Shown here: positions 1 to 64,000 of the stretch, in pieces | Position numbering within the stretch: position 1 is the stretch's first letter | How the letters are laid out: each line of letters begins with the position of its first letter | NCBI RefSeq assembly: GCF_000234095.1 | Contig: NZ_JH376800.1 | Coordinates: 425,274 to 489,273, forward strand | Direction: 5' to 3' | Source of the DNA: Centipeda infelix ATCC 43532 | Lineage (GTDB): Bacteria > Bacillota > Negativicutes > Selenomonadales > Selenomonadaceae | DNA: 64,000 bases | Notes under the pieces: generated by a model | The model's input: the letters and a program-made list of their open reading frames with translations, nothing else | Databases searched by the model: none | Told to the model about the DNA's origin: nothing | Translations under genes and position numbers: made by a program

Positions 1-2
1 TT

Positions 3-2411
3 GCCGCACTGATGAGCCGCTCCTTTCCCGCATGTACGCCCGCCGAGCTCATTGCCTTTCAAATGGTGCCTATGACGGCATTCGGGCGGCAGTTTCACCT
101 CCTTGAGAGTGAGCTGCGCCGTTATCTGTCGGATGGAATGCAGGTGCTCGTGCTCGCGGGTGGGGTGGAGCGGGCAAATCTCGTCCGCGATATGCTGATG
201 GGATGGAAGCTCCCCACTGTCATCGTGCGCAGGGAGGGCGATGCCCAGGACGGTGCTGTCGCCGTTGCCTCTGGTAGTCTGCGCGCGGGTTTTGAGCTGA
301 GTGGAGCGCGGATCGCCGTGCTCACGGAGCAGGACATCTTCGGACGGCACAAGGCGAAGCTGCGCCGTACGGCATCGGCGGGGGAACGGATCCGCCACTT
401 CCGCGAGATTGCACCCGGCGACTATGTTGTCCATGTCTCGCATGGTATTGGGAAATACCTCGGCGTGGAGACGCTTGAGGTGGCAGGAGTTCACCGTGAC
501 TACCTCCGTATTCTGTATGGCGGAGATGACAAACTCTTCGTGCCGACGGATCAGGTCGGGCTGCTGCAGAAGTACATCGGGTCAGAGGGAGCCGCACCGC
601 GTCTGCATCGCATGGGGACGGCAGATTGGGCGCGTGCGCGTGCGAAGGCACAGAAGTCCGTGGAGGACATCGCCGATCATCTGCTTGAGATCTATGCACA
701 GCGGCAGCTTGCACACGGGCATGCCTTTACGCCCGACGATGCCATGCAGCGTGAGTTCGAGGAGGCGTTTCCCTACGAGGAGACGGAGGATCAGCTGCGT
801 GCCATCGCGGAGATCAAGCGTGATATGGAACGTGATAAGCCCATGGATCGTCTGCTCTGCGGTGATGTGGGCTTTGGCAAGACGGAGGTCGCTGTGCGTG
901 CGGCGTTCAAGGCGGCAATGGACGGCTTTCAGGTGGCCGTTCTCGTGCCCACAACGGTTCTCGCACAGCAGCACTACCAGACGTTTGCCGCCCGTTTTGC
1001 GGACTTCGCACCAAAGGTGGATGTGGTCTGCCGTTTCCGTTCCGTGCGCGAACAAGCGGCAACTTTGCATGAGGTAGCGCGGGGGCGTGTGGACATCCTC
1101 ATTGGGACGCACGCCATCCTCAACCGCAAGCGCGTCCGATTTCAGAATCTAGGCCTTTTGATCGTGGACGAGGAGCAGCGGTTTGGCGTCACGCAGAAGG
1201 AGAAGATCAAGGAGTTTGCAGCAGGGGTCGATGTGCTGACACTCTCGGCAACGCCCATCCCGCGTACGCTGCATATGTCGCTCGCGGGTGCGCGCGATAT
1301 GAGCATCATCGAGACCCCACCTGCCGACCGTCTGCCTGTGCAGTCCTACGTTGTGGAGAGCAGCGATGCGATGATGCGCAGTGCGATTGAGCGTGAATTG
1401 GCGCGCGGGGGGCAGATCTACTTTATATATAACCGCGTGGAGAGCATCGACCGTATGCGCGAGCATCTGCTGCGTCTCGTGCCCGAGGCTCGCATTGCCT
1501 CAGCACACGGACAGATGAATGAGGACATCCTTGAGCAGGTCATGATGGACTTCTATGAGGGGCATTATGACATCCTGCTTGCGACGAGCATCATCGAGAA
1601 CGGGATCGATGTCGCCAATGCGAACACGATCATCATTTATGATGCCGACCGTTTCGGGCTCTCGCAGCTCTACCAGATGCGTGGGCGTGTCGGGCGCTCG
1701 GCAAAGATGGCGTTTGCCTACTTCACCTATCGGCGTGACAAGGTCCTCAGTGAGACGGCGGAGAAGCGTCTGCAGGCGATGAAGGAGTTCGCGCAGCTCG
1801 GTTCGGGCTTCAAGATCGCCATGCGCGATCTCGAGATCCGCGGGGCGGGCAGCCTCCTCGGCGCACAGCAGCATGGACATATTGCGGGCGTCGGCTTTGA
1901 GATGTATGTGAAACTGCTTGAGGAAGCTGTGGCACGCAGGCGGGGAGAAGCGCCGCCGCCCCCGCCCGTGGAGACGGTCATTGACCTGCCCGTCGAGGCG
2001 TACCTCGACGGCGGATACATCGATGATGCCATGCACAAGATAGAGGTCTATCAGAAGATCGCCGCCGTGCGCACAAACGAGGATTTGGAGGCACTGCTCG
2101 ATGAACTGATCGACCGTTTCGGCGAACCGACGAAGCCCGTACTCGCACTCCTCGACATCGCACGCATTAAGAACTATGCGCGCAGTTTTGGCGCGCGCAG
2201 CATTGCAGCGAAGGGAGATGCTCTGGATATCACCATGGGGGAGGTCGAGAAACTGCCGCTGCCGGTACTTATGCGTCTGGATCGTGCATTCGGGCGTCGC
2301 GTCGGTCCTCTGTCTGAGGGCGACGGTTACCGCATCCGCCTTCAGCCGAAGGAGCGCAGAGAGATCTTGGATACCGCATTGGAAGTTGTGAAGATGGCAA
2401 GTGGAGAGTGA
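3..2411 (+). CDS. mfd: Transcription-repair coupling factor Mfd (5' end cut by window edge)
   Basis: Mfd is a DNA translocase that removes stalled RNA polymerase and recruits UvrA to lesions. The frame is open to the left edge, so the start lies outside; about 800 residues remain of a family length near 1,100-1,180. Counting from the ATG at 12, the RNA polymerase-interacting (CarD-like) domain is at about 135-190, Walker A GDVGFGKT at 284-291, the DEEQ box at 386-389, motif [11 protein letters not shown] near 412, and motif [11 protein letters not shown] further on, followed by the C-terminal TRCF domain. The missing part is the UvrB-like N-terminus. The next gene begins 3 nt after its stop, suggesting co-transcription. 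Confidence 0.97.
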
Positions 2412-2414
2412 GAC

Positions 2415-3107
2415 ATGGCATATCAATTGACGGTGGCGGGGCTTGGTCCCGCCGGCGCGGAGCTGATGACACGCGGCACATGGACGCGCATTGAGATGGC
2501 GGCGCACATCCTCCTGCGCACGCACATTCATCCGACGGTGGAGGCTCTGGATGCGGCGGGAATCCGCTATGAGACATATGACGATTTTTACGAGGACGCC
2601 GAGGATTTTGATGAACTCTATGAGCGCATTGTGAACGATCTCATGGAGCGTGTCAAAGCATCTGATGTGCTCTATCTCGTTCCGGGCAGTCCCTTCGTTG
2701 CCGAACGCACGGTGCAGCTGCTGCGCGAACGGGCGATGGAAGATGGGATACCGCTTGAGATTCTGCCTGCGATGAGCTTCTTGGAGCCCCTTTTTGCGGC
2801 ACTCGGTGTCGACCCTGCGGACGGTCTGTCCATCATCGACGCGATGGACGAGGAAGCGGTTGCGGCTCCGCCCGCACAGGATCTCATCATCACGCAGCTC
2901 TATTCGCGCGAGCTTGCTTCGAATCTCAAGATCCTCCTCATGGAGCATTTCCCTGATACGCAGGAGGTGATCTATCTGCATCATCTGGGACTTCCCGATG
3001 AACGTGTTGTGCGCATCCCGCTTTTTGAACTCGATTGGCAGGAGGATATCGACCATCTGACCACACTCTTCATCCCATATATCCCTGTTTTTTGGGGGAA
3101 TGGGTAA
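2415..3107 (+). CDS. YabN-type SAM/tetrapyrrole methylase domain protein lacking the MazG half
   Basis: The 230 residues match the N-terminal tetrapyrrole-methylase-like domain of YabN/MazG fusion proteins: glycine-rich VAGLGPAG at 7-14, a PGSPFVAE loop near 90-97, and the DHLTTLFIP segment at the end. In Bacillus and Clostridia this domain is normally followed by a MazG nucleotide pyrophosphohydrolase, giving about 490 residues. Here the frame stops at that junction and the following 140 bp are AT-rich and non-coding. Its position after mfd and before hup is the usual one. The substrate of this domain is not established, so only the fold is claimed. Confidence 0.85.
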   Translation: MAYQLTVAGLGPAGAELMTRGTWTRIEMAAHILLRTHIHPTVEALDAAGIRYETYDDFYEDAEDFDELYERIVNDLMERVKASDVLYLVPGSPFVAERTVQLLRERAMEDGIPLEILPAMSFLEPLFAALGVDPADGLSIIDAMDEEAVAAPPAQDLIITQLYSRELASNLKILLMEHFPDTQEVIYLHHLGLPDERVVRIPLFELDWQEDIDHLTTLFIPYIPVFWGNG

Positions 3108-3154
3108 AAAAACCTATATTTTTAGGGAAAAAATCGCTTTTTTTATTTTTCCAC

Positions 3155-3183
3155 TTGATTTTTCTAGGTAATTCTGTTAAATT
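3155..3183 (+). promoter_or_regulatory. Probable sigma-A promoter of the HU gene
   Basis: TTGATT at 3155-3160 and TAAATT at 3178-3183 are separated by 17 bp in an AT-rich stretch upstream of the HU gene. Each hexamer matches consensus at four of six positions. Confidence 0.5.
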
Positions 3184-3248
3184 CTCTCATGACAGCGCGA
3201 CCCTAGGGTTGCAAGGTAAATGGAAAATATCTAAAGGAGGATGCTACT

Positions 3249-3521
3249 TTGAACAAGCAGGAATTGGTCGCAAACGTAGCAGAGCAGGCAGGCCTGACGA
3301 AGAAGGACGCGGAGAAGGCGGTCAACGCCGTATTTGAGACGGTCAAGAACGCACTTGCCGAGGGTGACAAGATTCAGCTGATCGGCTTCGGTACATTCGA
3401 GGTGAAGGGGCGCAAGGCTCGCAAGGGCCGCAATCCGCAGACGGGCAAGGAGATCGACATTCCGGCTTCCAAGTCGCCTGTGTTCAAGGCTGGCAAGGCT
3501 CTGAAGGATTCTGTGAACTAA
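3249..3521 (+). CDS. hup: DNA-binding protein HU
   Basis: This is a 90-residue histone-like nucleoid protein of typical HU length. It shows the conserved GFGTFEV segment at 46-52 and the basic beta-arm with RNPQTGKEI near 61-69. HU acts as a dimer that bends and compacts DNA. The start is TTG at 3249, fixed by a strong AAAGGAGG at 3233-3240 and by family length. It has its own promoter-like sequence and is followed by a good terminator, so it is probably monocistronic. Confidence 0.97.
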
Positions 3522-3545
3522 GACAAGGGTTCTCTTGAACATGAG

Positions 3546-3577
3546 ACCGGGCTTCCGATTGGGAGTCCGGTTTTTTT
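3546..3577 (+). terminator. Rho-independent terminator after hup
   Basis: An 11-bp stem (with two G-U pairs) around a GATT loop at 3546-3570 is followed by seven Ts. Confidence 0.85.
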
Positions 3578-3595
3578 ATCTGTTGGTGTGATGGT

Positions 3596-4372
3596 ATGGA
3601 ACAGAAAATTTTTGCCGCTGATGCTTTTGCAGGGAAAGTGGTGCTGATCTCGGGCGGCACTTCGGGAATCGGGCTTGCCTGTGCAAAGCTCTTTCTTGCA
3701 GGAGGGGCATGCGTCGCCCTTGTGGGGCGTGATGAGGGACGCGGACGCGCTGCGCTTGTCACTCTCTCAGAGGGGGAACGCGCCCTCTTTGTGTCCGCTG
3801 ATGTACGCAGACGTGCGGACTGCACGCATGTGTTGGAGGAGACGATCCGTACGTTTGGTACGCTCGATGTACTCATCCACTCTGCCGGAATCTATGCAGA
3901 GGGGGGGCTTGATGATCTTGCGGGGGATCTGCTTGAGGATCTGCTCGCGACGAACGTCAAGGGAGTCTTTTATCTGACGCAGGCAGCATTGCCGCATCTG
4001 CGGGAGACGCACGGCAATATTGTGAGTGTCGCCTCGGATGCGGGGCTGCACGGCAACTATTTCTGTGCGGCGTATGCAGCGACGAAGGGGGCAGTCATCG
4101 CCTTTACGCGTTCGCTCGCGCTGGAGCTCGCTTGCGACGGTGTGCGCGTCAACGCCGTTGCGCCAGCCGATGTGCTCACCCCCCTGACGGAGCGGCAGTT
4201 TTCTCCGATCCTGCCTCGTGAGGAGCAGCTGAGAGAAATGGCGGCGCACTATCCTCTGGGGCGCATCGGGAGCCCCGAGGAAATCGCCGCTGTCATCGCG
4301 TTTCTCGCCTCCTCCGCGGCATCGTGGGTGACGGGGAGCATTTACCGTGTTGATGGTGGCTTGACTTCGTAA
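3596..4372 (+). CDS. SDR-family oxidoreductase
   Basis: This 258-residue protein is a classical short-chain dehydrogenase/reductase. The Rossmann motif GGTSGIG is at 20-26, an SVAS segment carries the probable catalytic serine, and the Y-x3-K pair is Tyr160/Lys164. The C-terminal GSIYRVDGG is typical of FabG and glucose-dehydrogenase-like SDRs. The substrate cannot be told from sequence. It lies between the hup terminator and a new promoter at 4380, so it may be transcribed by read-through or from a weak promoter. It occupies a place in the mfd-ftsH block where related genomes carry other genes. Confidence 0.9.
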   Translation: MEQKIFAADAFAGKVVLISGGTSGIGLACAKLFLAGGACVALVGRDEGRGRAALVTLSEGERALFVSADVRRRADCTHVLEETIRTFGTLDVLIHSAGIYAEGGLDDLAGDLLEDLLATNVKGVFYLTQAALPHLRETHGNIVSVASDAGLHGNYFCAAYAATKGAVIAFTRSLALELACDGVRVNAVAPADVLTPLTERQFSPILPREEQLREMAAHYPLGRIGSPEEIAAVIAFLASSAASWVTGSIYRVDGGLTS

Positions 4373-4379
4373 AAAAGTT

Positions 4380-4408
4380 TTGTCCATGGCGAAAAAATGT
4401 GATATTAT
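4380..4408 (+). promoter_or_regulatory. Sigma-A-type promoter upstream of the MGDG-synthase-like gene
   Basis: TTGTCC at 4380-4385 and TATTAT at 4403-4408 have a 17-bp spacer and lie just before the AGGAGG ribosome-binding site of the next gene. Confidence 0.6.
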
Positions 4409-4435
4409 AGACATAATTGTGCGAGGAGGTGGAGC

Positions 4436-5593
4436 ATGGAGCACGTCCGTATTCTCATTCTGACGGCATCCATCGGCTCCGGGCATACGCGTGCGGCAGA
4501 AGCAATCCGCGCGGCACTTGCGGCACATCCTGCGGCGGCGACGATGCAGGTGGATGTGGTGGACTTTATGGCACGTGATATCTCCATCATCCACTATCTG
4601 ATGAAGCGTATCTATCTCCTGATGCTGCGCTTTGTTCCCGATCTCTACGATGTGTTCTTTCGCGTTGCGGGCAAGAATGCGAGCGGCGGCGTTGTACGCG
4701 GTGCATTCGCACAGGTGATGGTGCATACTGTGGGACGGGTTATCAGGGCATATGCCCCTGACCTCGTCATCGCGACGCATCCGTTCCCTGAGGGAGCGGC
4801 TGCACTCTGGCGTGCACGGCATGGAGCATCCTTCACGCTTGCCGCATTGCTGACGGACTATGCCCTGCATGCCATCTGGCTTGTTCCCGGCGTCGATGTT
4901 TACTTTGTCGCGACCGAGGCGATGGCAGAGGGGATGGCGGCACGCGGCTTTGACACACACATGGTGCACGCGACGGGCATCCCGATCGCGCGCGCGGACT
5001 ATGGACTGGAACGCAGTGCGGCACAGACGCATGCGGGGCTGGCCGAAGATCTGCCGACGATCCTCCTCATGGGCGGAGGGCTTGGTCTCGGAGGAATGGA
5101 TCGGACGCTCGCGGCCCTTGAGCAGGTGAAGCTGCGGCTTTCGATCCTTGTTGTTGCAGGGCGAAACGCGGTGCTCGAAGAACACGCGCGCACTGTCGCA
5201 CGCACATCGCGTCACGTCATCCGCGTCTTTTCCTACACCGATGAGATTCCAACGCTGATGTGCGCTGCGGATCTCCTCATCACGAAACCGGGCGGGCTGA
5301 CGATCAGTGAGGCGTTTGCAGCGGGGCTCCCACTCCTCCTGCATGACCCCATCCCAGGGCCTGAGACGGAGAACGCCGTCTATGCGACGCGGCGCGGAGC
5401 TTCCGTGTGGCTGCATCCGGGGGAAGCAATGGCGCCCGCGGTGGAGGAAATTCTGGCACATCACATTTCGGAAATGCGCAGGGCTGCGCATGACTGCGCG
5501 CGCGCGGATGCGGCTCAGCATGTGGCGGCAATTCTGATGGAGCAGCTGACAAGGAAGAGAGGAGCGGCGCATGGCACGGAGAAGCAACCCTAG
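4436..5593 (+). CDS. MGDG synthase/UgtP-like glycosyltransferase (GT28 type)
   Basis: The 385-residue protein matches the monogalactosyldiacylglycerol synthase and processive diacylglycerol glucosyltransferase family. The N-terminal domain begins with a TASIGSGHTRAA loop at about 9-20, where GSGH is the family's acceptor-side signature. The C-terminal donor-binding domain has TKPGGLTISEA near 282-292. Such enzymes add hexose to diacylglycerol at the inner leaflet, although some relatives act on other lipids. AGGAGG precedes the ATG. Its end overlaps the DivIC gene by 23 bp. A MurG-like role is less likely given the N-terminal family match. Confidence 0.85.
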   Translation: MEHVRILILTASIGSGHTRAAEAIRAALAAHPAAATMQVDVVDFMARDISIIHYLMKRIYLLMLRFVPDLYDVFFRVAGKNASGGVVRGAFAQVMVHTVGRVIRAYAPDLVIATHPFPEGAAALWRARHGASFTLAALLTDYALHAIWLVPGVDVYFVATEAMAEGMAARGFDTHMVHATGIPIARADYGLERSAAQTHAGLAEDLPTILLMGGGLGLGGMDRTLAALEQVKLRLSILVVAGRNAVLEEHARTVARTSRHVIRVFSYTDEIPTLMCAADLLITKPGGLTISEAFAAGLPLLLHDPIPGPETENAVYATRRGASVWLHPGEAMAPAVEEILAHHISEMRRAAHDCARADAAQHVAAILMEQLTRKRGAAHGTEKQP

Positions 5594-5870
5594 GAGACCG
5601 CGCTGGTTTGTCATCACGGTACTGCTCATACTTGGTTATTTTGGTTCGATGATCGTTTCGCAGGGACTGTATCTCTCCCATGTGCACGAAGATCAGCGGC
5701 TCGCATCGGAGCGGCTCGCGGCAGCGCAGGCGGAGAATGATCGCCTGCGTGCGGAAAAGCAGCGTTTGGGCGAGCTTCCCTATATCGAGAAGCTGGCACG
5801 AGAGGAACTCGGCATGACGGGTGCGGGGGAACTTCCCTACGCACCGGGAAAGCGTGCAAACGGCAACTGA
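5571..5870 (+). CDS. divIC: Septum formation initiator DivIC/FtsB-like protein
   Basis: This is a 99-residue bitopic protein with a short basic cytoplasmic tail, one transmembrane segment at about 12-32, and an extracytoplasmic coiled coil at about 40-68 containing repeated Glu/Arg/Leu heptads. The family links the FtsQ/DivIB and FtsL division proteins. The closing segment PYIEKLAREELGM is a typical DivIC/FtsB ending. It overlaps the preceding glycosyltransferase gene, so translation is probably coupled. The place between yabN-hup and yabR matches the Bacillus gene order. Confidence 0.9.
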   Translation: MARRSNPRRPRWFVITVLLILGYFGSMIVSQGLYLSHVHEDQRLASERLAAAQAENDRLRAEKQRLGELPYIEKLAREELGMTGAGELPYAPGKRANGN

Positions 5871-5877
5871 GAACTCC

Positions 5878-5907
5878 TTGACATAGCGTACATCTCCCCT
5901 GTATAAT
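5878..5907 (+). promoter_or_regulatory. Consensus sigma-A promoter with leader hairpin before yabR
   Basis: Perfect TTGACA at 5878-5883 and perfect TATAAT at 5902-5907 have an 18-bp spacer. The transcript leader then carries GGGG-GCAA-CCCC, a tetraloop hairpin at 5925-5936, about 30 nt before the TTG start codon. Confidence 0.85.
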
Positions 5908-5966
5908 GAGCGGGTAATGATACTGGGGGCAACCCCGTCGGTTTGTAGTTGAAGGGAAGAATTGTA

Positions 5967-6413
5967 TTGGCCATCGAAGTTGGCAGTGTAGTAGAGGGCA
6001 TCGTAACAGGCATCACCAATTTTGGCGCTTTTGTCGAGCTCCCCGAGGGAAAGACGGGACTGATCCACATCTCAGAGGTTGCCGATGTCTATGTGAACGA
6101 TGTGCACGATTTCCTCCGTGAGCGGGATACGGTCAAGGTCAAGGTGCTTACCGTGGATGATCGTGGGAAGATCGGCCTTTCGATCAAGGCTCTTCAGGAT
6201 AAGCCGGCAGTATCGGCACAGGCGGCTGCACCTCCTGCGCGTCCGCCGCGCCCCCCACGCGATCTGCGCCGCACCGCCGCTTCGCGGCAGATGGGGTCTC
6301 CTTCCTTCGAGGACAAGCTGTCGCGCTTCCTAAAGGACAGCGACGAGCGACTGACCGATCTGCGCCGCAAGACGGATTCCAAGCGCGGTGGACGTGGCTC
6401 ACGCCGTGGCTGA
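5967..6413 (+). CDS. yabR: S1 RNA-binding domain protein, YabR/GSP13 type
   Basis: This 148-residue protein has one S1 (OB-fold) domain at about 1-72, with GIVTGITNFGAFVELP and HISEVAD motifs, and a basic, Pro/Arg/Ser-rich low-complexity tail. The start chosen is TTG at 5967, giving the usual MAIEVG beginning, with AAGGGAAG upstream at 5951-5958; an upstream in-frame TTG at 5949 has no good ribosome-binding site. YabR-type proteins associate with ribosomes, but their exact role is unclear. The gene has a very strong promoter of its own. Confidence 0.9.
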   Translation: MAIEVGSVVEGIVTGITNFGAFVELPEGKTGLIHISEVADVYVNDVHDFLRERDTVKVKVLTVDDRGKIGLSIKALQDKPAVSAQAAAPPARPPRPPRDLRRTAASRQMGSPSFEDKLSRFLKDSDERLTDLRRKTDSKRGGRGSRRG

Positions 6414-6476
6414 AACAGGGATGTGCTGATGCCAAAGTGACTGTGCGCGCAGCGCACCTGTCCATATGAGGATAAC

Positions 6477-6506
6477 AAAGGGCACTCCGTTCGGAGTGCC
6501 CTTTTT
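6477..6506 (+). terminator. Rho-independent terminator overlapping the tilS translation start
   Basis: A perfect 13-bp inverted repeat, 6477-6489 with 6492-6504, ends in a T run. The 3' arm carries a GGAG and the T run sits directly before the probable tilS ATG at 6508. Confidence 0.85.
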
Positions 6507-6507
6507 C

Positions 6508-7920
6508 ATGGAGCTGACTGTGCAGAAACTTGTGGAACACATCCTGCGCGCGCATGATTTTTTTTGCTCCGCACGTACACTTCTCGTTGCCTGTTCCGGC
6601 GGGACGGATTCACTTGCCCTTCTGGACACGCTGGACACTCTGCGGAGGACAGAAGGTCCGCAGCTTATCTGTGCGCATTACGAGCATGGGATACGCGGAG
6701 AGGATTCACTTGCGGATGCGCACTTTGTAGAGGCGTTCTGTCGGGCGCGGGAAATTCCGTTCGTCTGCGGCGCAGGCGATGTGCCCACCTATGCGCGTGC
6801 ACATAGATTCTCGTTTGAGATGGCTGCGCGTGTCTGTCGGTATGACTTTCTCCATCGTGTGCAGATGGAGCACGGCTGTGACGCACTCGTCCTTGCACAT
6901 CACGCGGATGATCTTGCGGAGACGGTACTCCTGCGCATCCTGCGCGGTACGGGACCTGCGGGGCTTGCAGCAATGCGGGTGTGGGACGGTCGGCATCTGC
7001 GGCCGTTTCTCAGTGTCACACGCGCAGAAATCGAGGCATATGTGACGGAGCGGGGACTGATGCCGCGCCATGATGCGACGAATGACGCATTGGATGCACG
7101 GCGCAACCGCATTCGGCACGAGCTCTTGCCGCAGATCGCGCGTACATACAATCCCGCTGTGCGCCAGGCGCTTATGCGTCTCAGTGCGCTTGCCGCCGAG
7201 GAGGATGCGTTTCTTACGGAGCTTTCCCATGAGGCGTTTCAACGAGCGCTGTGTGTGGACGGGCTTTCACTCGCTGCGCTGCGCGCAATGCATCCCGCCA
7301 TGCAGCGGCGCGTTCTGCGCCTTTTTTGGATGCAGGAGACGGGGGCAGCGCAGGATTTCTCCTATCTCCACGAGGAGCGTCTGCGTGCACTCATCTCAGC
7401 AAAGGGAGCGACGCGTGCCGAAATGCCGTATGGTTGGGTTGCGCACAGCCGCTATGGCGTTTTGACCCTGGTCCGTGCGTACGAAAAAACCTCCGCACAA
7501 AAGGAAGAAATTTTGCTTCCTTTCGTCCGCGAATATGCTATAATAAACTTTCAGGGTATGGCGCTTCAAATCAATCGCATAACCTGTATGACAGTAGACG
7601 ATTGGCACAGCGTAGAAGAACGGACGGCGGTGTATGCCGACCTTGCCGTATTGCCGCCGCTTGTGCTGCGAACGCGGCGTGCGGGGGACTATATGCGGCT
7701 CCCGATCGGGCGAAAGAAACTCAAGGACATCTTGATCGACGATAAAATTCCGCGCGAGGAGAGGGACTCCATTCCCTTGCTTGCACTTGTGGACTCGCAT
7801 GAGATTTTTTGGATTGCGGGTGGGCGGCGCAGTACGCTTGCGCCCGTGACAGAATCCTGCACGGATATTCTGAAAATAGAAATTGCTGACATGGACGGTG
7901 CTTCCCAACAACCTGTGTGA
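6508..7920 (+). CDS. tilS: tRNA(Ile)-lysidine synthase TilS
   Basis: TilS joins lysine to C34 of the tRNA(Ile) CAU anticodon using ATP. The PP-loop SGGTDS is at 30-35 from the ATG at 6508. The tRNA-contacting motif region follows, and a C-terminal TilS domain is present, for 470 residues in all. An upstream in-frame ATG at 6466 would run translation through the terminator hairpin, so 6508 is preferred. Gene order tilS-hpt-ftsH is widely conserved. The end of the gene is 16 nt from the hpt start. Confidence 0.95.
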   Translation: MELTVQKLVEHILRAHDFFCSARTLLVACSGGTDSLALLDTLDTLRRTEGPQLICAHYEHGIRGEDSLADAHFVEAFCRAREIPFVCGAGDVPTYARAHRFSFEMAARVCRYDFLHRVQMEHGCDALVLAHHADDLAETVLLRILRGTGPAGLAAMRVWDGRHLRPFLSVTRAEIEAYVTERGLMPRHDATNDALDARRNRIRHELLPQIARTYNPAVRQALMRLSALAAEEDAFLTELSHEAFQRALCVDGLSLAALRAMHPAMQRRVLRLFWMQETGAAQDFSYLHEERLRALISAKGATRAEMPYGWVAHSRYGVLTLVRAYEKTSAQKEEILLPFVREYAIINFQGMALQINRITCMTVDDWHSVEERTAVYADLAVLPPLVLRTRRAGDYMRLPIGRKKLKDILIDDKIPREERDSIPLLALVDSHEIFWIAGGRRSTLAPVTESCTDILKIEIADMDGASQQPV

Positions 7921-7936
7921 AGGAGACGATGGACAG

Positions 7937-8482
7937 ATGATGAACAATGATATTGAGCGCATATCCTTTTCCGCCGATGAGATCCACACACGTGTACAGG
8001 AGCTCGGTGCGGAGATTGCGCGGGATTATCGCGATGCCCCCGAGACGGTCTACTGCGTTGGGATACTCAAGGGGGCTGCGGTCTTTTTCACGGATCTCGT
8101 TCGTGCGATCGACCATCCCGTCGCATTTGATTTCATGATCGTCTCCAGCTACGGGGATGCAACGGTCTCGAGTGGACAGGTCAAGATTCTGAAGGATCTC
8201 GACTTTTCGATCGAGGGCAAGCACGTCATCATTATCGAGGACATTATCGACTCAGGGATGACCATGCACTATCTGAAGCAGATGCTCCGTGGGCGGCATC
8301 CGAAGAGCATCAAGATCTGCGCGTTCTTGTCGAAGCCCTCGCGCCGCGTTGCGCCCGTGGAGATCGACTATCTTGGGTACGAAGTTCCGGATGAGTTCCT
8401 CGTGGGCTACGGACTGGACTATGCGGAAAAATATCGAAATCTGCCCTATATCGGGGTGCTCAAGCGTTCTGTTTACGAATAA
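7937..8482 (+). CDS. hpt: Hypoxanthine phosphoribosyltransferase
   Basis: The enzyme salvages hypoxanthine or guanine with PRPP to IMP or GMP in the cytoplasm. The PRPP-binding motif [12 protein letters not shown] is at about 98-109 of 181 residues, and the family's usual LKGAAVFF loop is near 44-51. The open frame begins further upstream, but AAGGAG at 7920-7925 and family length support ATG 7937 (or 7940). It sits between tilS and ftsH as in Bacillus. Confidence 0.96.
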
Positions 8483-8496
8483 ACGGGAGGGAAGAA

Positions 8497-10491
8497 TTGA
8501 ATCAATCAATCCTGCGAAACCTGGCTTTTTATGCACTCATGTTCTTCGTCGTGTGGACGGTCGCCGACTATATGTCGGGCAGCCATCAAGCCCCGCAGGC
8601 GACAGCACTCGGCTACAGCGACTTCAATGCGAAGGTGACGGCGGGCGAGGTGGACAAGGTCGTCATCATCCAGAACAACATCCGTGGGACACTTACGGAT
8701 GGGACGGAGTTTACAACGATTGCGCCGGACGCACCAAACAGCGACCGTGATCTCTACAAGCGCCTCGCGGACAAGGGAATCACGATCTCGGCGGAAAACC
8801 CGCCCGAGCCGCCGTGGTGGCAGACGATGCTCACCTCACTCATTCCAATTGCGATTCTCATCGGGTTCTGGTTTTTTATCATGCAGCAGTCCCAGATGGG
8901 CGGCGGGCGCATGATGAATTTTGGAAAATCCCGTGTACGTCTGATGGTGAGTGACAAGAAAAAGGTGACGTTCGCCGATGTTGCGGGTGCAGATGAGGCG
9001 AAACAGGAACTCGAGGAAGTTGTCGAGTTCCTGAAGACCCCCGATAAATTCAACGAACTCGGTGCACGGATTCCGAAAGGCGTGCTGCTCTTCGGCCCTC
9101 CGGGCACGGGCAAGACCCTTCTTGCGAAGGCCGTTGCCGGAGAGGCGGGTGTGCAGTTCTTCACGATCAGCGGTTCGGATTTTGTCGAGATGTTTGTCGG
9201 TGTCGGTGCGTCGCGCGTGCGTGACCTCTTTGAACAGGCGAAGAAGTCTGCACCGTGCATTGTGTTCATCGATGAGATCGACGCAGTCGGTCGTCAGCGC
9301 GGCGCGGGGCTCGGCGGTGGTCATGACGAGCGCGAGCAGACGCTCAATCAGCTGCTCGTCGAGATGGACGGCTTTGCCTCGAATGAGGGGATCATCATCA
9401 TCGCGGCGACAAACCGTCCCGACGTGCTTGATCCCGCGCTCCTGCGTCCCGGTCGCTTTGACCGTCAGATTGTCGTGGACAAGCCCGATGTACGCGGACG
9501 TGAGGCAATTCTCAAAGTGCATACGAAGGGCAAGCCCATTGCGGAGGATGCGAATCTGGACGTGCTTGCACGCCGCACGCCCGGCTTTACGGGCGCGGAT
9601 CTCAGCAACCTCGTGAATGAGGCGGCACTCCTCGCTGCACGCCGCAACAAGAAGAAAATCTTCATGGCGGAGATGGAGGAGGCGATCGAGCGCGTGCTGG
9701 CAGGTCCCGAGCGCAAGTCCCACGTCATGACGGACGAGGAGAAGCGTCTCACGGCCTATCACGAGGGTGGTCATACGCTCGTCGGGCTGCTGCTCGAGCA
9801 TGCCGATCCCGTGCACAAGGTCACGATCATCCCGCGCGGGCGTGCGGGTGGCTATATGCTGTCCCTGCCGAAGGAGGATCGTTCCTATCGTACGCGCTCC
9901 GAGCTGTTCGACCGCATCAAGGTCGCGCTTGGCGGACGCGTTGCGGAGGAGGTCGTGCTCGGCGAGATCAGTACGGGTGCGTCAAGCGACATTCAGCAGG
10001 CGACACAGATCATCCGCAGCATGATTATGCAGTATGGCATGAGCGAGGCGATCGGTCCGATTGCCTACGGGGAGGAAAATCATCAGGTCTTTCTCGGGCG
10101 CGACTTCAACCGTGACCGCAACTACTCCGAGGAGGTCGCGGGTGAAATCGACCGTGAGGTGCGCCGCTACATTGAAGAGGCATATGAGGCGTGCCGTGTC
10201 CTCATCACAGAGAATCGTGAAAAACTCGATTTGATCGCTGAGGCTCTCCTTGAACGTGAGACGCTGAATGCAGCCGAGCTCGAGGAGCTGATGACAAAGG
10301 GCAAGATCAGCGACAAGGGGACGAAGAGCGACGAGCCAGATGATACAGGAAAGCCTCTGCCGATCCCTGTCGATGTCGTGATCGATGACTCCACGCAGAC
10401 GAGCGAGGAAGCGGAGCGCGCTGCTGAGGAGCGCACTGCGCCTGTTCCGACGACGGAGCCGAAGTTTAACCTGACTCAATGGAATAAATAG
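8497..10491 (+). CDS. ftsH: ATP-dependent zinc metalloprotease FtsH
   Basis: This 664-residue membrane protease has an N-terminal membrane segment at about 6-26, a periplasmic domain, a second membrane segment at about 108-130, an AAA module (Walker A GPPGTGKT at 200-207, Walker B IVFIDEID, then the SRH arginine region), and the zinc motif HEGGH at 422-426. The acidic C-terminal tail is low complexity. FtsH degrades misfolded membrane proteins and short-lived regulators. The start is TTG at 8497 behind GGGAGG at 8485-8490. A strong terminator follows. Confidence 0.98.
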
Positions 10492-10501
10492 GAGACAAGA
10501 C

Positions 10502-10546
10502 AAAGGCTCTGCCGCGGAAGTGAGAATGCGGCAGTGCCTTTTCTTT
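10502..10546 (+). terminator. Rho-independent terminator after ftsH
   Basis: A 14-bp stem with one mismatch (AAAGGC at the base, TGCCGC at the top) and a 12-nt loop ends in TTTTCTTT. Confidence 0.8.
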
Positions 10547-10575
10547 AGGGACGGCAATATTTTGACGATAGTATA

Positions 10576-10736
10576 GGAAGCACTGATAAATTCAGCACCG
10601 CCACCTTGACGCATCTTTTTTGTCTGCACTGTGTCGGCAAACCCTCCACATAGCTTTGGCTATGCGTCCGGTTTGCCTCCTTGTTCGGACGAAAAATCTA
10701 CGCCAATCTGACAGACTTCATTTTATCAGCGATTCC
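10576..10736 (-). repeat. MITE-like element, copy A (161 bp)
   Basis: A non-coding 161-bp element lies in the reverse orientation to copies at 30758 and 36900. Its ends are imperfect terminal inverted repeats (GGAAGCACTGATAAA at one end, the complement of GGAATCGCTGATAAA at the other). TATA flanks both ends as a possible 4-bp target duplication. By eye it is close to 90% identical to the other two copies. It fills most of the 293-bp gap between ftsH and the glycosyltransferase gene. Confidence 0.85.
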
Positions 10737-10783
10737 TATAGTTGTGTCATACAGGACGATCAGAGATGCAAAGAGGAGTTCCT

Positions 10784-12649
10784 ATGCAGTGGTATGAGGA
10801 GATCATGGAGACGGCGCAGGTGGCAGTTGACTATGTCGGCTCCGTACTGGACGCGGGGACATTTACAGATGAGGCGCGGCAGGTGCTTTCTGATTTTGGT
10901 GCGGTGATGGACAGCGTTGCTGACTACCTGTCACGCGAGGAAGGGACACTCGTCGAGAAATGTCGTCGCTATGCATTGAATGCCGCGCATTCGGCAGATA
11001 AAACACTCGCGGCGCATACATCGGAAGAGGCACGACAACTTTTTTTCTACGAAGTGCGTCCGCTTGTTCTCGATCTGCGCATCCAGCTCGATCTCGAATA
11101 CAATATCCTGCGCCATCCGGAGCGGGAGGAGGAACATCTTGCTGAGACATTGGCGGCGTTCGAGGCAGCGCGTAAGCGCTCGCACCGCACAGATTTCAAG
11201 TACCGTGTCTCGATCATTGTACCTGCTTACAACAAGGTGGAGTTTTCGCGCTGTGCGATCGATAGCCTGTTTCGACATACGGATTTTTCGCGTGGGGACA
11301 TTGAGCTCATCACGATCAACGACGGCTCGTCCGACGAGACGGAGGCGTATTTTAACAGCCTTCCGCATGAGAAGAAAATCAATCTGAAGTATAATGTTTA
11401 CAACCACCTCGGCTGGGGGATTGCCCGTCACATTGTCGAGGGGGAATACGTCGTCTATTTCTCGAACGATGCCGTTGCGACGGAGCACTGGCTTGAGAAT
11501 CTGCTTGCTATTCACGCGGCAGAGAAGGATGTATTCTGGGTTGTGCCGACCTGTAACGAAGACTGTATCTCCAACGGGCAGGGGATTCCCGTCGACTACG
11601 CGAACACCTTTGAGGACATGGAGAAGATGCAGGTATTCGCAGCCCGCAATAACATGTCGAACCCGCTTCTCTGGGAGGAGCGGGCTATTCTCATGCCGTT
11701 TGTGAGCGTTGTGCCAAATCTCTTCGATGTGCCTGAAATCCGCGCGGACTATCGCTATGTCATGTGCGATTTCGAGGATGATGATTTTTCTGCGATGCTG
11801 CGCCGTTCGGGCTTCCGACAGATTCTCGCGAAGGACACCTTCGTTCATCATTTCGGTGGTGCGACATTGAATGAGGTGCGCACAAAGCGCGGTAACTATA
11901 AGAGCATCGTCTCCATGCGTCCTGTCTTTCGCGCAAAGTGGCAGGTCGACCCGTGGGAGTCACGCGGACATCTTGCCTTTTTGGAGGATTTTTTGAAGGA
12001 GCAGGATATACGGGATTCTCACGTTCATGTACTTATGATTGAACCGATGTTTGGTGAGGGACTTCTGGCTGTCCGCAATTATTTTCACAAGCTGCGGCAG
12101 AGTGTGGTGATCGATGCCGTTGTGACCGATGTCCGCTATCTGTCTGATGTGCGCTCCATGGCGGACAATATCGTGCATATGGATACATTGGATCATCTCG
12201 CGGAGGAGATCCATGATCTCTATGACATCATCATTATTGCCGCTCCGCTCAACAATCTGCCGATCACGCGCATTCTCCCGTTCTTCCACGGTTGCCATGA
12301 ACATCTGCGTCCAAACGGCTTTGTCTACGCCTTGCTGAGAAACTACAACAGCTTTGAGCATACCATGGAGAGCCTGCCGAATGAGGTTCCATTCCTTACC
12401 TACGATATCATTATGCCGCTCGATGGACGGCGTACATACCCGGTGGCGCGTCTTATTGCGGCATTGCGGGCGCAGTATACAGAGACTGCGGTACAGATTG
12501 GTTATGTGACAGGGGCACAGTATTTTGGTGCGACGGAGCCCTTTGCACAGAGCATATACGCTGCGTTGGGAACCCCGGAGAATGACAGGGCGTATTTGTG
12601 CCAGTTCTTATCCGGAGACAGTGTTGTTTTTCGCATTCGTAAAGTGTAG
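10784..12649 (+). CDS. GT2 glycosyltransferase with N-terminal helical and C-terminal methyltransferase-like domains
   Basis: This 621-residue protein starts at ATG 10784 behind AGAGGAG. Residues 1-135 are helical and acidic with no recognised family. A GT-A family 2 domain runs from about 140 (YRVSIIVPAYNK, then NDGSSDETE) to about 370, including FSNDAVATEHWLEN and a late histidine-rich segment. Residues from about 412 resemble a degenerate class I methyltransferase fold: IEPMFGEGLL stands where the SAM glycine loop would be, followed by YDIIIIAAP and LRPNGFVYAL. It is likely a surface polysaccharide or protein glycosylation enzyme; the donor and acceptor are unknown. It heads a three-gene group. 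Confidence 0.8.
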   Translation: MQWYEEIMETAQVAVDYVGSVLDAGTFTDEARQVLSDFGAVMDSVADYLSREEGTLVEKCRRYALNAAHSADKTLAAHTSEEARQLFFYEVRPLVLDLRIQLDLEYNILRHPEREEEHLAETLAAFEAARKRSHRTDFKYRVSIIVPAYNKVEFSRCAIDSLFRHTDFSRGDIELITINDGSSDETEAYFNSLPHEKKINLKYNVYNHLGWGIARHIVEGEYVVYFSNDAVATEHWLENLLAIHAAEKDVFWVVPTCNEDCISNGQGIPVDYANTFEDMEKMQVFAARNNMSNPLLWEERAILMPFVSVVPNLFDVPEIRADYRYVMCDFEDDDFSAMLRRSGFRQILAKDTFVHHFGGATLNEVRTKRGNYKSIVSMRPVFRAKWQVDPWESRGHLAFLEDFLKEQDIRDSHVHVLMIEPMFGEGLLAVRNYFHKLRQSVVIDAVVTDVRYLSDVRSMADNIVHMDTLDHLAEEIHDLYDIIIIAAPLNNLPITRILPFFHGCHEHLRPNGFVYALLRNYNSFEHTMESLPNEVPFLTYDIIMPLDGRRTYPVARLIAALRAQYTETAVQIGYVTGAQYFGATEPFAQSIYAALGTPENDRAYLCQFLSGDSVVFRIRKV

Positions 12650-12705
12650 TGATACACCGCTTTGCTGTCATTTGCGAAGCATTCTATGGTGAAGGGAGCA
12701 GATGT

Positions 12706-13506
12706 ATGAAGGTTGTTATCCTAGCGGGTGGATTTGGTACGCGGATCAGCGAGGAATCTGTGCTCCGACCAAAACCCATGATCGAGATTGGGGGAAAGCC
12801 AATCCTCTGGCACATCATGAAGATCTACTCGTACTATGGTTTTCATGAGTTCGTGATTTGCCTCGGCTACAAGGGCTATATGATTAAAGAGTACTTTGCC
12901 GATTACTATCTGCACACATCAGATGTCACCTTTGACTTCACGCAGGGGAACCGTATGACAGTGCACAACAATGTCTCGGAGCCGTGGAAGGTGACGCTCG
13001 TCGACACGGGACTCAATGCGCAGACAGGGTGCCGCATCAAGCGTGTTCAGAAGTATATCGGTGATGAGCCGTTTATGCTGACGTATGGCGATGGGGTGAG
13101 TGATATCGATCTGCATGCACTCATTGCAGCGCATGAGAAGAAGAAGGGGCAGGTACTCGTTACGATGACGGCAGTTCAGCCGGGCGGCAGATTCGGTATG
13201 CTGGATATCGAATCCACGACCAATGCGGTCAGCCGCTTTGTCGAAAAGGCAAAGGAGGACGGCGGTTGGATCAACGGCGGTTTTATGGTGGTTGAGCCCG
13301 CGGTATTCAACTATCTGCGTGACGATGATACGTGTATTTTTGAGAAGGAGCCGCTTGAGACGATTGCGCAGCGAGGCAGGCTTCATGCGTTTAAGCATAT
13401 GGGGTTCTGGCAGTGCATGGATACGCAGCGCGATAAGGGACGATTGGAGACTCTATGGGCGAGTGGTGATGCTCCGTGGAAGTTATGGCAACTGTCAAGA
13501 GGGTGA
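12706..13506 (+). CDS. rfbF: Glucose-1-phosphate cytidylyltransferase
   Basis: The enzyme makes CDP-glucose from CTP and glucose-1-phosphate, the first step to CDP-linked dideoxy sugars. The nucleotidyltransferase signature LAGGFGTRI is at 5-13, followed by the RPKPMIEIGGKPILWHI segment, and the RfbF-type INGGFMVVEP is near 190. The length of 266 is close to the family norm of about 257. ATG 12706 is set by AAGGGAG at 12692-12698. No CDP-glucose 4,6-dehydratase (rfbG) is in the window, so the sugar's fate is not visible here. Confidence 0.93.
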   Translation: MKVVILAGGFGTRISEESVLRPKPMIEIGGKPILWHIMKIYSYYGFHEFVICLGYKGYMIKEYFADYYLHTSDVTFDFTQGNRMTVHNNVSEPWKVTLVDTGLNAQTGCRIKRVQKYIGDEPFMLTYGDGVSDIDLHALIAAHEKKKGQVLVTMTAVQPGGRFGMLDIESTTNAVSRFVEKAKEDGGWINGGFMVVEPAVFNYLRDDDTCIFEKEPLETIAQRGRLHAFKHMGFWQCMDTQRDKGRLETLWASGDAPWKLWQLSRG

Positions 13507-13549
13507 TAGGAAATTCCCTTGAAGCCATTTATGGAAAGATGAGGTATCT

Positions 13550-14902
13550 ATGCCAAAGCTGAGTATCATCATCCCCGCATACAACATGAATGCACAGCTC
13601 AATCGCTGCCTTTTGACAATACGAAAGACCATTCGTCTGCCGTATGAGGTCATCATTGTCGACGATGGATCGTCGGCAGATGAATGTGTCACAGTTCCCG
13701 CAGCGGGGGATGATGTTCGTGTGATCCGCCGGGCGGAGCATCGCGGCTTTTCCCATGCAGTGAATACGGGGATTCGTGCTTCCGTCGGCGAGGTTGTCCT
13801 ATTTCTCCATGCAGATATTTTGCTTGCTCCGCACGCGGCGGAGGATATGCTGGATGCGCTGATCCGAGATTCGTCGATCGGAGCCGTGACGGCGGTTGCG
13901 CCGCGCACATACGCATTGGCGCGGCGGCTTCCGGAGACGAACTATCAGTCATGGTCAGATTTTGCGGCTGTGGCAGAGAGGATTCGATCCGGTGGAGTAA
14001 AACCGCATCCGGAAATCTTTGCAGAGATGATCGCATTGATGGTACGTCGGGATGTCGTTGAATCCGTGGGATTCCTTGACGAGCAGTATGTTATGCCTCC
14101 ACTTGCGGCGTACGACTACACGCTGCGTATGACACAGGCAGGCTATGCTGTCGCGTCTTTGCCAAACGTCTATGTGCATCATGATGACCGTGTGTATGGA
14201 TGGGAGGCTTGTGAACAACAAGAGTATGAGAAATTCCAGGCGAAATGGGGGCTTTCGCTCAACTACTCTTTTGCTCTGCGTTCAGATCTTTTCCCGTTGA
14301 TGGATCTGTCGCGGGAGGGGCTGCGTGTTCTGGAGATTGGCTGTGCCTGCGGGGTGACCCTACGCGAGATCGGAAGCCGGAATCCTACGGCGAAACTCTA
14401 CGGAGTGGAGCTGAATGAGCGTGCGGCGGCGATTGCTGCGCCGTTTGTGCAGATACTCACGATGAATGTGGAACATCTGGATCCTGCGAATTTCGTCGAA
14501 CGCTTTGACTATATTATTATGGGGGATGTGATCGAGCATCTCTTGGAGCCGTGGGCGGCGATCCGCAATATACGGGAACTGCTCGTGCCGGGTGGTTCGA
14601 TCATTGCGAGTATTCCAAATGTGGCACATATCAGCAATCTCCACAATGTTCTCTGTGGACACTGGACGTACGAGGATGCCGGGCTGCTTGACCGCACACA
14701 TCTCCGGTTCTTTACAAAATCCGAGATTATCAAGCTGTTTGAGGGTGCAGGTTTTCTTGTTGGTGAGATTCGAGCCAAGAGATTTCCTCTGGATCCACAG
14801 TGGAAAGAGTTCAGAGATGAGGTCCTTTCGCTTCAAACAATTCATGTAAATGCGGAGGATTTGGAAGCATATCAATGGCTTGTGCGAGCACAACGCGTAT
14901 AG
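13550..14902 (+). CDS. Glycosyltransferase (GT2)-methyltransferase fusion protein
   Basis: The 450-residue protein joins two enzymes. Residues 1-240 are a GT-A family 2 transferase (LSIIIPAYN near 4, VDDGSS near 37, FLHADI near 87). Residues from about 258 are a class I SAM methyltransferase: VLEIGCACG for the SAM loop, an acidic VELNE, and DVIEHL with the LVPGG that follows. It probably transfers a sugar and then methylates it or the glycan end, in the cytoplasm. It follows rfbF closely and is the last gene of the island; a terminator comes 40 bp later. Confidence 0.85.
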   Translation: MPKLSIIIPAYNMNAQLNRCLLTIRKTIRLPYEVIIVDDGSSADECVTVPAAGDDVRVIRRAEHRGFSHAVNTGIRASVGEVVLFLHADILLAPHAAEDMLDALIRDSSIGAVTAVAPRTYALARRLPETNYQSWSDFAAVAERIRSGGVKPHPEIFAEMIALMVRRDVVESVGFLDEQYVMPPLAAYDYTLRMTQAGYAVASLPNVYVHHDDRVYGWEACEQQEYEKFQAKWGLSLNYSFALRSDLFPLMDLSREGLRVLEIGCACGVTLREIGSRNPTAKLYGVELNERAAAIAAPFVQILTMNVEHLDPANFVERFDYIIMGDVIEHLLEPWAAIRNIRELLVPGGSIIASIPNVAHISNLHNVLCGHWTYEDAGLLDRTHLRFFTKSEIIKLFEGAGFLVGEIRAKRFPLDPQWKEFRDEVLSLQTIHVNAEDLEAYQWLVRAQRV

Positions 14903-14942
14903 AGGAGAGGACGTTCATATTTTTCTATATTTTTGTGGCGGG

Positions 14943-14984
14943 AAGCCGTTATCTGCGCTATAATGGGGCGGATAACGGCTTTTT
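14943..14984 (+). terminator. Rho-independent terminator after the glycosylation island
   Basis: An 11-bp perfect stem (AAGCCGTTATC at 14943-14953 with 14971-14981) and a 17-nt loop is followed by Ts. The loop contains a TATAAT, so it may also lie within the birA promoter region. Confidence 0.7.
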
Positions 14985-14990
14985 GATTGG

Positions 14991-15971
14991 ATGGTGCATA
15001 TGAGCAGCGATGTGTTGGAGCTCCTGCGTGCGGCGGGCGGCTATATCTCGGGCGAAAAGATGGCGGAGCGGCTCGGCGTGACGCGTGCGGCGGTGTGGAA
15101 AAAGATTGCGGCACTGCGCGACGCAGGCTATGATATCTCAAGTGCGCCGCGCAGCGGCTATGTACTGCGTTCGTCTCCCGACCGATTGATCGAGACGGAA
15201 ATCACACGAGGGCTCGCGACACGGCTCATCGGGCAAAAGGTGATCTGCTATGATGCCGTGAACTCGACAAATCTTGTCCTCAAGGATCTCGCCCGTGCGG
15301 GGGCGGAGGACGGGACGGTGGTAGTCGCCGACAGTCAGGGGACGGGGCGCGGGCGCATGGAGCGTGCGTTTTTTTCGCCGCCCGGCAAGGGGATCTGGGT
15401 GAGCATTCTCCTGCGTCCGACGTTCCTGCCGCAGGACGCGCCGAAGTGTACGCTGATGGCAGCGGTCGCGGTGGCGCGTGCGATGGAGAAATTTGGACTG
15501 CGCGCGGCGATCAAGTGGCCGAATGATATCATGCACGATGGGCGCAAGCTGGTCGGTATCCTCACGGAGATGAGTGCGGAGATGGATCGCGTGAACTACG
15601 TCGTGATTGGCATCGGCATCAACGTGAATATTGCGCCCGAGGATTTCCCTGAGGAGCTGCGTTCGGTTGCGACGTCACTGATGCAGATGAAGGGCGAGCC
15701 GCTGTCGCGCGTGGCGTTTTTGCAGGAGCTTCTGCGTGCGCTGGATGCGCTCTATGCGGACGTGCAGCGCGATGGATTCGCTTCCGTGCTTGCAGCGTGG
15801 CGGGAATACGCTGTGACACTCGGTCAAACCGTCCGCGTGATTGCACCTGCGGGCGAGGAGTTCGAAGGGGTTGCGTCGGATATTGATGCAGAGGGGGCGC
15901 TGCTCATCGATACGGAGCATGGGCAGCGGCGTGTGTTGGCGGGGGATGTGTCCATCCGCCCGAAGAAATAG
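14991..15971 (+). CDS. birA: Bifunctional biotin ligase/biotin operon repressor BirA
   Basis: BirA attaches biotin to carboxylase carrier domains via biotinyl-AMP, and this type also represses biotin genes. An N-terminal winged helix-turn-helix is at about 6-60 (GEKMAERLGVTRAAVWKKI segment). The catalytic domain has GTGRGRMERAF near 117-127, KWPND near 173, and a small C-terminal SH3-like domain. Length 326 is normal. ATG at 15000 is an equally good start. Which genes it regulates cannot be seen here. Confidence 0.95.
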   Translation: MVHMSSDVLELLRAAGGYISGEKMAERLGVTRAAVWKKIAALRDAGYDISSAPRSGYVLRSSPDRLIETEITRGLATRLIGQKVICYDAVNSTNLVLKDLARAGAEDGTVVVADSQGTGRGRMERAFFSPPGKGIWVSILLRPTFLPQDAPKCTLMAAVAVARAMEKFGLRAAIKWPNDIMHDGRKLVGILTEMSAEMDRVNYVVIGIGINVNIAPEDFPEELRSVATSLMQMKGEPLSRVAFLQELLRALDALYADVQRDGFASVLAAWREYAVTLGQTVRVIAPAGEEFEGVASDIDAEGALLIDTEHGQRRVLAGDVSIRPKK

Positions 15972-15986
15972 TACGGAGGAAAGAAC

Positions 15987-16754
15987 TTGCTGCTAGTATT
16001 GGACATTGGCAACAGCAACATCGTCATGGGCGCGTACGAGGGGAAAAAACTTCTGCGCCACTGGCGCATCTCGACGGATCGGCAGAAGACGGGCGATGAA
16101 TACGGCATCTTATTCAATGAATTGTTTCGTTATCAGGGCATTGAGATGTCCGATATCAAGGCGATCATCATCTCCTCGGTTGTACCGCCGCTTGTCGTTC
16201 CCCTGCGCAAGATGTGCGAACGGTATTTCCGCATCCGCCCGTTGATCGTAGGCCCCGGCATACGTACCGGGATACGCCTGAACTATGAAAATCCGCGTGC
16301 GATTGGTGCGGACCGCATTGTGAACGTCATCGGCGCGCATGAGCAGTACGGCGGGCCGCTCATCGTCATCGATATCGGGACGGCGACAACATTTGACATC
16401 GTGGCGGAAAACGGGGATTTCCTCGGCGGCGTGATCGCGCCGGGGCTCGGCTCAAGTGCGGAGGCACTCTTTCAGCGTGCGGCACAGCTGCCGCGCATCG
16501 AGCTTGTGCCGCCGAAGACCGTGGTCTGCCGCAGCACGATCCAGGGCATGCAGGCGGGCATCATCTACGGATACGTCGGGCAGATCGACGAGATCGTCCG
16601 CCGTATCAAGGCGGAGCTGGCGATGGAGATGAAGGTGGTCGCGACGGGCGGCTTTGCACGCATGGTGGCAAAGGAATCGCAGACGATCGACAAGGTCGAT
16701 CACTTCCTGACGCTGACGGGGCTGCGCGTTCTCTACGAGCGGAATCAAGCGTGA
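15987..16754 (+). CDS. coaX: Type III pantothenate kinase
   Basis: CoaX phosphorylates pantothenate in the first step of coenzyme A synthesis and is not inhibited by CoA. The ASKHA-fold phosphate motifs are DIGNSN at 6-11 and DIGTATTFD near 125-133, with the family's GADRIVN between them. Length 255 is standard. The start is TTG at 15987 with GGAGG at 15975-15979. The stop overlaps the GTG start of dus. Confidence 0.96.
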
Positions 16755-17734
16755 GTACTGTGATGCGACCCATGAAAATAGGTGCGTTTACGTTCGATGA
16801 TCCTGTCTTTCTCGCACCGATGGCGGGGGTTACGGACACGGCGTACCGCGTGATCGCGCACGATATGGGCTGCCCGCTCGCGTTTGCGGAGATGGTGAGC
16901 AGTCAGGGCATCCACTACCGCAACGAGCATACGATGAAGATGCTCCATACGGAGGCGGGCGAGCGCCCGATTGCAATGCAGATCTTTGCCAAATCTGCGG
17001 CGATGGCGGCGGAGGCTGCCGCCTACATCGAGGAGATCGGGACGGCGGATATTCTGGACTTCAACATGGGGTGCCCTGCACCGAAGGTCGTGAAGAACGG
17101 TGAGGGCTCGGCACTGATGCGTGAGCCGAAAAAGGCGGAGGAGATACTCACAGCAGTCCGTCGGGCGACAAAGCTGCCGTTCACGGTGAAAATGCGGCTC
17201 GGCTGGGATGATGCCTCGCGCAATGCCGTGGAGATTGCGCGGATGGCGGAGGCGGTCGGTGTCGATGCCGTTGCCGTGCACGGGAGGACGCGTGAGCAGT
17301 TCTACAGCGGCAATGCGGACTATGCAGCGATCGCCGAGGTGAAGCGTGCCATCAATATTCCCGTGATTGTGAGCGGTGACATCCGTCGTCCCGCCGATCT
17401 TGCGCGTGCACTCGACATCACAGGTGCAGATGCGGTGATGATCGGACGTGGCGCGCAGGGGAATCCGTGGATTTTTCCGCAGCTCATTCACTGGCTGCAC
17501 ACGGGGGAGGAGCTGCCCCCGCCGACACGCACGGAGCGTGCACAGGTCATCCTGCGGCATCTGGATCTCCTTGTCGGATACAAAGGCGAATACATCGGCA
17601 TCCGTGAGATGCGAAAGCATGCGGCATGGTACACGCGCGGGCTAAAGGGCAGTGCAGAGCTGCGTGAGCGCTTCAATCGTGCGGCATCAAAAGATGAATT
17701 CGTGCAGATTTTGCACGAGGCATGGGATATATGA
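16751..17734 (+). CDS. dusB: tRNA-dihydrouridine synthase, DusB type
   Basis: This flavoprotein reduces specific uridines in tRNA. The N-terminal TIM barrel has [10 protein letters not shown] near 18-27, and the catalytic cysteine is Cys108 in [11 protein letters not shown] phosphate-binding GRGAQGNPW is near 237-245, followed by the helical tRNA-recognition domain. Length 327 fits the DusB/NifR3 group. The GTG at 16751 overlaps the coaX stop; ATG 16763 or 16772 are possible alternatives, as no clear ribosome-binding site separates them. Confidence 0.95.
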
Positions 17735-17745
17735 AAGGAATACAT

Positions 17746-19134
17746 ATGAGTGACGATAAGAAGATCTCGGTCTGGTCGAAATACACATCGGAGGAACGCG
17801 CAGCAGTCGATGCACTCGCGCACAGCTACATTGATTTCCTCTCGGACTGTAAGACGGAGCGCGAGAGCGTGACGGAGGCAGTCCGCCGTGCACGCGCAGC
17901 GGGCTATCGCGACCTTGCGGATGTCATCACGAAGGGGAAAACGCTTGCGGCGGGGGATAAGGTCTACGCCGTCAACATGAAGAAGGCAATCGTGCTCTTC
18001 CATATCGGGACGGAGCCGATGGAGCGTGGCATGAACATCCTCGGCGCGCACATTGACACCTGCCGTCTTGATGTGAAGCAGAACCCTCTGTACGAGGACA
18101 ATGGTTTGGCGTATTTCGACACGCACTACTACGGCGGCATCAAGAAGTACCAGTGGGTGACGATCCCGCTTGCACTCCATGGTGTCGTCGTGAAGAAAGA
18201 CGGCACGGTTGTCGAGATCACACTTGGCGAAAAGGAGGACGACCCCGTCTTCTGCGTGACGGATCTCCTCGTACATCTCTCGCAAGAACAGCTTGAGAAA
18301 AAGGCATCAAAGGTCATCGAGGGCGAGAAGCTGGACGTGCTCATTGGTGGCTATCCGCTGAAAAAAGACGACAAGGAGTCCGTCAAGGACGGAATTCTCG
18401 CGCTCCTCAAGGAGCACTATGACATTACCGAGGAGGACTTCAACTCAGCGGAGCTGACGCTCGTTCCGGCGGGACGTGCACGCGAGCTTGGTTTTGACCG
18501 CAGCATGGTGCTCGGCTACGGGCAGGATGACCGCGTCTGCTCCTATACGGCACTTTGCTCCATGCTCGAGACGGAAGCAGTAAAGCGCACGGCGTGCTGT
18601 CTGCTCGTGGACAAGGAGGAGATCGGCAGCGTCGGCGCGACGGGGATGCAGTCGCGCTTCTTTGAGAACATGGTCGCGGAAGTGCTCTCCGCCTGCGGAC
18701 AATACACGGAGATCGCCCTGCGCCGTACACTCGCACGCTCAAAGATGCTCTCCTCGGATGTCTCGAGCGCGTACGATGGGCTCTATGCGGACGCGTTCGA
18801 GAAGAAGAACGTCGCCTATCTCGGGCGCGGCATGGTGTTCAACAAATTCACGGGTGCACGCGGTAAATCCGGATCGAGCGATGCGAGTGCAGAGTACCTT
18901 GGCGAGCTGCGCCGCATGATGGACGAAAATGGCGTCAGCTATCAGCTCGCGGAACTCGGGCGCGTCGACCTCGGTGGCGGCGGTACGATCGCCTACATTA
19001 TGGCACGTTACGGCATGGATGTCATCGACAACGGCGTTGCCGTCATGAGTATGCACGCGCCGTGGGAGGTTACGAGCAAGGTTGATATCTACGAAATGAA
19101 GAAGGGCTACGACGTGTTCCTGCGGAACGCATAA
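17746..19134 (+). CDS. M18 family aminopeptidase
   Basis: This 462-residue zinc aminopeptidase removes acidic or neutral N-terminal residues in the cytoplasm. Metal-binding and catalytic segments typical of M18 are visible: GAHIDTCRLD near 98-107, DKEEIGSVGATG near 288-299 and SSDVSSAYDG near 337-346, with a late SMHAPWEV histidine. ATG 17746 is chosen because AAAGGA at 17734-17739 is 6 nt upstream; an upstream ATG at 17722 lacks one. A GC-rich hairpin repeat begins directly after the stop. Confidence 0.93.
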   Translation: MSDDKKISVWSKYTSEERAAVDALAHSYIDFLSDCKTERESVTEAVRRARAAGYRDLADVITKGKTLAAGDKVYAVNMKKAIVLFHIGTEPMERGMNILGAHIDTCRLDVKQNPLYEDNGLAYFDTHYYGGIKKYQWVTIPLALHGVVVKKDGTVVEITLGEKEDDPVFCVTDLLVHLSQEQLEKKASKVIEGEKLDVLIGGYPLKKDDKESVKDGILALLKEHYDITEEDFNSAELTLVPAGRARELGFDRSMVLGYGQDDRVCSYTALCSMLETEAVKRTACCLLVDKEEIGSVGATGMQSRFFENMVAEVLSACGQYTEIALRRTLARSKMLSSDVSSAYDGLYADAFEKKNVAYLGRGMVFNKFTGARGKSGSSDASAEYLGELRRMMDENGVSYQLAELGRVDLGGGGTIAYIMARYGMDVIDNGVAVMSMHAPWEVTSKVDIYEMKKGYDVFLRNA

Positions 19135-19137
19135 GTG

Positions 19138-19190
19138 TCCTCACCGCCGCTTACGCGGCTTCCCTCCCCCGCAGCAACGGGGGAGGCTTT
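19138..19190 (+). repeat. Dispersed GC-rich hairpin repeat (copy 1)
   Basis: A CCGC-TTAC-GCGG small hairpin is followed by a larger CCTCCCCCG/CGGGGGAGG hairpin at 19163-19186. The same pattern occurs on the opposite strand at 39970-40016. Here it separates the aminopeptidase and aminotransferase genes and could act as a weak terminator. Confidence 0.7.
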
Positions 19191-19209
19191 ATTTGGAAAG
19201 GAGCATTCG

Positions 19210-20406
19210 ATGGTCTCAGAGCAGATGTACGAACTCGGCACGAAGAAATCCACGATTCGCACGATCTTTGAATACGGGCAGAAGCGTGCGGCGGAGGTCG
19301 GCGCGGAGAATGTTTTTGACTTCAGCCTTGGCAATCCGAGTGTGCCGACCCCCGACTTCATTCGAGACGCGGCGGTGGACATCCTGACACACAGTGATCC
19401 GATGGAGGTGCACGGCTACACGATTGCGCCCGGAAAACCGCAGGTGCGTGAGATCCTTGCCGCCGATCTCAAAAAACGATTTGGCATGGAGGTCACGGGA
19501 AAAAATCTCTTTCTCACGGCGGGCGCGGCGGCATCCGTGACCATTGCGTTCAAGGCTCTTGCCGAGCCGGGAGATGAGTTCGTCACGATTGCCCCATTTT
19601 TTCCGGAGTACCGTGTCTTTGTCGAGGCGTGCGGGGGGAAACTTGTCGTTGTGCCTGCAAAGACAGACGATTTTCAGATTGACTTTGCCGCTCTCGAGGC
19701 GTCAATCACGGCGCATACGAAGGCTGTCATCATCAACTCTCCAAATAATCCCAGCGGTGCGGTCTACAGCGCGGAGACCCTTCGGCGGCTTGCAGAACTC
19801 CTGTATGCAAAGGAGCAGACGTATGGACATCCGATTTTTATCATCGCGGACGAGCCCTATCGCGAGATCGTCTACGATGGACTGACCGTACCGTGTATTC
19901 CTCTCTATTATGATAACACGATTGTCTGCTACTCCTACAGTAAGTCCTTCTCCTTACCGGGTGAGCGTATCGGCTACATCGTCGTTCCGGATACCGCTGC
20001 GGATTTTGCACGCGTCTATGGTGCGATAGCAGGTGCTGCACGTGTCCTTACGCATGTTAATGCACCCTCCCTTTGGCAGCTCGTCATCGCACGCTGTGCG
20101 GGAAAATCTGCAGATCTGAGCACCTATGCACATAATGCAAGCTTCCTCTACAACGGACTGACGGCGGCGGGGTTTGAATGCATGCGTCCGCAGGGAGCGT
20201 TCTACCTCTTTCCGAAGGCACTTGAGGAGGACGATGCGACGTTCTGTGCACGCGCACGTGAGTTCGATCTTCTGCTCGTGCCGGGCACGGACTTCGGCTG
20301 TTCCGGGTATTTCCGCGCGGCGTATTGCGTGCGTACGGAGATGATCGAGCGTGCGCTGCCGCAGTTTCAAAAATTGGCAAAGACTTATAAAGAAATACAT
20401 GAATGA
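19210..20406 (+). CDS. PLP-dependent class I/II aminotransferase
   Basis: A fold-type I aminotransferase of 398 residues. The PLP Schiff-base lysine is Lys245 in YSYSKSFSLPGERIGY. The NSPNNPSG motif near 178-185 and DEPYREI near 214-220 bind PLP, and the C-terminal arginine for the substrate carboxylate is probably in the YFRAAYCVRTE segment. This group often has aspartate- or alanine-type specificity, which sequence does not settle. ATG 19210 is preceded by AAAGGAG; the longer open frame runs through the repeat and is unlikely to be translated. Confidence 0.9.
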   Translation: MVSEQMYELGTKKSTIRTIFEYGQKRAAEVGAENVFDFSLGNPSVPTPDFIRDAAVDILTHSDPMEVHGYTIAPGKPQVREILAADLKKRFGMEVTGKNLFLTAGAAASVTIAFKALAEPGDEFVTIAPFFPEYRVFVEACGGKLVVVPAKTDDFQIDFAALEASITAHTKAVIINSPNNPSGAVYSAETLRRLAELLYAKEQTYGHPIFIIADEPYREIVYDGLTVPCIPLYYDNTIVCYSYSKSFSLPGERIGYIVVPDTAADFARVYGAIAGAARVLTHVNAPSLWQLVIARCAGKSADLSTYAHNASFLYNGLTAAGFECMRPQGAFYLFPKALEEDDATFCARAREFDLLLVPGTDFGCSGYFRAAYCVRTEMIERALPQFQKLAKTYKEIHE

Positions 20407-20440
20407 AATTCGTTAATAATAGCTTCATTAAAAATATATA

Positions 20441-20469
20441 TTGACAATCGGTCTCTGCAGAGCTATACT
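20441..20469 (+). promoter_or_regulatory. Consensus promoter of the iron-uptake operon
   Basis: Perfect TTGACA at 20441-20446 and TATACT at 20464-20469 have a 17-bp spacer. It is the only strong promoter seen before the nine or ten gene run from exbB to the FMN-binding lipoprotein. Confidence 0.85.
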
Positions 20470-20487
20470 TAATACCGATTTACATTT

Positions 20488-20506
20488 CGTAAGGGATATC
20501 ATTATC
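20488..20506. promoter_or_regulatory. Fur-box-like operator of the iron-uptake operon
   Basis: The 19-mer CGTAAGGGATATCATTATC matches the classical Fur box at 13 of 19 positions, including the whole right-hand part ATCATTATC. It lies just downstream of the expected transcription start. Binding is inferred; a fur gene is at 30946. Confidence 0.5.
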
Positions 20507-20575
20507 GACTGATATACTACGAATTTATAGGGGGATTACGCGCGTTTTGTGCGTTTGACAAGGAGGGTGTTCCTT

Positions 20576-21202
20576 TTGACCAGTGCTGAACTCTTTGAAA
20601 AAGGCGGGCCGGTAATGTACCTGCTGCTCCTGTGCTCGCTCACAGTGGCGGCGATTGCCATCGACCGTTTTTTGCTCTATCGACGTGCATCGCAGGGCGC
20701 ACGCGCTCTTGAGGCAGATGTTGCCGCTGCACTTCGCAAGAAGAAGCTGGATGAGGTAGCACCTGCCGTGAAGGGCAAGGACAACATGGTCGCCCATCTC
20801 ATACAGAGTGCGGTCGATGCGCGTGCGGCGGGGGAGGATGTTCCCATGACGCTTGAGGCGGCCTACGGTGATGCGGCAATGCTTCTGCGTGCACGCCTCA
20901 ACTATCTCTCGACGATCGTCACACTTGCTCCGTTGCTCGGGCTTCTGGGGACGATCTCGGGGATGATCCAGTCGTTCAGCGTGTTCAACCTGCAGGCGGG
21001 TCAGCCGATGGCGATTACAGGCGGCATTGGCGAAGCACTGATTGCAACGGCAACGGGACTTCTTGTCGCGATCTTTGCACTTGTTGTGCACACCTACTTT
21101 GCGCAGCGCATGGACACGATGCTGACGCTGCTCGAAAAGACGATGAATACCCTGCTCGCGGGTTTTGCCGCAAATGATGGAGGGCGTTCTCATGCGTCGT
21201 AA
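20576..21202 (+). CDS. exbB: ExbB/TolQ-type proton channel subunit
   Basis: ExbB forms the inner-membrane pentamer that, with ExbD, turns proton flow into work for TonB. Three membrane segments are visible, at about 12-30, 108-128 and 148-172, with the conserved LAPLLGLLGTISGMI segment and the GGIGEALIATATGL loop. Length is 208. The start is TTG at 20576 with AGGAGGG at 20561-20567; the open frame extends further upstream without support. It is the first gene of the operon and overlaps exbD by 11 bp. Confidence 0.93.
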   Translation: MTSAELFEKGGPVMYLLLLCSLTVAAIAIDRFLLYRRASQGARALEADVAAALRKKKLDEVAPAVKGKDNMVAHLIQSAVDARAAGEDVPMTLEAAYGDAAMLLRARLNYLSTIVTLAPLLGLLGTISGMIQSFSVFNLQAGQPMAITGGIGEALIATATGLLVAIFALVVHTYFAQRMDTMLTLLEKTMNTLLAGFAANDGGRSHAS

Positions 21203-21602
21203 TTTTCATGATGTGCGCGAACCGCTCGTCATGATTATCCCGATGATCGACATTATGCTCTTCCTGCTCGTCTTCTTCATGCTCAGTACGATGTATATGG
21301 TGAATGCGAGCACAGTGCAGGTCAGTCTCCCACAAGCGGCAAGCGCCAAACAGGATACGCGTCCGCACATTGTCTCCATCACGGTGACAGAGGACGGCAA
21401 GGTCCTCTTCGACCGCGATGAGGAACCGACGCGGGAACTCACAGCGCGGGTCAAGACACAGCTCGAAGATGATCCCGATACGGTCTTTGTCGTACGAGGC
21501 GACCGCAAGGCAGACTATCAGTTTGTCGTCACCGTCTTTGACGCGCTCAAGGAGGCGGGGACGCGCCATGTGTCCATCGCAACGGAGACGGGAGGGGTCT
21601 GA
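21192..21602 (+). CDS. exbD: ExbD/TolR-type biopolymer transport protein
   Basis: ExbD is a 136-residue bitopic partner of ExbB. A single membrane segment at about 16-36 contains the essential aspartate (PMIDIMLFLLVFFML), followed by a periplasmic domain that ends with the usual DALKEAG helix. ATG 21192 lies inside the end of exbB and is served by GGAGGG at 21179-21184, so translation is coupled. Confidence 0.94.
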   Translation: MRRNFHDVREPLVMIIPMIDIMLFLLVFFMLSTMYMVNASTVQVSLPQAASAKQDTRPHIVSITVTEDGKVLFDRDEEPTRELTARVKTQLEDDPDTVFVVRGDRKADYQFVVTVFDALKEAGTRHVSIATETGGV

Positions 21603-22244
21603 GTGCAGTATCAGACACATTGGCGTCTCGCCTTTGTTCTCGCGTTCTTCTTTCACATCATTGCGTGGCTCTTTCTGACGATCCTGATTCCGCACGTATT
21701 CAAAGCACTTGAAGCACCTCCACAGGAGGAGCCGATGGAGTGGGTCGAACTCGCGGATGATCCAGGGCCTCCCGAGGAGGAGCAGGCGGAGGAACCTCCG
21801 CCGCCGCCACCGCCGCCTGAACCGGAACAGGTCGAAGAAGAACCTGCCGTGGTCGAGGCGGAGGTCCCGGAAGAAGCCATCACGGAGATTCTGAAGGAAG
21901 TTGAGGAAACGCCGGAGAAGGAGGAACCAAAGGTCCTTCGATCCGGTGAGGGGAAGCAAATCGGCATGCCGGGCAAGATCCTGCACGCGGAACAGCCGCC
22001 CTATGGTGTCATTCAGTTCAAGGGACGCATTGCCGTCTCGGCACGCATCGGTACGGACGGCAAGGTTATCAGCACCCGCATCCAGGTCTCCTCCGGAAAT
22101 GCGCTCTACGATCGGATGGCGCGGCGCATTGTCGAGAAGCAGTGGAAATTCGAGCCCGCGAAGGATATGAACGGGCAACCGATGGAATCCGATATGCAGT
22201 GTCCTGTTTACTTTAACATGAAGCCTGCACGCAATATCAAATAA
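21603..22244 (+). CDS. tonB: TonB energy-transducing protein
   Basis: TonB carries energy from ExbBD to outer-membrane receptors. The 213 residues have one N-terminal membrane anchor at about 9-32, a Pro/Glu-rich periplasmic spacer at about 40-110 with a run of eight prolines, and the C-terminal TonB domain at about 130-205 (GTDGKVISTRIQVSSGN, then the VEKQWKFEPA segment). The start is GTG at 21603, right after the exbD stop, with GGAGGGG upstream. The spacer uses glutamate where many TonBs use Pro-Lys. Confidence 0.94.
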   Translation: MQYQTHWRLAFVLAFFFHIIAWLFLTILIPHVFKALEAPPQEEPMEWVELADDPGPPEEEQAEEPPPPPPPPEPEQVEEEPAVVEAEVPEEAITEILKEVEETPEKEEPKVLRSGEGKQIGMPGKILHAEQPPYGVIQFKGRIAVSARIGTDGKVISTRIQVSSGNALYDRMARRIVEKQWKFEPAKDMNGQPMESDMQCPVYFNMKPARNIK

Positions 22245-22283
22245 TGTGCATGTGCTGGAAGAAGGAGAGGAATAAGTAATCCC

Positions 22284-23480
22284 ATGAGAAAACTCATTGT
22301 ATTCATTATGGCACTCTTTCTGCTCCTGCCTGCAGCATCCACAAATGCTGCGCAGACGTGGCAGCAGATCCACGACCACATTGCCGCTGAGATGAATAAT
22401 GTCTATACGATCTACCAATCAGGCAATGCGGAGGGGGCAAAGGATGCCGTCAATGATATCTACTACGGCATCTATGAAAAGGACGGTCTGGAGAGTGCCG
22501 TGCGCAGCGGGATCTCTTCCAAGAGTGCGAACCTCACGGAGTACCAGTTCTACACGCTGAAAAAGGCGATCCGCTCGGGTGCACCGCAGTCCGAGGTAGA
22601 AGCCGAGGGAAAAAAACTCCTCGATATGGTTCAGGCAGAAGTGACAACCCTCGAGACGGCGGGGGTGCAGTCGGGCGGTTGGGGCATGTTCCTGCAGGCG
22701 TTCCTCATCCTTCTGCGTGAAGGCGTTGAGGCGATCCTCGTACTCGTCGGCATCATCGCCTACCTTGGGCGTGCCGGACACGAGAAGGAACTCTCCACCG
22801 TCTATAACTGGGCGATTGCAGGCGTTATTGCAAGCTTTATCAGTGCCTATCTCTTTGCCGAGATTCTCGACAATACGACGACAACGGGCTCCGGACGTGA
22901 GATCATCGAGGGCTGTACGGCACTCTTCGCCGTCCTTGTCCTCCTCGGCACATCTGCATGGATGGGCGGCAAGTCCAACGCGAAGGCATGGAAATCCTAC
23001 ATTGACAGCCAGGTGAAGCTGACGCTCTCGACGGGGAAATCACGTGCGCTCGGTTTCGCCGTATTCCTCGCCGTCTATCGCGAGGGCGCAGAGGTCATTC
23101 TCTTCTATCAGGCACTCTTCAACAACGCCATCGGCGATGTCGATATGATCTGGGGCGGTTTTGTCGCTGCGTGTGCGGCGCTTGCCTTGCTCTTCTTCCT
23201 CATGCAGCGCGGTGCGCTGCGCATCCCGATCGGTCCGTTCTTCAAGGTGACGAGCGCGTTCATGTTCATTCTCGCCGTTACGTTCCTTGGCGGCGGACTC
23301 AAGGAACTGCAGGAGGCCGATGTGATCTCCACCTCGGTCATCGAGGCGGTTCCCGTGCCGAGCATCGACTTGCTCGGGCTTTATCCCACCTATGAAACCA
23401 TTGTGCCGCAGATTCTGCTGATTGCAGCGGCGGTCGCGATGGTATCATATAGAAAACGCTCTGCTGCGGCAGAGGCGTGA
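22284..23480 (+). CDS. FTR1-family iron permease
   Basis: The 398-residue protein imports iron across the inner membrane. It has a signal peptide (about 1-22), a periplasmic helical domain (about 24-130), then seven membrane helices. The two REXXE iron motifs are REGVE at 145-149 and REGAE at 266-270, matching FTR1/EfeU/FetM-like proteins. The family works with a periplasmic partner; here that is the P19-like protein encoded next. It lies 39 bp after tonB in the operon. Confidence 0.94.
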   Translation: MRKLIVFIMALFLLLPAASTNAAQTWQQIHDHIAAEMNNVYTIYQSGNAEGAKDAVNDIYYGIYEKDGLESAVRSGISSKSANLTEYQFYTLKKAIRSGAPQSEVEAEGKKLLDMVQAEVTTLETAGVQSGGWGMFLQAFLILLREGVEAILVLVGIIAYLGRAGHEKELSTVYNWAIAGVIASFISAYLFAEILDNTTTTGSGREIIEGCTALFAVLVLLGTSAWMGGKSNAKAWKSYIDSQVKLTLSTGKSRALGFAVFLAVYREGAEVILFYQALFNNAIGDVDMIWGGFVAACAALALLFFLMQRGALRIPIGPFFKVTSAFMFILAVTFLGGGLKELQEADVISTSVIEAVPVPSIDLLGLYPTYETIVPQILLIAAAVAMVSYRKRSAAAEA

Positions 23481-23532
23481 GTTTTCCCCGCAAGAGGGAG
23501 CAGTGTTTCATCTTTGTAAGGAGGATTATCCC

Positions 23533-24102
23533 ATGAAGAAATCCGGTCTCAGCATGCTCAAGAAGGCGCTTGCCGTTGGCGCCGTCGCATTCTCTACGTT
23601 TGCGATCAATGCGAATGTCAGCGAAGCTGCGTTCGAGGAGTTCCCGATCGGCGACGAGATTGAGGATACGACGAACCACTTCAAGGTTGCGCTCGTGTAC
23701 TTCCAGCCAGTTACGATGGAGCCTGCCGGCATGAGCCTCCCGGCAGATCAGGCGGATATCCACATTGAGACGGATATCCATGCAACCGAGGGCAACGAGT
23801 GCGGCTTTGGTGTCGGCGAGTGGATTCCCTATCTGACGGTGCACTACAAGTTCACGAAGCGTGAGACGGGCGAGAGCCTCGAAGGCGTATTCATGCCGAT
23901 GAGCGCAGACGATGGTCCGCACTATGGCGCGAATGTCAAGATGCTCGGCGCGGGCACCTATGACTGCGAGTTCACGATCGACAGCCCCGCACGTCAGAAC
24001 TACATGCTCCACACCGATAAGGAGACGGGCGTTCCGGGTCATCTCTGGACCGAGCCGGTCAAGATGAGCTGGGTGTTCAACTACGTTCCGCGTAAGTGGT
24101 AA
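23533..24102 (+). CDS. P19/Tp34-type periplasmic iron-transport protein
   Basis: A secreted protein of 189 residues with a signal peptide (about 1-32, ending near SEAAFEEF) and the P19/Tp34 'Fe2+ transport protein' domain. Candidate metal ligands typical of the family are visible: Met and Glu in VTMEPAGM and IHIETDIHATEG, and later histidines in PHYGANVKM and MLHTDKE. Campylobacter P19 binds copper and iron and works with an FTR1 permease, as the gene order suggests here. AAGGAGG at 23518-23524 fixes ATG 23533. A terminator-like hairpin follows. Confidence 0.92.
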   Translation: MKKSGLSMLKKALAVGAVAFSTFAINANVSEAAFEEFPIGDEIEDTTNHFKVALVYFQPVTMEPAGMSLPADQADIHIETDIHATEGNECGFGVGEWIPYLTVHYKFTKRETGESLEGVFMPMSADDGPHYGANVKMLGAGTYDCEFTIDSPARQNYMLHTDKETGVPGHLWTEPVKMSWVFNYVPRKW

Positions 24103-24172
24103 TTTCAGCTACTCCCGGACGATGACGGCGCGGGATTCCTGTGCCGTACACTGTCCTGCCGGAATTAGAATG

Positions 24173-24201
24173 GCTGCCGTCCTTCGGGGACGGCGGCTTT
24201 T
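24173..24201 (+). terminator. UUCG-capped hairpin with T run inside the iron operon
   Basis: A 10-bp GC-rich stem with a CTTCGG cap ends in TTTT between the P19-like and DUF2318 genes. It may reduce expression of the downstream genes relative to FTR1 and P19. Confidence 0.65.
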
Positions 24202-24223
24202 CTAGTAGGAAAGGGTTATTACA

Positions 24224-25489
24224 ATGTTACAGGCGTTTCTACAACAATTGGTACCGGCGCTCGAAGAGAGCATCAAGCTCGCTGTGCCGCTCGGTATTCT
24301 GCTTGCAATCATTCTGCCCCTGCCGAATCAAAGCATCCGCCATACGTTTGTGCGCGTTTTGAAATGGGGCTTTTTCCTCTCGCTCTTTATGACTGCCGTG
24401 CGTGTCGGCACAAAGTCCGCAGTCAACCGCGAGATTTTCGAGAGCATGGCAATCGGTGTCGATCTCGTGGGCGCGCTCGTTCTCTGTACGATCCTCCTGC
24501 GCAGCCTGCACCGCGAATGGACAGCGGGGGAGGAACGTGTCTTCCGCCTTGGAACCGGAGCACTCGCGCTTGGCATCTTCCTCTATCATGGGTTGGAGCT
24601 TTGGCTGATCCCCGTTGCTACGGTTCAGGTTGCGATGGGGGATTATTTCACATTGACCTTCTTCGTGAAGATGCTCGGCTTTTTCAGCGGGATCTTCCTC
24701 GGCTTCCTCTCAGGGTATCTGGCGTACCACGCGGCTGCAGCACTCAACCACGGACGTCTTGTTTTCGTCTTTACTGTGCAGATTGCGGCGACTGCCGTGC
24801 AGCAGGTTATATTTGTCATGACGGTCATGATGGCGCGGCAGGTGTTTGGTGCAGAAAGCCTCATCTCCTTCATGGCTTCGTTCATCGACAATCAGAACAA
24901 GATCATCTATGCGATTTACTTTGTGTCGATTCTCGTGCCTGTCACGCTCTTTCTGCAGCCGCGTCCCGAGCGTCCCGCTTGGGCAAATCCCGCGCAGTAC
25001 CGTCAGCTGCTCGCCCGTGCGATTCGGCGCAAGCGCTGGGGATCGGGACTTCTTGCAATGCTCGTCCTGACAATCCTCATATCGAGCGTCGGCGGCTGGT
25101 ATGCGAACAAGAAGGAGCAGCTTGTCCCTGCCGTTGCAGTCAAGGCGGAGGATGGTCTTGTGCAGATTCCGCTCGAGGAGGTCTCGGACGGACATCTCCA
25201 CCGTTATGCCTTCCGTGCCTCAGATGGGACGGAGGTGCGTGTCATCATCGTCCAGAAGGGCGGCTCCGCATTCGGTGTGGGCCTTGATGCGTGTGAGATC
25301 TGCGGACCGACGGGGTACTTCGAGCGCGACGGACAGATTGTCTGCCGCCTTTGCGATGTCGTCATGAACAAGGCGACGATCGGCCTTCCCGGCGGCTGTA
25401 ACCCGATCCCCGTGGAGTACCGTGTGGCAAACGGTGCGGTGCAGATCGCAGGGGATACGCTTGAAGCGGCGCGCATTCACTTCCGCTGA
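24224..25489 (+). CDS. DUF2318 polytopic membrane protein (Fe-S/metal-binding C-terminus)
   Basis: The 421-residue protein has about eight membrane segments (from about 15 to 245, and one near 280-300) and a C-terminal extracytoplasmic DUF2318 domain. That domain holds CEICG near 357-361 and CRLCDVVM near 374-381, then GGCNPIP, a cysteine pattern suited to metal or cofactor binding. DUF2318 proteins sit next to FTR1-P19 systems in Campylobacter (Cj1660) and others, and are proposed to take part in reduction of the captured metal. That role is inferred. ATG 24224 follows AGGAAAGGG. Confidence 0.85.
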   Translation: MLQAFLQQLVPALEESIKLAVPLGILLAIILPLPNQSIRHTFVRVLKWGFFLSLFMTAVRVGTKSAVNREIFESMAIGVDLVGALVLCTILLRSLHREWTAGEERVFRLGTGALALGIFLYHGLELWLIPVATVQVAMGDYFTLTFFVKMLGFFSGIFLGFLSGYLAYHAAAALNHGRLVFVFTVQIAATAVQQVIFVMTVMMARQVFGAESLISFMASFIDNQNKIIYAIYFVSILVPVTLFLQPRPERPAWANPAQYRQLLARAIRRKRWGSGLLAMLVLTILISSVGGWYANKKEQLVPAVAVKAEDGLVQIPLEEVSDGHLHRYAFRASDGTEVRVIIVQKGGSAFGVGLDACEICGPTGYFERDGQIVCRLCDVVMNKATIGLPGGCNPIPVEYRVANGAVQIAGDTLEAARIHFR

Positions 25490-25510
25490 CGGCATGAGAG
25501 GAGGAAAGCC

Positions 25511-26794
25511 ATGTTTTGGCAAATGGTAAAAGGGGCACTCATCCGTCAGCGCGGGAGGTTCATCCTCATCGCCCTGACGGTCGCCCTTGGCGTTTCGCTC
25601 GCGACTGCCATGCTGAATGTCATGTTCGACATCGGCGAGAAGGTCAATCAGGAGCTGAAGGCATTCGGTGCGAACATCACGGTAACACCGCGCAACTCGA
25701 TGGTGCTCAAGGATCTTTACGGCGTGGAAACCACGAAGAGTACACATCGTGAATACCTCGAAGAATCGGATCTCGGCAACATCAAGACAATTTTCTGGAC
25801 GAACAACATCGTCGCATTTGCACCATCACTGACGACGAATATGACGCTTGCGGACGGTGAGACCGTTCCGCTCTTCGGTACGTGGTTTGAGCATACGCTC
25901 ACGCTGCCGACGGATGAGGTCTACACCACGGGTGTGAAGTTCATGAAGTCATGGTGGCACGTTGACGGTGACTGGGCAGACGATACGCAGACGGAGCAGG
26001 TACTCGTGGGTACGAAGCTTGCACAGAAACTCGGCGTGTCGGCGGGCAGTACACTCTCGTACAAGAAGCCGGACGGGGCGGATGGCACGTTGACGGTCAC
26101 CGGCATCCTTTCGGGCGGCGGCGATGAGGAGAACCAGATCGTCGGCTCACTTGCTCTCGCGCAGAATCTTGCAAACGCTGCGGGGAAGATCGATCAGGTT
26201 GAGGTCAGTGCGATGACGACACCGGAGAATGATCTTGCACGCAAGGCGGCAGAGAACCCGAAGTCGCTCTCACAGGCGGAGTATGACATCTGGTACTGCA
26301 CCTCATATGTCGGCTCGATCGCCTATCAGATCGAGGAGGTCATGCAGAATGCGGCGGCGCATCCCGTGCGCCAGATTGCAGAGTCCGAGGGCAAGATTCT
26401 CGGCAAGACGCAGCTCCTTATGCTGCTGATTACGGTTTTGTCGCTGCTCTCTTCGAGCCTCGGTGTCAGTAACCTCATCAGTGCGAACATCATGGAGCGC
26501 AGCCGTGAGCTCGGACTTCTCAAGGCGCTCGGCGCGACGAATCTCGCGGTCGTGCTCTCCGTGCTTGCGGAGATCTTTATCGCGGGGATTATGGGCGGCA
26601 TCCTCGGCTATGTCGTGGGGCTTGGCTTTGCGCAGCTCATCGGCGAGAATGTCTTTGGCTCGGGCATTGCGGTCAATCCGTATGTCATTCCGATCATTGC
26701 CGTGCTCATGTCGCTCGTGCTGATCATCGGGAGTGTGCCCGCGATCCGTATGCTTCTGTCGCTGCAGCCGGCAGAGGTTCTCTATGGCAGGTGA
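25511..26794 (+). CDS. FtsX/MacB-type ABC transporter permease (1)
   Basis: A 427-residue permease with a first membrane helix at about 17-38, a large extracytoplasmic domain at about 45-285, and three further helices (about 300-325, 350-375 and 385-410). This is the FtsX/LolC topology. Such permeases act mechanically on extracytoplasmic proteins or substrates and do not form simple channels. It matches Cj1661 in gene order. It ends 3 bp before the next permease gene. Confidence 0.9.
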   Translation: MFWQMVKGALIRQRGRFILIALTVALGVSLATAMLNVMFDIGEKVNQELKAFGANITVTPRNSMVLKDLYGVETTKSTHREYLEESDLGNIKTIFWTNNIVAFAPSLTTNMTLADGETVPLFGTWFEHTLTLPTDEVYTTGVKFMKSWWHVDGDWADDTQTEQVLVGTKLAQKLGVSAGSTLSYKKPDGADGTLTVTGILSGGGDEENQIVGSLALAQNLANAAGKIDQVEVSAMTTPENDLARKAAENPKSLSQAEYDIWYCTSYVGSIAYQIEEVMQNAAAHPVRQIAESEGKILGKTQLLMLLITVLSLLSSSLGVSNLISANIMERSRELGLLKALGATNLAVVLSVLAEIFIAGIMGGILGYVVGLGFAQLIGENVFGSGIAVNPYVIPIIAVLMSLVLIIGSVPAIRMLLSLQPAEVLYGR

Positions 26795-26797
26795 TGA

Positions 26798-27931
26798 ATG
26801 ATGAATCGATATAAAATGTTCTTTATCATGGTCGCCAATTCCCTCCTGCGCCGGCGTGCACGCATGGCAATCGCTCTGCTCGCCGTCGCCATTGGGGCGA
26901 CGATCATCTCGGGCATGATTACGGTCTACAAGGAAGTCCCCGAACAGATGGGACGCGCATTCCGCGCCTACGGTGCGAACCTCCTCATTCTGCCGGGGAC
27001 GGACAAAGGAGCGATTCAGGAGGATTCGATTGCCGCCGTGCGTAAGTCCCTCTCGGGCTATGAGATCGTCGGCATCACACCGTTCCTTTACGATACGCTT
27101 CTCATCAACCATCAGACGGTGATGGCGGGTGGTACGGATTTTTCCGTCCTGCAGGAGGTCAGTCCGTATTGGCAGATTCGCGGTGACTGGCCGACGGCAG
27201 GGGAGAAGGAGATCCTGCTCGGTGCGGAGTTTGCGGCAAAGCTGCGTGTGAACCCCGGTGATACGATTACCGTTTCGGGCGGCGAGGGCACGATCGTGAG
27301 CGATTACCGCGTGTCCGGCATTGTCCGTACGGGCGGAAACGAGGAGAATTTTGTCTTTGTCTCCTTGCCCGATATGCAGAGCATGAAGGAACGCCCCGGT
27401 GAGCTGAGCCTTGCGCAGGTCTCGGTCGTTGCGGGGCAGGATGAACTGACGCGTGCGGAGGAGAAGATCCGTGCGGACGTGCCCGGTGTTGAGCCGCAGC
27501 TGGTCAAGCAGATTGCCCAGTCCGAGGGCACGGTGCTTGGGAAACTTCAAGCGCTCGTGCTCATCGTCACCGTCGTTGTCCTCGTCTTGACGCTGATCTG
27601 CGTCTCGACAACAATGATGGCGATTGTGACGGAGCGTCGCCGCGAGATCGGTCTGAAGAAGGCACTCGGTGCGGATAACCGTCACATTGTCATGGAGTTC
27701 TTCGGCGAGGGGTGCCTCCTCGGTGCGCTCGGCGGCGTGCTCGGCTCGGGCTTTGGCTATCTCTTTGCCCAGAGTGTCAGCGTCAACGTCTTCGGACGCG
27801 GCATCGAGTTCTCGGCGACCATCGTCGTTGTTGCACTCGTCATGTCTGTCTTTGTCACGGGGCTTGCATCGCTCCTGCCCGTGCGCATTGCGACGAATGT
27901 AGATCCCGCGATTATCCTGCGCGGCGAATGA
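26798..27931 (+). CDS. FtsX/MacB-type ABC transporter permease (2)
   Basis: A second FtsX-type permease, 377 residues, with the same four-helix layout: helix 1 at about 20-40, an extracytoplasmic domain to about 240, and three C-terminal helices. It shares with its neighbour the closing ERRREIGLKKALGA coupling segment and the QIAQSEG...GK run before helix 2, pointing to an old duplication. The two likely form a heterodimer with the ATPase encoded next. It corresponds to Cj1662 in order. Confidence 0.9.
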   Translation: MMNRYKMFFIMVANSLLRRRARMAIALLAVAIGATIISGMITVYKEVPEQMGRAFRAYGANLLILPGTDKGAIQEDSIAAVRKSLSGYEIVGITPFLYDTLLINHQTVMAGGTDFSVLQEVSPYWQIRGDWPTAGEKEILLGAEFAAKLRVNPGDTITVSGGEGTIVSDYRVSGIVRTGGNEENFVFVSLPDMQSMKERPGELSLAQVSVVAGQDELTRAEEKIRADVPGVEPQLVKQIAQSEGTVLGKLQALVLIVTVVVLVLTLICVSTTMMAIVTERRREIGLKKALGADNRHIVMEFFGEGCLLGALGGVLGSGFGYLFAQSVSVNVFGRGIEFSATIVVVALVMSVFVTGLASLLPVRIATNVDPAIILRGE

Positions 27932-27944
27932 GGAGGAATAACGC

Positions 27945-28604
27945 ATGAGTTTGCTTGAACTGCGGCACGTTTCCAAGGCGTACAATGAAAAGGTACTCGC
28001 TCTGGACGATGTCAATCTGAAGGTTGAAAAAGGCGAATGGCTTGCGGTCATGGGCCCCTCCGGCTCGGGCAAGTCGACGCTCATGAACATCATCGGCTGT
28101 ATGGACAGTGCGACGAGCGGCGAGGTCATCCTCGACGGCGAGGTGCTGACGGATGCGACTCCCGAGGAGCTGACGCGCTATCGCCGCGACAAGATCGGCA
28201 TCGTCTTTCAGCAGTTCCACATGATCCCGTACCTCACGGCGGTCGAGAACATCATGGTCGCGCAGTACTACCACAGTATGCCCGACCGTGACGAGGCAAT
28301 GGCGGCACTTGAGCGCGTCGGACTCGCCGACCGCGCGAGCCATCTGCCGAGTCAGCTCTCGGGCGGTGAGCAGCAGCGCGTCTGCATCGCGCGTGCCCTC
28401 ATCAACTATCCCGTCCTCATCCTTGCAGATGAGCCGACGGGCAACCTCGACGAGCAGAACCAGAAGCTTGTCATGAAGATCTTCCATGAGCTGCACGATG
28501 AGGGGCATACGATCCTGACTGTTACCCACTCCGCCGAGGTCGGCGATGAGGCGCAGCGCTGCGTCATCATCGAACATGGTCATATGCGTGAAAGGACGGC
28601 GTGA
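27945..28604 (+). CDS. ABC transporter ATPase, LolD/MacB type
   Basis: The 219-residue ATPase has Walker A GPSGSGKST near 37-45, Q-loop VFQQFHM, signature LSGGEQQR near 138-145 and Walker B LILADEPTG near 158-166, with the H-loop histidine in VTHS. It belongs to the LolD/MacB/FtsE branch that serves FtsX-type permeases, here the two encoded just upstream. AGGAGG lies 13-15 bp before the ATG. Its stop overlaps or abuts the lipoprotein gene. Confidence 0.95.
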   Translation: MSLLELRHVSKAYNEKVLALDDVNLKVEKGEWLAVMGPSGSGKSTLMNIIGCMDSATSGEVILDGEVLTDATPEELTRYRRDKIGIVFQQFHMIPYLTAVENIMVAQYYHSMPDRDEAMAALERVGLADRASHLPSQLSGGEQQRVCIARALINYPVLILADEPTGNLDEQNQKLVMKIFHELHDEGHTILTVTHSAEVGDEAQRCVIIEHGHMRERTA

Positions 28605-28606
28605 CG

Positions 28607-29077
28607 ATGAAGAAAAGCGTATTGGGGCTTGCTGTACTTCTCTCGATCGGGGTTATGATCACAGGCTGCGGCGATGAGAAAAAGGAAGCACCGAAAAACG
28701 ATGCGAAGCCTGCCGCACAGACGGTGTCACTCGATATGACAGGGGTCAAGGATGGTACGTTTGCGGGGGATAGTTCCAAGCACGAACAGCTTGGTCACTC
28801 GCATGTTGAATTGACGATCGCAAACGGTGCGATCACGAAGGTCGTTCATACGGGCTTTGACAAGGACGGCAAGGTAAAAGACGAGAATTACGGCGCGGAT
28901 AAGCCCGAAGGTGTGCGCAAGAAAGCGCAGAACGCCTACAAGGCAATCGGCTCGTACGCAAGCCAGCTGGAGAGCAAGAAGGATCTCGCGAAGGTCGATG
29001 CCATCGCGGGCGCAACCGTCAGCTATGACCAGTTTAACGAGGCGGTCGCAAAGGCGGTCGAAGCGGCGAAGAAGTAA
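28607..29077 (+). CDS. FMN-binding-domain lipoprotein, probably flavinylated
   Basis: A 156-residue lipoprotein: the signal ends in MITGC with the lipidated Cys at 21, then a short Lys/Glu/Pro linker and an FMN-binding domain (from about 40). The DAIAGATVS motif near the C-terminus resembles the D-x2-(S/T/A)-G-A-T site where ApbE links FMN to threonine. In the Campylobacter system thioredoxin-like genes stand at this point of the operon, so a flavin carrier here would be an alternative electron donor; this is inference. No apbE is in the window. ATG 28607 is preferred over GTG 28601. Confidence 0.85.
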   Translation: MKKSVLGLAVLLSIGVMITGCGDEKKEAPKNDAKPAAQTVSLDMTGVKDGTFAGDSSKHEQLGHSHVELTIANGAITKVVHTGFDKDGKVKDENYGADKPEGVRKKAQNAYKAIGSYASQLESKKDLAKVDAIAGATVSYDQFNEAVAKAVEAAKK

Positions 29078-29096
29078 ATCGTATACAGATAAAATG

Positions 29097-29132
29097 GAAG
29101 TCGTTATACATCTTGTATGGCGGCTTCTTTTT
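29097..29132 (+). terminator. Terminator of the iron-uptake operon
   Basis: A fully paired 14-bp stem (three G-U pairs), 29097-29110 with 29114-29127, and a 3-nt loop is followed by TTTTT. Confidence 0.8.
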
Positions 29133-29137
29133 GTCTG

Positions 29138-29146
29138 TGGTACAAT
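29138..29146 (+). promoter_or_regulatory. Possible extended -10 promoter of pepD
   Basis: TGG-TACAAT fits an extended -10 element, just after the iron-operon terminator; no good -35 is seen. Confidence 0.35.
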
Positions 29147-29178
29147 AGGGAAGACAGTTAGAGTCAGGAGGTAATCAT

Positions 29179-30633
29179 ATGATAGACGATGCAAAATTAT
29201 TGGAGACGGTCATTTCAGAATTTGAGACACTGACGCACATTCCGCGTCCGTCGGGACATGAGAAAGCCGTCAGCGATTATCTGAAGAAACGATTTGAAGA
29301 GATCGGCTGCACGGTGACGCAGGACGAGGCGCTGAACATCATTGCGGAACTCCCCGCGACGAAGGGCTGCGAGGCTGCGCCGCGCACGATCCTGCAGGGG
29401 CACATGGACATGGTCTGCGTCGCGAAGCCGGGCGTAATCTACGATCCGCTCAAAGATCCAATCAAGCTCGTCCGCACGGAGGAGTCTCTGACGGCAGACG
29501 GTACGAGCCTCGGCGGTGACGACGGCATCGGCGTTGCGGAGATTTTGACCGCGATGCAGCATACGGAGGAACACGGACCGCTGCGCGCCATTGTTACGGT
29601 CGATGAGGAGCAGGGGATGTCGGGAGCGCGGCATCTCGCTGCGGATCATCTGAAGGAGGCGCGTTTCCTCATCAACTGCGACTCTGAGGACTACCATATC
29701 ATGACAGTCGGCAGTGCGGGCAGTGTCAACCTTGACTTCTCGAGTATACTCTCGCGCAGGGAGTCGGAGCTGCCCGCCTATCGCATTGCGGTGGAGGGCT
29801 TGCTTGGCGGGCATTCGGGGGAGCGCATTGGCGATGGGCGCGGCAATGCGATTCGCATACTTGCCCTTGCACTGCAGGCACTTGAGGCACATGGTAAAAT
29901 TGAGATTGTCACGTTCACGGGCGGTACGGCACGCAACGCCATCCCTCCGACGGCAGAGGCGGTCATTCGGACAGGCATTAACGAGCGTGAGATTGTCAAC
30001 GTACTGGTCGCGGAGGAGAAGCGTTTTCATGCGCTCTATGGCACGGCCGATCCCGCAATGAAGTTTGCATTTACTACGGTGGAGAATGCAGGGCGCGTCA
30101 TCGGCGAAGCAGAGAAGCGTGACCTCATCGACCTGCTTACACTCCTGCGTACGGGCGTGCATGATATGTCGCGTCTCCACGTGGGTAAGGTGGAGACCTC
30201 GGCGAACCTCGGCGTTCTCCACATGGACGAAAATGATGTGCGCGTTCAGTATTTCCCGCGCTCCTCGGTGAATGAGCGTCTGGATGAAATCGTCGTGATG
30301 GGGCGGACAATGGCGGAGCGCATGAACTTCAACCTCACCCTTGGGGCGCAGTCGCCGGCATGGCGCGAGCGCGAGAACAGCAGGCTTGCGCAGATCATGG
30401 GCGAAGTGTATGCCGCGCAGAACGGCGGTGCGCAGATGACGGTCGAGAGTATTCATGCAGGACTTGAGACCAGCTGGCACGCAGCGAAGAATCCGGAGCT
30501 GGACATGGTGTCCATCGGTGTGACGACGACGGGCATCCATACGCCTGACGAGCGCGTCGATGTTACGACGATTGTTCCGGAGGCGAAGCTGATGATGGAG
30601 ACGCTGCGCCGCATTGCACAGGAGAAAGCATGA
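29179..30633 (+). CDS. pepD: Aminoacyl-histidine dipeptidase (PepD, M20 family)
   Basis: A 484-residue zinc dipeptidase acting on Xaa-His (carnosine-like) and other dipeptides. M20 metal-site segments are clear: LQGHMDMV near 73-80, GGDDGIGVA near 112-120, and the catalytic DEEQGMSG near 144-151. HAGLETSW near the C-terminus holds a further metal histidine. The length matches cytosolic nonspecific dipeptidases. AGGAGG precedes the ATG. It is transcriptionally separated from the iron operon and followed by a 313-bp intergenic region. Confidence 0.95.
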   Translation: MIDDAKLLETVISEFETLTHIPRPSGHEKAVSDYLKKRFEEIGCTVTQDEALNIIAELPATKGCEAAPRTILQGHMDMVCVAKPGVIYDPLKDPIKLVRTEESLTADGTSLGGDDGIGVAEILTAMQHTEEHGPLRAIVTVDEEQGMSGARHLAADHLKEARFLINCDSEDYHIMTVGSAGSVNLDFSSILSRRESELPAYRIAVEGLLGGHSGERIGDGRGNAIRILALALQALEAHGKIEIVTFTGGTARNAIPPTAEAVIRTGINEREIVNVLVAEEKRFHALYGTADPAMKFAFTTVENAGRVIGEAEKRDLIDLLTLLRTGVHDMSRLHVGKVETSANLGVLHMDENDVRVQYFPRSSVNERLDEIVVMGRTMAERMNFNLTLGAQSPAWRERENSRLAQIMGEVYAAQNGGAQMTVESIHAGLETSWHAAKNPELDMVSIGVTTTGIHTPDERVDVTTIVPEAKLMMETLRRIAQEKA

Positions 30634-30707
30634 GTGTGGTGCTGCAAAATTTCAACAGTAACATTCTCAATTAGTTTTTCATCTCTATAGAAAAAACGTG
30701 TCATGTG

Positions 30708-30716
30708 TGCTATACT
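30708..30716 (+). promoter_or_regulatory. Possible extended -10 promoter of fur
   Basis: TGC-TATACT forms an extended -10 element; the -35 region is weak. The expected transcription start lies about 35 bp before the MITE-like copy B. Confidence 0.4.
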
Positions 30717-30757
30717 ATTCTCATTGATTGTGATTATATATTGGAGAGTTATCATAG

Positions 30758-30918
30758 GGAATCGCTGATAAAATGAAGTCCGTTAGATTGGCGTAGATTT
30801 TTCGTCCGAACAAGGAGGCAAAACGGACGCATAGCAGGGGCTATGTGGAGGATTTGCCGACACAGTGCGGGCAAAAAAGATGCGCTAAGATGACGGGGCT
30901 GAATTTATCAGTGCTTCC
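30758..30918 (+). repeat. MITE-like element, copy B (161 bp), upstream of fur
   Basis: It has the same ends as copies A and C: GGAATCGCTGATAAA at the left and TTTATCAGTGCTTCC at the right. It is in the same orientation as copy C and inverted to copy A. No target duplication is visible (ATAG on the left, CAGC on the right). It fills half of the pepD-fur gap and ends 27 bp before the fur start codon. Confidence 0.85.
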
Positions 30919-30945
30919 CAGCAATAACACATGGAGGGGAATAGT

Positions 30946-31428
30946 ATGGCAGATACCTATACGATGGAAGATCTAAAGAAGCGCCTGCAGGCAACGCAGC
31001 GCAAGATGACACCGCAGCGTCAAATCGTCCTGCAGGTGATCCTCGATCATCCGAGCGAGCATCTGAGCGCGGAGAAGATCTACGACATCCTGCGCGGCAC
31101 GGAGTCGGAGATCGGGCTTGCGACGGTCTATCGCAGCCTTGAGATCCTCGTATCACTCGGCATCCTGCAGAAGATCGAATTCGGAAAGGAATTCGACAAG
31201 CGCAACAAGGGCTCGTACTCTTATGAGCTGAACCCGATTGATCCGAACCAGCACTTCCATCATCATCTGATCTGTACGGAGTGTAAGGAGATCTCGGAGT
31301 TCGAGGAGGATATGCTCGATCATCTGGAGGAGGATATCTTCAAGAAGACGGGCTTCAAGGTCGAGAACCATCAGGCGAAGTTTTTTGGCATCTGCAAAAA
31401 CTGTCAGGAGAAGCAGAAAAAGTCGTGA
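30946..31428 (+). CDS. fur: Fur-family ferric uptake regulator
   Basis: A 160-residue metal-dependent repressor. A winged-helix DNA-binding domain is at about 10-90 (KMTPQRQIVLQVI, then GLATVYRSLEIL), and the dimerisation/metal domain has the histidine cluster HFHHHLIC and two CxxC pairs, CTEC and CKNC, for structural zinc. True Fur and the relatives PerR or Zur cannot be separated with certainty, but proximity to hemZ and the iron operon favours Fur. ATG 30946 follows GGAGGGGA. Its stop overlaps the hemZ start. Confidence 0.92.
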   Translation: MADTYTMEDLKKRLQATQRKMTPQRQIVLQVILDHPSEHLSAEKIYDILRGTESEIGLATVYRSLEILVSLGILQKIEFGKEFDKRNKGSYSYELNPIDPNQHFHHHLICTECKEISEFEEDMLDHLEEDIFKKTGFKVENHQAKFFGICKNCQEKQKKS

Positions 31429-32930
31429 AGATTCGGTCTCTTACGATCAACAGCAGAGCCGAGGTCATAGTCAAAATTGTCCGCGAGGTATTGACGCTCT
31501 TCAAGGTGGAGATCGTCGGGCGGACTGGGGAGGCGGATTACGTCCAGCTGTCGGTGGTGAACCGGCAGTCGGGCTGTGAGCCGCCTTCTGTTATGACCGA
31601 GGTCTTTCTTTTTGCGCATGATGGCGCGTGCGAAAAATTTCATTTTGTTTCGGATGGCAAGGCGGATGAAGTGCCGCGTGCCGCTGTTCATCGTGCCATC
31701 AAGCGGAATGTCTACGCATTCTTCCGCACACGCTTCGCTGTGCCGCCTGCGCCGTGGGGCATCCTCCACGGGGTGCGTCCGACGAAGATTGTGCATCGTT
31801 GGCTGCGCGGCGGCATGAGCCCCGAGGAAATTGTTGCGCGTCTCGGTGAGGACTACGATTGCAGTGCGGGTAAGGCACGGCTCATCACGGATGTTGCCGT
31901 GCGTCAGCTGCCGTTTCTCGCGCAGGGGAATGCGCGAACTGTGAGCATCTACGTCGGCATTCCATTCTGTCTCTCGCGCTGCCTCTACTGCTCCTTTCCG
32001 TCGAATTTGCTTCCCTCGGAGAAGAAGCTCCGCGCCTTTATGGATGTGCTCGCACGCGACCTCGATGCGGCGGCAGAGGATGTGCGTGCTTTGGGACTTA
32101 CGGTGCAGAGCATTTACATCGGCGGAGGAACGCCGACCAGTCTTCCAAATGATTTTTTTGCCGAAATGCTCAAAATGGTATATAATGCGTTTTATGGATC
32201 GCATATCGCGGAGTTCACGGTGGAGGCAGGGCGTCCCGACAGCATGAGTGCAGAGAAGATTGCTGCGATGAAAGAGCACGCGGTAACGCGTGTGAGCGTC
32301 AATCCGCAGTCGATGCAGGAGGTGACGCTGGAACGCATCGGCCGCCACCACAGCCCCGAAGACATTGTGCGTATGGTGCATGAGATTCGCGCGGCAATGA
32401 ACGTGCACATCAATATGGATGTGATCCTCGGGCTGCCGGGAGAAACAGCAGCGGATGTGGAGCGGACGATGGCGGCAGTGACGGTACTTGCGCCCGACGA
32501 TATCACGCTCCATGCACTTGCCCTCAAGCGCGGCTCGAATCTCCGGCTGAAAATGGAGACGGAGCACGTCGAGCTGCCGTCCGATGCGGAGACGAGGCGC
32601 ATGAGTGAAGCCGCTGTACGCGCGGTGGAGGAGGTGGGCTATCGTCCGTACTATCTCTATCGGCAGGGCTATATGAGCGGCGATCTTGAGAACGTCGGCT
32701 ATGCCCGCGCAGGTGCCGAGAGCATCTACAACATTCAGATCATGGAGGAGCACCAGACGATCATCGGTATCGGCGGTGCCGCCACGACGAAGGTGCTCGG
32801 TATTCGCAGCGGACGGATGCGCTCTGTATTCAACGCAAAAGACCTTGTGACCTATCTGCGCGATATTGACATCTACATTGAAAAACGCCGTGCGCTTCTG
32901 CGCGCGGAATACGAGGAGGAAACACCCTGA
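31425..32930 (+). CDS. hemZ: HemZ-type radical SAM coproporphyrinogen III dehydrogenase
   Basis: A 501-residue oxygen-independent haem-pathway enzyme of the HemZ branch. The N-terminal ~165-residue domain is particular to HemZ; the radical SAM cluster cysteines are Cys182, Cys186 and Cys189 (CLSRCLYC). GGGTPTSLP near 226-234 binds SAM, and a HemN-like C-terminal part follows. Some HemZ-like proteins have uncertain activity. The GTG start overlaps the fur stop (GTGA), so Fur and a haem gene are translated together; the ATG of hisS overlaps its own stop. Confidence 0.92.
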   Translation: MKIRSLTINSRAEVIVKIVREVLTLFKVEIVGRTGEADYVQLSVVNRQSGCEPPSVMTEVFLFAHDGACEKFHFVSDGKADEVPRAAVHRAIKRNVYAFFRTRFAVPPAPWGILHGVRPTKIVHRWLRGGMSPEEIVARLGEDYDCSAGKARLITDVAVRQLPFLAQGNARTVSIYVGIPFCLSRCLYCSFPSNLLPSEKKLRAFMDVLARDLDAAAEDVRALGLTVQSIYIGGGTPTSLPNDFFAEMLKMVYNAFYGSHIAEFTVEAGRPDSMSAEKIAAMKEHAVTRVSVNPQSMQEVTLERIGRHHSPEDIVRMVHEIRAAMNVHINMDVILGLPGETAADVERTMAAVTVLAPDDITLHALALKRGSNLRLKMETEHVELPSDAETRRMSEAAVRAVEEVGYRPYYLYRQGYMSGDLENVGYARAGAESIYNIQIMEEHQTIIGIGGAATTKVLGIRSGRMRSVFNAKDLVTYLRDIDIYIEKRRALLRAEYEEETP

Positions 32931-34195
32931 TGCTGACGAATGCGCCACGGGGGACAAAGGATATACTGCCCGATGCGGTGGGGGCGTGGACATACATGGA
33001 GAATGTCATCCGCGAGCTCTGTGCCCGCTATGGCTATTATGAGATCCGCACGCCGGTCTTCGAGCACACGGAGCTCTTCCAGCGCGGAATCGGCGACGGT
33101 ACGGATGTCGTGGACAAGGAGATGTATACCTTTACCGACCGTGGGGAGCGCAGTCTGACGCTGCGCCCGGAGAATACGGCATCCGCCGTGCGTGCCTACC
33201 TGCAGAACAAGCTCTATGCGGATGGTGGGCTGCAAAAGCTCTTCTACATCGGCTCGATGTTCCGCTATGACCGCCCGCAGGCGGGACGTATGCGCGAGTT
33301 CCACCAGTTCGGTGTGGAGGCAATCGGCGGGGAGAGCCCTGCCGTGGATGCCGAGGCAATTCTCCTCGCGTACGACTTCCTCACGACACTCGGGCTGCAG
33401 GGGCTGACGCTCAAGCTGAACTCGGTCGGCTGCCCGAACTGCCGCCCCGTCTATCGGGAGCGTCTGCAGGCGTATTTCAAGGAGCATCTGGCATCGCTCT
33501 GCGATGATTGTCAAAGTCGCTATACCGTGAGACCAATGCGGATTCTCGACTGCAAGGCGGACGCGGAGAAGCCGTTTATGGCAGGTGCGCCTGCGATTAC
33601 GGACTGCCTCTGTGAGGAATGCTCCTCGCATTTTGAGGCAGTGCAGAATCATTTGCGGGCGGCTGGCGTATCCTATGAACTCGATTCGCGTCTCGTGCGC
33701 GGGCTCGACTACTACACGCGGACGGCATTCGAGATCGCCTATCCGCCGCTCGGTGCACAGAGTGCCGTTGCGGGTGGTGGACGCTATGATGGTCTTGTCG
33801 AGGAGCTCGGCGGGAATCCGACCCCTGCGGTCGGGTTTGCGGCAGGGCTTGAGCGCGTTCTGCTCGCGCTCGGACAGCAGAATCTCCTGCCCGAGCGTCC
33901 CCCTGCGGCAGATGTCTTTCTCATCGCACTTGGGGAGGCTGCGGCAGCGGCTGCGTTTCCGCTGCTGCACGAACTGCGGCAGGGCGGTGTGCGTGCGCTG
34001 ATGGACTATGCGGGGCGCAGCATGAAGGCACAGATGAAACAGGCGAACAAGTCCAGTGCGCGCTATGCCGTCATTCTCGGCGAGGACGAGCTTGCAAGGC
34101 ATGAGGCAGTCGTGCGAAACATGGCTGAGAGTACGCAGGAGACATATTCTCTTGACGATATGGTAAAACGATTGATTTCTGAGGTGAAGGGCTGA
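32930..34195 (+). CDS. hisS: Histidyl-tRNA synthetase
   Basis: A class II synthetase of 421 residues. Motif 2 region (FYIGSMFRYDRPQAGRMREF) is near 105-124, the HisA box LVRGLDYYTRTAFEI is near 257-271, motif 3 with GGGRYDGL and GFAAGLER follows, and a C-terminal anticodon-binding domain completes it. Length is normal. The ATG overlaps the hemZ stop and aspS starts 1 bp after its end, so hisS-aspS form the usual pair. Confidence 0.97.
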   Translation: MLTNAPRGTKDILPDAVGAWTYMENVIRELCARYGYYEIRTPVFEHTELFQRGIGDGTDVVDKEMYTFTDRGERSLTLRPENTASAVRAYLQNKLYADGGLQKLFYIGSMFRYDRPQAGRMREFHQFGVEAIGGESPAVDAEAILLAYDFLTTLGLQGLTLKLNSVGCPNCRPVYRERLQAYFKEHLASLCDDCQSRYTVRPMRILDCKADAEKPFMAGAPAITDCLCEECSSHFEAVQNHLRAAGVSYELDSRLVRGLDYYTRTAFEIAYPPLGAQSAVAGGGRYDGLVEELGGNPTPAVGFAAGLERVLLALGQQNLLPERPPAADVFLIALGEAAAAAAFPLLHELRQGGVRALMDYAGRSMKAQMKQANKSSARYAVILGEDELARHEAVVRNMAESTQETYSLDDMVKRLISEVKG

Positions 34196-34196
34196 G

Positions 34197-36005
34197 ATGG
34201 AAACGATGCAGGGACTTAAACGGACACATGATTGCGGCATGCTCCGTAAGGAGCAGGTCGGCGGGGAGGTAACGCTGTGCGGCTGGGTATCGCGCCGCCG
34301 CGACCACGGCGGACTGATCTTTGTCGATATGCGCGATCGCTCGGGATTTGTGCAGATTGTCTTTGACGAGGCGGCGATGGCAGCGGGGACATTCCACGAG
34401 GCAGAGACGCTGCGCTCGGAGTTCGTCATCTGTGTGCGCGGCACGGTGCGTGCCCGCAGCGCGGAGACGGTGAACCCGAACATGGAGACGGGTGAGGTTG
34501 AGGTCGTCGTCAATGAGCTGCAGATTCTGAACAAGGCGAAGACACCGCCGTTCTACATTCAGGACGGCATCGACGTGGATGAGATGATCCGTCTGCGCTA
34601 TCGCTATCTCGACCTGCGCCGCCCCGAGATGCAGGCGAATATCATGCTGCGCCACCGCGTGACGAAGATCATGCGCGATTTCTTCGATCGGAACGGCTTC
34701 CTTGAGATCGAGACCCCCATGCTCTGTAAGAGCACGCCCGAGGGCGCACGCGACTTCCTCGTGCCGAGCCGCCTCAATGCGGGCGAGTTCTACGCACTGC
34801 CGCAGTCGCCGCAGATCTTCAAGCAGCTCCTCATGGTCTCGGGCTTCGAGAAGTACTTCCAGATTGTACGCTGTTTCCGCGACGAGGATCTGCGTGCCGA
34901 TCGTCAGCCCGAGTTTACGCAGCTCGATATTGAGATGTCCTTTATGGATCAGGACTCCATCCTCACGCTGATGGAGGAAATGGTGAAGGAACTCTTCGAC
35001 AAGAGCATGGGCATCAAGGTCGAAACGCCGTTCCGCCGCATGGGCTGGGACGAGGCGATGGAGCGTTTCGGCTCGGACAAGCCCGATCTGCGCTTTGGCA
35101 TGGAACTGCAGGACATCACGGACTACGTCGGCGGCTCGGAGTTCAAGGTCTTCAACGCCGTCATGGAGGCGGGCGGACGCGTCAAGGTCATCAATGTCGA
35201 GGGCTATGCGAACATCCCGCGCCGTGAGCTCGACGAGCTCGTCCTGTATGTGCAGAACTACGGTGCGAAGGGGCTCGCGTGGATTCAGTACACGGAGGAG
35301 GGCGTAAAGTCGCCCTTCAAGAAGTTCTATTCGGATGAGACGTTCGAGACGATCAAGAATGCCGTCGGCGCAAAGACGGGCGACCTCCTGCTCGTTGTCG
35401 CCGACCAGCCCGCCGTCGTGGCACAGGCACTCGGCGAACTGCGCCTTGAGATGGGCCGCCGTCGCAATCTGATGAATCCCGACGAACTGTCTTTCCTCTG
35501 GGTTGTGGACTTCCCGATGTTTGAGTACAGTGCGGAGGAGAAGCGTTACAAGGCGATGCACCATCCGTTCACCGCACCGCGTGACGAGGACATTTCGCTG
35601 CTTGCAACCGATCCCGGGCGTGTCAAGGCGAATGCCTATGACATGGTGCTGAACGGGGTCGAGATCGGCGGCGGCAGCCTGCGTATCTATCGCAGTGATC
35701 TGCAGGAGCAGGTCTTTGAGACGCTCGGATTTGCACCGGAGGAGGCGCGTGAGCGTTTCGGCTTTATGATGAATGCGTTCGAGTACGGCACGCCGCCGCA
35801 TGGCGGTCTTGCGTTCGGTCTGGATCGGCTCGTCATGATTATGGCAAAGCGCCGCAGCATCCGCGACGTCATTCCGTTCCCGAAGACGCAGAGTGCGTCG
35901 GACGTCATGTGCGAGGCACCTTCGCCGGTCGACGAGAAGCAGCTGCGTGAGCTCTATATCCGTACGGCTGTGCCGAAGAAAAAGGCGGAGAATCCTGCAC
36001 AGTAA
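34197..36005 (+). CDS. aspS: Aspartyl-tRNA synthetase (bacterial type)
   Basis: A class IIb synthetase of 602 residues: N-terminal OB-fold anticodon domain (CGWVSRRRDHGGLIFVDMRD near 22-41), catalytic core with motif 2 (YFQIVRCFRDEDLR), the bacterial GAD insertion domain, and motif 3 (GLAFGLDRLVMI near 536-547). Whether it also charges tRNA(Asn) cannot be read directly. It is the second member of the hisS-aspS pair. Confidence 0.97.
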   Translation: METMQGLKRTHDCGMLRKEQVGGEVTLCGWVSRRRDHGGLIFVDMRDRSGFVQIVFDEAAMAAGTFHEAETLRSEFVICVRGTVRARSAETVNPNMETGEVEVVVNELQILNKAKTPPFYIQDGIDVDEMIRLRYRYLDLRRPEMQANIMLRHRVTKIMRDFFDRNGFLEIETPMLCKSTPEGARDFLVPSRLNAGEFYALPQSPQIFKQLLMVSGFEKYFQIVRCFRDEDLRADRQPEFTQLDIEMSFMDQDSILTLMEEMVKELFDKSMGIKVETPFRRMGWDEAMERFGSDKPDLRFGMELQDITDYVGGSEFKVFNAVMEAGGRVKVINVEGYANIPRRELDELVLYVQNYGAKGLAWIQYTEEGVKSPFKKFYSDETFETIKNAVGAKTGDLLLVVADQPAVVAQALGELRLEMGRRRNLMNPDELSFLWVVDFPMFEYSAEEKRYKAMHHPFTAPRDEDISLLATDPGRVKANAYDMVLNGVEIGGGSLRIYRSDLQEQVFETLGFAPEEARERFGFMMNAFEYGTPPHGGLAFGLDRLVMIMAKRRSIRDVIPFPKTQSASDVMCEAPSPVDEKQLRELYIRTAVPKKKAENPAQ

Positions 36006-36032
36006 GAATTGAAAAGAGGAGGGCGTCCGTTG

Positions 36033-36797
36033 ATGGCGCTCTCTTTTCACGATATTTGGAGGGAATACTCCTTGAGTGAACGGGTTAATATACTGGGCGT
36101 GCATGTCGATGCGGTCACGATGACGGAGGCGGTTGCCGCCGTGCGTTCCTATATGGACGAGCGTGCGGGCGTGATGATTGCCACGGCAAACGCGGAGATG
36201 ATTATGCGTGCGACGCATGACCCCGAACTGTGCGACATCCTCAATGCTGCGGCACTCGTCGTGGCGGACGGGGCGGGGACGGTCTGGGCGGCGCGCCACC
36301 TCGGGCATCGGATGCCCGAGCGTGTGGCGGGCTATGATCTCGCGCAGGAACTGCTGCGTGCGGCTCCCTCAGAGGGGCGGCGTATCTACTTCTTCGGCTC
36401 TGCGCCCGGCGTTGCGGAGAAGGCAAAGGCAAAGGCGGAGAAGCTGTACCCCGGCATCGAGATTGTCGGTGTGCGCGATGGCTACTTCAAGCCGGAGGAC
36501 AATGCGGCGATCATCGAGGAGATTAAGGCCGCGAAGCCTGACCTCCTGCTTGTCGCACTTGGCGTGCCGAAGCAGGAGAAGTGGATTGCCGCACATCTGG
36601 CGGAGCTCGGCGTGCCCGTTGCCATCGGTGTCGGCGGGACGCTCGACGTAATGGCGGGGGTGATGAAGCGCGCACCGCGCTGGATGCAGAAGGCAAAACT
36701 CGAATGGCTCTTTCGCGGGATGCTTCAGCCGAAGCGTGCGGGTCGATTGCTTGCACTGCCGAAATTCGTGTGGAAGGTGCACGCCTCGCGAAAATAA
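36033..36797 (+). CDS. WecG/TagA/CpsF-family glycosyltransferase (GT26)
   Basis: The 254-residue protein belongs to the family that adds N-acetylmannosamine or its uronic acid to undecaprenyl-linked GlcNAc. Key segments are VNILGVHVDAVTM, TANAEMIMRA with the probable catalytic Asn/Asp region, GYDLAQELL, FFGSAPGVAEKAK, and VALGVPKQEKWI. ATG 36033 follows AGAGGAGGG at 36015-36023. A TTG at 36072, with GGAGGG at 36058-36063, is an equally plausible start and gives the more usual length. The product's surface polymer is unknown. Confidence 0.88.
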   Translation: MALSFHDIWREYSLSERVNILGVHVDAVTMTEAVAAVRSYMDERAGVMIATANAEMIMRATHDPELCDILNAAALVVADGAGTVWAARHLGHRMPERVAGYDLAQELLRAAPSEGRRIYFFGSAPGVAEKAKAKAEKLYPGIEIVGVRDGYFKPEDNAAIIEEIKAAKPDLLLVALGVPKQEKWIAAHLAELGVPVAIGVGGTLDVMAGVMKRAPRWMQKAKLEWLFRGMLQPKRAGRLLALPKFVWKVHASRK

Positions 36798-36828
36798 AAG
36801 CACATATTTTGGAATCTGTTATCTCGCG

Positions 36829-37149
36829 TGCTCCACGCAAACGCTTAGTTGCGCAAGCGGCCGCGTTCTTGTTCGCCTAAATACCGGCGCACTTCTTAAG
36901 GAATCGCTGATAAAATGAAGTCCGTCAGATTGGCGTAGATTTTTCGTCCGAACAAGGAGGAAAACCGGACGCATAGCAGGGCTATGTGGAGGATTTTCCG
37001 ACGAAGTGCGGGCAAAAAAGATGCGCTAAGATGACGGGGCTGAATTTATCAGTGCTTCCTTAAACGCGCTTCGCTTGAACGAAAGAAGTACGCCGGGGGC
37101 GAGTCGAACGCTTTCTCCGCTTGCTCCACTAGGGTTTGCTTAGGAGCAT
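36829..37149. repeat. Long imperfect palindrome split by MITE copy C
   Basis: The arms 36829-36897 and 37083-37149 are complementary with scattered mismatches; shared blocks include ACTTCTT/AAGAAGT, GCAAGCGG/CCGCTTGC, GCGTTC/GAACGC and TGCTCC/GGAGCA. The MITE-like element lies inside the loop. No ORF is supported here. The 473-bp gap between the WecG-type gene and psd holds this structure and the psd promoter. Confidence 0.75.
36900..37059 (+). repeat. MITE-like element, copy C (160 bp)
   Basis: Same terminal inverted repeats as copies A and B, flanked on both sides by TTAA (36896-36899 and 37060-37063), a probable target duplication. It differs from copy B at only a handful of positions by eye. 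Confidence 0.88.
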
Positions 37150-37201
37150 CGCAGACTGTGTTCCCGCATAACTTTGTCATAGAGGCAATACAAGTTATCT
37201 G

Positions 37202-37230
37202 TGGACAAAGAATAGGCTTTCCATTATAAT
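37202..37230 (+). promoter_or_regulatory. Sigma-A promoter of psd-pssA
   Basis: TGGACA at 37202-37207 (one mismatch) and perfect TATAAT at 37225-37230 with a 17-bp spacer. Confidence 0.75.
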
Positions 37231-37269
37231 TGATGGAAGTGCAATCATTTGATAAGGAGGCGGATGCGC

Positions 37270-37902
37270 ATGGTCATTGTAAGCGAGGGCTATAAGTTTA
37301 TCGGCGCGGCGCTTATTTTGGCTGTTATTCTCGGATTCTTTGCACATCCGTACGCAGCGATTCCATTTGTCGTGCTCGCGTGCTACTTTGCATATTTCTT
37401 CCGCAGTCCTGCGCGTGAGATCGTGCAGGACGTGAATCACATCCTCTCTCCCGCAGACGGAACGGTCACGGAGATCTCATCCGTCGGGATGGACGACTTC
37501 GTGGGGGAGAAGTGCAATAAGATCGTCATCTTTATGTCGGTGTTCAACGTCCACGTCAACCGCAGTCCCATCAATGGGGAGATCAAGCTCCAAAAATACT
37601 ACTGCGGACGCTTTCAGCCTGCGTATAAGGATGAGGTAGGCTTTGAAAACGAGCACCATCTGATCGGCATTGACCGCGGCGATCTGCGCATCACGGTGAA
37701 GCAGATTGCGGGCATCCTTGCGCGCCGCATCGTCTCGTGGGTGACGCTCGACGATCGGCTGCGGCAGGGCGACATTTACGGCATGATCCGCTTCGGCTCG
37801 TGCCTTGAGATCGTCATGCCCGAGCGCGCAGCGATCTTGGTGCAAAAGGGCGAAAAGGTGCAGGGCGGCAAGACCGTTCTGGGGAGGCTCGAAAGCGAAT
37901 GA
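37270..37902 (+). CDS. psd: Phosphatidylserine decarboxylase proenzyme
   Basis: A short-form (archaeal-type, about 210 residues) phosphatidylserine decarboxylase that makes phosphatidylethanolamine. A hydrophobic N-terminal hairpin (about 7-45) anchors it. LSPADGTV is near 58-65, the FMSVFNVHVNR segment near 87-97, and the self-cleavage site is the Gly-Ser of RFGSC near 176-180, from which the pyruvoyl group forms. ATG 37270 is spaced 9 nt from AAGGAGG. The end overlaps pssA by 4 bp. Confidence 0.94.
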   Translation: MVIVSEGYKFIGAALILAVILGFFAHPYAAIPFVVLACYFAYFFRSPAREIVQDVNHILSPADGTVTEISSVGMDDFVGEKCNKIVIFMSVFNVHVNRSPINGEIKLQKYYCGRFQPAYKDEVGFENEHHLIGIDRGDLRITVKQIAGILARRIVSWVTLDDRLRQGDIYGMIRFGSCLEIVMPERAAILVQKGEKVQGGKTVLGRLESE

Positions 37903-38612
37903 ATTACAGACGGTTTCTGCCGAATCTGTGTACGGCAATGAATCTTGTCTTTGGAATGTGCTCAATTCTTTCGACGGTCGAGGGGTATCTTGACTGGGGC
38001 GCAATTTTCATCTTTTGCGCGCTCGTCGCAGATGGTCTGGACGGGCGCATTGCGCGTGCGTTTGGTGTGTCCAGCGAATTCGGCAAGGAAATGGACTCGC
38101 TCTGTGACCTTGGTTCGTTCGGCGTTGCACCTGCGATCCTTGCATGGACACTTGCCCTGCATAACTATGGTTTTCTCGGCATTGCCGTGACGATCTTCTT
38201 TGCCGTCTGCGGCATGTGGCGGCTCACGCGTTTTAACGTGAACGCGAGTGTCGTGCATGGCTACTTTATGGGGCTTGCGATTCCGGCGGGCGGCAATCTC
38301 GTCGCCATGTCGACGTGGCTCTTTCTCGAACTCAAGGTCGATCCGACCTCGTTCGGACTGGTCTACCCGATCGCCGTTGCTGTGACTGCATATCTGATGG
38401 TCAGTCATGTGCACTATCCCGATTTCAAGGGGGGCGGAGAGAAAATCTATATGGCCTCCAAAATTTTTGCGCTTGTCGTATTCGCTGCAATCCTCTATTT
38501 CGGCAGCGCAGCGATCCTGCCCGCTGTCTTTGCAGGGATCTTTGCGACCTATGCGCTCTTTGGGATTGTCAATCATGCGATTGCCGTTATGGCGCGTGCA
38601 AAGGAAGGCTGA
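37899..38612 (+). CDS. pssA: CDP-diacylglycerol-serine O-phosphatidyltransferase
   Basis: A 237-residue membrane enzyme making phosphatidylserine, the substrate for psd. The CDP-alcohol phosphotransferase motif DGLDGRIARAF...GKEMDSLCD is near 46-70. Around six to eight membrane helices follow. Psd and pssA overlap by 4 bp (ATGA), so the two-step PE route is one unit. Confidence 0.95.
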   Translation: MNYRRFLPNLCTAMNLVFGMCSILSTVEGYLDWGAIFIFCALVADGLDGRIARAFGVSSEFGKEMDSLCDLGSFGVAPAILAWTLALHNYGFLGIAVTIFFAVCGMWRLTRFNVNASVVHGYFMGLAIPAGGNLVAMSTWLFLELKVDPTSFGLVYPIAVAVTAYLMVSHVHYPDFKGGGEKIYMASKIFALVVFAAILYFGSAAILPAVFAGIFATYALFGIVNHAIAVMARAKEG

Positions 38613-38618
38613 ACCCAC

Positions 38619-39893
38619 ATGACTGAGTTCGTTCAATTTGTTTCGCCCTATCTTCCGGCACATATCTTCGACATCATCATGGTGCCGATGCAGATCATTC
38701 TGCTGCTCTTTACCCTCTATTTTTTCTTTATCGGCTTCTGCTGTCTCTGGCGGCGGAGGGAGCAGAAGATCCTGACCCCCGAAAAGACTTTTGCCGTTGT
38801 GGTCGCCGCACACAATGAAGCGGCGGTCATCGGTCAGCTGATCGAAAATCTGAAACGCCTCGACTATCCCGAGGAACTCTATGACATCTATGTCATTGCG
38901 GACAACTGCACGGACGAGACGGCACAGATCGCGGGGGACGCGGGTGCGATTGTCTGTGAGCGCACGCATCCGACGAAAAAGAGCAAGGGGTTTGCACTCG
39001 AGTGGATGTTTGAACGTCTCTTCGAAATGGACAAGGAATACGATGCGATTGCGATTTTCGACGCAGACAACCTCGTTCATCCGAACTTTCTCAAGGAGAT
39101 GAACAACCGTCTGCTCAAGGGCGACAAGGTCATTCAGGGCTTTCTCGATGCGAAGAACCCTTACGACACCTGGGTTGCGGGGACGTTTGCAATTGCGTTC
39201 TGGGTCATTGACCACATTTCCCATCTCGCCAAGACGAACATCGGGCTTTCCGCGTGTCTCGGCGGCACGGGCATGTGCATTACGACAGATGTGTTGAAAC
39301 GGCACGGTTGGCGTGCGACCTGTCTCACGGAGGACATGGAGTTCACGATGAAGCTGCTCGCGGAGGGAATCAAGACGACGTGGGCACACGATGCCATCGT
39401 CTATGATGAAAAGCCGCTGACGTTCAAGCAGGCGTGGAATCAGCGCCGCCGTTGGGCACAGGGGCAGTTTGACGTGGCGCACCGTTTCATTCCGACGATG
39501 ATCCGCGAGGGCTGGAAGCGTCGCGACATTCGCATCTGGGACGGCTGCATCTATCTGCTGCAGCCGCATTTCCTGATGATGTCGACGTTTTTCATCATCA
39601 TCAGCTATGTGCAGCTCGCATTCCCACCGTTCTATACGAGCATCTATAAGTTCCTGCCGTCGCAGCTCATGACCGCGATTATGATCGGGCAGTACGTCCT
39701 GCCCATGATTATCCTCATCAAGGTGCGTGCAAAGCTGAAGGCATGGTTTTATCTGCTGCTCTACCCGGTGTTCATCTACTCGTGGATTCCGATTATCTTC
39801 CTCGGATTCATCCACCGCAACGAGCACGAGTGGAGCCATACAAAGCATACGCGCGCCATGAGCATGGATGAGGTCATGAGCGACGTGAAGTGA
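38619..39893 (+). CDS. Membrane GT2 glycosyltransferase (cellulose synthase/NAG-transferase-like)
   Basis: The 424-residue protein has an N-terminal membrane helix (about 20-43), a GT2 domain with VVVAAHNEAAV near 64-74, IADNCTDET near 93-101 and IFDADN near 146-151, then TEDMEFTMK and the QRRRWAQGQ processive-type motif, and three or four C-terminal membrane helices (about 300-400). Processive membrane transferases of this kind make polysaccharides or modify lipids. The product is not known. It is 6 bp after pssA, so a lipid-linked role is possible. Confidence 0.87.
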   Translation: MTEFVQFVSPYLPAHIFDIIMVPMQIILLLFTLYFFFIGFCCLWRRREQKILTPEKTFAVVVAAHNEAAVIGQLIENLKRLDYPEELYDIYVIADNCTDETAQIAGDAGAIVCERTHPTKKSKGFALEWMFERLFEMDKEYDAIAIFDADNLVHPNFLKEMNNRLLKGDKVIQGFLDAKNPYDTWVAGTFAIAFWVIDHISHLAKTNIGLSACLGGTGMCITTDVLKRHGWRATCLTEDMEFTMKLLAEGIKTTWAHDAIVYDEKPLTFKQAWNQRRRWAQGQFDVAHRFIPTMIREGWKRRDIRIWDGCIYLLQPHFLMMSTFFIIISYVQLAFPPFYTSIYKFLPSQLMTAIMIGQYVLPMIILIKVRAKLKAWFYLLLYPVFIYSWIPIIFLGFIHRNEHEWSHTKHTRAMSMDEVMSDVK

Positions 39894-39927
39894 AAAAGGG
39901 GCGCCCCTATCGGCTCGCCGAGCTCGC

Positions 39928-40016
39928 CACTTCCCCCGTTTCGACGGGGGAAGCTAATATGCCGTTATCCTAAGCCTTCCCCGTATGACGGGGAAGGGGG
40001 ACCGCGTAAGCGGTGG
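39928..40016 (-). repeat. Dispersed GC-rich hairpin repeats (two units)
   Basis: Two adjacent hairpins: CTTCCCCCGT-TTCG-ACGGGGGAAG at 39930-39953 and CCTTCCCCGT/ACGGGGAAGG at 39975-39997, then ACCGC-GTAA-GCGGT at 40001-40014. The second unit plus the small hairpin match the repeat at 19138 on the opposite strand. They lie between the glycosyltransferase and queD. Confidence 0.7.
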
Positions 40017-40032
40017 AAGGGGCACGAAGAAG

Positions 40033-40068
40033 GGCTGTTGTACGAAGTTTTAGCTTTGTGCAGCAGCC
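40033..40068 (+). promoter_or_regulatory. Stable hairpin in the queD leader
   Basis: A 15-bp fully paired stem (three G-U pairs), 40033-40047 with 40054-40068 and a 6-nt loop, ends 23 bp before the queD ATG. It has only a short T run after it, so it could be a terminator or a leader control element. It does not look like a known preQ1 riboswitch. Confidence 0.4.
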
Positions 40069-40091
40069 TATTTCAATAAAAGGAGAACATT

Positions 40092-40472
40092 ATGTATACA
40101 TTACGCGTCGAGGGCGCATTCGAGGCGGCGCACCGCGTCGTGAACTATCCCGGCAAATGCGACCGTCTGCATGGGCACAACTGGGTGCTCGAGGCAACGT
40201 TTCAGGGGACGCAGCTCGATGAACTCGGAATGCTGATCGACTTCAAGATTGCGAAAAAGGCACTTGCCGAAATATTGGACGAGTTCGATCACTATTATCT
40301 GAACGATCTTCCTCCGTTTCATGATGGGGTGAATCCAACGGCAGAAAATCTGGCACGCATCATCTTCGAGCGGCTTGCGGCGTGTGAGGCGGTTGTGGCA
40401 TCTCCCGCAGAGCTGACCGCGCTGACCGTCTGGGAGTCGCCGAAGTCCTCTGTCACCTATACAAAGGACTGA
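40092..40472 (+). CDS. queD: 6-carboxy-5,6,7,8-tetrahydropterin synthase
   Basis: QueD converts 7,8-dihydroneopterin triphosphate to 6-carboxytetrahydropterin in queuosine synthesis. Zinc histidines are in EAAHRV and HGHNW, and the catalytic cysteine is in the GKCDRLHGHNW segment near 19-29. PTAENLARIIF and the closing WESPKSSVTY are family features. Length 126. AAAGGAG lies before the ATG. queE starts 1 bp after the stop. Confidence 0.95.
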   Translation: MYTLRVEGAFEAAHRVVNYPGKCDRLHGHNWVLEATFQGTQLDELGMLIDFKIAKKALAEILDEFDHYYLNDLPPFHDGVNPTAENLARIIFERLAACEAVVASPAELTALTVWESPKSSVTYTKD

Positions 40473-40473
40473 T

Positions 40474-41205
40474 ATGCGCGAGAACATCATCGAAATCTTT
40501 TCCTCCATACAAGGGGAGGGGAAATACGTCGGCTGCCGTCAGATCTTCGTGCGGCTTGAGGGCTGCAACCTCGACTGCACTTACTGCGATACAGAGAACG
40601 AGATCGGTCGGCATCCCACCTGCATGGTCGAGGAACGGGCGGGTACGCATGAACTCGTTCCATACGAAAATCCTCTTTCGGTGGAGAAGGTGGCGGAGAT
40701 TGTCACGCATCTTACGGGGGCTGTCCCGCATCACTCGCTCAGCATCACGGGCGGGGAGCCGCTGCTTCATGTTCCCTTTATCAAGGAGCTTGCGGCACAT
40801 ATCGACCTGCCCATTTTCCTGGAAACAAATGGAACGCTCGACAGAGCTCTTGCAGAGTGCATCGACTGTATTTCACACATCAGCATGGATCTGAAACTGC
40901 CCGATGTTCTGTCTGCACCTGTCTGGGATGCGCACGCGCGCTTTCTTGAGATTGCGCACACGAAAGATGTCTACGTCAAGGTTGTCGTCGCGGCAGAGAC
41001 ACGCGCAGAGGATGTGGAGCATGCGACGCACCTCGTCGCCGACATCGCACCCGCGACGCTCCTCATCCTCCAACCCGTCACGCCCTACGGTGGCTGCACC
41101 GCACCTACACCCGCACGGCTCCTTGAACTCCAACGTATCGCTCTGTGCCATCTGTCCGATGTCCGCATCATCCCGCAGACCCATCGGATGATGGATTTGC
41201 TGTGA
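40474..41205 (+). CDS. queE: 7-carboxy-7-deazaguanine synthase
   Basis: A radical SAM enzyme converting the QueD product to 7-carboxy-7-deazaguanine. SSIQGEGKYVG is near 10-20 and the cluster motif C-x3-C-x2-C is GCNLDCTYCDTE near 30-41. The SITGGEPLL glycine motif follows near 90. Length 243 is normal. It forms the queD-queE pair; queC and the precursor-making folE2 are at 54857-56334. Confidence 0.95.
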   Translation: MRENIIEIFSSIQGEGKYVGCRQIFVRLEGCNLDCTYCDTENEIGRHPTCMVEERAGTHELVPYENPLSVEKVAEIVTHLTGAVPHHSLSITGGEPLLHVPFIKELAAHIDLPIFLETNGTLDRALAECIDCISHISMDLKLPDVLSAPVWDAHARFLEIAHTKDVYVKVVVAAETRAEDVEHATHLVADIAPATLLILQPVTPYGGCTAPTPARLLELQRIALCHLSDVRIIPQTHRMMDLL

Positions 41206-41290
41206 AACATTGTCTCATTTATCACGAAAAACTATTGACGAATATGGTAAACTAAACGGATAGTTAATTGTTTTTAGAAAGCGAATATAC

Positions 41291-42112
41291 ATGAAGATCA
41301 TTGACGCTCATCTGCACTTTGGCAGAGGGGAGTATTTTGATACCGTGGCGCGGGCAGCGGGGCACGAGAATACGGAGGAGGCTCTGCGCCGCGACTTTCG
41401 TGCGTCGAACATTGTCCACGGCATCGTGATGGGCAATCTGCCTGTGGAGGAGACGAGTCCGAACTATCCAGATATCTTCCATTACTGCGTTGGCATCGGG
41501 GGCGACGGTGTGACGGAGATCGCGGAGGGGCGCATCGAAAAGATTTTGCCCGCGCTCGAACAGCATCTAAAAAATGAGCGATGTGTCGGCATCAAGCTCT
41601 ATCCGGGCTATCATTATTTCTATATCTATGACGATATGCTTGCGCCCGTCTACGAGCTTGCCGCACAGTACAAGAAGCCCGTTGCCGTGCACACGGGACT
41701 GACGGCGACGGAGAAGGCTCTGCTCAAATACGCGCACCCGAATGTGATGGATGAGGCGGCGACGAAGTTCCGCGCGGTGCATTTTGTTATGTGTCATTTT
41801 GGCGAACCGTATTTCACGGACGCAGTCGCCGTGATGGAGAAAAATCCGAATGTGAGTGCCGATCTCTCGGGGATGCTTGCGGGTAAAATTCAGGATTTTG
41901 AGCTATTCTGTACGCGCAAGAAGTTCTACATCGAGCAGCTGCGCGGATGGCTCGCATATCTCAATGCCTATGACCGCCTCATGTTCGGGACGGACTGGCC
42001 GCTTGCGAATTTTGATGACTACATTGCGTTCACGAAGCTGCTCATCCCCGAGGAGCATTGGAATGCGGTGTTCTATGACAATGCTGTGCGAATTTATCAT
42101 CTGCACTTATAA
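41291..42112 (+). CDS. Amidohydrolase family 2 (TIM-barrel metal hydrolase)
   Basis: A 273-residue protein with the amidohydrolase-2 fold: IIDAHLHFG near 3-11 carries the metal HxH, AVHTGLT near 136-142 the next histidine, and GTDWPL near 237-242 the late aspartate. Family members hydrolyse or decarboxylate a range of ring acids, so substrate cannot be stated. A weak TTGACG element is at 41235. It stands before the def-fmt operon and may be co-transcribed with it (13 bp gap). Confidence 0.85.
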   Translation: MKIIDAHLHFGRGEYFDTVARAAGHENTEEALRRDFRASNIVHGIVMGNLPVEETSPNYPDIFHYCVGIGGDGVTEIAEGRIEKILPALEQHLKNERCVGIKLYPGYHYFYIYDDMLAPVYELAAQYKKPVAVHTGLTATEKALLKYAHPNVMDEAATKFRAVHFVMCHFGEPYFTDAVAVMEKNPNVSADLSGMLAGKIQDFELFCTRKKFYIEQLRGWLAYLNAYDRLMFGTDWPLANFDDYIAFTKLLIPEEHWNAVFYDNAVRIYHLHL

Positions 42113-42125
42113 ACGAGGAAAATCT

Positions 42126-42596
42126 ATGGCAATACTGGAAATCAAAAAGGCGGGCGATCCCGTCCTGAAACAGGTGGCAGAACCGATTGAGCGGCTTACA
42201 AAGCGGCATCGGCAACTGCTTGACGATATGGCGGAGACGATGTACTCTGCCGATGGCGTGGGGCTTGCCGCGCCGCAGGTGGGGAAATCCCTGCGCATCG
42301 TGGTGATCGACGTGCAGGACGAGCACGGGCTGCTTGAACTTGTGAATCCCGTTATCACGATGCGTGAGGGCTCTGTGGTGGACTCGGAGGGGTGTCTCTC
42401 CGTGCCGCAGGTCTACGGCGATGTGGAGCGTGCGGAGCGGGTGACGGTGGAGTATACAGATCGGCGCAGTCGGCGGCGGACTCTGACGGCAGAGGGGCTC
42501 TTGGCGCGCTGTATTCAGCATGAGTGCGACCATCTCGACGGCAGGCTCTTTATCGATATTGCCGTGAGTTTGCGCAAGGCGGAGGAAAAGGAGTGA
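42126..42596 (+). CDS. def: Peptide deformylase
   Basis: A 156-residue metalloenzyme that removes the formyl group from new proteins. All three motifs are present: GVGLAAPQVG near 44-53, EGCLS with the metal Cys90, and HECDH with His132, Glu133 and His136. The open frame runs further upstream but family length supports ATG 42126. fmt follows within 5 bp. Confidence 0.97.
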   Translation: MAILEIKKAGDPVLKQVAEPIERLTKRHRQLLDDMAETMYSADGVGLAAPQVGKSLRIVVIDVQDEHGLLELVNPVITMREGSVVDSEGCLSVPQVYGDVERAERVTVEYTDRRSRRRTLTAEGLLARCIQHECDHLDGRLFIDIAVSLRKAEEKE

Positions 42597-42601
42597 CGAG
42601 G

Positions 42602-43540
42602 ATGCGTGTCGTCTTTATGGGGACACCGGATTTCGCAGTGCCGACACTTGCGGCGATTGCGGGACGATCCGACCTCGCGGAGGTCGTCGCCGCCATAACG
42701 CAGCCCGACCGCCCGCGTGGACGGGGTAAGAAGCTCAGTCCGTCGCCCGTGAAGGCATGGGCAGTGGCGCATGATATCCCCGTGCTTCAGCCCGTGCGTG
42801 CACGCGATGCGGCGTTTGTCACCGCATTTCGAGATTTGAAACCCGATGTGGCGGTTGTCGTCGCATTCGGTCAGATTCTCTCGCAGGAGGTGCTGGACGT
42901 GCCCGTGCACGGCTGCATCAATGTGCACGCATCCCTCCTGCCGAAGTACCGCGGGGCGGCACCGATTCAGCATGCTATTATGGCGGGCGAGCAGGTGACG
43001 GGCATCACGACGATGCAGATGGATGCGGGGCTTGATACGGGCGATATGCTTCTGTGGAGAGAAGTGCCGATTCATGCGGACACGACGTATGGCACACTGC
43101 ACGACGCACTGATGGAAACGGGGGCAAGTCTTCTCGTTGAGACGCTTGAGCGGCTTGCAGCAGGGACGCTCGTGCGCACACCGCAGACGGGTGCATCCTG
43201 CTATGCTGCGCGCATCACGCGCGAAACAGTCGCGATGGACTGGTCGAAAAAGGCGCAGGAGCTTGATGCCTTTGTGCGCGGATTGAACCCCGTGCCCTAT
43301 GCGCAGACTGCACTGGACGGTGCAGTCTACAAGATCGGTGCAATGCACCGTTCGGAGCGTACTGCAAGTGCGCCTGCAGGGACGATTGTCGTCGCCGACC
43401 GCAAGGCGGGGCTTGTCGTTGCTACGGGGGATGAGGATGTGGAAATCACAGAGATTCAAGCCCCCGGCAAGAAGATGATGGAGACGCGTGCCTTTTTGAA
43501 CGGTTATACACTTCCCGTCGGCGGAAGGTTTTCATCATGA
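42602..43540 (+). CDS. fmt: Methionyl-tRNA formyltransferase
   Basis: Adds formyl to initiator Met-tRNA using 10-formyltetrahydrofolate. FMGTPDFAVP is at 5-14, and the catalytic segment with NVHASLLPKYRGAAPIQ near 106-122 and the GDMLL aspartate follow. A C-terminal OB-like tRNA domain completes 312 residues. It overlaps the DUF116 gene by 4 bp in the def-fmt-DUF116-rsmB-rlmN unit. Confidence 0.97.
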   Translation: MRVVFMGTPDFAVPTLAAIAGRSDLAEVVAAITQPDRPRGRGKKLSPSPVKAWAVAHDIPVLQPVRARDAAFVTAFRDLKPDVAVVVAFGQILSQEVLDVPVHGCINVHASLLPKYRGAAPIQHAIMAGEQVTGITTMQMDAGLDTGDMLLWREVPIHADTTYGTLHDALMETGASLLVETLERLAAGTLVRTPQTGASCYAARITRETVAMDWSKKAQELDAFVRGLNPVPYAQTALDGAVYKIGAMHRSERTASAPAGTIVVADRKAGLVVATGDEDVEITEIQAPGKKMMETRAFLNGYTLPVGGRFSS

Positions 43541-44379
43541 GTGGGCAGACATTGACAGTGAACGGCAAGACGGCGGGCGAGAAAAAGACCATCGCACTTC
43601 CATCGCGTCCGAAAAAGCGGCTTTTCATCGGTATGCTGCTCCTTGTGACGGTGCTTGCGGCGATGCTCCTCTTTGGGATCTGGTACATCGGCGTACCTGG
43701 GCTTGAGCGTATTCAGCCGGCTCTGCCGTGGGTCATTGGGGGCGCGTTGACGCTCGCCGTTCTGTTGTCCTTCTTTGGAATCTTCAATATGGTGCTGGCA
43801 ATTGCAGGGCTTCCGTACCTGCCGTGGATGAAACGGCAGACCTATGAGCTCATCAATCTGCTCTTTCCCGCAGCCGTGCGTCTCGGGGCAATTTTCGGCG
43901 TGAAGCGGCGGAAACTCGAAGGATCATTTATTGCTGTGAGCAATCTGCTCTTTCACCGCATGCACATCCGCGTGCCCGCGAACCGTCTGCTCGTTGTCAC
44001 GCCGCACTGTCTGCAGCTTGCGAGCTGCCCACACAAGGTGACGCGCGACCCGAACAACTGCAAGCGATGCGGCGGGTGCAACATCGGTGATCTCGTGGCA
44101 CTCGCGGAGGAGATGGGCTTTCACTTTTTTGTGGCGACGGGCGGCACGCTTGCCCGCCAGATCATCTACAATATGCGCCCGAAAGCGGTGCTTGCGATTG
44201 CGTGCGAGCGCGACCTGATGAGCGGTATACAGGACGTTTTCCCGCTGCCGGCGGTGGGTGTGCTCAATATCCGCCCGAACGGTCCGTGCTACAATACGAG
44301 CGTGGACATGGGCGAGGTGCGCCGTCAGTTGGAGGAGATCATTGAACCGCCATCGGACGACACGAGAAAGGGGGCATAA
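43537..44379 (+). CDS. DUF116 membrane protein with cysteine cluster
   Basis: A 280-residue protein with two membrane helices (about 28-50 and 62-88) and a cytoplasmic DUF116 domain. The domain contains a tight cysteine group (CPHKV, then CKRCGGC near 169-175) and a later CERD, suggesting an Fe-S cluster or zinc site. The family has no settled function. It is regularly found between fmt and rsmB in Clostridia and Negativicutes, as here, overlapping both neighbours by 1-4 bp. Confidence 0.85.
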   Translation: MSGQTLTVNGKTAGEKKTIALPSRPKKRLFIGMLLLVTVLAAMLLFGIWYIGVPGLERIQPALPWVIGGALTLAVLLSFFGIFNMVLAIAGLPYLPWMKRQTYELINLLFPAAVRLGAIFGVKRRKLEGSFIAVSNLLFHRMHIRVPANRLLVVTPHCLQLASCPHKVTRDPNNCKRCGGCNIGDLVALAEEMGFHFFVATGGTLARQIIYNMRPKAVLAIACERDLMSGIQDVFPLPAVGVLNIRPNGPCYNTSVDMGEVRRQLEEIIEPPSDDTRKGA

Positions 44380-45725
44380 TGCAGAACTACCGTGAGGAAA
44401 AGATCGACCATGTGCGTGAGCTGGCGATGCGGGTGCTCCAACGGGTACACGTTGAGGACGCATATGCCAATGTCGCACTTGCGGAAACGCTGCGTGAGGT
44501 GCAGCTGCCGGAACGTGACCGCCGTTTTCTGACGGAACTCGTCTACGGTGTCACGAAGGCGGGCGCATCGCTCGACTATATGATCGGGTGCTACGTTGCC
44601 GATATCCGAAAGGCGCAGCCCGCCATTCGCGAGCTCCTGCGTCTGGGATTCTACCAGATCTTCTGCATGGATCGCGTGCCGCCCTCTGCTGCGTGCAATA
44701 CGGCGGTGGAGCTGGCAAAAAAACATGGGCGCAGGGGGGCGGACGCGTTCGTCAACGGGGTTCTCCGCGCAGCACTGCGCGAGCCGGAGCGTGCGGCATT
44801 CCCCGAGGGGCGGGATGCGTACGCACTTGCCCTGCGTACATGGCATCCGAAGTGGATGGTGGAACGATGGATGCGTACTTATGGATACGAGCGGACGGAG
44901 GAGCTCTGTCGCTGCAACAATACGAGTGCGCCGCTCTCCGTGCGCGTGAACACACTGCGTACGAATCGGGATGCTCTGATGGAGCAGCTCACGGCGGCGG
45001 GGGCGCAGGTGCGTGCCTCTGCATGGGTGCCGGATGGCATTGTGCTCGCCGCGCATGGTGCACTCGATGAGCTTGCACCTCTGCGCGAGGGGCTGGCACA
45101 GGTACAGGACGAGAGTTCGATGCTTGTCGCGCATATACTTGGCGCAGAGCCGGGCATGACGGTGATCGATGCCTGTGCCGCACCCGGCGGCAAGACGACA
45201 CACATTGCACAGCGCATGGAAAATCGCGGGCGCATCCTCGCGTTTGACATCTACGAGGAGAAGATGCGCCGCATCGAGCGCAACGCGAAGCGTCTCGGTA
45301 TTTCCATGATCGAGACGCAGATGCGCGACGCACGCGAGATCGGTGCGGCATATGCGGAACAGGCGGATCGTGTGCTCGTCGATGCGCCCTGTTCGGGGCT
45401 CGGCGTTCTCAGGCGTAAGCCCGACGCACGCTGGAAGAAAAGCGTACGGGATGCAAAGACGCTGCCGTCTCTGCAGCGCGACATCCTAGCGAGCGCGGCA
45501 CGGGCGGTGAAACACGGCGGAATACTGGTCTACAGCACCTGTACCATGGAGGAGTGCGAAAATGCCGCCGTCGTCCGCGCCTTTTTGGAGACGCACGCAG
45601 ATTTTGCGCTTGAGGAGACGGGGGCGTTTCTTCCGATGCAGAAAACGACGGAGCGCATGGTACAGATCATGCCCGAGACGGACGGCCCTGACGGCTTCTT
45701 TATCGCACGCATGAGGCGACTATGA
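44379..45725 (+). CDS. rsmB: 16S rRNA m5C967 methyltransferase RsmB
   Basis: A 448-residue methyltransferase with an N-terminal NusB-like RNA-binding domain (about 8-130) and a SAM domain with DACAAPGGKTTHIA near 264-277. Catalytic cysteines are Cys338 in DAPCSGLG and Cys388 in YSTCT. The start overlaps the DUF116 stop (TAATG), and the stop overlaps the rlmN ATG. Confidence 0.96.
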   Translation: MQNYREEKIDHVRELAMRVLQRVHVEDAYANVALAETLREVQLPERDRRFLTELVYGVTKAGASLDYMIGCYVADIRKAQPAIRELLRLGFYQIFCMDRVPPSAACNTAVELAKKHGRRGADAFVNGVLRAALREPERAAFPEGRDAYALALRTWHPKWMVERWMRTYGYERTEELCRCNNTSAPLSVRVNTLRTNRDALMEQLTAAGAQVRASAWVPDGIVLAAHGALDELAPLREGLAQVQDESSMLVAHILGAEPGMTVIDACAAPGGKTTHIAQRMENRGRILAFDIYEEKMRRIERNAKRLGISMIETQMRDAREIGAAYAEQADRVLVDAPCSGLGVLRRKPDARWKKSVRDAKTLPSLQRDILASAARAVKHGGILVYSTCTMEECENAAVVRAFLETHADFALEETGAFLPMQKTTERMVQIMPETDGPDGFFIARMRRL

Positions 45726-46762
45726 ATATCTTTGGATGGACAAAGGAACGGCTTGCCGAAGCCCTCAAAGAGCATGACATTCCCCGTTTCCGCGCAGATC
45801 AGATTATTCGATGGATGTATCAGCGCGGTGCGGTTTCTTTTCATGCGATGGATAATTTGTCTAAGTCTCTGCGTGCACAGCTCGCGGAACAGTTCTCCAT
45901 CGAACGACCAAAGGTTGTCTCGCGTCTCCACTCCGCTGACGGTGCGACGATCAAGCTGCTCTATGAGTTCGCGGACGGACAGACGGCGGAGACGGTGCTG
46001 ATGCGCCATTCGTACGGCAACAGCGTCTGTGTTTCGACACAGGCGGGCTGCCGCATGGGCTGCGCATTTTGCGCGTCAACACTGCACGGGCTGCAGCGCA
46101 ATCTGACGGCGGGGGAGATCGCGGCGCAGGTGATCGGTATTGCGGACTTCCTGCGGCAGGAGGGGGCGCGTGTCGATACGATTGTCGTCATGGGCTCGGG
46201 CGAACCGCTCGAGAACTACGACAATGTGATTGCGGCACTGCGTCTTCTGCACGAGGACTATACCATCGGACTGAGCTATCGCAGTGTGACGCTCTCGACC
46301 TCGGGCATTGTACCCGGCATCGAGCGGCTGGCGGAGGAGGGCATCCCCATCTCGCTCTCCATCTCCCTGCACGCGCCGACGGATGCACTGCGCTCTGAGA
46401 TCATGCCCGTCAATCGTATGTACCCGCTTGCGGATGTACTGCGTGCAGCCTGTATGTATGCGGAGCGGACGAAGCGGCGCGTCACCTACGAGTACATTCT
46501 GATCCGTGATCTAAATGACGGCGTACGTGAGGCGGAGCAGCTTGCAAAACTCCTGCGGGGACAGCTTGCAAGCGTGAATCTCATCCCCATCAATCCCGTT
46601 GCGGAGCGCAATCTCTTTCGCCCCGACAAGGCAGTCATCCGTCGTTTTCAAAAAACTTTGGAAGAGCGGCACATCACAGCGACGCTGCGGCGCGAGATGG
46701 GAACGGACATCCAGGCGGCGTGCGGACAGCTGCGCAACCGTCTCATGGAAGCGGGACTATAA
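45722..46762 (+). CDS. rlmN: Dual-specificity rRNA/tRNA m2A methyltransferase RlmN
   Basis: A radical SAM methyltransferase for A2503 of 23S rRNA and A37 of some tRNAs. The cluster cysteines are Cys110, Cys114 and Cys117 (CRMGCAFC). MGSGEPLENYDNV near 157-169 and SLHAPTD are family segments, and the C-terminal RREMGTDIQAACGQL carries the methyl-carrying cysteine. Length 346 is standard. It ends the def-rlmN operon. Confidence 0.97.
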   Translation: MNIFGWTKERLAEALKEHDIPRFRADQIIRWMYQRGAVSFHAMDNLSKSLRAQLAEQFSIERPKVVSRLHSADGATIKLLYEFADGQTAETVLMRHSYGNSVCVSTQAGCRMGCAFCASTLHGLQRNLTAGEIAAQVIGIADFLRQEGARVDTIVVMGSGEPLENYDNVIAALRLLHEDYTIGLSYRSVTLSTSGIVPGIERLAEEGIPISLSISLHAPTDALRSEIMPVNRMYPLADVLRAACMYAERTKRRVTYEYILIRDLNDGVREAEQLAKLLRGQLASVNLIPINPVAERNLFRPDKAVIRRFQKTLEERHITATLRREMGTDIQAACGQLRNRLMEAGL

Positions 46763-46777
46763 AAATTTGTACTTTTA

Positions 46778-46786
46778 TGGTATGAT
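46778..46786 (+). promoter_or_regulatory. Possible extended -10 promoter of the fhaA-pknB operon
   Basis: TGG-TATGAT fits an extended -10 element 53 bp before the fhaA start; the -35 is weak. Confidence 0.4.
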
Positions 46787-46838
46787 ATAGAAGTTCGCGA
46801 AAACGATTTAGTTTGTAACCAAAGGAGAGTATTGCACG

Positions 46839-47585
46839 ATGATGGATCGCGTGGAATCTTTTCTGGGAGATCATATCGAAGGTTTTTTCAACCGTAAGTT
46901 CAGCAGTCATCTCGAGCCGGTTGAGCTCATCAAGGGGCTTGAGAAGGAGGCAAAGAGGCAGGGCGCGGGCAAGGGCCTCGCGAACTCCTATGTCATCTCG
47001 CTCGGGACGGAGGATTACCAACGGCTCTGCTCGCATCGTGTGGCGGATGAGCTGGGGGTGGCACTCAAGAAATACATCATCCGTTCGGATCTCACGATGG
47101 ACGGTAAACTCAGCATCTGCTTCGCACTGGATGAACGTCTGCGCGCGGGCTCTTATCATATGGAGGCACGGATGCAGCACGCGTGCGTTCCCGTGCCGGA
47201 GACACCGGTCTCCCATGATACGATGGCGCAGACGATCGTGCTTGAACGTCCGTCGCTGATGGATGCGCGCTGTCTGAACCTCCCTCCTGTGCATGAAATC
47301 GCGACGCTCACAGTGCTCAGCGGTGCTGATGAGGGGATTGCCATGTGCCTCGGTGAGCGCAAGATCTATATGGGACGTATGGCGCAGAACGAGTTTATCC
47401 TGACGGATACGAATGTCTCGCGCGTTCATGCGTGGATTGCGTACGAGCAGCACCGCCATGTACTCTACGATGCCGAGAGCCGTAACGGCAGCTTTGTGAA
47501 CGGCGTGCGTATCACGGCGCAGCGGCTGCGTGACGGCGACGAGATTCGTCTCGGTACGACTGCTCTGCGCTACGGGGTGCTCTGA
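46839..47585 (+). CDS. fhaA: FhaA-like protein: DUF3662 plus FHA domain
   Basis: A 248-residue soluble protein. The N-terminal DUF3662 domain (about 1-115, FNRKFSSHLEPVELIKGLEKE segment) is linked to a C-terminal FHA domain (about 150-245) with GRM, SRVHAWI and NGSFVNG phosphothreonine-binding motifs. In actinobacteria FhaA binds phosphorylated partners of PknB and helps control wall synthesis. AAAGGAG precedes the ATG. It opens a run of six genes with tight spacing. Confidence 0.9.
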   Translation: MMDRVESFLGDHIEGFFNRKFSSHLEPVELIKGLEKEAKRQGAGKGLANSYVISLGTEDYQRLCSHRVADELGVALKKYIIRSDLTMDGKLSICFALDERLRAGSYHMEARMQHACVPVPETPVSHDTMAQTIVLERPSLMDARCLNLPPVHEIATLTVLSGADEGIAMCLGERKIYMGRMAQNEFILTDTNVSRVHAWIAYEQHRHVLYDAESRNGSFVNGVRITAQRLRDGDEIRLGTTALRYGVL

Positions 47586-48028
47586 TGCCTGCACTTGCAT
47601 TGAAAGTCCTGCGCGTGCTGCTCGAATACGGTGCGCTTCTCTGGCTCGCCTACGTTGTCGTGCGGCTCGGGCGTATGATGTTCGGCACGCTGCATGCGGA
47701 TCTCAGGGCGGCGGCACGTCCGCCGCAGCCGTCTGCCGGAGCGGCGTCTCTCGTCGCCGTTGCAGGCGAGGGGCTGGTCGGCCGGCGTTTTCCTGTGGGG
47801 CATGGGCTTTCCATCGGACGCAGTGCAGACAACGATATTGTACTTGCGGATAATTTTGTATCTCATCATCATCTATCCATCTATCAGAGAGAAGATGCGT
47901 ATATTGCGGAGGATCTGGACAGCCGCAACCACACCTATCTGAACGATGGGATTCTGACGGGGCGGGCGTATCTGCGCGCGGGCGATGTCCTGCGGATCGG
48001 CGCCGTTGCCCTGCGTTTTGAGAGGTAA
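47585..48028 (+). CDS. fhaB: FhaB-like membrane-anchored FHA protein
   Basis: A 147-residue protein with one N-terminal membrane helix (about 7-28), an Ala/Pro-rich linker, and an FHA domain (about 65-147) showing IGRSADNDIVL, VSHHHLSI and SRNHTYLN. FhaB/FipA-type proteins read threonine phosphorylation by the PASTA kinase. The ATG overlaps the fhaA stop by 1 bp. Confidence 0.9.
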   Translation: MPALALKVLRVLLEYGALLWLAYVVVRLGRMMFGTLHADLRAAARPPQPSAGAASLVAVAGEGLVGRRFPVGHGLSIGRSADNDIVLADNFVSHHHLSIYQREDAYIAEDLDSRNHTYLNDGILTGRAYLRAGDVLRIGAVALRFER

Positions 48029-48032
48029 GCAC

Positions 48033-48746
48033 ATGATAGAGGTTTCGAGTGCGTCGGATATCGGACGCGTGCGGACATCGAACGAGGACAGCTACGGCGT
48101 ATTTTCTCCTGCCGTCTACGTTGTCGCCGACGGACTTGGCGGTCATGCGGCGGGGGAGGTGGCGAGCCGCATGGTGGTCGCCGCTGTGCACGATATGGCA
48201 AACGAAGGGGCACCGATGGATACGGCGGCACTGAAATCCGCTGTCCTGCGTGCGAATGCACAGGTGCTCTCTGCTGCTGCGGGCAATTCTTTGTACGAGG
48301 GGATGGGCTCGACGGCGACTGTCCTCCACATCGATGAGAGCGCGGGCACGGCGTACTATGCACACGTTGGGGACAGCCGTCTCTATCTTCTGCGGCGCGG
48401 TGCCTTTCGGCAGGTCTCACGCGACCACTCCTATGTGGAGGAACTTGTCGCACGAGGGGAACTGAGCGAGGAGGAGGCGCAGCACCATCCGCGCAAAAAT
48501 CTCCTCCTGCGCGCTGTCGGTATTGAGGAGCATCTCCATGTGGACGGGGACTCCTTCCCGCTTGAGACGGGCGATCGTCTTCTCCTCGCGACGGACGGGC
48601 TGACGAATATGGTGGATGACGATGCGCTTGCCTCCCTGCTCGGGGGTGAATTCTCCGATGTCGCAAAGCGCATGGCGGAGCGGGCGCTTGCAGGGGGCGG
48701 CAGTGACAATATCACGGCGATTGCAATCGCATACGAAATGCCATGA
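48033..48746 (+). CDS. PP2C-type Ser/Thr phosphatase (PstP/PrpC)
   Basis: The 237-residue phosphatase reverses phosphorylation by the PASTA kinase. Metal-binding motifs: RTSNEDSYG near 14-22, VADGLGGHAAGE near 31-42, the HVGDSRLYLLR core near 110-120, and ATDGLTNMV near 186-194, ending with GGSDNIT. It is cytoplasmic in form with no membrane tail. ATG 48033 gives the normal family start. Its stop overlaps the rodA start. Confidence 0.94.
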   Translation: MIEVSSASDIGRVRTSNEDSYGVFSPAVYVVADGLGGHAAGEVASRMVVAAVHDMANEGAPMDTAALKSAVLRANAQVLSAAAGNSLYEGMGSTATVLHIDESAGTAYYAHVGDSRLYLLRRGAFRQVSRDHSYVEELVARGELSEEEAQHHPRKNLLLRAVGIEEHLHVDGDSFPLETGDRLLLATDGLTNMVDDDALASLLGGEFSDVAKRMAERALAGGGSDNITAIAIAYEMP

Positions 48747-50014
48747 CCGGCGGATTGAAATTTGCGCCCGTGGGGATTCTCGTCTGTGCGCTTGGTATTC
48801 TGTTTCTAAAACAGGGGGCGGGGCAGCCTGGTTGGTCGTTTGACTGGCATACGCAGCTCGCGTATCTGCCGTGGCTCGTACTCCTCCTCTGTGCGGGTGC
48901 AGCAAGCTATGTGCTCGCTGCACGCTGCAAGCTGGACTGTGTTCCGCTCGCGCTTGCCTATGTGCTGCTCGCCGTCGGGCTTGCTGAAATTGCGCGGCTG
49001 AAACCGGATCTTTTTGTGCCGCAGCTGCGGTGGGCATGTGTCGGCATTGCTGCTTGGGCACTCGTCCTGCTCCTCTGGACGCGCCTTCGGCGGATGCTCG
49101 ACTATCCCTATGTACTTGGGCTTACGACAACAGTGATCCTAGTGCTTCCGCTGATTTTCGGCGTGAGCATCGGCGGCAATAAGAACTGGATCGCGTTCGG
49201 TTCCTTTTCGATGCAGCCATCGGAGTTTGGCAAGATTCTGCTCATTTTCTTCCTTGCGGCGTATCTTGCCGACCATCTCGCTGTGTTGACTCTCCCCGCA
49301 CGCCGTTTCCTCTTTCTTCATCTGCCGCCCGTGCGCTTCATCGCACCGCTCGTCGCACTCTGGGGGCTCGCCGTGCTCATGTTCGTCATCGCGCGTGACC
49401 TTGGCTCTGCACTGCTTTTTTTCGGGATGGCGGTGCTCATGACCTATATGGGGACAGGGCGTAAATCTTACGTCTTCCTTGCAGGGCTGTTCATCGTCAT
49501 TGCAGCGGCACTCAGCTATGCGCTCTTCGGTCACGTTCGCGTGCGCTTTGACATCTGGCTGCATCCGTGGGCAGATCCGAACGGCATGTCCTATCAGGTC
49601 GTGCAGTCGCTCTTTGCGATTGGTTCGGGCGGCATCTGGGGCACGGGCTTTGCCGAGGGGCATCCGCTGCTCATTCCCGAGGTGCATACGGACTTCATCT
49701 TTGCGGCGATTGCCGAGGAGTTCGGACTGATCGGAGGCGTGCTTGTACTCATGGTTTACGCGCTGATCTTCTGGCGGGGGAGCCGTATTGCGATGGGGTT
49801 GCCACGCGTGCAGGAGTCGCTGCTCGCCGCGGGCTGCGCCGCGAGCCTTCTCCTGCAGGCGTTCATCATCACGGCAGGCGTGACGAAACTCTTGCCGCTC
49901 ACGGGGATTACACTGCCGTTTGTCAGCTACGGCGGCAGCTCGATGGCGGCGAGTTTTATCCTGGTCGGCATCTTGACGGCACTCTCGGGGGAGGTTAAGG
50001 CAGCGGATGACTGA
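48743..50014 (+). CDS. rodA: SEDS-family peptidoglycan polymerase (RodA/FtsW)
   Basis: A 423-residue polytopic protein with about 10 helices. Family signatures include GNKNWIAFGSFSMQPSEFGKI near 149-169 (with the key SEDS loop), RDLGSALLFFG near 217-227, and the closing LPFVSYGGSSM near 391-401. SEDS proteins polymerise glycan strands with a class B PBP; here that partner is encoded next, with an 8-bp overlap. RodA rather than FtsW is inferred from the pbpA-linked cluster. Confidence 0.93.
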   Translation: MTGGLKFAPVGILVCALGILFLKQGAGQPGWSFDWHTQLAYLPWLVLLLCAGAASYVLAARCKLDCVPLALAYVLLAVGLAEIARLKPDLFVPQLRWACVGIAAWALVLLLWTRLRRMLDYPYVLGLTTTVILVLPLIFGVSIGGNKNWIAFGSFSMQPSEFGKILLIFFLAAYLADHLAVLTLPARRFLFLHLPPVRFIAPLVALWGLAVLMFVIARDLGSALLFFGMAVLMTYMGTGRKSYVFLAGLFIVIAAALSYALFGHVRVRFDIWLHPWADPNGMSYQVVQSLFAIGSGGIWGTGFAEGHPLLIPEVHTDFIFAAIAEEFGLIGGVLVLMVYALIFWRGSRIAMGLPRVQESLLAAGCAASLLLQAFIITAGVTKLLPLTGITLPFVSYGGSSMAASFILVGILTALSGEVKAADD

Positions 50015-51416
50015 TCGGAAAATCCGAAAACATATTGCTGTTGCGGCATCCTTCCTGCTCGTACTCATTGGTGTTCAGATCCTCTACCTTGCGAAGCTGA
50101 GTGTTTGGGACGGCGATGAGCTTGCCGCGCACCCGCTCAATACGCGGTCGACACTCATGGAAAAGGACATCGTGCGCGGGCGCATCCTCGATCATGGGGG
50201 ACGCGTACTCGCCGAGAGTGCGGCAGATGGCGTGCGCTCCTATCCCTATGGCAGGATTCTCGCGCCAGTGACGGGCTATCAGACGGAGCGTTATGGTGCG
50301 ACGGGCGTGGAGCAGATCGCGGGTTCGGCGCTCAGCGGTGTCACAACGGATGCTGCGCACATGGGGCCTCTGCGCACCCTTCTGCGTGCGGATGCGGGCT
50401 ATGATGTCCGCTTGACCGTCGACGCAGAGCTGTCGGAGACGGCATGGCATGCGCTCGGGGCACGGCGTGGTGCAGTGGTCGTCATGAATGCGGAGACGGG
50501 AGCGATACTCACGATGGTGAGCGCGCCCTCGTTCGATCCTGCCACGGCGGGGCAAAACTGGGACGAACTCACAGCGCGTGCAGACAGTCCGCTGCTGAAC
50601 CGTGCGACGCACGGGCTCTATCCGCCGGGCTCGACGTTTAAGACATTGATCGCGGATGCCGCGCTCGAGGCGGGCGTGACCAATCCCGATGAGGTGTTCA
50701 ACTGTACGGGGGAACTTGCCATTGGTACGGACTACGTCCTGCATGAAAGTCATGGAGAGGTGCATGGCAAACTTCACCTTGCAGATGCACTGCGTGAGTC
50801 CTGCAACGTCACCTTTGCGACCCTTGCTCTGCGCCTCGGTGCACGAGGCCTGTCATCCGCATGCGAGCGTTTCGGCATCGGGGCGGAACTCACCGCCCCC
50901 GAGATTCCGATGGCGGTGGCGCATGTGCCGGAGCTGAAGAACCTCAGTGACGGAGAACTTGCACAGATCGGCATCGGTCAGGGGGCACTCCTCGTGACAC
51001 CCTTGCAGATGGCACTCGTTGCGGACGCCTTCGCGAACGGTGGGCGTGTGATGCAGCCGTACGTCGTAGATGCCGTGCTGACGAAGGACGGGATGCCTCT
51101 TTACGAGGCAAGTCCCACCACATGGCGAACAGCGACAACGGTGGAACGTGCGGCAGTCATCGATGGCTATATGGCGGATGTCGTTGCAGCGGGGACGGGT
51201 ACAGCGGCAGAGGTCGCGGGTGTGCGCGTCACGGGCAAGACAGGGACCGCAGAGAATACGAGCGGCACGGATCATGCGTGGTTCATCGGCTCGGCGGAGC
51301 GCGGCGGACAAAAAATTGTCATGGCGGTCATCGTGGAAGAGGGCGGCTTTGGCGGACGCGCTGCGGCAGGGATTGCACGCGCGGTGATACAGACATATTT
51401 TGAAGGACTGCGATGA
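50007..51416 (+). CDS. pbpA: Class B penicillin-binding protein (PbpA-like transpeptidase)
   Basis: A 469-residue class B PBP with one membrane helix (about 10-30) and a short pedestal (RGRILDHGGRVLAES near 57-71). Transpeptidase motifs are STFK with catalytic Ser209, SCN near 265-267, and KTGTAE at 411-416. The length is like actinobacterial PbpA and shorter than long PBP2 types. It would crosslink the wall with the adjacent SEDS polymerase. pknB follows 68 bp later. Confidence 0.94.
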   Translation: MTDRKIRKHIAVAASFLLVLIGVQILYLAKLSVWDGDELAAHPLNTRSTLMEKDIVRGRILDHGGRVLAESAADGVRSYPYGRILAPVTGYQTERYGATGVEQIAGSALSGVTTDAAHMGPLRTLLRADAGYDVRLTVDAELSETAWHALGARRGAVVVMNAETGAILTMVSAPSFDPATAGQNWDELTARADSPLLNRATHGLYPPGSTFKTLIADAALEAGVTNPDEVFNCTGELAIGTDYVLHESHGEVHGKLHLADALRESCNVTFATLALRLGARGLSSACERFGIGAELTAPEIPMAVAHVPELKNLSDGELAQIGIGQGALLVTPLQMALVADAFANGGRVMQPYVVDAVLTKDGMPLYEASPTTWRTATTVERAAVIDGYMADVVAAGTGTAAEVAGVRVTGKTGTAENTSGTDHAWFIGSAERGGQKIVMAVIVEEGGFGGRAAAGIARAVIQTYFEGLR

Positions 51417-51484
51417 AATGCAGGATAGTCTTTCTGAGATAGAGACCTCGGCAGTGCATGGCAGAGGCGTTAGGAGGAACGAAC

Positions 51485-53239
51485 ATGGTTGAGCGTGTCT
51501 TGGATGGACGCTACGCGCTGGAAATGCTTGTGGGCAGCGGCGGCATGGCCGATGTCTATCGGGCAAAGGATCAGCTCTTGGAGCGCACCGTCGCCGTCAA
51601 GATTCTCCATCAGCAGTATGAGAACGACACGGAGTTTATCGCGCGGTTTCAGCGCGAGGCGAAGGCGGCCGCGCGCATCACGCATCCAAACATTGTCAAC
51701 GTGTTTGATGTCGGTATTGCCGAGGGGCGGCACTACATCGTCATGGAGTACGTTCCGGGACGCACGCTGAAGGAGCGGATCAAGGAGGAGGGGCCGGTGC
51801 CCGCCGCGCAGGCACTGGAGATCGCGCGTCAGATCGCGGGGGCACTCGCACAGGCACACGCAAACAACCTCGTGCACTGTGACATCAAGCCGCACAACAT
51901 CCTCGTCATGCCCGACGGCAACGTGAAGGTCGCGGACTTCGGCATTGCACGCGCCGTCACAGAGTCCACGATGACCTACAACGACAATATCATGGGCTCG
52001 GTGCATTACTTCTCCCCCGAGCAGGCACGCGGGACGATCATCACGCCAAAGTCGGATGTCTATTCCCTCGGCGTCGTCCTCTACGAGATGCTGACGGGAT
52101 GTATTCCGTTCGACGGCAATACCGCGGTGAGCATCGCGCGAAAGCATCTGGAGGAGGAGGCTCCGTCCGTGCGCTCCATTGTTCCCAACATCCCGCCCGT
52201 CGTGGAAGCTCTCGTGACGCGTATGATGGCAAAAGAGCCCGCGCTGCGTCCCGACAGCCGTCTGCTCGTGCAGGATATCACACGCACGGAGCAGATGATG
52301 CGCGGCGATACGGCTGCGATGCCCGCATTCGATCCCGATGCGACACGCGTGCTCTCGCCCGTGGAGGCACAGGAGATCAGTGCAATCGCCGAGACGGAGG
52401 AGGAAGAAGCGCCGGCCGTGGAGGAGAAGTCCTTCTTCCGCACGAAGAAATTTAAGTTTGGCCTTGTGCTCATCCTCATGCTCGGCTTCTTTACGGGATT
52501 TTTTCTGAGCTTTGGCAAGTTTTGGAGCTCGGTGGAGATCACCGTACCCGATGTGACGGGCAAGCAGCTCACACTCGCGCGTCAGATCCTCGAGGATCAG
52601 CATCTGCGCGTCACCGTTGCGGAGACCTATGACGCATCCGTTCCTGTGGGCGTTGTCGTCTCGCAGACACCGGAGGCGGGGACAACGGTCAAGGAGGAGC
52701 GCACGATCACCATCTACGTCAGCAAGGGCGGCGAGGAGTTGGAGATGCCGAATCTGCGTGGCCTGAAACAGGCGGATGCAGTTGCGAAACTGCAGCAGAT
52801 GGGACTGCGGCTCGGCTCTGCTTACGAGACGTTCTCTGATGAGGACAGCGGTACCGTCATCTCACAGGATCCGCGCAGCGGCACGCGCATTACTAAGGGG
52901 CAGTCGGTGGACATCACCGTCAGCAAGGGGCAGAAGGTCAAAAAGGTCACGGTTCCCAATGTGAAGGGCGTTCCTTCCGACCGTGCGCACACGATGCTCG
53001 AGGGCAGCGGCTTGAAGGTGGGCGGCAGTACTGAGGAGGCAAGTACACAGGCGGCGGGAACGGTTGTCAGCCAGTCTCCTGCAGCGGGCACCGAGGTCGA
53101 TAGCGGCACTGCTGTGCAGCTTGTCCTATCGAGCGGCAGCAAGTCCTCTGGTGCAAAGGATGACGCGAAGGGCGGCGGTACGAAGAAGAACGATAAAGAT
53201 CCCGCCGGCCGACGGATCCAGACGGAAAAGACGGAATAG
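51485..53239 (+). CDS. pknB: PASTA-domain Ser/Thr protein kinase (PknB/PrkC)
   Basis: A 584-residue membrane kinase. The kinase domain is at about 8-270: GSGGMADVY glycine loop, Lys39 in VAVKIL, HCDIKPHN with catalytic Asp133, and ADFGIARA, then an activation loop rich in threonine. The membrane helix is at about 322-345, followed by three PASTA domains to about 550 and a Lys/Gly tail. HRD is replaced by HCD, a change I believe is not rare in clostridial kinases. ATG 51485 follows AGGAGG at 51472-51477. Confidence 0.95.
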   Translation: MVERVLDGRYALEMLVGSGGMADVYRAKDQLLERTVAVKILHQQYENDTEFIARFQREAKAAARITHPNIVNVFDVGIAEGRHYIVMEYVPGRTLKERIKEEGPVPAAQALEIARQIAGALAQAHANNLVHCDIKPHNILVMPDGNVKVADFGIARAVTESTMTYNDNIMGSVHYFSPEQARGTIITPKSDVYSLGVVLYEMLTGCIPFDGNTAVSIARKHLEEEAPSVRSIVPNIPPVVEALVTRMMAKEPALRPDSRLLVQDITRTEQMMRGDTAAMPAFDPDATRVLSPVEAQEISAIAETEEEEAPAVEEKSFFRTKKFKFGLVLILMLGFFTGFFLSFGKFWSSVEITVPDVTGKQLTLARQILEDQHLRVTVAETYDASVPVGVVVSQTPEAGTTVKEERTITIYVSKGGEELEMPNLRGLKQADAVAKLQQMGLRLGSAYETFSDEDSGTVISQDPRSGTRITKGQSVDITVSKGQKVKKVTVPNVKGVPSDRAHTMLEGSGLKVGGSTEEASTQAAGTVVSQSPAAGTEVDSGTAVQLVLSSGSKSSGAKDDAKGGGTKKNDKDPAGRRIQTEKTE

Positions 53240-53246
53240 GGAGTGC

Positions 53247-54122
53247 ATGGTGGCAGAGCGCGGACGTATCCTGAAGGTCTACAACAATGTGCTCCATGTC
53301 GCGGCAGAGGATGCGGTCATCCTCTGCAAACTGCGCGGCAGGGTCAAGAAGGGGCGCAGCGATATGGGGCTTGTCCCCGGCGATCTCGTTGCCTTGGAAC
53401 GCATATCGCCCGAGGAGGGCGTGATCGAGCGCATCGAGGAGCGTACGAACCTGCTGCAGCGTCCGCGCGTGGCGAATCTGACGCAGATCGTCATCACCGT
53501 CGCGGCGGCATCGCCCGACCCGCATCCGCTCGTCGTGAGCCGCTTCCTCGTGCTCGCAGAGCTCTCGGGGGTGAAAAAAATCATCCTCTGTGTGAACAAG
53601 ATGGATCTTTGCACGGGCGATCCTGCGACGTTTCTTGCGGAATACGAGGCGGCGGGCTATCCCGTCCTACGCGTCTCGGCGGAGCAGGGGACAGGGCTTG
53701 CGGAACTGCGCGAACGCCTTGCGGGTGAGATCACCGTTCTCACGGGACCGTCGGGCGCTGGGAAGTCCTCTCTGCTGAACGCGCTTGATCCGTCGCTTGC
53801 CCTCGTGACGGGGGCGGTCAGCGAGAAGATCGGGCGTGGGCGGCACACGACGCGGCGTGCGGAACTGCTGCCCTTTATGGGGGGCTATGTGGTCGACACG
53901 CCGGGCTTTACGCAGCAGGAACTCACGGAGCTTGGGCCCGAGGATTTGACGCATTGCTTTCCGGATTTTGCCCATTATACAGGCTGCCGCTTTTCCCCGT
54001 GCAGCCACAGTCACGAGCCGGACTGCGCCGTCAAGGCGGCGGTGGAGGCAGAGGCACTCTCACGCGAGCGGTACGATGCCTACATCGCACTGCTCAATGA
54101 ACTCAGAACAAAGAAGAAATAG
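53247..54122 (+). CDS. rsgA: Ribosome small-subunit-dependent GTPase RsgA
   Basis: RsgA checks and helps mature the 30S subunit. The 291 residues show an N-terminal OB domain, the circularly permuted GTPase order (NKMD G4 near 116, then SA G5, then GPSGAGKSS G1 at 167-175, DTPGF G3) and a C-terminal zinc site with CxxxxxCxHxHxxxC (CRFSPCSHSHEPDC). ATG 53247 begins at the usual OB-fold strand; the long upstream open frame overlaps pknB and is unlikely. It follows pknB by 7 bp, as in many Firmicutes. Confidence 0.96.
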   Translation: MVAERGRILKVYNNVLHVAAEDAVILCKLRGRVKKGRSDMGLVPGDLVALERISPEEGVIERIEERTNLLQRPRVANLTQIVITVAAASPDPHPLVVSRFLVLAELSGVKKIILCVNKMDLCTGDPATFLAEYEAAGYPVLRVSAEQGTGLAELRERLAGEITVLTGPSGAGKSSLLNALDPSLALVTGAVSEKIGRGRHTTRRAELLPFMGGYVVDTPGFTQQELTELGPEDLTHCFPDFAHYTGCRFSPCSHSHEPDCAVKAAVEAEALSRERYDAYIALLNELRTKKK

Positions 54123-54131
54123 GAGAACCCA

Positions 54132-54845
54132 ATGGCACACGAACATGAACACGAGTACGAAGAGGAAATGATGGAAGAAGAGCACGTTCACATCGAGCGT
54201 CCGACCATCATTGCGCCGTCCATTCTTTCGGCGGACTTTGCAAACCTCGGCGCGGATGTGCGCCGCGTGGAGGAGGCAGGTGCGGAGTACATCCACATCG
54301 ACGTGATGGATGGGACGTTTGTGCCGAACATCACCCTGGGACCCTGCGTTGTGGAGAGCCTGCGCAAGGTGTCAAAGGCGGTCTTTGACGTGCACCTCAT
54401 GGTTGAGCATCCCGAGACACATATCGAGCCATTTGCAAAGGCGGGAGCGGACATCATTACCTTTCATGTTGAGGCGACGCGCCATGCCCACCGTGTCATT
54501 CAGCAGATCAAGGCGGCGGGCTGCAAGGCGGGCATTGCACTCAATCCCGGCACGTCGATCTATACCCTTGAGGAGCTGATCGACGATGTGGATATGGTGC
54601 TTCTCATGACAGTCAACCCCGGCTTTGGCGGGCAGAAGTTCATTGAGAACACGCTCGGAAAGATTCACGCGCTCTATCATACGGTTATGGACAACGAACT
54701 GGATGTTGACATCGAGGTCGACGGCGGCATCAATGCGGAGACGGCAGAGTCCGTGCGCTCGGCGGGGGCAAATGTGCTCGTTGCGGGCTCGTATATCTAC
54801 GGCGCGCAGGACGTTGCCGCAGCCATTGCCTCGCTGCGCGGATGA
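54132..54845 (+). CDS. rpe: Ribulose-phosphate 3-epimerase with His/Glu-rich N-terminal extension
   Basis: Rpe interconverts ribulose-5-P and xylulose-5-P. The TIM barrel starts with IAPSILSADFANLG at 27-40; VMDGTFVPN, HLMVEHP and the MTVNPGFGGQKF segment are present, and the metal and catalytic aspartates lie in HIDVMDG and EVDGGIN. The first 24 residues are an extra tail with 5 His and 11 Glu. The start is supported by AGGAGA 5-6 nt before the ATG. It lies between rsgA and queC, 9-11 bp from each. Confidence 0.95.
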   Translation: MAHEHEHEYEEEMMEEEHVHIERPTIIAPSILSADFANLGADVRRVEEAGAEYIHIDVMDGTFVPNITLGPCVVESLRKVSKAVFDVHLMVEHPETHIEPFAKAGADIITFHVEATRHAHRVIQQIKAAGCKAGIALNPGTSIYTLEELIDDVDMVLLMTVNPGFGGQKFIENTLGKIHALYHTVMDNELDVDIEVDGGINAETAESVRSAGANVLVAGSYIYGAQDVAAAIASLRG

Positions 54846-54856
54846 GAGGTCACAAT

Positions 54857-55543
54857 ATGGGGGAAAAGGCGGTAATCCTGCTCTCGGGCGGGCTTGACAG
54901 CTGTACCTGTATGGCGGTCGCACAGGCGGCGGGCTATGAGCTCTATCCGATCAGCTTCAACTATCATCAACGCTACGACCGCGAGGTAGACTGTGCGAAG
55001 CGCATTGCCGCACATTTTCACGCGGCGGAGCATCTCATCATCGAGACGAATATGGATGCGGTCGGCGGCTCTGCGGTCACGGACAAGAGCATTGACGTAC
55101 CCGATGGGGACGCAGACCGCACGGATATTCCCGTGACCTATGTGCCCGCGCGCAACCTCATCTTCCTCAGCTATGCCCTTGGGTTTGCGGAGCGCGTAGG
55201 GGCGGCACATCTCTACATCGGGGTGAACTCCGTCGACTACTCGGGCTATCCTGACTGTCGTCCGGAATTCATTGCGGCGTTCCAGACGGCGGCGGATGCC
55301 GCAACGGCAGCCGCGACCGAGCGTGGACGGCGCATCGTCGTTGAAACCCCGCTCCAACATCTCTCGAAGGGCGAGATCATCCGTCTCGGCACGCAGCTCG
55401 GCGCGCCCTATGAGCTGACGACGAGCTGCTATCGGGGCGGGGCGGAGGCATGCGGCGTCTGCGACAGCTGTCTCCTGCGTCTGCGCGGCTTTGCCGAGGC
55501 GGGGCGGCGTGATCCGATCCCGTATGCAGCAGGAGCACGATGA
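54857..55543 (+). CDS. queC: 7-cyano-7-deazaguanine synthase
   Basis: QueC uses ATP and ammonia to convert 7-carboxy-7-deazaguanine to preQ0. The PP-loop LLSGGLDS is at 8-15, and the zinc cysteines lie in SCYRGG and CGVCDSCLLR near 188-206. Length 228. It overlaps folE2 by 4 bp. queD-queE are 14 kb upstream; a QueF for the next step was not found in the window. Confidence 0.96.
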   Translation: MGEKAVILLSGGLDSCTCMAVAQAAGYELYPISFNYHQRYDREVDCAKRIAAHFHAAEHLIIETNMDAVGGSAVTDKSIDVPDGDADRTDIPVTYVPARNLIFLSYALGFAERVGAAHLYIGVNSVDYSGYPDCRPEFIAAFQTAADAATAAATERGRRIVVETPLQHLSKGEIIRLGTQLGAPYELTTSCYRGGAEACGVCDSCLLRLRGFAEAGRRDPIPYAAGAR

Positions 55544-56334
55544 TGCTGGACGTACAGAACCGTGAGGACGAGCGCGGCATTGCAATTCAGCGCGTCGGTG
55601 TCAAGGAAGTACGTCTGCCCTTCCTCATCAAGAAACAGGCGGGCGGCTATCAGCAGGTGCTCGCACGCATTGCATTCACCGTGTCCCTGCCGATGGAGTT
55701 CAAGGGGACGCACATGAGCCGTTTCCTCGAAATCCTCCTGCCGTGGAGCGAGAAGCCGCTCGCCGAGGAGGAGATGGACGCGATGCTCACGGAGGCACTG
55801 GATCGTCTCCACGCCGAGGCGGCAGAAGTTTCGCTCACGTTTACCTATTTTCTCGAAAAAAAAGCACCTGTCAGCGGACGTGCGTCTCTGCTCGACGTGG
55901 ATGCCTCCTTTACGGGGCGCAAGCGGCGCGGAGAACCGATGCAGTTTGAGCTTGGACTCTCCATGCCGTTCACCTCGCTCTGCCCCTGCAGCAAGGAGAT
56001 CTCTGCGTACGGAGCGCACAATCAGCGTTCCACAGCACGCGTGCGGCTCCGCTATCACGAGGGCGTGCCGTGCATCTACATCGAGGAACTGGCAGAACTG
56101 CTCGAGCGGCAGGGCTCTGCGCCCATCTATCCGCTGCTCAAGCGTGCGGATGAGAAGCATGTCACCGAGGCTGCGTACGAGAATCCGAAATTCGTCGAGG
56201 ACATTTTGCGCGACACGATCCTCGCCCTGCGTGCGCTGCCGGGGCTTGCATATTTCTCACTGGAATGCGAAAATGAGGAGTCCATCCACAGCCACAATGC
56301 CTTTGCGGCACATGAAGAGTATTTGTCTGAGTAG
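55540..56334 (+). CDS. folE2: GTP cyclohydrolase IB (FolE2)
   Basis: FolE2 makes 7,8-dihydroneopterin triphosphate, feeding both folate and, through QueD, queuosine. The family opening DVQNREDERGIAIQRVGVK is at 4-22, FKGTHMSRF is near 52-60, and the active-site cysteine is Cys148 in CPCSKEIS. It is unlike FolE1 or QueF in length (264) and motifs. Pairing with queC suggests it serves queuosine. Confidence 0.94.
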   Translation: MMLDVQNREDERGIAIQRVGVKEVRLPFLIKKQAGGYQQVLARIAFTVSLPMEFKGTHMSRFLEILLPWSEKPLAEEEMDAMLTEALDRLHAEAAEVSLTFTYFLEKKAPVSGRASLLDVDASFTGRKRRGEPMQFELGLSMPFTSLCPCSKEISAYGAHNQRSTARVRLRYHEGVPCIYIEELAELLERQGSAPIYPLLKRADEKHVTEAAYENPKFVEDILRDTILALRALPGLAYFSLECENEESIHSHNAFAAHEEYLSE

Positions 56335-56357
56335 AAGAAGGGGGGAGAGCGTAGAGC

Positions 56358-57338
56358 ATGAGTAAATTTGCGCGACGCTTTCTCCTTCTCTTTGTGCTTG
56401 TCGTGGGTATCTCCTTTGCCGTCATCTACACGACGGTGGATATCAATACACTTCATAACCTGACTCGTTTTCATTCGTGGTCACTTCTCCTTGCACTCCT
56501 TGCCGTCGGGCTTGGGATGTTCTTTGACGGCAGCCGCCTCATGCACCTCGTCAAAATCTCCAATGAAAAAATCACCTTGTACCAAGCGGTACAGGTGATC
56601 TTCGGCAATTATTTCCTCGCACTCCTTACACCGGGGGCAACGGGCGGCGCAGTCGCACAGGTCATGTTCCTGCGCCATGCGGGTGTACCTACAGGCAAGG
56701 CTGCGGTGCTCGTCATCGTGCGGACACTGCTCTCAATCTTCTTTCTTGCACTCTGTATGCCGTTTATCTTTCTGCACGATGAGGGCATCGTCCCCGGTGT
56801 GTCGAACGATATTTTGATGGCGGTGACACTCGCGGCATTTCTTGGCATCGTATTCATCGTTGTGGGGGCGCGGCGCGGCTTTCTCGACTACATTGTCGTC
56901 TGGATTGCACGCCGTCTGCGGGACAAGAAGCGGCATCAGCTCTTTGGTCTCTACCGCGACACGAAGAGCGCGATCTCGCTCTTGCTCGGTGCGCCGCGTC
57001 AGATGCTCGTCGTCTTTGCCGAGTCGGGGCTGAACCTCCTCTGTATCTACGCCGTCGTTCCGTGCCTCCTGCTCGGGCTCGGCGTGACCGATGCGGACTG
57101 GTACACCGTCATGGGGCGTATGATTTTCCTCAATATGCTCCTTTACTTCAGTCCGACACCGGGCGGCTCCGGCATTGCTGAGGGCGGATTCGTCTTGCTC
57201 TTTGCGGCAACCGTTCCCGCAGGTACGGTCGGCATCGTCGCCGTCTGCTGGCGGCTCATCGCCGAATACCTCCCGTTCCTCATCGGTTTCTACTATACCG
57301 TCACCGTCTTCGGACGCGAGTTCCTGCGGCGGTATTGA
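56358..57338 (+). CDS. Flippase-like membrane protein (UPF0104, MprF N-domain/YbhN family)
   Basis: A 326-residue protein with about eight membrane helices. Features of the lysylphosphatidylglycerol-synthetase TM family include NYFLALLTPGATGGAVAQ near 89-106 and the closing FSPTPGGSGIAEGGF near 257-271. MprF's flippase domain moves aminoacyl lipids; this one lacks the synthase half, so its lipid is unknown. A terminator follows 19 bp after the stop. Confidence 0.85.
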   Translation: MSKFARRFLLLFVLVVGISFAVIYTTVDINTLHNLTRFHSWSLLLALLAVGLGMFFDGSRLMHLVKISNEKITLYQAVQVIFGNYFLALLTPGATGGAVAQVMFLRHAGVPTGKAAVLVIVRTLLSIFFLALCMPFIFLHDEGIVPGVSNDILMAVTLAAFLGIVFIVVGARRGFLDYIVVWIARRLRDKKRHQLFGLYRDTKSAISLLLGAPRQMLVVFAESGLNLLCIYAVVPCLLLGLGVTDADWYTVMGRMIFLNMLLYFSPTPGGSGIAEGGFVLLFAATVPAGTVGIVAVCWRLIAEYLPFLIGFYYTVTVFGREFLRRY

Positions 57339-57356
57339 TAAATAAAGTTGCTCCTG

Positions 57357-57379
57357 CACCGTTTTGAACGGTGTTTTTT
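57357..57379 (+). terminator. Rho-independent terminator after the rsgA-flippase run
   Basis: A 7-bp CACCGTT/AACGGTG stem with a 3-nt loop and six Ts. Confidence 0.75.
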
Positions 57380-57380
57380 A

Positions 57381-57409
57381 TTGATAAAGATTTTCATTCG
57401 GCGTATAAT
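57381..57409 (+). promoter_or_regulatory. Promoter of the TonB-dependent receptor
   Basis: TTGATA at 57381-57386 and perfect TATAAT at 57404-57409 with a 17-bp spacer. Confidence 0.8.
57383..57401. promoter_or_regulatory. Fur-box-like operator overlapping the receptor promoter
   Basis: GATAAAGATTTTCATTCGG matches the 19-bp Fur box at 13 positions and fills the space between the -35 and -10 elements, where a repressor would block RNA polymerase. Confidence 0.55.
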
Positions 57410-57467
57410 CCTGCCCACATCTAATGATGGATGTGTAAGTTTTTTGCTATGGAAAGCGAGGAAACAA

Positions 57468-59647
57468 ATGGGAAAACGATTTAAGAATGTCCTCGGGGGG
57501 GGACACTCGCGCTCGCCAGTGCGGTCATTCTACCGTCGGGAGTGTTTGCTGCTGATACGACGCAGGAGGATGCGATTCAGACCTACGAACTGGGCGAGGT
57601 CGAGATTGTCGGACACCATGCGGAGGAACCGGCAACGCAGCAGGAAGAACCGGCGGTCGCATACGCAGGTGGGCAGGTCGCGCGCAAGTCGCAGCTCGGG
57701 GTACTCGGCGAGCGCGATTTTATGGAGACTCCGTTCAATGTGCTGAGCTTCACGGAGGAGCACATTCAGAATCGACAGGCGCAGACCATACAGGATCTTG
57801 TCGCAGATGATCCTGCGGTACAGGAGGCATCTGGTTCGTCTGCGACAAATCTCTGGACGGTACGCGGTATGGAGCTGCAGGGTGGCGATATTGCTTTTAA
57901 CGGGCTATATAATATCGCACCTAGTAATACGAACAGTCTCAATGCGGTGGAGCGTGTGGATGTGCTCAAGGGACCGGGCGCACTCCTTTACGGCATGGCA
58001 CCGAACGGTGGTGTTGGCGGTTCGATCAATCTTGTACCGAAGCGCGCGAAGGATGAGCCAACGCGTCGTTTTGCGCTCTCCTATGGGAACGGCAGCCAGT
58101 TCGGGCAGAGTGTGGATGTCGGCGAGCGCTTTGGTAAGAATAAAGAATATGGCGTTCGTATTAATATTGTGCATCGCAACGGAGCGACCGCGTTTGATCG
58201 TGAGAAACAGGAGACAACGGGGGCAGCGATCGCTCTTGATATGCGCAGAAACAAATTGCGTGCCTCACTTGATGCGGGCTATCTGCATCGGGAATTTAAG
58301 AATGCGACGACTTCGCTGCGCATGTCAAACGCGATGATTGCGGCGTTCGGATCAATTCCGAAGGCCCCATCCTCCAAGCTCAACCTAGGGGAAAACGGAA
58401 CATTCCTCGACGCAAAGGAGCGGTATGGCCTCCTTCGCGTAGATTATGATTTCAACGAGAACTGGTCGGCGTACGCGGCGGCAGGTCTGCGCCACAGCGA
58501 GCAGGACTACGCCTACAATGTATTTCGTCTGACGGCGTTGGACGGAACGGCGCGTGTCATCAACTATGCATATCCCAAAGAGAGCAGGGCGAACACGCAG
58601 GAAATCGGAACAAAGGGCAAATTTCAGACAGGTGACCTCGCCCATGAGATGACTGTAGCTCTTAACCGTACACATTGGACGGCATACACGAATACAAAGA
58701 CGCTCAACGCCTATAATACGAACTTCTATAACATTGTATGGCAGGGGGTACAGGGCTATACGGGATTGTCCTTGCCAAAGACAGGAGAATCTACGCTCTC
58801 GGGGCTTGCTATTACTGATGTAATCACTGTACCGAATGAGAAGTGGCAATTCATTCTTGGAGCGCGTTATCAGAAGATCAAGACGGAAAGTTTCAGTCGT
58901 ACAACGGGACTGCGAACGGCTTCGTATAATGAAGCTGCTTGGAGTCCTGCCTATGCCATTCTTTTCAAGGCGACGCCGACGGCATCTCTCTATGCGACCT
59001 ATATGCAGGGATTGCAGGAGGGAGGGACTGCAGACCGCTGGTCACTTAATGCCGGCGAGGTCTTCGCACCGATCAAGACAAAGTCCACGGAGATGGGCGT
59101 TAAGTTCGATCTGGGCAAATTTGCGACTGCGCTCAGTGTCTATGAGATGCAGAAACCGACGACAATCGATGACTATGTTGCGCCAGGCAGGTATTATCAG
59201 CGTCAAGTGGACTACAAGAGTCGGGGACTTGAGATTTCCTTCTTCGGTGAGCCACACACTGGAACGCGTCTGCTCGGTGGCTTGACATGGATCGACGCAC
59301 GCTATGCACCGGAGAACTACAAGGGCAATACCATTGAGGGGGTTGCGAACAAGAAATTTGTTCTGAGTGTGGAGCAGGATATTCATAGTGTTCCTGGTCT
59401 TTCGCTATCGACACGCTTCCTCTACACGGGCGCGGCATATTATGATCCGAACAACTCCCTGCGCATGGCACCATGGTTCCGTATGGATCTTGGGGCGCGC
59501 TATGCGTTCCACATGGGTGATACGCCCGTTACCGTTCGTCTCGATGTGAACAATCTGCTTGACCGCCGCTATTGGCAGGCGAGCAGCTACCGCGCGAACC
59601 TTGGTGCGCCAAGGAACTTTGTTCTCTCCGTGACGGCGGAGTTCTAA
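57468..59647 (+). CDS. TonB-dependent siderophore-type receptor, frame broken at a G8 tract
   Basis: An outer-membrane receptor whose start (ATG 57468, GAGG upstream) and body are in different frames. The first 12 codons run into eight Gs at 57495-57502; a change to nine (or six) Gs would give a signal peptide (LALASAVILPSGVFAADT) joined to the mature part. The mature protein has a TonB-box-like YELGEVEIVG, a plug (ERDFMETPFNV, VERVDVLKGPGALLYG) and a 22-strand-type barrel ending in FVLSVTAEF, with the NNLLDRRYW repeat. It resembles FhuA/FptA siderophore receptors. As written the gene is off: phase variation, a pseudogene or a sequence error. Confidence 0.88.
57495..57502 (+). repeat. Poly-G tract (8 G) in the receptor signal-peptide region
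   Basis: Eight consecutive Gs shortly after the start codon. The count decides whether the receptor is in frame: 8 is out of frame, 9 or 6 is in frame. Confidence 0.9.
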
Positions 59648-59673
59648 GAATTTGATCAATGAGCATATGGCTC

Positions 59674-59703
59674 AAAAGAACCACGCAGCTGCGTGGTTCT
59701 TTT
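59674..59703. terminator. Palindromic terminator after the receptor gene
   Basis: A perfect 30-bp palindrome of 15-bp half-sites starting AAAAGAACC and ending GGTTCTTTT. Confidence 0.8.
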
Positions 59704-59732
59704 CGTGCCTGTTATCATAGGGGAGTGATGGA

Positions 59733-61480
59733 GTGACACGCTATAACCGTGCCTTTTTCCGCGACGTGTGGAGTCTCATGCGCGGGTTCTGGCGGCCGCG
59801 CACGCGCTGGACAATGTTTCTGCTTGCCGCTGCAATTCTCGGCTTGCAGGCATACTATGTGTCTGTCATGGTGGACTACAACGCATGGCAGAAAATGTTC
59901 TACGATACCATTCAGGAGATGGATTCGGACAGCTTTTTTTCTATCTGAAATACTGGCCGATGTATATGGTGGCATTCATTGCGATGGAGGTCGGGCGAAA
60001 CTACCTCATGCAGTATCTCGAAATCAAGTGGCGCACATGGCTCGTCGATGATTTTGTGCGCCGCTGGCTCTCGGGGCGCACTTACTATCTCATGCAGATT
60101 GATGAGGAACTGAGTGTCGAGGGGAAAAGCGCCGTCGACAACCCAGACCAGCGCATTACGGACGATGTGAGGCTCTTCGTCTCGTATTTTCTGAATCTGA
60201 CACTTGGCATCTTCAATGCCGCTCTGCGCATTTCGTCCTTTGGTGCGGTGCTCTGGGGGCTGTCTGGGGTGCTTGACATTCCTCTTTTCGGTGAGACGTT
60301 TGCTCTGCCCGGCTATATGGTGTGGCTCGCCATCGCCTATGCTCTCCTCGGCACAGGGGCGACGCTCTGGGCGGGGCGCCCGATCGTGCGTCTCAGCAAC
60401 CGCCAGCAGGAGTATGAGGCAGACCTGCGCTTCGGTCTTGCGCGTCTGCGCGAGCATTTCGAGAGCATTGCGTTCTATGGCGGGGAACAGCGTGAGACGG
60501 TGGGGGCTCTTGACCGATTCAATGATGTGCGGCGAAATTTCTTCAGCCTCATGCTGCATCGCGTCCAACTTACATGGGTGACCGAGCTGCATTGGCGCAT
60601 CGGTTTCCTCTTTCCCTATATGGTCGCTGTACCGCGTATCTTCGCGGGGGAGATGCAGTTCGGCGGGCTCATGCAGACCGCAGTCGCCTTCCAACAGGTT
60701 GTGAACTCGCTTTCCTTTCTCGTCATACGATATTATTCGCCGACGGAGGCATCCATCGCGCAGTTCCAGACGGTCGTACATCGTCTCACGGACTTTCGCA
60801 ATCACATGGAGCAAGTCGAGCGTACGATGTCTGCATCGGATGTGCAGCATACGAAGAATGGAAATGTGCTTGCGGTGGATGGGCTCACGGTGTGTCAGCC
60901 CGATGGTCGTGTCCTGACACACCAGCTCTCGTTTACACTGGCACGCGGGGAACATCTCTTTATCGAGGGTGCGTCCGGGATCGGCAAGAGTACGCTTCTG
61001 CGTGCAATTGCAGGCATCTGGCCGTACGGTTCGGGGACAATCACGATGCCGAAGAACGCGAATATGCTCTTCCTCCCGCAGAAATCCTATCTGCCAATGG
61101 GGACACTACGTGCGGCACTCCTATATCCTGCGGCTGTGAGTGCGGCAGATACGCCTGTGATTGAAAATGCTTTGCGCAGGGCGAACCTTGCGGCATTCAT
61201 CTCACGCCTCGATCAGGAGGAAAACTGGGCGCAGGTGCTCTCACTCGGGGAACAGCAGCGTCTTGCTTTTGCAAAGGCGTTGCTCCTGAGACCGCAATGG
61301 ATCTTCCTCGACGAGGCAACTTCCGCGCTCGACGAGGAGAATGAGGATCGTATGTATCAACTGCTTCAGACGGAATGCTCTGACGCAGCAGTCGTCAGTA
61401 TTGCGCATCGACGGCGTGTAGGTGCCTATCACGAACGCAAACTTTTGCTTTCGGCGGGTGGAGGTTGGCATCTGGAATAG
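59733..61480 (+). CDS. SbmA/BacA-like ABC transporter (fused permease-ATPase), frame broken at a T7 tract
   Basis: The protein joins an ABC_membrane_2-type six-helix domain to an ATPase. The start is GTG 59733 with GGGAG upstream; the frame ends after 71 codons at seven Ts (59934-59940). One extra T restores FFFYLKYW and a single reading frame to 61480, about 582 residues. The second part has Walker A GASGIGKST, signature LSLGEQQRL and Walker B WIFLDEATS. Relatives (SbmA, BacA, Rv1819c) import peptides, vitamin B12 or antibiotics. It lies just after the TonB receptor, so shared cargo is possible. Confidence 0.85.
59934..59940 (+). repeat. Poly-T tract (7 T) at the frameshift in the ABC transporter
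   Basis: Seven Ts followed by CTATCTGA give a premature stop; eight (or five) would be in frame. Confidence 0.85.
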
Positions 61481-61516
61481 CAAAGAGCCACCAGTCAAAC
61501 TGGTGGCTCTTTGCTG
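61480..61516. terminator. Bidirectional terminator between convergent genes
   Basis: A perfect 17-bp inverted repeat with a 3-nt CAA loop lies between the ABC transporter on the plus strand and the small secreted protein on the minus strand, with A-rich and T-rich ends. Confidence 0.85.
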
Positions 61517-61738
61517 CTACGGACAGCACACGCCGCACGGTTCGTATCCATCGGCAATAGCTGCCTCGCGTGAGCTGTAGGGAACGAAGTGCGGCGCGTC
61601 GGGATGTTTGATCGTTCGGCAGGTCGCGTAGTGGAATTTGCCCGACTTCGTGTTGGCGAGATAGTCTGTTGCGAGCGCGGGTGTCGCTGCAGAGAGTGTA
61701 ACGGCGGCAAGCGTCGCGAGTGCAATTTTCCTAAGCAT
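61517..61738 (-). CDS. Small secreted Cys-rich protein (Ada-like/thermonuclease-tail fold)
   Basis: A 73-residue protein with a signal peptide (about 1-23, ending in ALA) and a compact domain: LANTKSGKFHYATC, then SREAAIADGYEPCGVC. The H-x3-C and C-x2-C arrangement resembles the small metal-binding domain found at the C-terminus of secreted nucleases and in Ada-like proteins. It would act outside the cytoplasm. The start is supported by AAGGAG upstream on this strand. It is the only clear minus-strand gene in the window. Confidence 0.85.
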   Translation of the reverse strand: MLRKIALATLAAVTLSAATPALATDYLANTKSGKFHYATCRTIKHPDAPHFVPYSSREAAIADGYEPCGVCCP

Positions 61739-61897
61739 ATGTATTCTCCTTCTTTCTATTGATATACGATTATGCCTTAAAAGTTATCAAGCTGCAAGTA
61801 TAGCGCATATCATTCAGCTAAAAATTATACGAAAATGTCATCATATAGGAAAACATTAGATCGTAAAAATTTATTTTCTCCTTGATATAATTGGTAC

Positions 61898-61926
61898 TTG
61901 CTAAAAGTCAAAAAAACAAATATAAT
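61898..61926 (+). promoter_or_regulatory. Promoter of ctsR-mcsA-mcsB with a single CtsR half-site
   Basis: TTGCTA at 61898-61903 and perfect TATAAT at 61921-61926 with a 17-bp spacer. AGTCAAA at 61906-61912 is one CtsR heptad; a second heptad at the right spacing is not clear. The flanking region 61739-61967 is otherwise AT-rich with no gene. Confidence 0.6.
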
Positions 61927-61967
61927 AGAGAAAAGCACAATTAAGAAGTACCAAAGAAGGTGATACG

Positions 61968-62420
61968 ATGAGCAACATTGCCGATATGATCGAGTCTTAT
62001 ATCCTACGTCAGCTTGCCACCCGACAGGATGGACAGGTGGAGCTGCGGCGAACGGATATTGCGGATGAGATTTCATGCGCACCATCGCAGATCAGCTATG
62101 TGCTCTCCACGCGTTTTACGCAGGATAAGGGATTCGTGGTGGAGTCGCGGCGCGGCCTTGGCGGCTTTATCCGTATTGTGCAGGTCCCACTGCGCGATCT
62201 CGTCTATCAGGATATGCTGTCAAAGATCGATGAGAACACCGATATGGAGACGGTGCAGTCGATGGTGCGTTACCTCGCGCAGCATGGGATGGTGGAGACG
62301 CGTGAGGCGGCACTCCTCATGCAGATGGTAACAGGGCTCTTTCGTTCCGAGACGCTTGCGGCAAAGGAGCGAGTCCAGATGCTGAAAACAATGATATTGA
62401 CACTGGAGAATTTTAGATAG
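61968..62420 (+). CDS. ctsR: Class III heat-shock repressor CtsR
   Basis: A 150-residue dimeric repressor of clp genes. It has an N-terminal winged helix-turn-helix with IADEISCAPSQISYVLSTRF near 26-45, the glycine-rich wing SRRGLGGFIRIV near 54-65, and a C-terminal helical domain. The start follows a GAAGGTG ribosome-binding site. It heads the usual ctsR-mcsA-mcsB(-clpC) operon. Confidence 0.95.
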   Translation: MSNIADMIESYILRQLATRQDGQVELRRTDIADEISCAPSQISYVLSTRFTQDKGFVVESRRGLGGFIRIVQVPLRDLVYQDMLSKIDENTDMETVQSMVRYLAQHGMVETREAALLMQMVTGLFRSETLAAKERVQMLKTMILTLENFR

Positions 62421-62470
62421 CTATTCGATATATATAAACAGGAAAATCCAATTACACGGAAGGAAATATA

Positions 62471-63001
62471 ATGATTTGTGAGGAATGCGGCCGCAACGAT
62501 GCGATTGTGCACATTGTGCAGATCGGTCCCGATGGTCGGAGTGAGAAAAATATCTGTATGAGCTGTGCGGCACGCTATGGGGCATCGATTTTTCGCGCAC
62601 AGCAGGAGAACGTATCGGCAGAGGATTTCCTCAAGGGCATCTTCGGCAGCAATCAACAGGAGAGCACTGCCGAGGAGGATGCACCACACATCACCTGTCC
62701 GAACTGTGGCATGAAGTTTCAGGATTTCCCGCAGACGGGGCAGATTGGCTGCTCGGTCTGCTATGAGACGTTCCATTATGAGCTCACACCGCTCCTGCGG
62801 CGCATTCATGGTTCGAGTGTCCATCGCGGCAAGATTCCGCGCCGTTCGGGGTCTTCCATCATCCTCCGTCAGGAGGCGGAGCAGCTGCGTACCCGTTTGA
62901 AAGAGGCGGTGGCGCGCGAGGAATACGAGAAGGCGGCAGAATATCGGGATCGGATTCGCAGTCTGGAACGTCAGATGGAGGAGCAGACATATGGCAGTTG
63001 A
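62471..63001 (+). CDS. mcsA: McsA, activator of the McsB arginine kinase
   Basis: A 176-residue protein with four CxxC zinc pairs (CEEC near 3-6, CMSC, CPNC, CSVC) and a C-terminal UVR motif (about 135-170, EEYEKAAEYRDRIR). McsA stimulates McsB and affects CtsR. It overlaps mcsB by 11 bp, so translation is coupled. A GGAAGGAAAT site precedes the ATG. Confidence 0.95.
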   Translation: MICEECGRNDAIVHIVQIGPDGRSEKNICMSCAARYGASIFRAQQENVSAEDFLKGIFGSNQQESTAEEDAPHITCPNCGMKFQDFPQTGQIGCSVCYETFHYELTPLLRRIHGSSVHRGKIPRRSGSSIILRQEAEQLRTRLKEAVAREEYEKAAEYRDRIRSLERQMEEQTYGS

Positions 63002-64000
63002 CGAGCTCCTGCAGAGCAGCCGACTCTCATGGTTCGGTACGAAGGGAAAGGATACCGATGTTGTGCTCTCGAGCCGTGTGCGCCTCGCACGCAATTTGGT
63101 GGGGGTGCCGTTTCCTGGGCGTGCCGATCTCGGACAGTTGGCAGAGATTGTGCAGCAGCTCGGCGATGCCTTTGCAGACATTGACAAGGAGCTTGGTCAG
63201 CCGTTTGACAGGATCGAACTCGACCGTTTGAGCACACTTGAGCGCGCGGTCCTGATCGAGAAACGTCTCGTCAGTGAGAAATTTGCCGAGGCACAGCCGC
63301 ACCGCGTGGCATACATCAGTGCGGATACACGTGTCAGCATCCTAGTCAATGAGGACGATCATCTGCATATACAGTCCATGACCCCGGGGCTCTCCCTTTC
63401 TCAGGCGTTTGAGACGGCATCGCGTGTGGACGACTACACTGAGGCGCGGTTGGATCTCGCGTTTGATGAGACGATGGGGTATCTGACGGCATATCCGACC
63501 AACCTCGGGACGGGACTGCGTGCCTCTGCCATTCTCCACTTGCCGGGACTGGTCTACACACGCAATATCGAAAACATTGTCAATACATCTCCGCAGCTTG
63601 GACTTGCCGTGCACCCGCTTGAGGGGATTGGCGAGGGGGCGCATCTCTACAAGGTATCCAATCAACTCACGCTCGGATACTCCGAAGCGGAAATGATTGA
63701 GAACATCCAGACGGCTGTGGGAGAGATCGCAGCACATGAGCGACGTGCCCGCAAGGCTTTGTCCTGTCTAGGGAAGGAGGGCGTCGAGGACGGCGTATGG
63801 CGTGCCTTTGGCATCCTGTCCTACGCCCGTGCGCTGACGGAGCAGGAACTGTTTGCACTCGTCTCACGTGTGCGCTACGGTATCGATCAGGGGATCATCA
63901 AAGAGGTGACTTCGGACTGCTATGCGGAGCTCCTCGTCGCTACACGCGACGGGTATCTGCGGTATCTGGCAGAAAACGAAAATTTATCCACGGGGGAAAT
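62991..64000 (+). CDS. mcsB: Protein-arginine kinase McsB (3' end cut by window edge)
   Basis: McsB phosphorylates arginines on damaged proteins and CtsR, marking them for ClpCP. The frame is open from ATG 62991 to the window end, 336 codons of about 350-360. ATP:guanido phosphotransferase motifs are present: LSSRVRLARN near 27-36, NEDDHLHIQ near 120-128 and the PTNLGTGLRAS segment near 169-179. clpC would be expected beyond the edge. Confidence 0.96.
   Translation, partial: MAVDELLQSSRLSWFGTKGKDTDVVLSSRVRLARNLVGVPFPGRADLGQLAEIVQQLGDAFADIDKELGQPFDRIELDRLSTLERAVLIEKRLVSEKFAEAQPHRVAYISADTRVSILVNEDDHLHIQSMTPGLSLSQAFETASRVDDYTEARLDLAFDETMGYLTAYPTNLGTGLRASAILHLPGLVYTRNIENIVNTSPQLGLAVHPLEGIGEGAHLYKVSNQLTLGYSEAEMIENIQTAVGEIAAHERRARKALSCLGKEGVEDGVWRAFGILSYARALTEQELFALVSRVRYGIDQGIIKEVTSDCYAELLVATRDGYLRYLAENENLSTGE

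Follow-up and report, generated by a model that had tools for sequence, protein, structure and literature searches.

A poly-G tract splitting a signal peptide in a TonB-dependent siderophore receptor gene: a candidate slipped-strand switch with counterparts in related genomes

The receptor gene studied here raises a simple question: is it broken, or is it switched off? A run of eight guanines close to the start codon puts the coding sequence out of frame, and the initial annotation, which described the promoter, the ribosome-binding site, the start codon and the receptor as all intact, proposed phase variation. The window, that is the whole stretch of 64,000 nucleotides that was analysed, is contig C4, 425274-489273, of a draft genome of 2.41 Mb in 29 contigs (G000). 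It was compared with 13 sister genomes, which together with G000 make a set of 14 genomes of the same genus, one genome per species. The features around the receptor and the poly-G tracts of the genome are collected in Table 1.

Table 1. Features at the receptor locus (window coordinates) and homopolymer tracts of at least eight G (or C) in G000
Feature	Coordinates	Strand	Tract	State	Remark
Promoter, sigma-70-type TTGATA-N17-TATAAT	57381-57409	+			sequence reading; G001 equivalent TTGACA-N17-TATAAT
Fur-box-like match, weak, overlapping promoter	57383-57401	+			13/19 to the consensus used; G001 also 13/19
Ribosome-binding site GAGGAAA	57458-57464	+			by eye
Start codon and first nine codons MGKRFKNVL, charged signal-peptide start	57468-57494	+
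Receptor tract, proposed switch	57495-57502	+	G8	OFF	G001 orthologue has G9
Signal-peptide remainder TLALASAVILPSGVFA, receptor frame	57503-57550	+			cleavage site inferred by eye
Mature TonB-dependent siderophore receptor, Plug and beta-barrel, open to stop	57551-59647	+
Terminator-like perfect palindrome AAAAGAACCACGCAG-CTGCGTGGTTCTTTT, 3' of receptor	59674-59703	+			by eye
SbmA/BacA-like ABC transporter gene	59733-61480	+			frameshifted by one base at T7 59934-59940
L127			G13	ON	TonB receptor by Pfam
L130			G10	OFF	TonB receptor by Pfam
L133			G10	ON	TonB receptor by Pfam
L136			G8	OFF	giant ORF
L137			G10	ON	TonB receptor by Pfam
L141			G10	ON	giant ORF
L142			G9	ON	TonB receptor by Pfam
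L131	G000:C2:76534-76542		G9		upstream of MBOAT gene
L140			G9		upstream of tpiA (gene named by eye)
L139	G000:C4:189031-189040		G10		in ORF of about 390 codons, no Pfam match
L138			C9		in HicB-like ORF (named by eye)
Six remaining tracts			G8		in seemingly ordinary genes (by eye)

The G8 tract in front of the receptor is real. The ATG (57468-57470) is followed by GGA AAA CGA TTT AAG AAT GTC CTC and then by the eight Gs; the tract begins after codon nine and not, as first described, after the twelfth, codons 10-12 being the glycines of the in-frame reading. The arithmetic by which nine or six Gs would restore the frame is correct. Past the tract the receptor frame reads TLALASAVILPSGVFA-ADTT..., and since the tract separates the charged start from TLALASAVILPSGVFA, it is the signal peptide itself that is split. 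As judged by a hydropathy rule only, the signal peptide appears solely in the reading joined across the G8. The ATG frame as read with eight Gs gives a nonsense peptide of 92 residues, ending at 57746, and the receptor frame is open to its stop at 59645-59647, over 714 codons from 57503 or 701 from a GTG at 57542.

The elements that had been called intact, promoter, ribosome-binding site, start codon and receptor frame, are so. The Fur-like score of 13 is reached at five plus-strand positions of the window and exceeded at none, and two of the five are here (57377 and 57383). The receptor matches the Plug (PF07715, 59.2 bits) and barrel (PF00593, 116.8 bits) families, and it scores 327 bits against TIGR01783, the TonB-siderophore subfamily, with a curated cut-off of 223.5. 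The FhuA and FoxA models also match, with scores under their cut-offs. A ferric siderophore is the putative ligand.

We think it likely that this G8 tract acts as a contingency locus of the slipped-strand type, in one of a set of eight genes for surface proteins in this genome. Slippage during replication would make the G run gain and lose bases at high frequency. At every third count the frame would be kept and the full signal peptide joined to the receptor (ON); at the other counts, including the eight Gs found here, the product would be a short nonsense peptide (OFF). The loci would switch independently, and each cell would show a different combination of surface proteins. The change of length within a culture, its rate, its reversibility and its effect at the cell surface are the parts of the switch that we infer. 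What is usually looked for in a homopolymer switch is present, a run of about eight or more bases near the 5' end where a change in count shifts the frame of an otherwise intact gene. It was counted against a switch that G8 is short, six of the seven other tracts of the set in this genome having 9-13 bases.

Matches to the 5' region of the receptor at the DNA level were found in three of the 14 genomes: G000 itself, G001, and G003, where the match is weak and covers 81 bases. The comparison of the tract between related genomes, proposed earlier as a check, gave an orthologue in G001, a genome in a single contig, with 88% identical residues and with nine Gs at the same place, in frame. It is the only close orthologue of the receptor among the 14 genomes, and its signal peptide is visible by eye, yet failed the strict hydropathy-based rule used below; both this and a dS near saturation were counted against the switch. 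Over 714 codons the pair has a dN of 0.070 and a dS of 1.34 by NG86, a ratio of 0.052 in which one of six segments was not computable, and YN00 gives a ratio of 0.065. A dN/dS of about 0.05 indicates that the receptor is under purifying selection, and the decayed sequence that a fixed frameshift might leave downstream was not seen in these codons. Among 60 glycines conserved between the two proteins the codon is unchanged at 21, and GGG in both at four. The G run has been kept in both genes while glycine codons elsewhere drifted, which was counted in favour of the switch.

The tract is absent in four remoter receptors of the same genus, with 41-44% identity (L004, L006, L007 and L008). A fragment of a receptor paralogue in G000 itself, comprising the N-terminal end (L143, G000:C4:526697-527074; 44% identical), ends early near the end of the contig. 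A wider scan of contigs with the receptor gave 61 loci at 34-38% identity, in Pseudomonas, Janthinobacterium and others, which are uninformative on the tract. The plasmid searches gave no near match, only matches of less than 60% identity, and a scan of viral contigs with a neighbouring gene gave 21 loci at 35-45%.

The adjoining ABC transporter gene is also frameshifted, which could mean a local sequence error or gene decay and was counted against the switch. Two neighbouring genes are thereby OFF, and at the position of the T7 in the ABC gene both G001 and G013 carry TTCTTTTT instead. To judge the reliability of the frames, ORFs of G001 were compared with the window from 6439 onward; the 55 retained as orthologues include at least one antisense ORF, and of three multi-frame cases one (23393-24108) is an antisense ORF. 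Only two genes in the compared part are frameshifted, the receptor at its G8 and the ABC gene at its T7. A sequencing or assembly error, with a true count of nine, a gene that is simply on and a tract that only encodes a fixed run of glycines, would fit the draft state of the genome and the fact that the only two frameshifted genes are neighbours, both broken at homopolymers. However, nine of the 11 homopolymers of at least seven bases inside compared genes are in frame, which suggests that homopolymer calls are mostly right, and we find such an error unlikely. The mutS gene is intact in G000, so a defect in mismatch repair through its loss is not the reason.

The two adjacent frameshifts can also be read as a fixed loss of function, the receptor and the transporter belonging to a disused transport system and having become pseudogenes recently. 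In G013 the ABC gene (80% identical) directly follows the flippase gene, with no receptor between them (L338), so the receptor is a variable part of the locus, and it may either have been inserted in G000 and G001 or have been lost in G013. The flippase gene of the window is at 56358-57338, upstream of the receptor. Such variability agrees with a loss of function, but the 714 codons without further damage, under the selection described above, and a frameshift placed exactly in the tract that is shared with an ON orthologue do not, and we regard young pseudogenes as distinctly improbable.

Runs of seven to 13 Gs occur 64, 8, 4, 5, 0, 0 and 1 times in G000, and the fall-off among the long runs is slower than the step from G7 to G8. 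With the window as training sequence, Markov models of order 1-4 predict per genome 27-65 runs of at least eight Gs (18 seen), 6-17 of at least nine (10 seen), 1.3-4.6 of at least ten (6 seen) and 0.01-0.09 of at least 13 (1 seen). Taken alone, the numbers of runs show little more than that the longest are modestly in excess. Their use as proof in themselves was dropped, as the models predict more runs of at least eight than are present; this was counted against the switch, and weight was therefore put only on the position of the tracts, the length distribution and the history in orthologues. A lone G8 run is unremarkable; the position in the signal peptide is beyond chance.

All 18 tracts of at least eight were read by eye. 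In eight cases the tract is on the coding strand and either coincides with a signal peptide or comes shortly after it. Six of these genes encode TonB receptors and two encode giant surface proteins; five are in frame and three out of frame. Behind the tract, the giant ORFs have 2336 codons (L136) and more than 2650 codons (L141), and no Pfam family was found in the first 1333 residues of either. The barrel-like C-terminal end of L136, ...GGIQVNWAF, leads us to guess at an autotransporter. A mechanical rule looked for a start codon, a positive charge, hydropathy, a small-residue motif, a ribosome-binding site and 200 open codons after the tract. In its strict form it accepted 6/18 tracts of at least eight Gs against 0/64 G7 runs (Fisher p 5.3e-5), and five of the ten with at least nine (p 1.6e-5); three looser forms accepted 7/18 against 0 or 1 of 64 (p 8.4e-6 to 5.8e-5). 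L137 was missed by every rule and was added by eye. Runs of five and six Gs also occur in signal peptides, which was counted against the switch: 4/331 G5 and 3/38 G6 runs passed the strict rule; these controls come from the fetched stretches alone, where surface genes are over-represented.

The pattern recurs in the sister genomes. Runs of exactly nine Gs are found in all 14 genomes and runs of at least ten in 11 of them. The 13 sisters have 66 tracts of at least nine Gs, of which L176-L178 were judged by the strict rule alone; this rule accepts 11 (8 ON, 3 OFF), and four more were recognised by eye, L158 being OFF and L164, L173 and the G001 orthologue (L209) ON. These 15 tracts come from eight sisters (G001, G002, G003, G005, G006, G007, G008 and G013), and no signal-peptide tract of at least nine Gs was found in G004, G009, G010, G011 and G012. 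The remaining 51 are elsewhere, many of them intergenic or in ordinary genes. The same G9-bearing sequence is found three times, with N stretches, in the single-contig genome G005 (L202-L204, G005:C1:968747-981141); it looks like a repeat or an assembly oddity, and enters the 66 as three. Own and sister genomes together have 23 tract genes, 16 ON and 7 OFF, and all seven OFF loci (three own, four in sisters) have at least 700 open codons behind the tract. OFF alleles are seen in single-contig genomes too (L163 in G005 and L158 in G013), and these, like the genome-wide enrichment, would be left unexplained by an error at the present locus.

The counts also bear on two other explanations. Slippage at homopolymers is a known phenomenon, and if the ribosome or the RNA polymerase slips on the G run, this could yield some full-length receptor through the region of the tract, where the receptor frame is open; the tract would then be a device for low-level expression and not a genetic switch. 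That most tracts are in frame fits an alternation between ON and OFF better than a device that depends on being out of frame, and we hold this explanation to be very improbable. The tracts could also be neutral, if, in a genome rich in G, it is by coincidence that glycine codons at the end of the signal peptide are GGG. This agrees with totals of G≥8 that are not above the Markov expectation, with the glycines that recur at this place in orthologues through other codons, and with the G6 runs in signal-peptide regions. It does not agree with the G7 runs, which are not placed there, nor with seven of 23 tract genes being out of frame, which is unexpected of neutral glycine codons in genes under selection, and neutrality seems to us the least probable of the explanations considered.

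We followed the tract through orthologues in three receptor families, reading 10/30 fetched loci in the L133 family, 14/30 in the L137 family and 9/20 in the L127 family; the choice, made by eye, fell on the nearest loci or on those extending to the N-terminus. L282 (L133 family) and L318 (L137 family) were left out, the receptor start not being where expected, and L359, a partial homologue in G009, was not read. The nine orthologues of the L127 family (72-100% identical) have G13, G12, G8, an interrupted G3-C-G7, and in five cases no tract (one with G5); all nine are in frame at the start, and the protein of the G8 member is 98% identical. Nine members of the L133 family could be used: four genomes have an in-frame G10, G005 has a G10 that is out of frame, and at four loci the tract is interrupted and in frame. 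Among the thirteen of the L137 family, a G10 and a G9 keep the frame, whereas a G11 and a further G10 do not; two members have an in-frame G6, and seven, which are in frame at the start, have no tract. Two of these seven are broken further downstream, in G013 (L319) and G009 (L324; also listed as L308/L324), which speaks for the pseudogene explanation and shows that some such receptors do decay in this genus. Tract length differs between genomes and both states are present, with G8 and G9 at the present locus and G6-G13 in the other families. By these histories the glycine stretch is a tolerant one, which becomes a pure G run and loses that purity again.

Slipped-strand phase variation is the best explanation for the enrichment in position, for the recurrence in sisters, and for the differences between orthologues in tract, frame and interruption. 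The proposal of phase variation, first made for a single gene, gains support from the in-frame G9 orthologue, the purifying selection, the open frames behind OFF tracts, the recurrence and the tract histories, and now extends to eight own genes and to eight sister genomes. Whether this amounts to a contingency system of the genus, which we take to be one of Firmicutes with an outer membrane, is less certain. We lean slightly towards the wider reading, in which at least nine of the 14 genomes would have signal-peptide poly-G switches, gained and interrupted repeatedly, and also poly-G spacers in promoters, so that receptors and envelope modifications would be combined at random in each cell. 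Some mucosal pathogens alternate their surface proteins randomly. If the present bacteria, probably Selenomonas-like, do so with iron receptors and large surface proteins, it would affect their encounters with phages, colicin-like toxins and antibodies as well as the competition for iron. It would also imply that such genes are wrongly annotated as broken in single reference genomes, and the survey yields a concrete list of loci for typing.

The mechanism would be a known one in a new place, and a new occurrence in this group. The opa genes of Neisseria have a pentamer repeat in the region coding for the signal peptide, and several of these paralogous surface proteins switch independently. Here too the repeat is in the signal-peptide sequence, but it is a homopolymer, and the protein family is different. 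Listeria monocytogenes is a bacterium without an outer membrane. In inlA, its gene for a surface protein, the loss of one base from a 5' poly(A) tract gives a short peptide, and an interrupted tract keeps the frame (PMC2831843); that text names neither Selenomonas nor Veillonella. The 5' homopolymer and the interrupted in-frame tracts are similar here, the difference being that inlA has poly-A. A parallel in function is with hmbR and hpuA of Neisseria meningitidis, phase-variable haemoglobin receptors in which the count of a poly-G tract sets ON or OFF (PMC3786947). Both are iron-acquisition receptor genes with the poly-G inside the reading frame, as here, but in Neisseria the variation was shown in isolates with a phenotype, and here it comes from genome comparison only, in what is probably another bacterial group, with the tract in the signal peptide and a receptor of the TIGR01783 subfamily. 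Campylobacter and Neisseria have phasomes, with many repeat-driven switches per genome surveyed across the genus (PMC6321876, PMC5953494). The number of switches in one genome is a likeness, and our literature searches turned up no phasome survey that names the present group. A search by title and abstract for phase variation in Selenomonas and Negativicutes, with subscription papers and preprints mostly outside its scope, gave no poly-G switch; one paper on Negativicutes concerns invertons, judging by the start of its abstract.

It was also possible to observe poly-G tracts in other kinds of places. The tract of L139 is possibly a further switch, and that of L131, upstream of a gene for an MBOAT O-acyltransferase, a possible promoter tract; L131 and L170 (G002) have the identical flank AAAATGTCTTGC-G9-ACTTCTATG. 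An element GGCAGGAAAATCC[AG]C, followed by G9 or G12 and then AATAATA, was seen at L165, L171, L186 and L191 (G001, G002, G006 and G011), with G12 in one genome and G9 in three. It resembles a promoter of sigma-H type with the G tract as spacer. Genes that modify the envelope are common phase-variable targets elsewhere, and tracts at L162 (G11, G005), L174 (G9, G002) and L145 (G10, G002) were found inside ORFs that by eye resemble those of a glycosyltransferase and methyltransferases.
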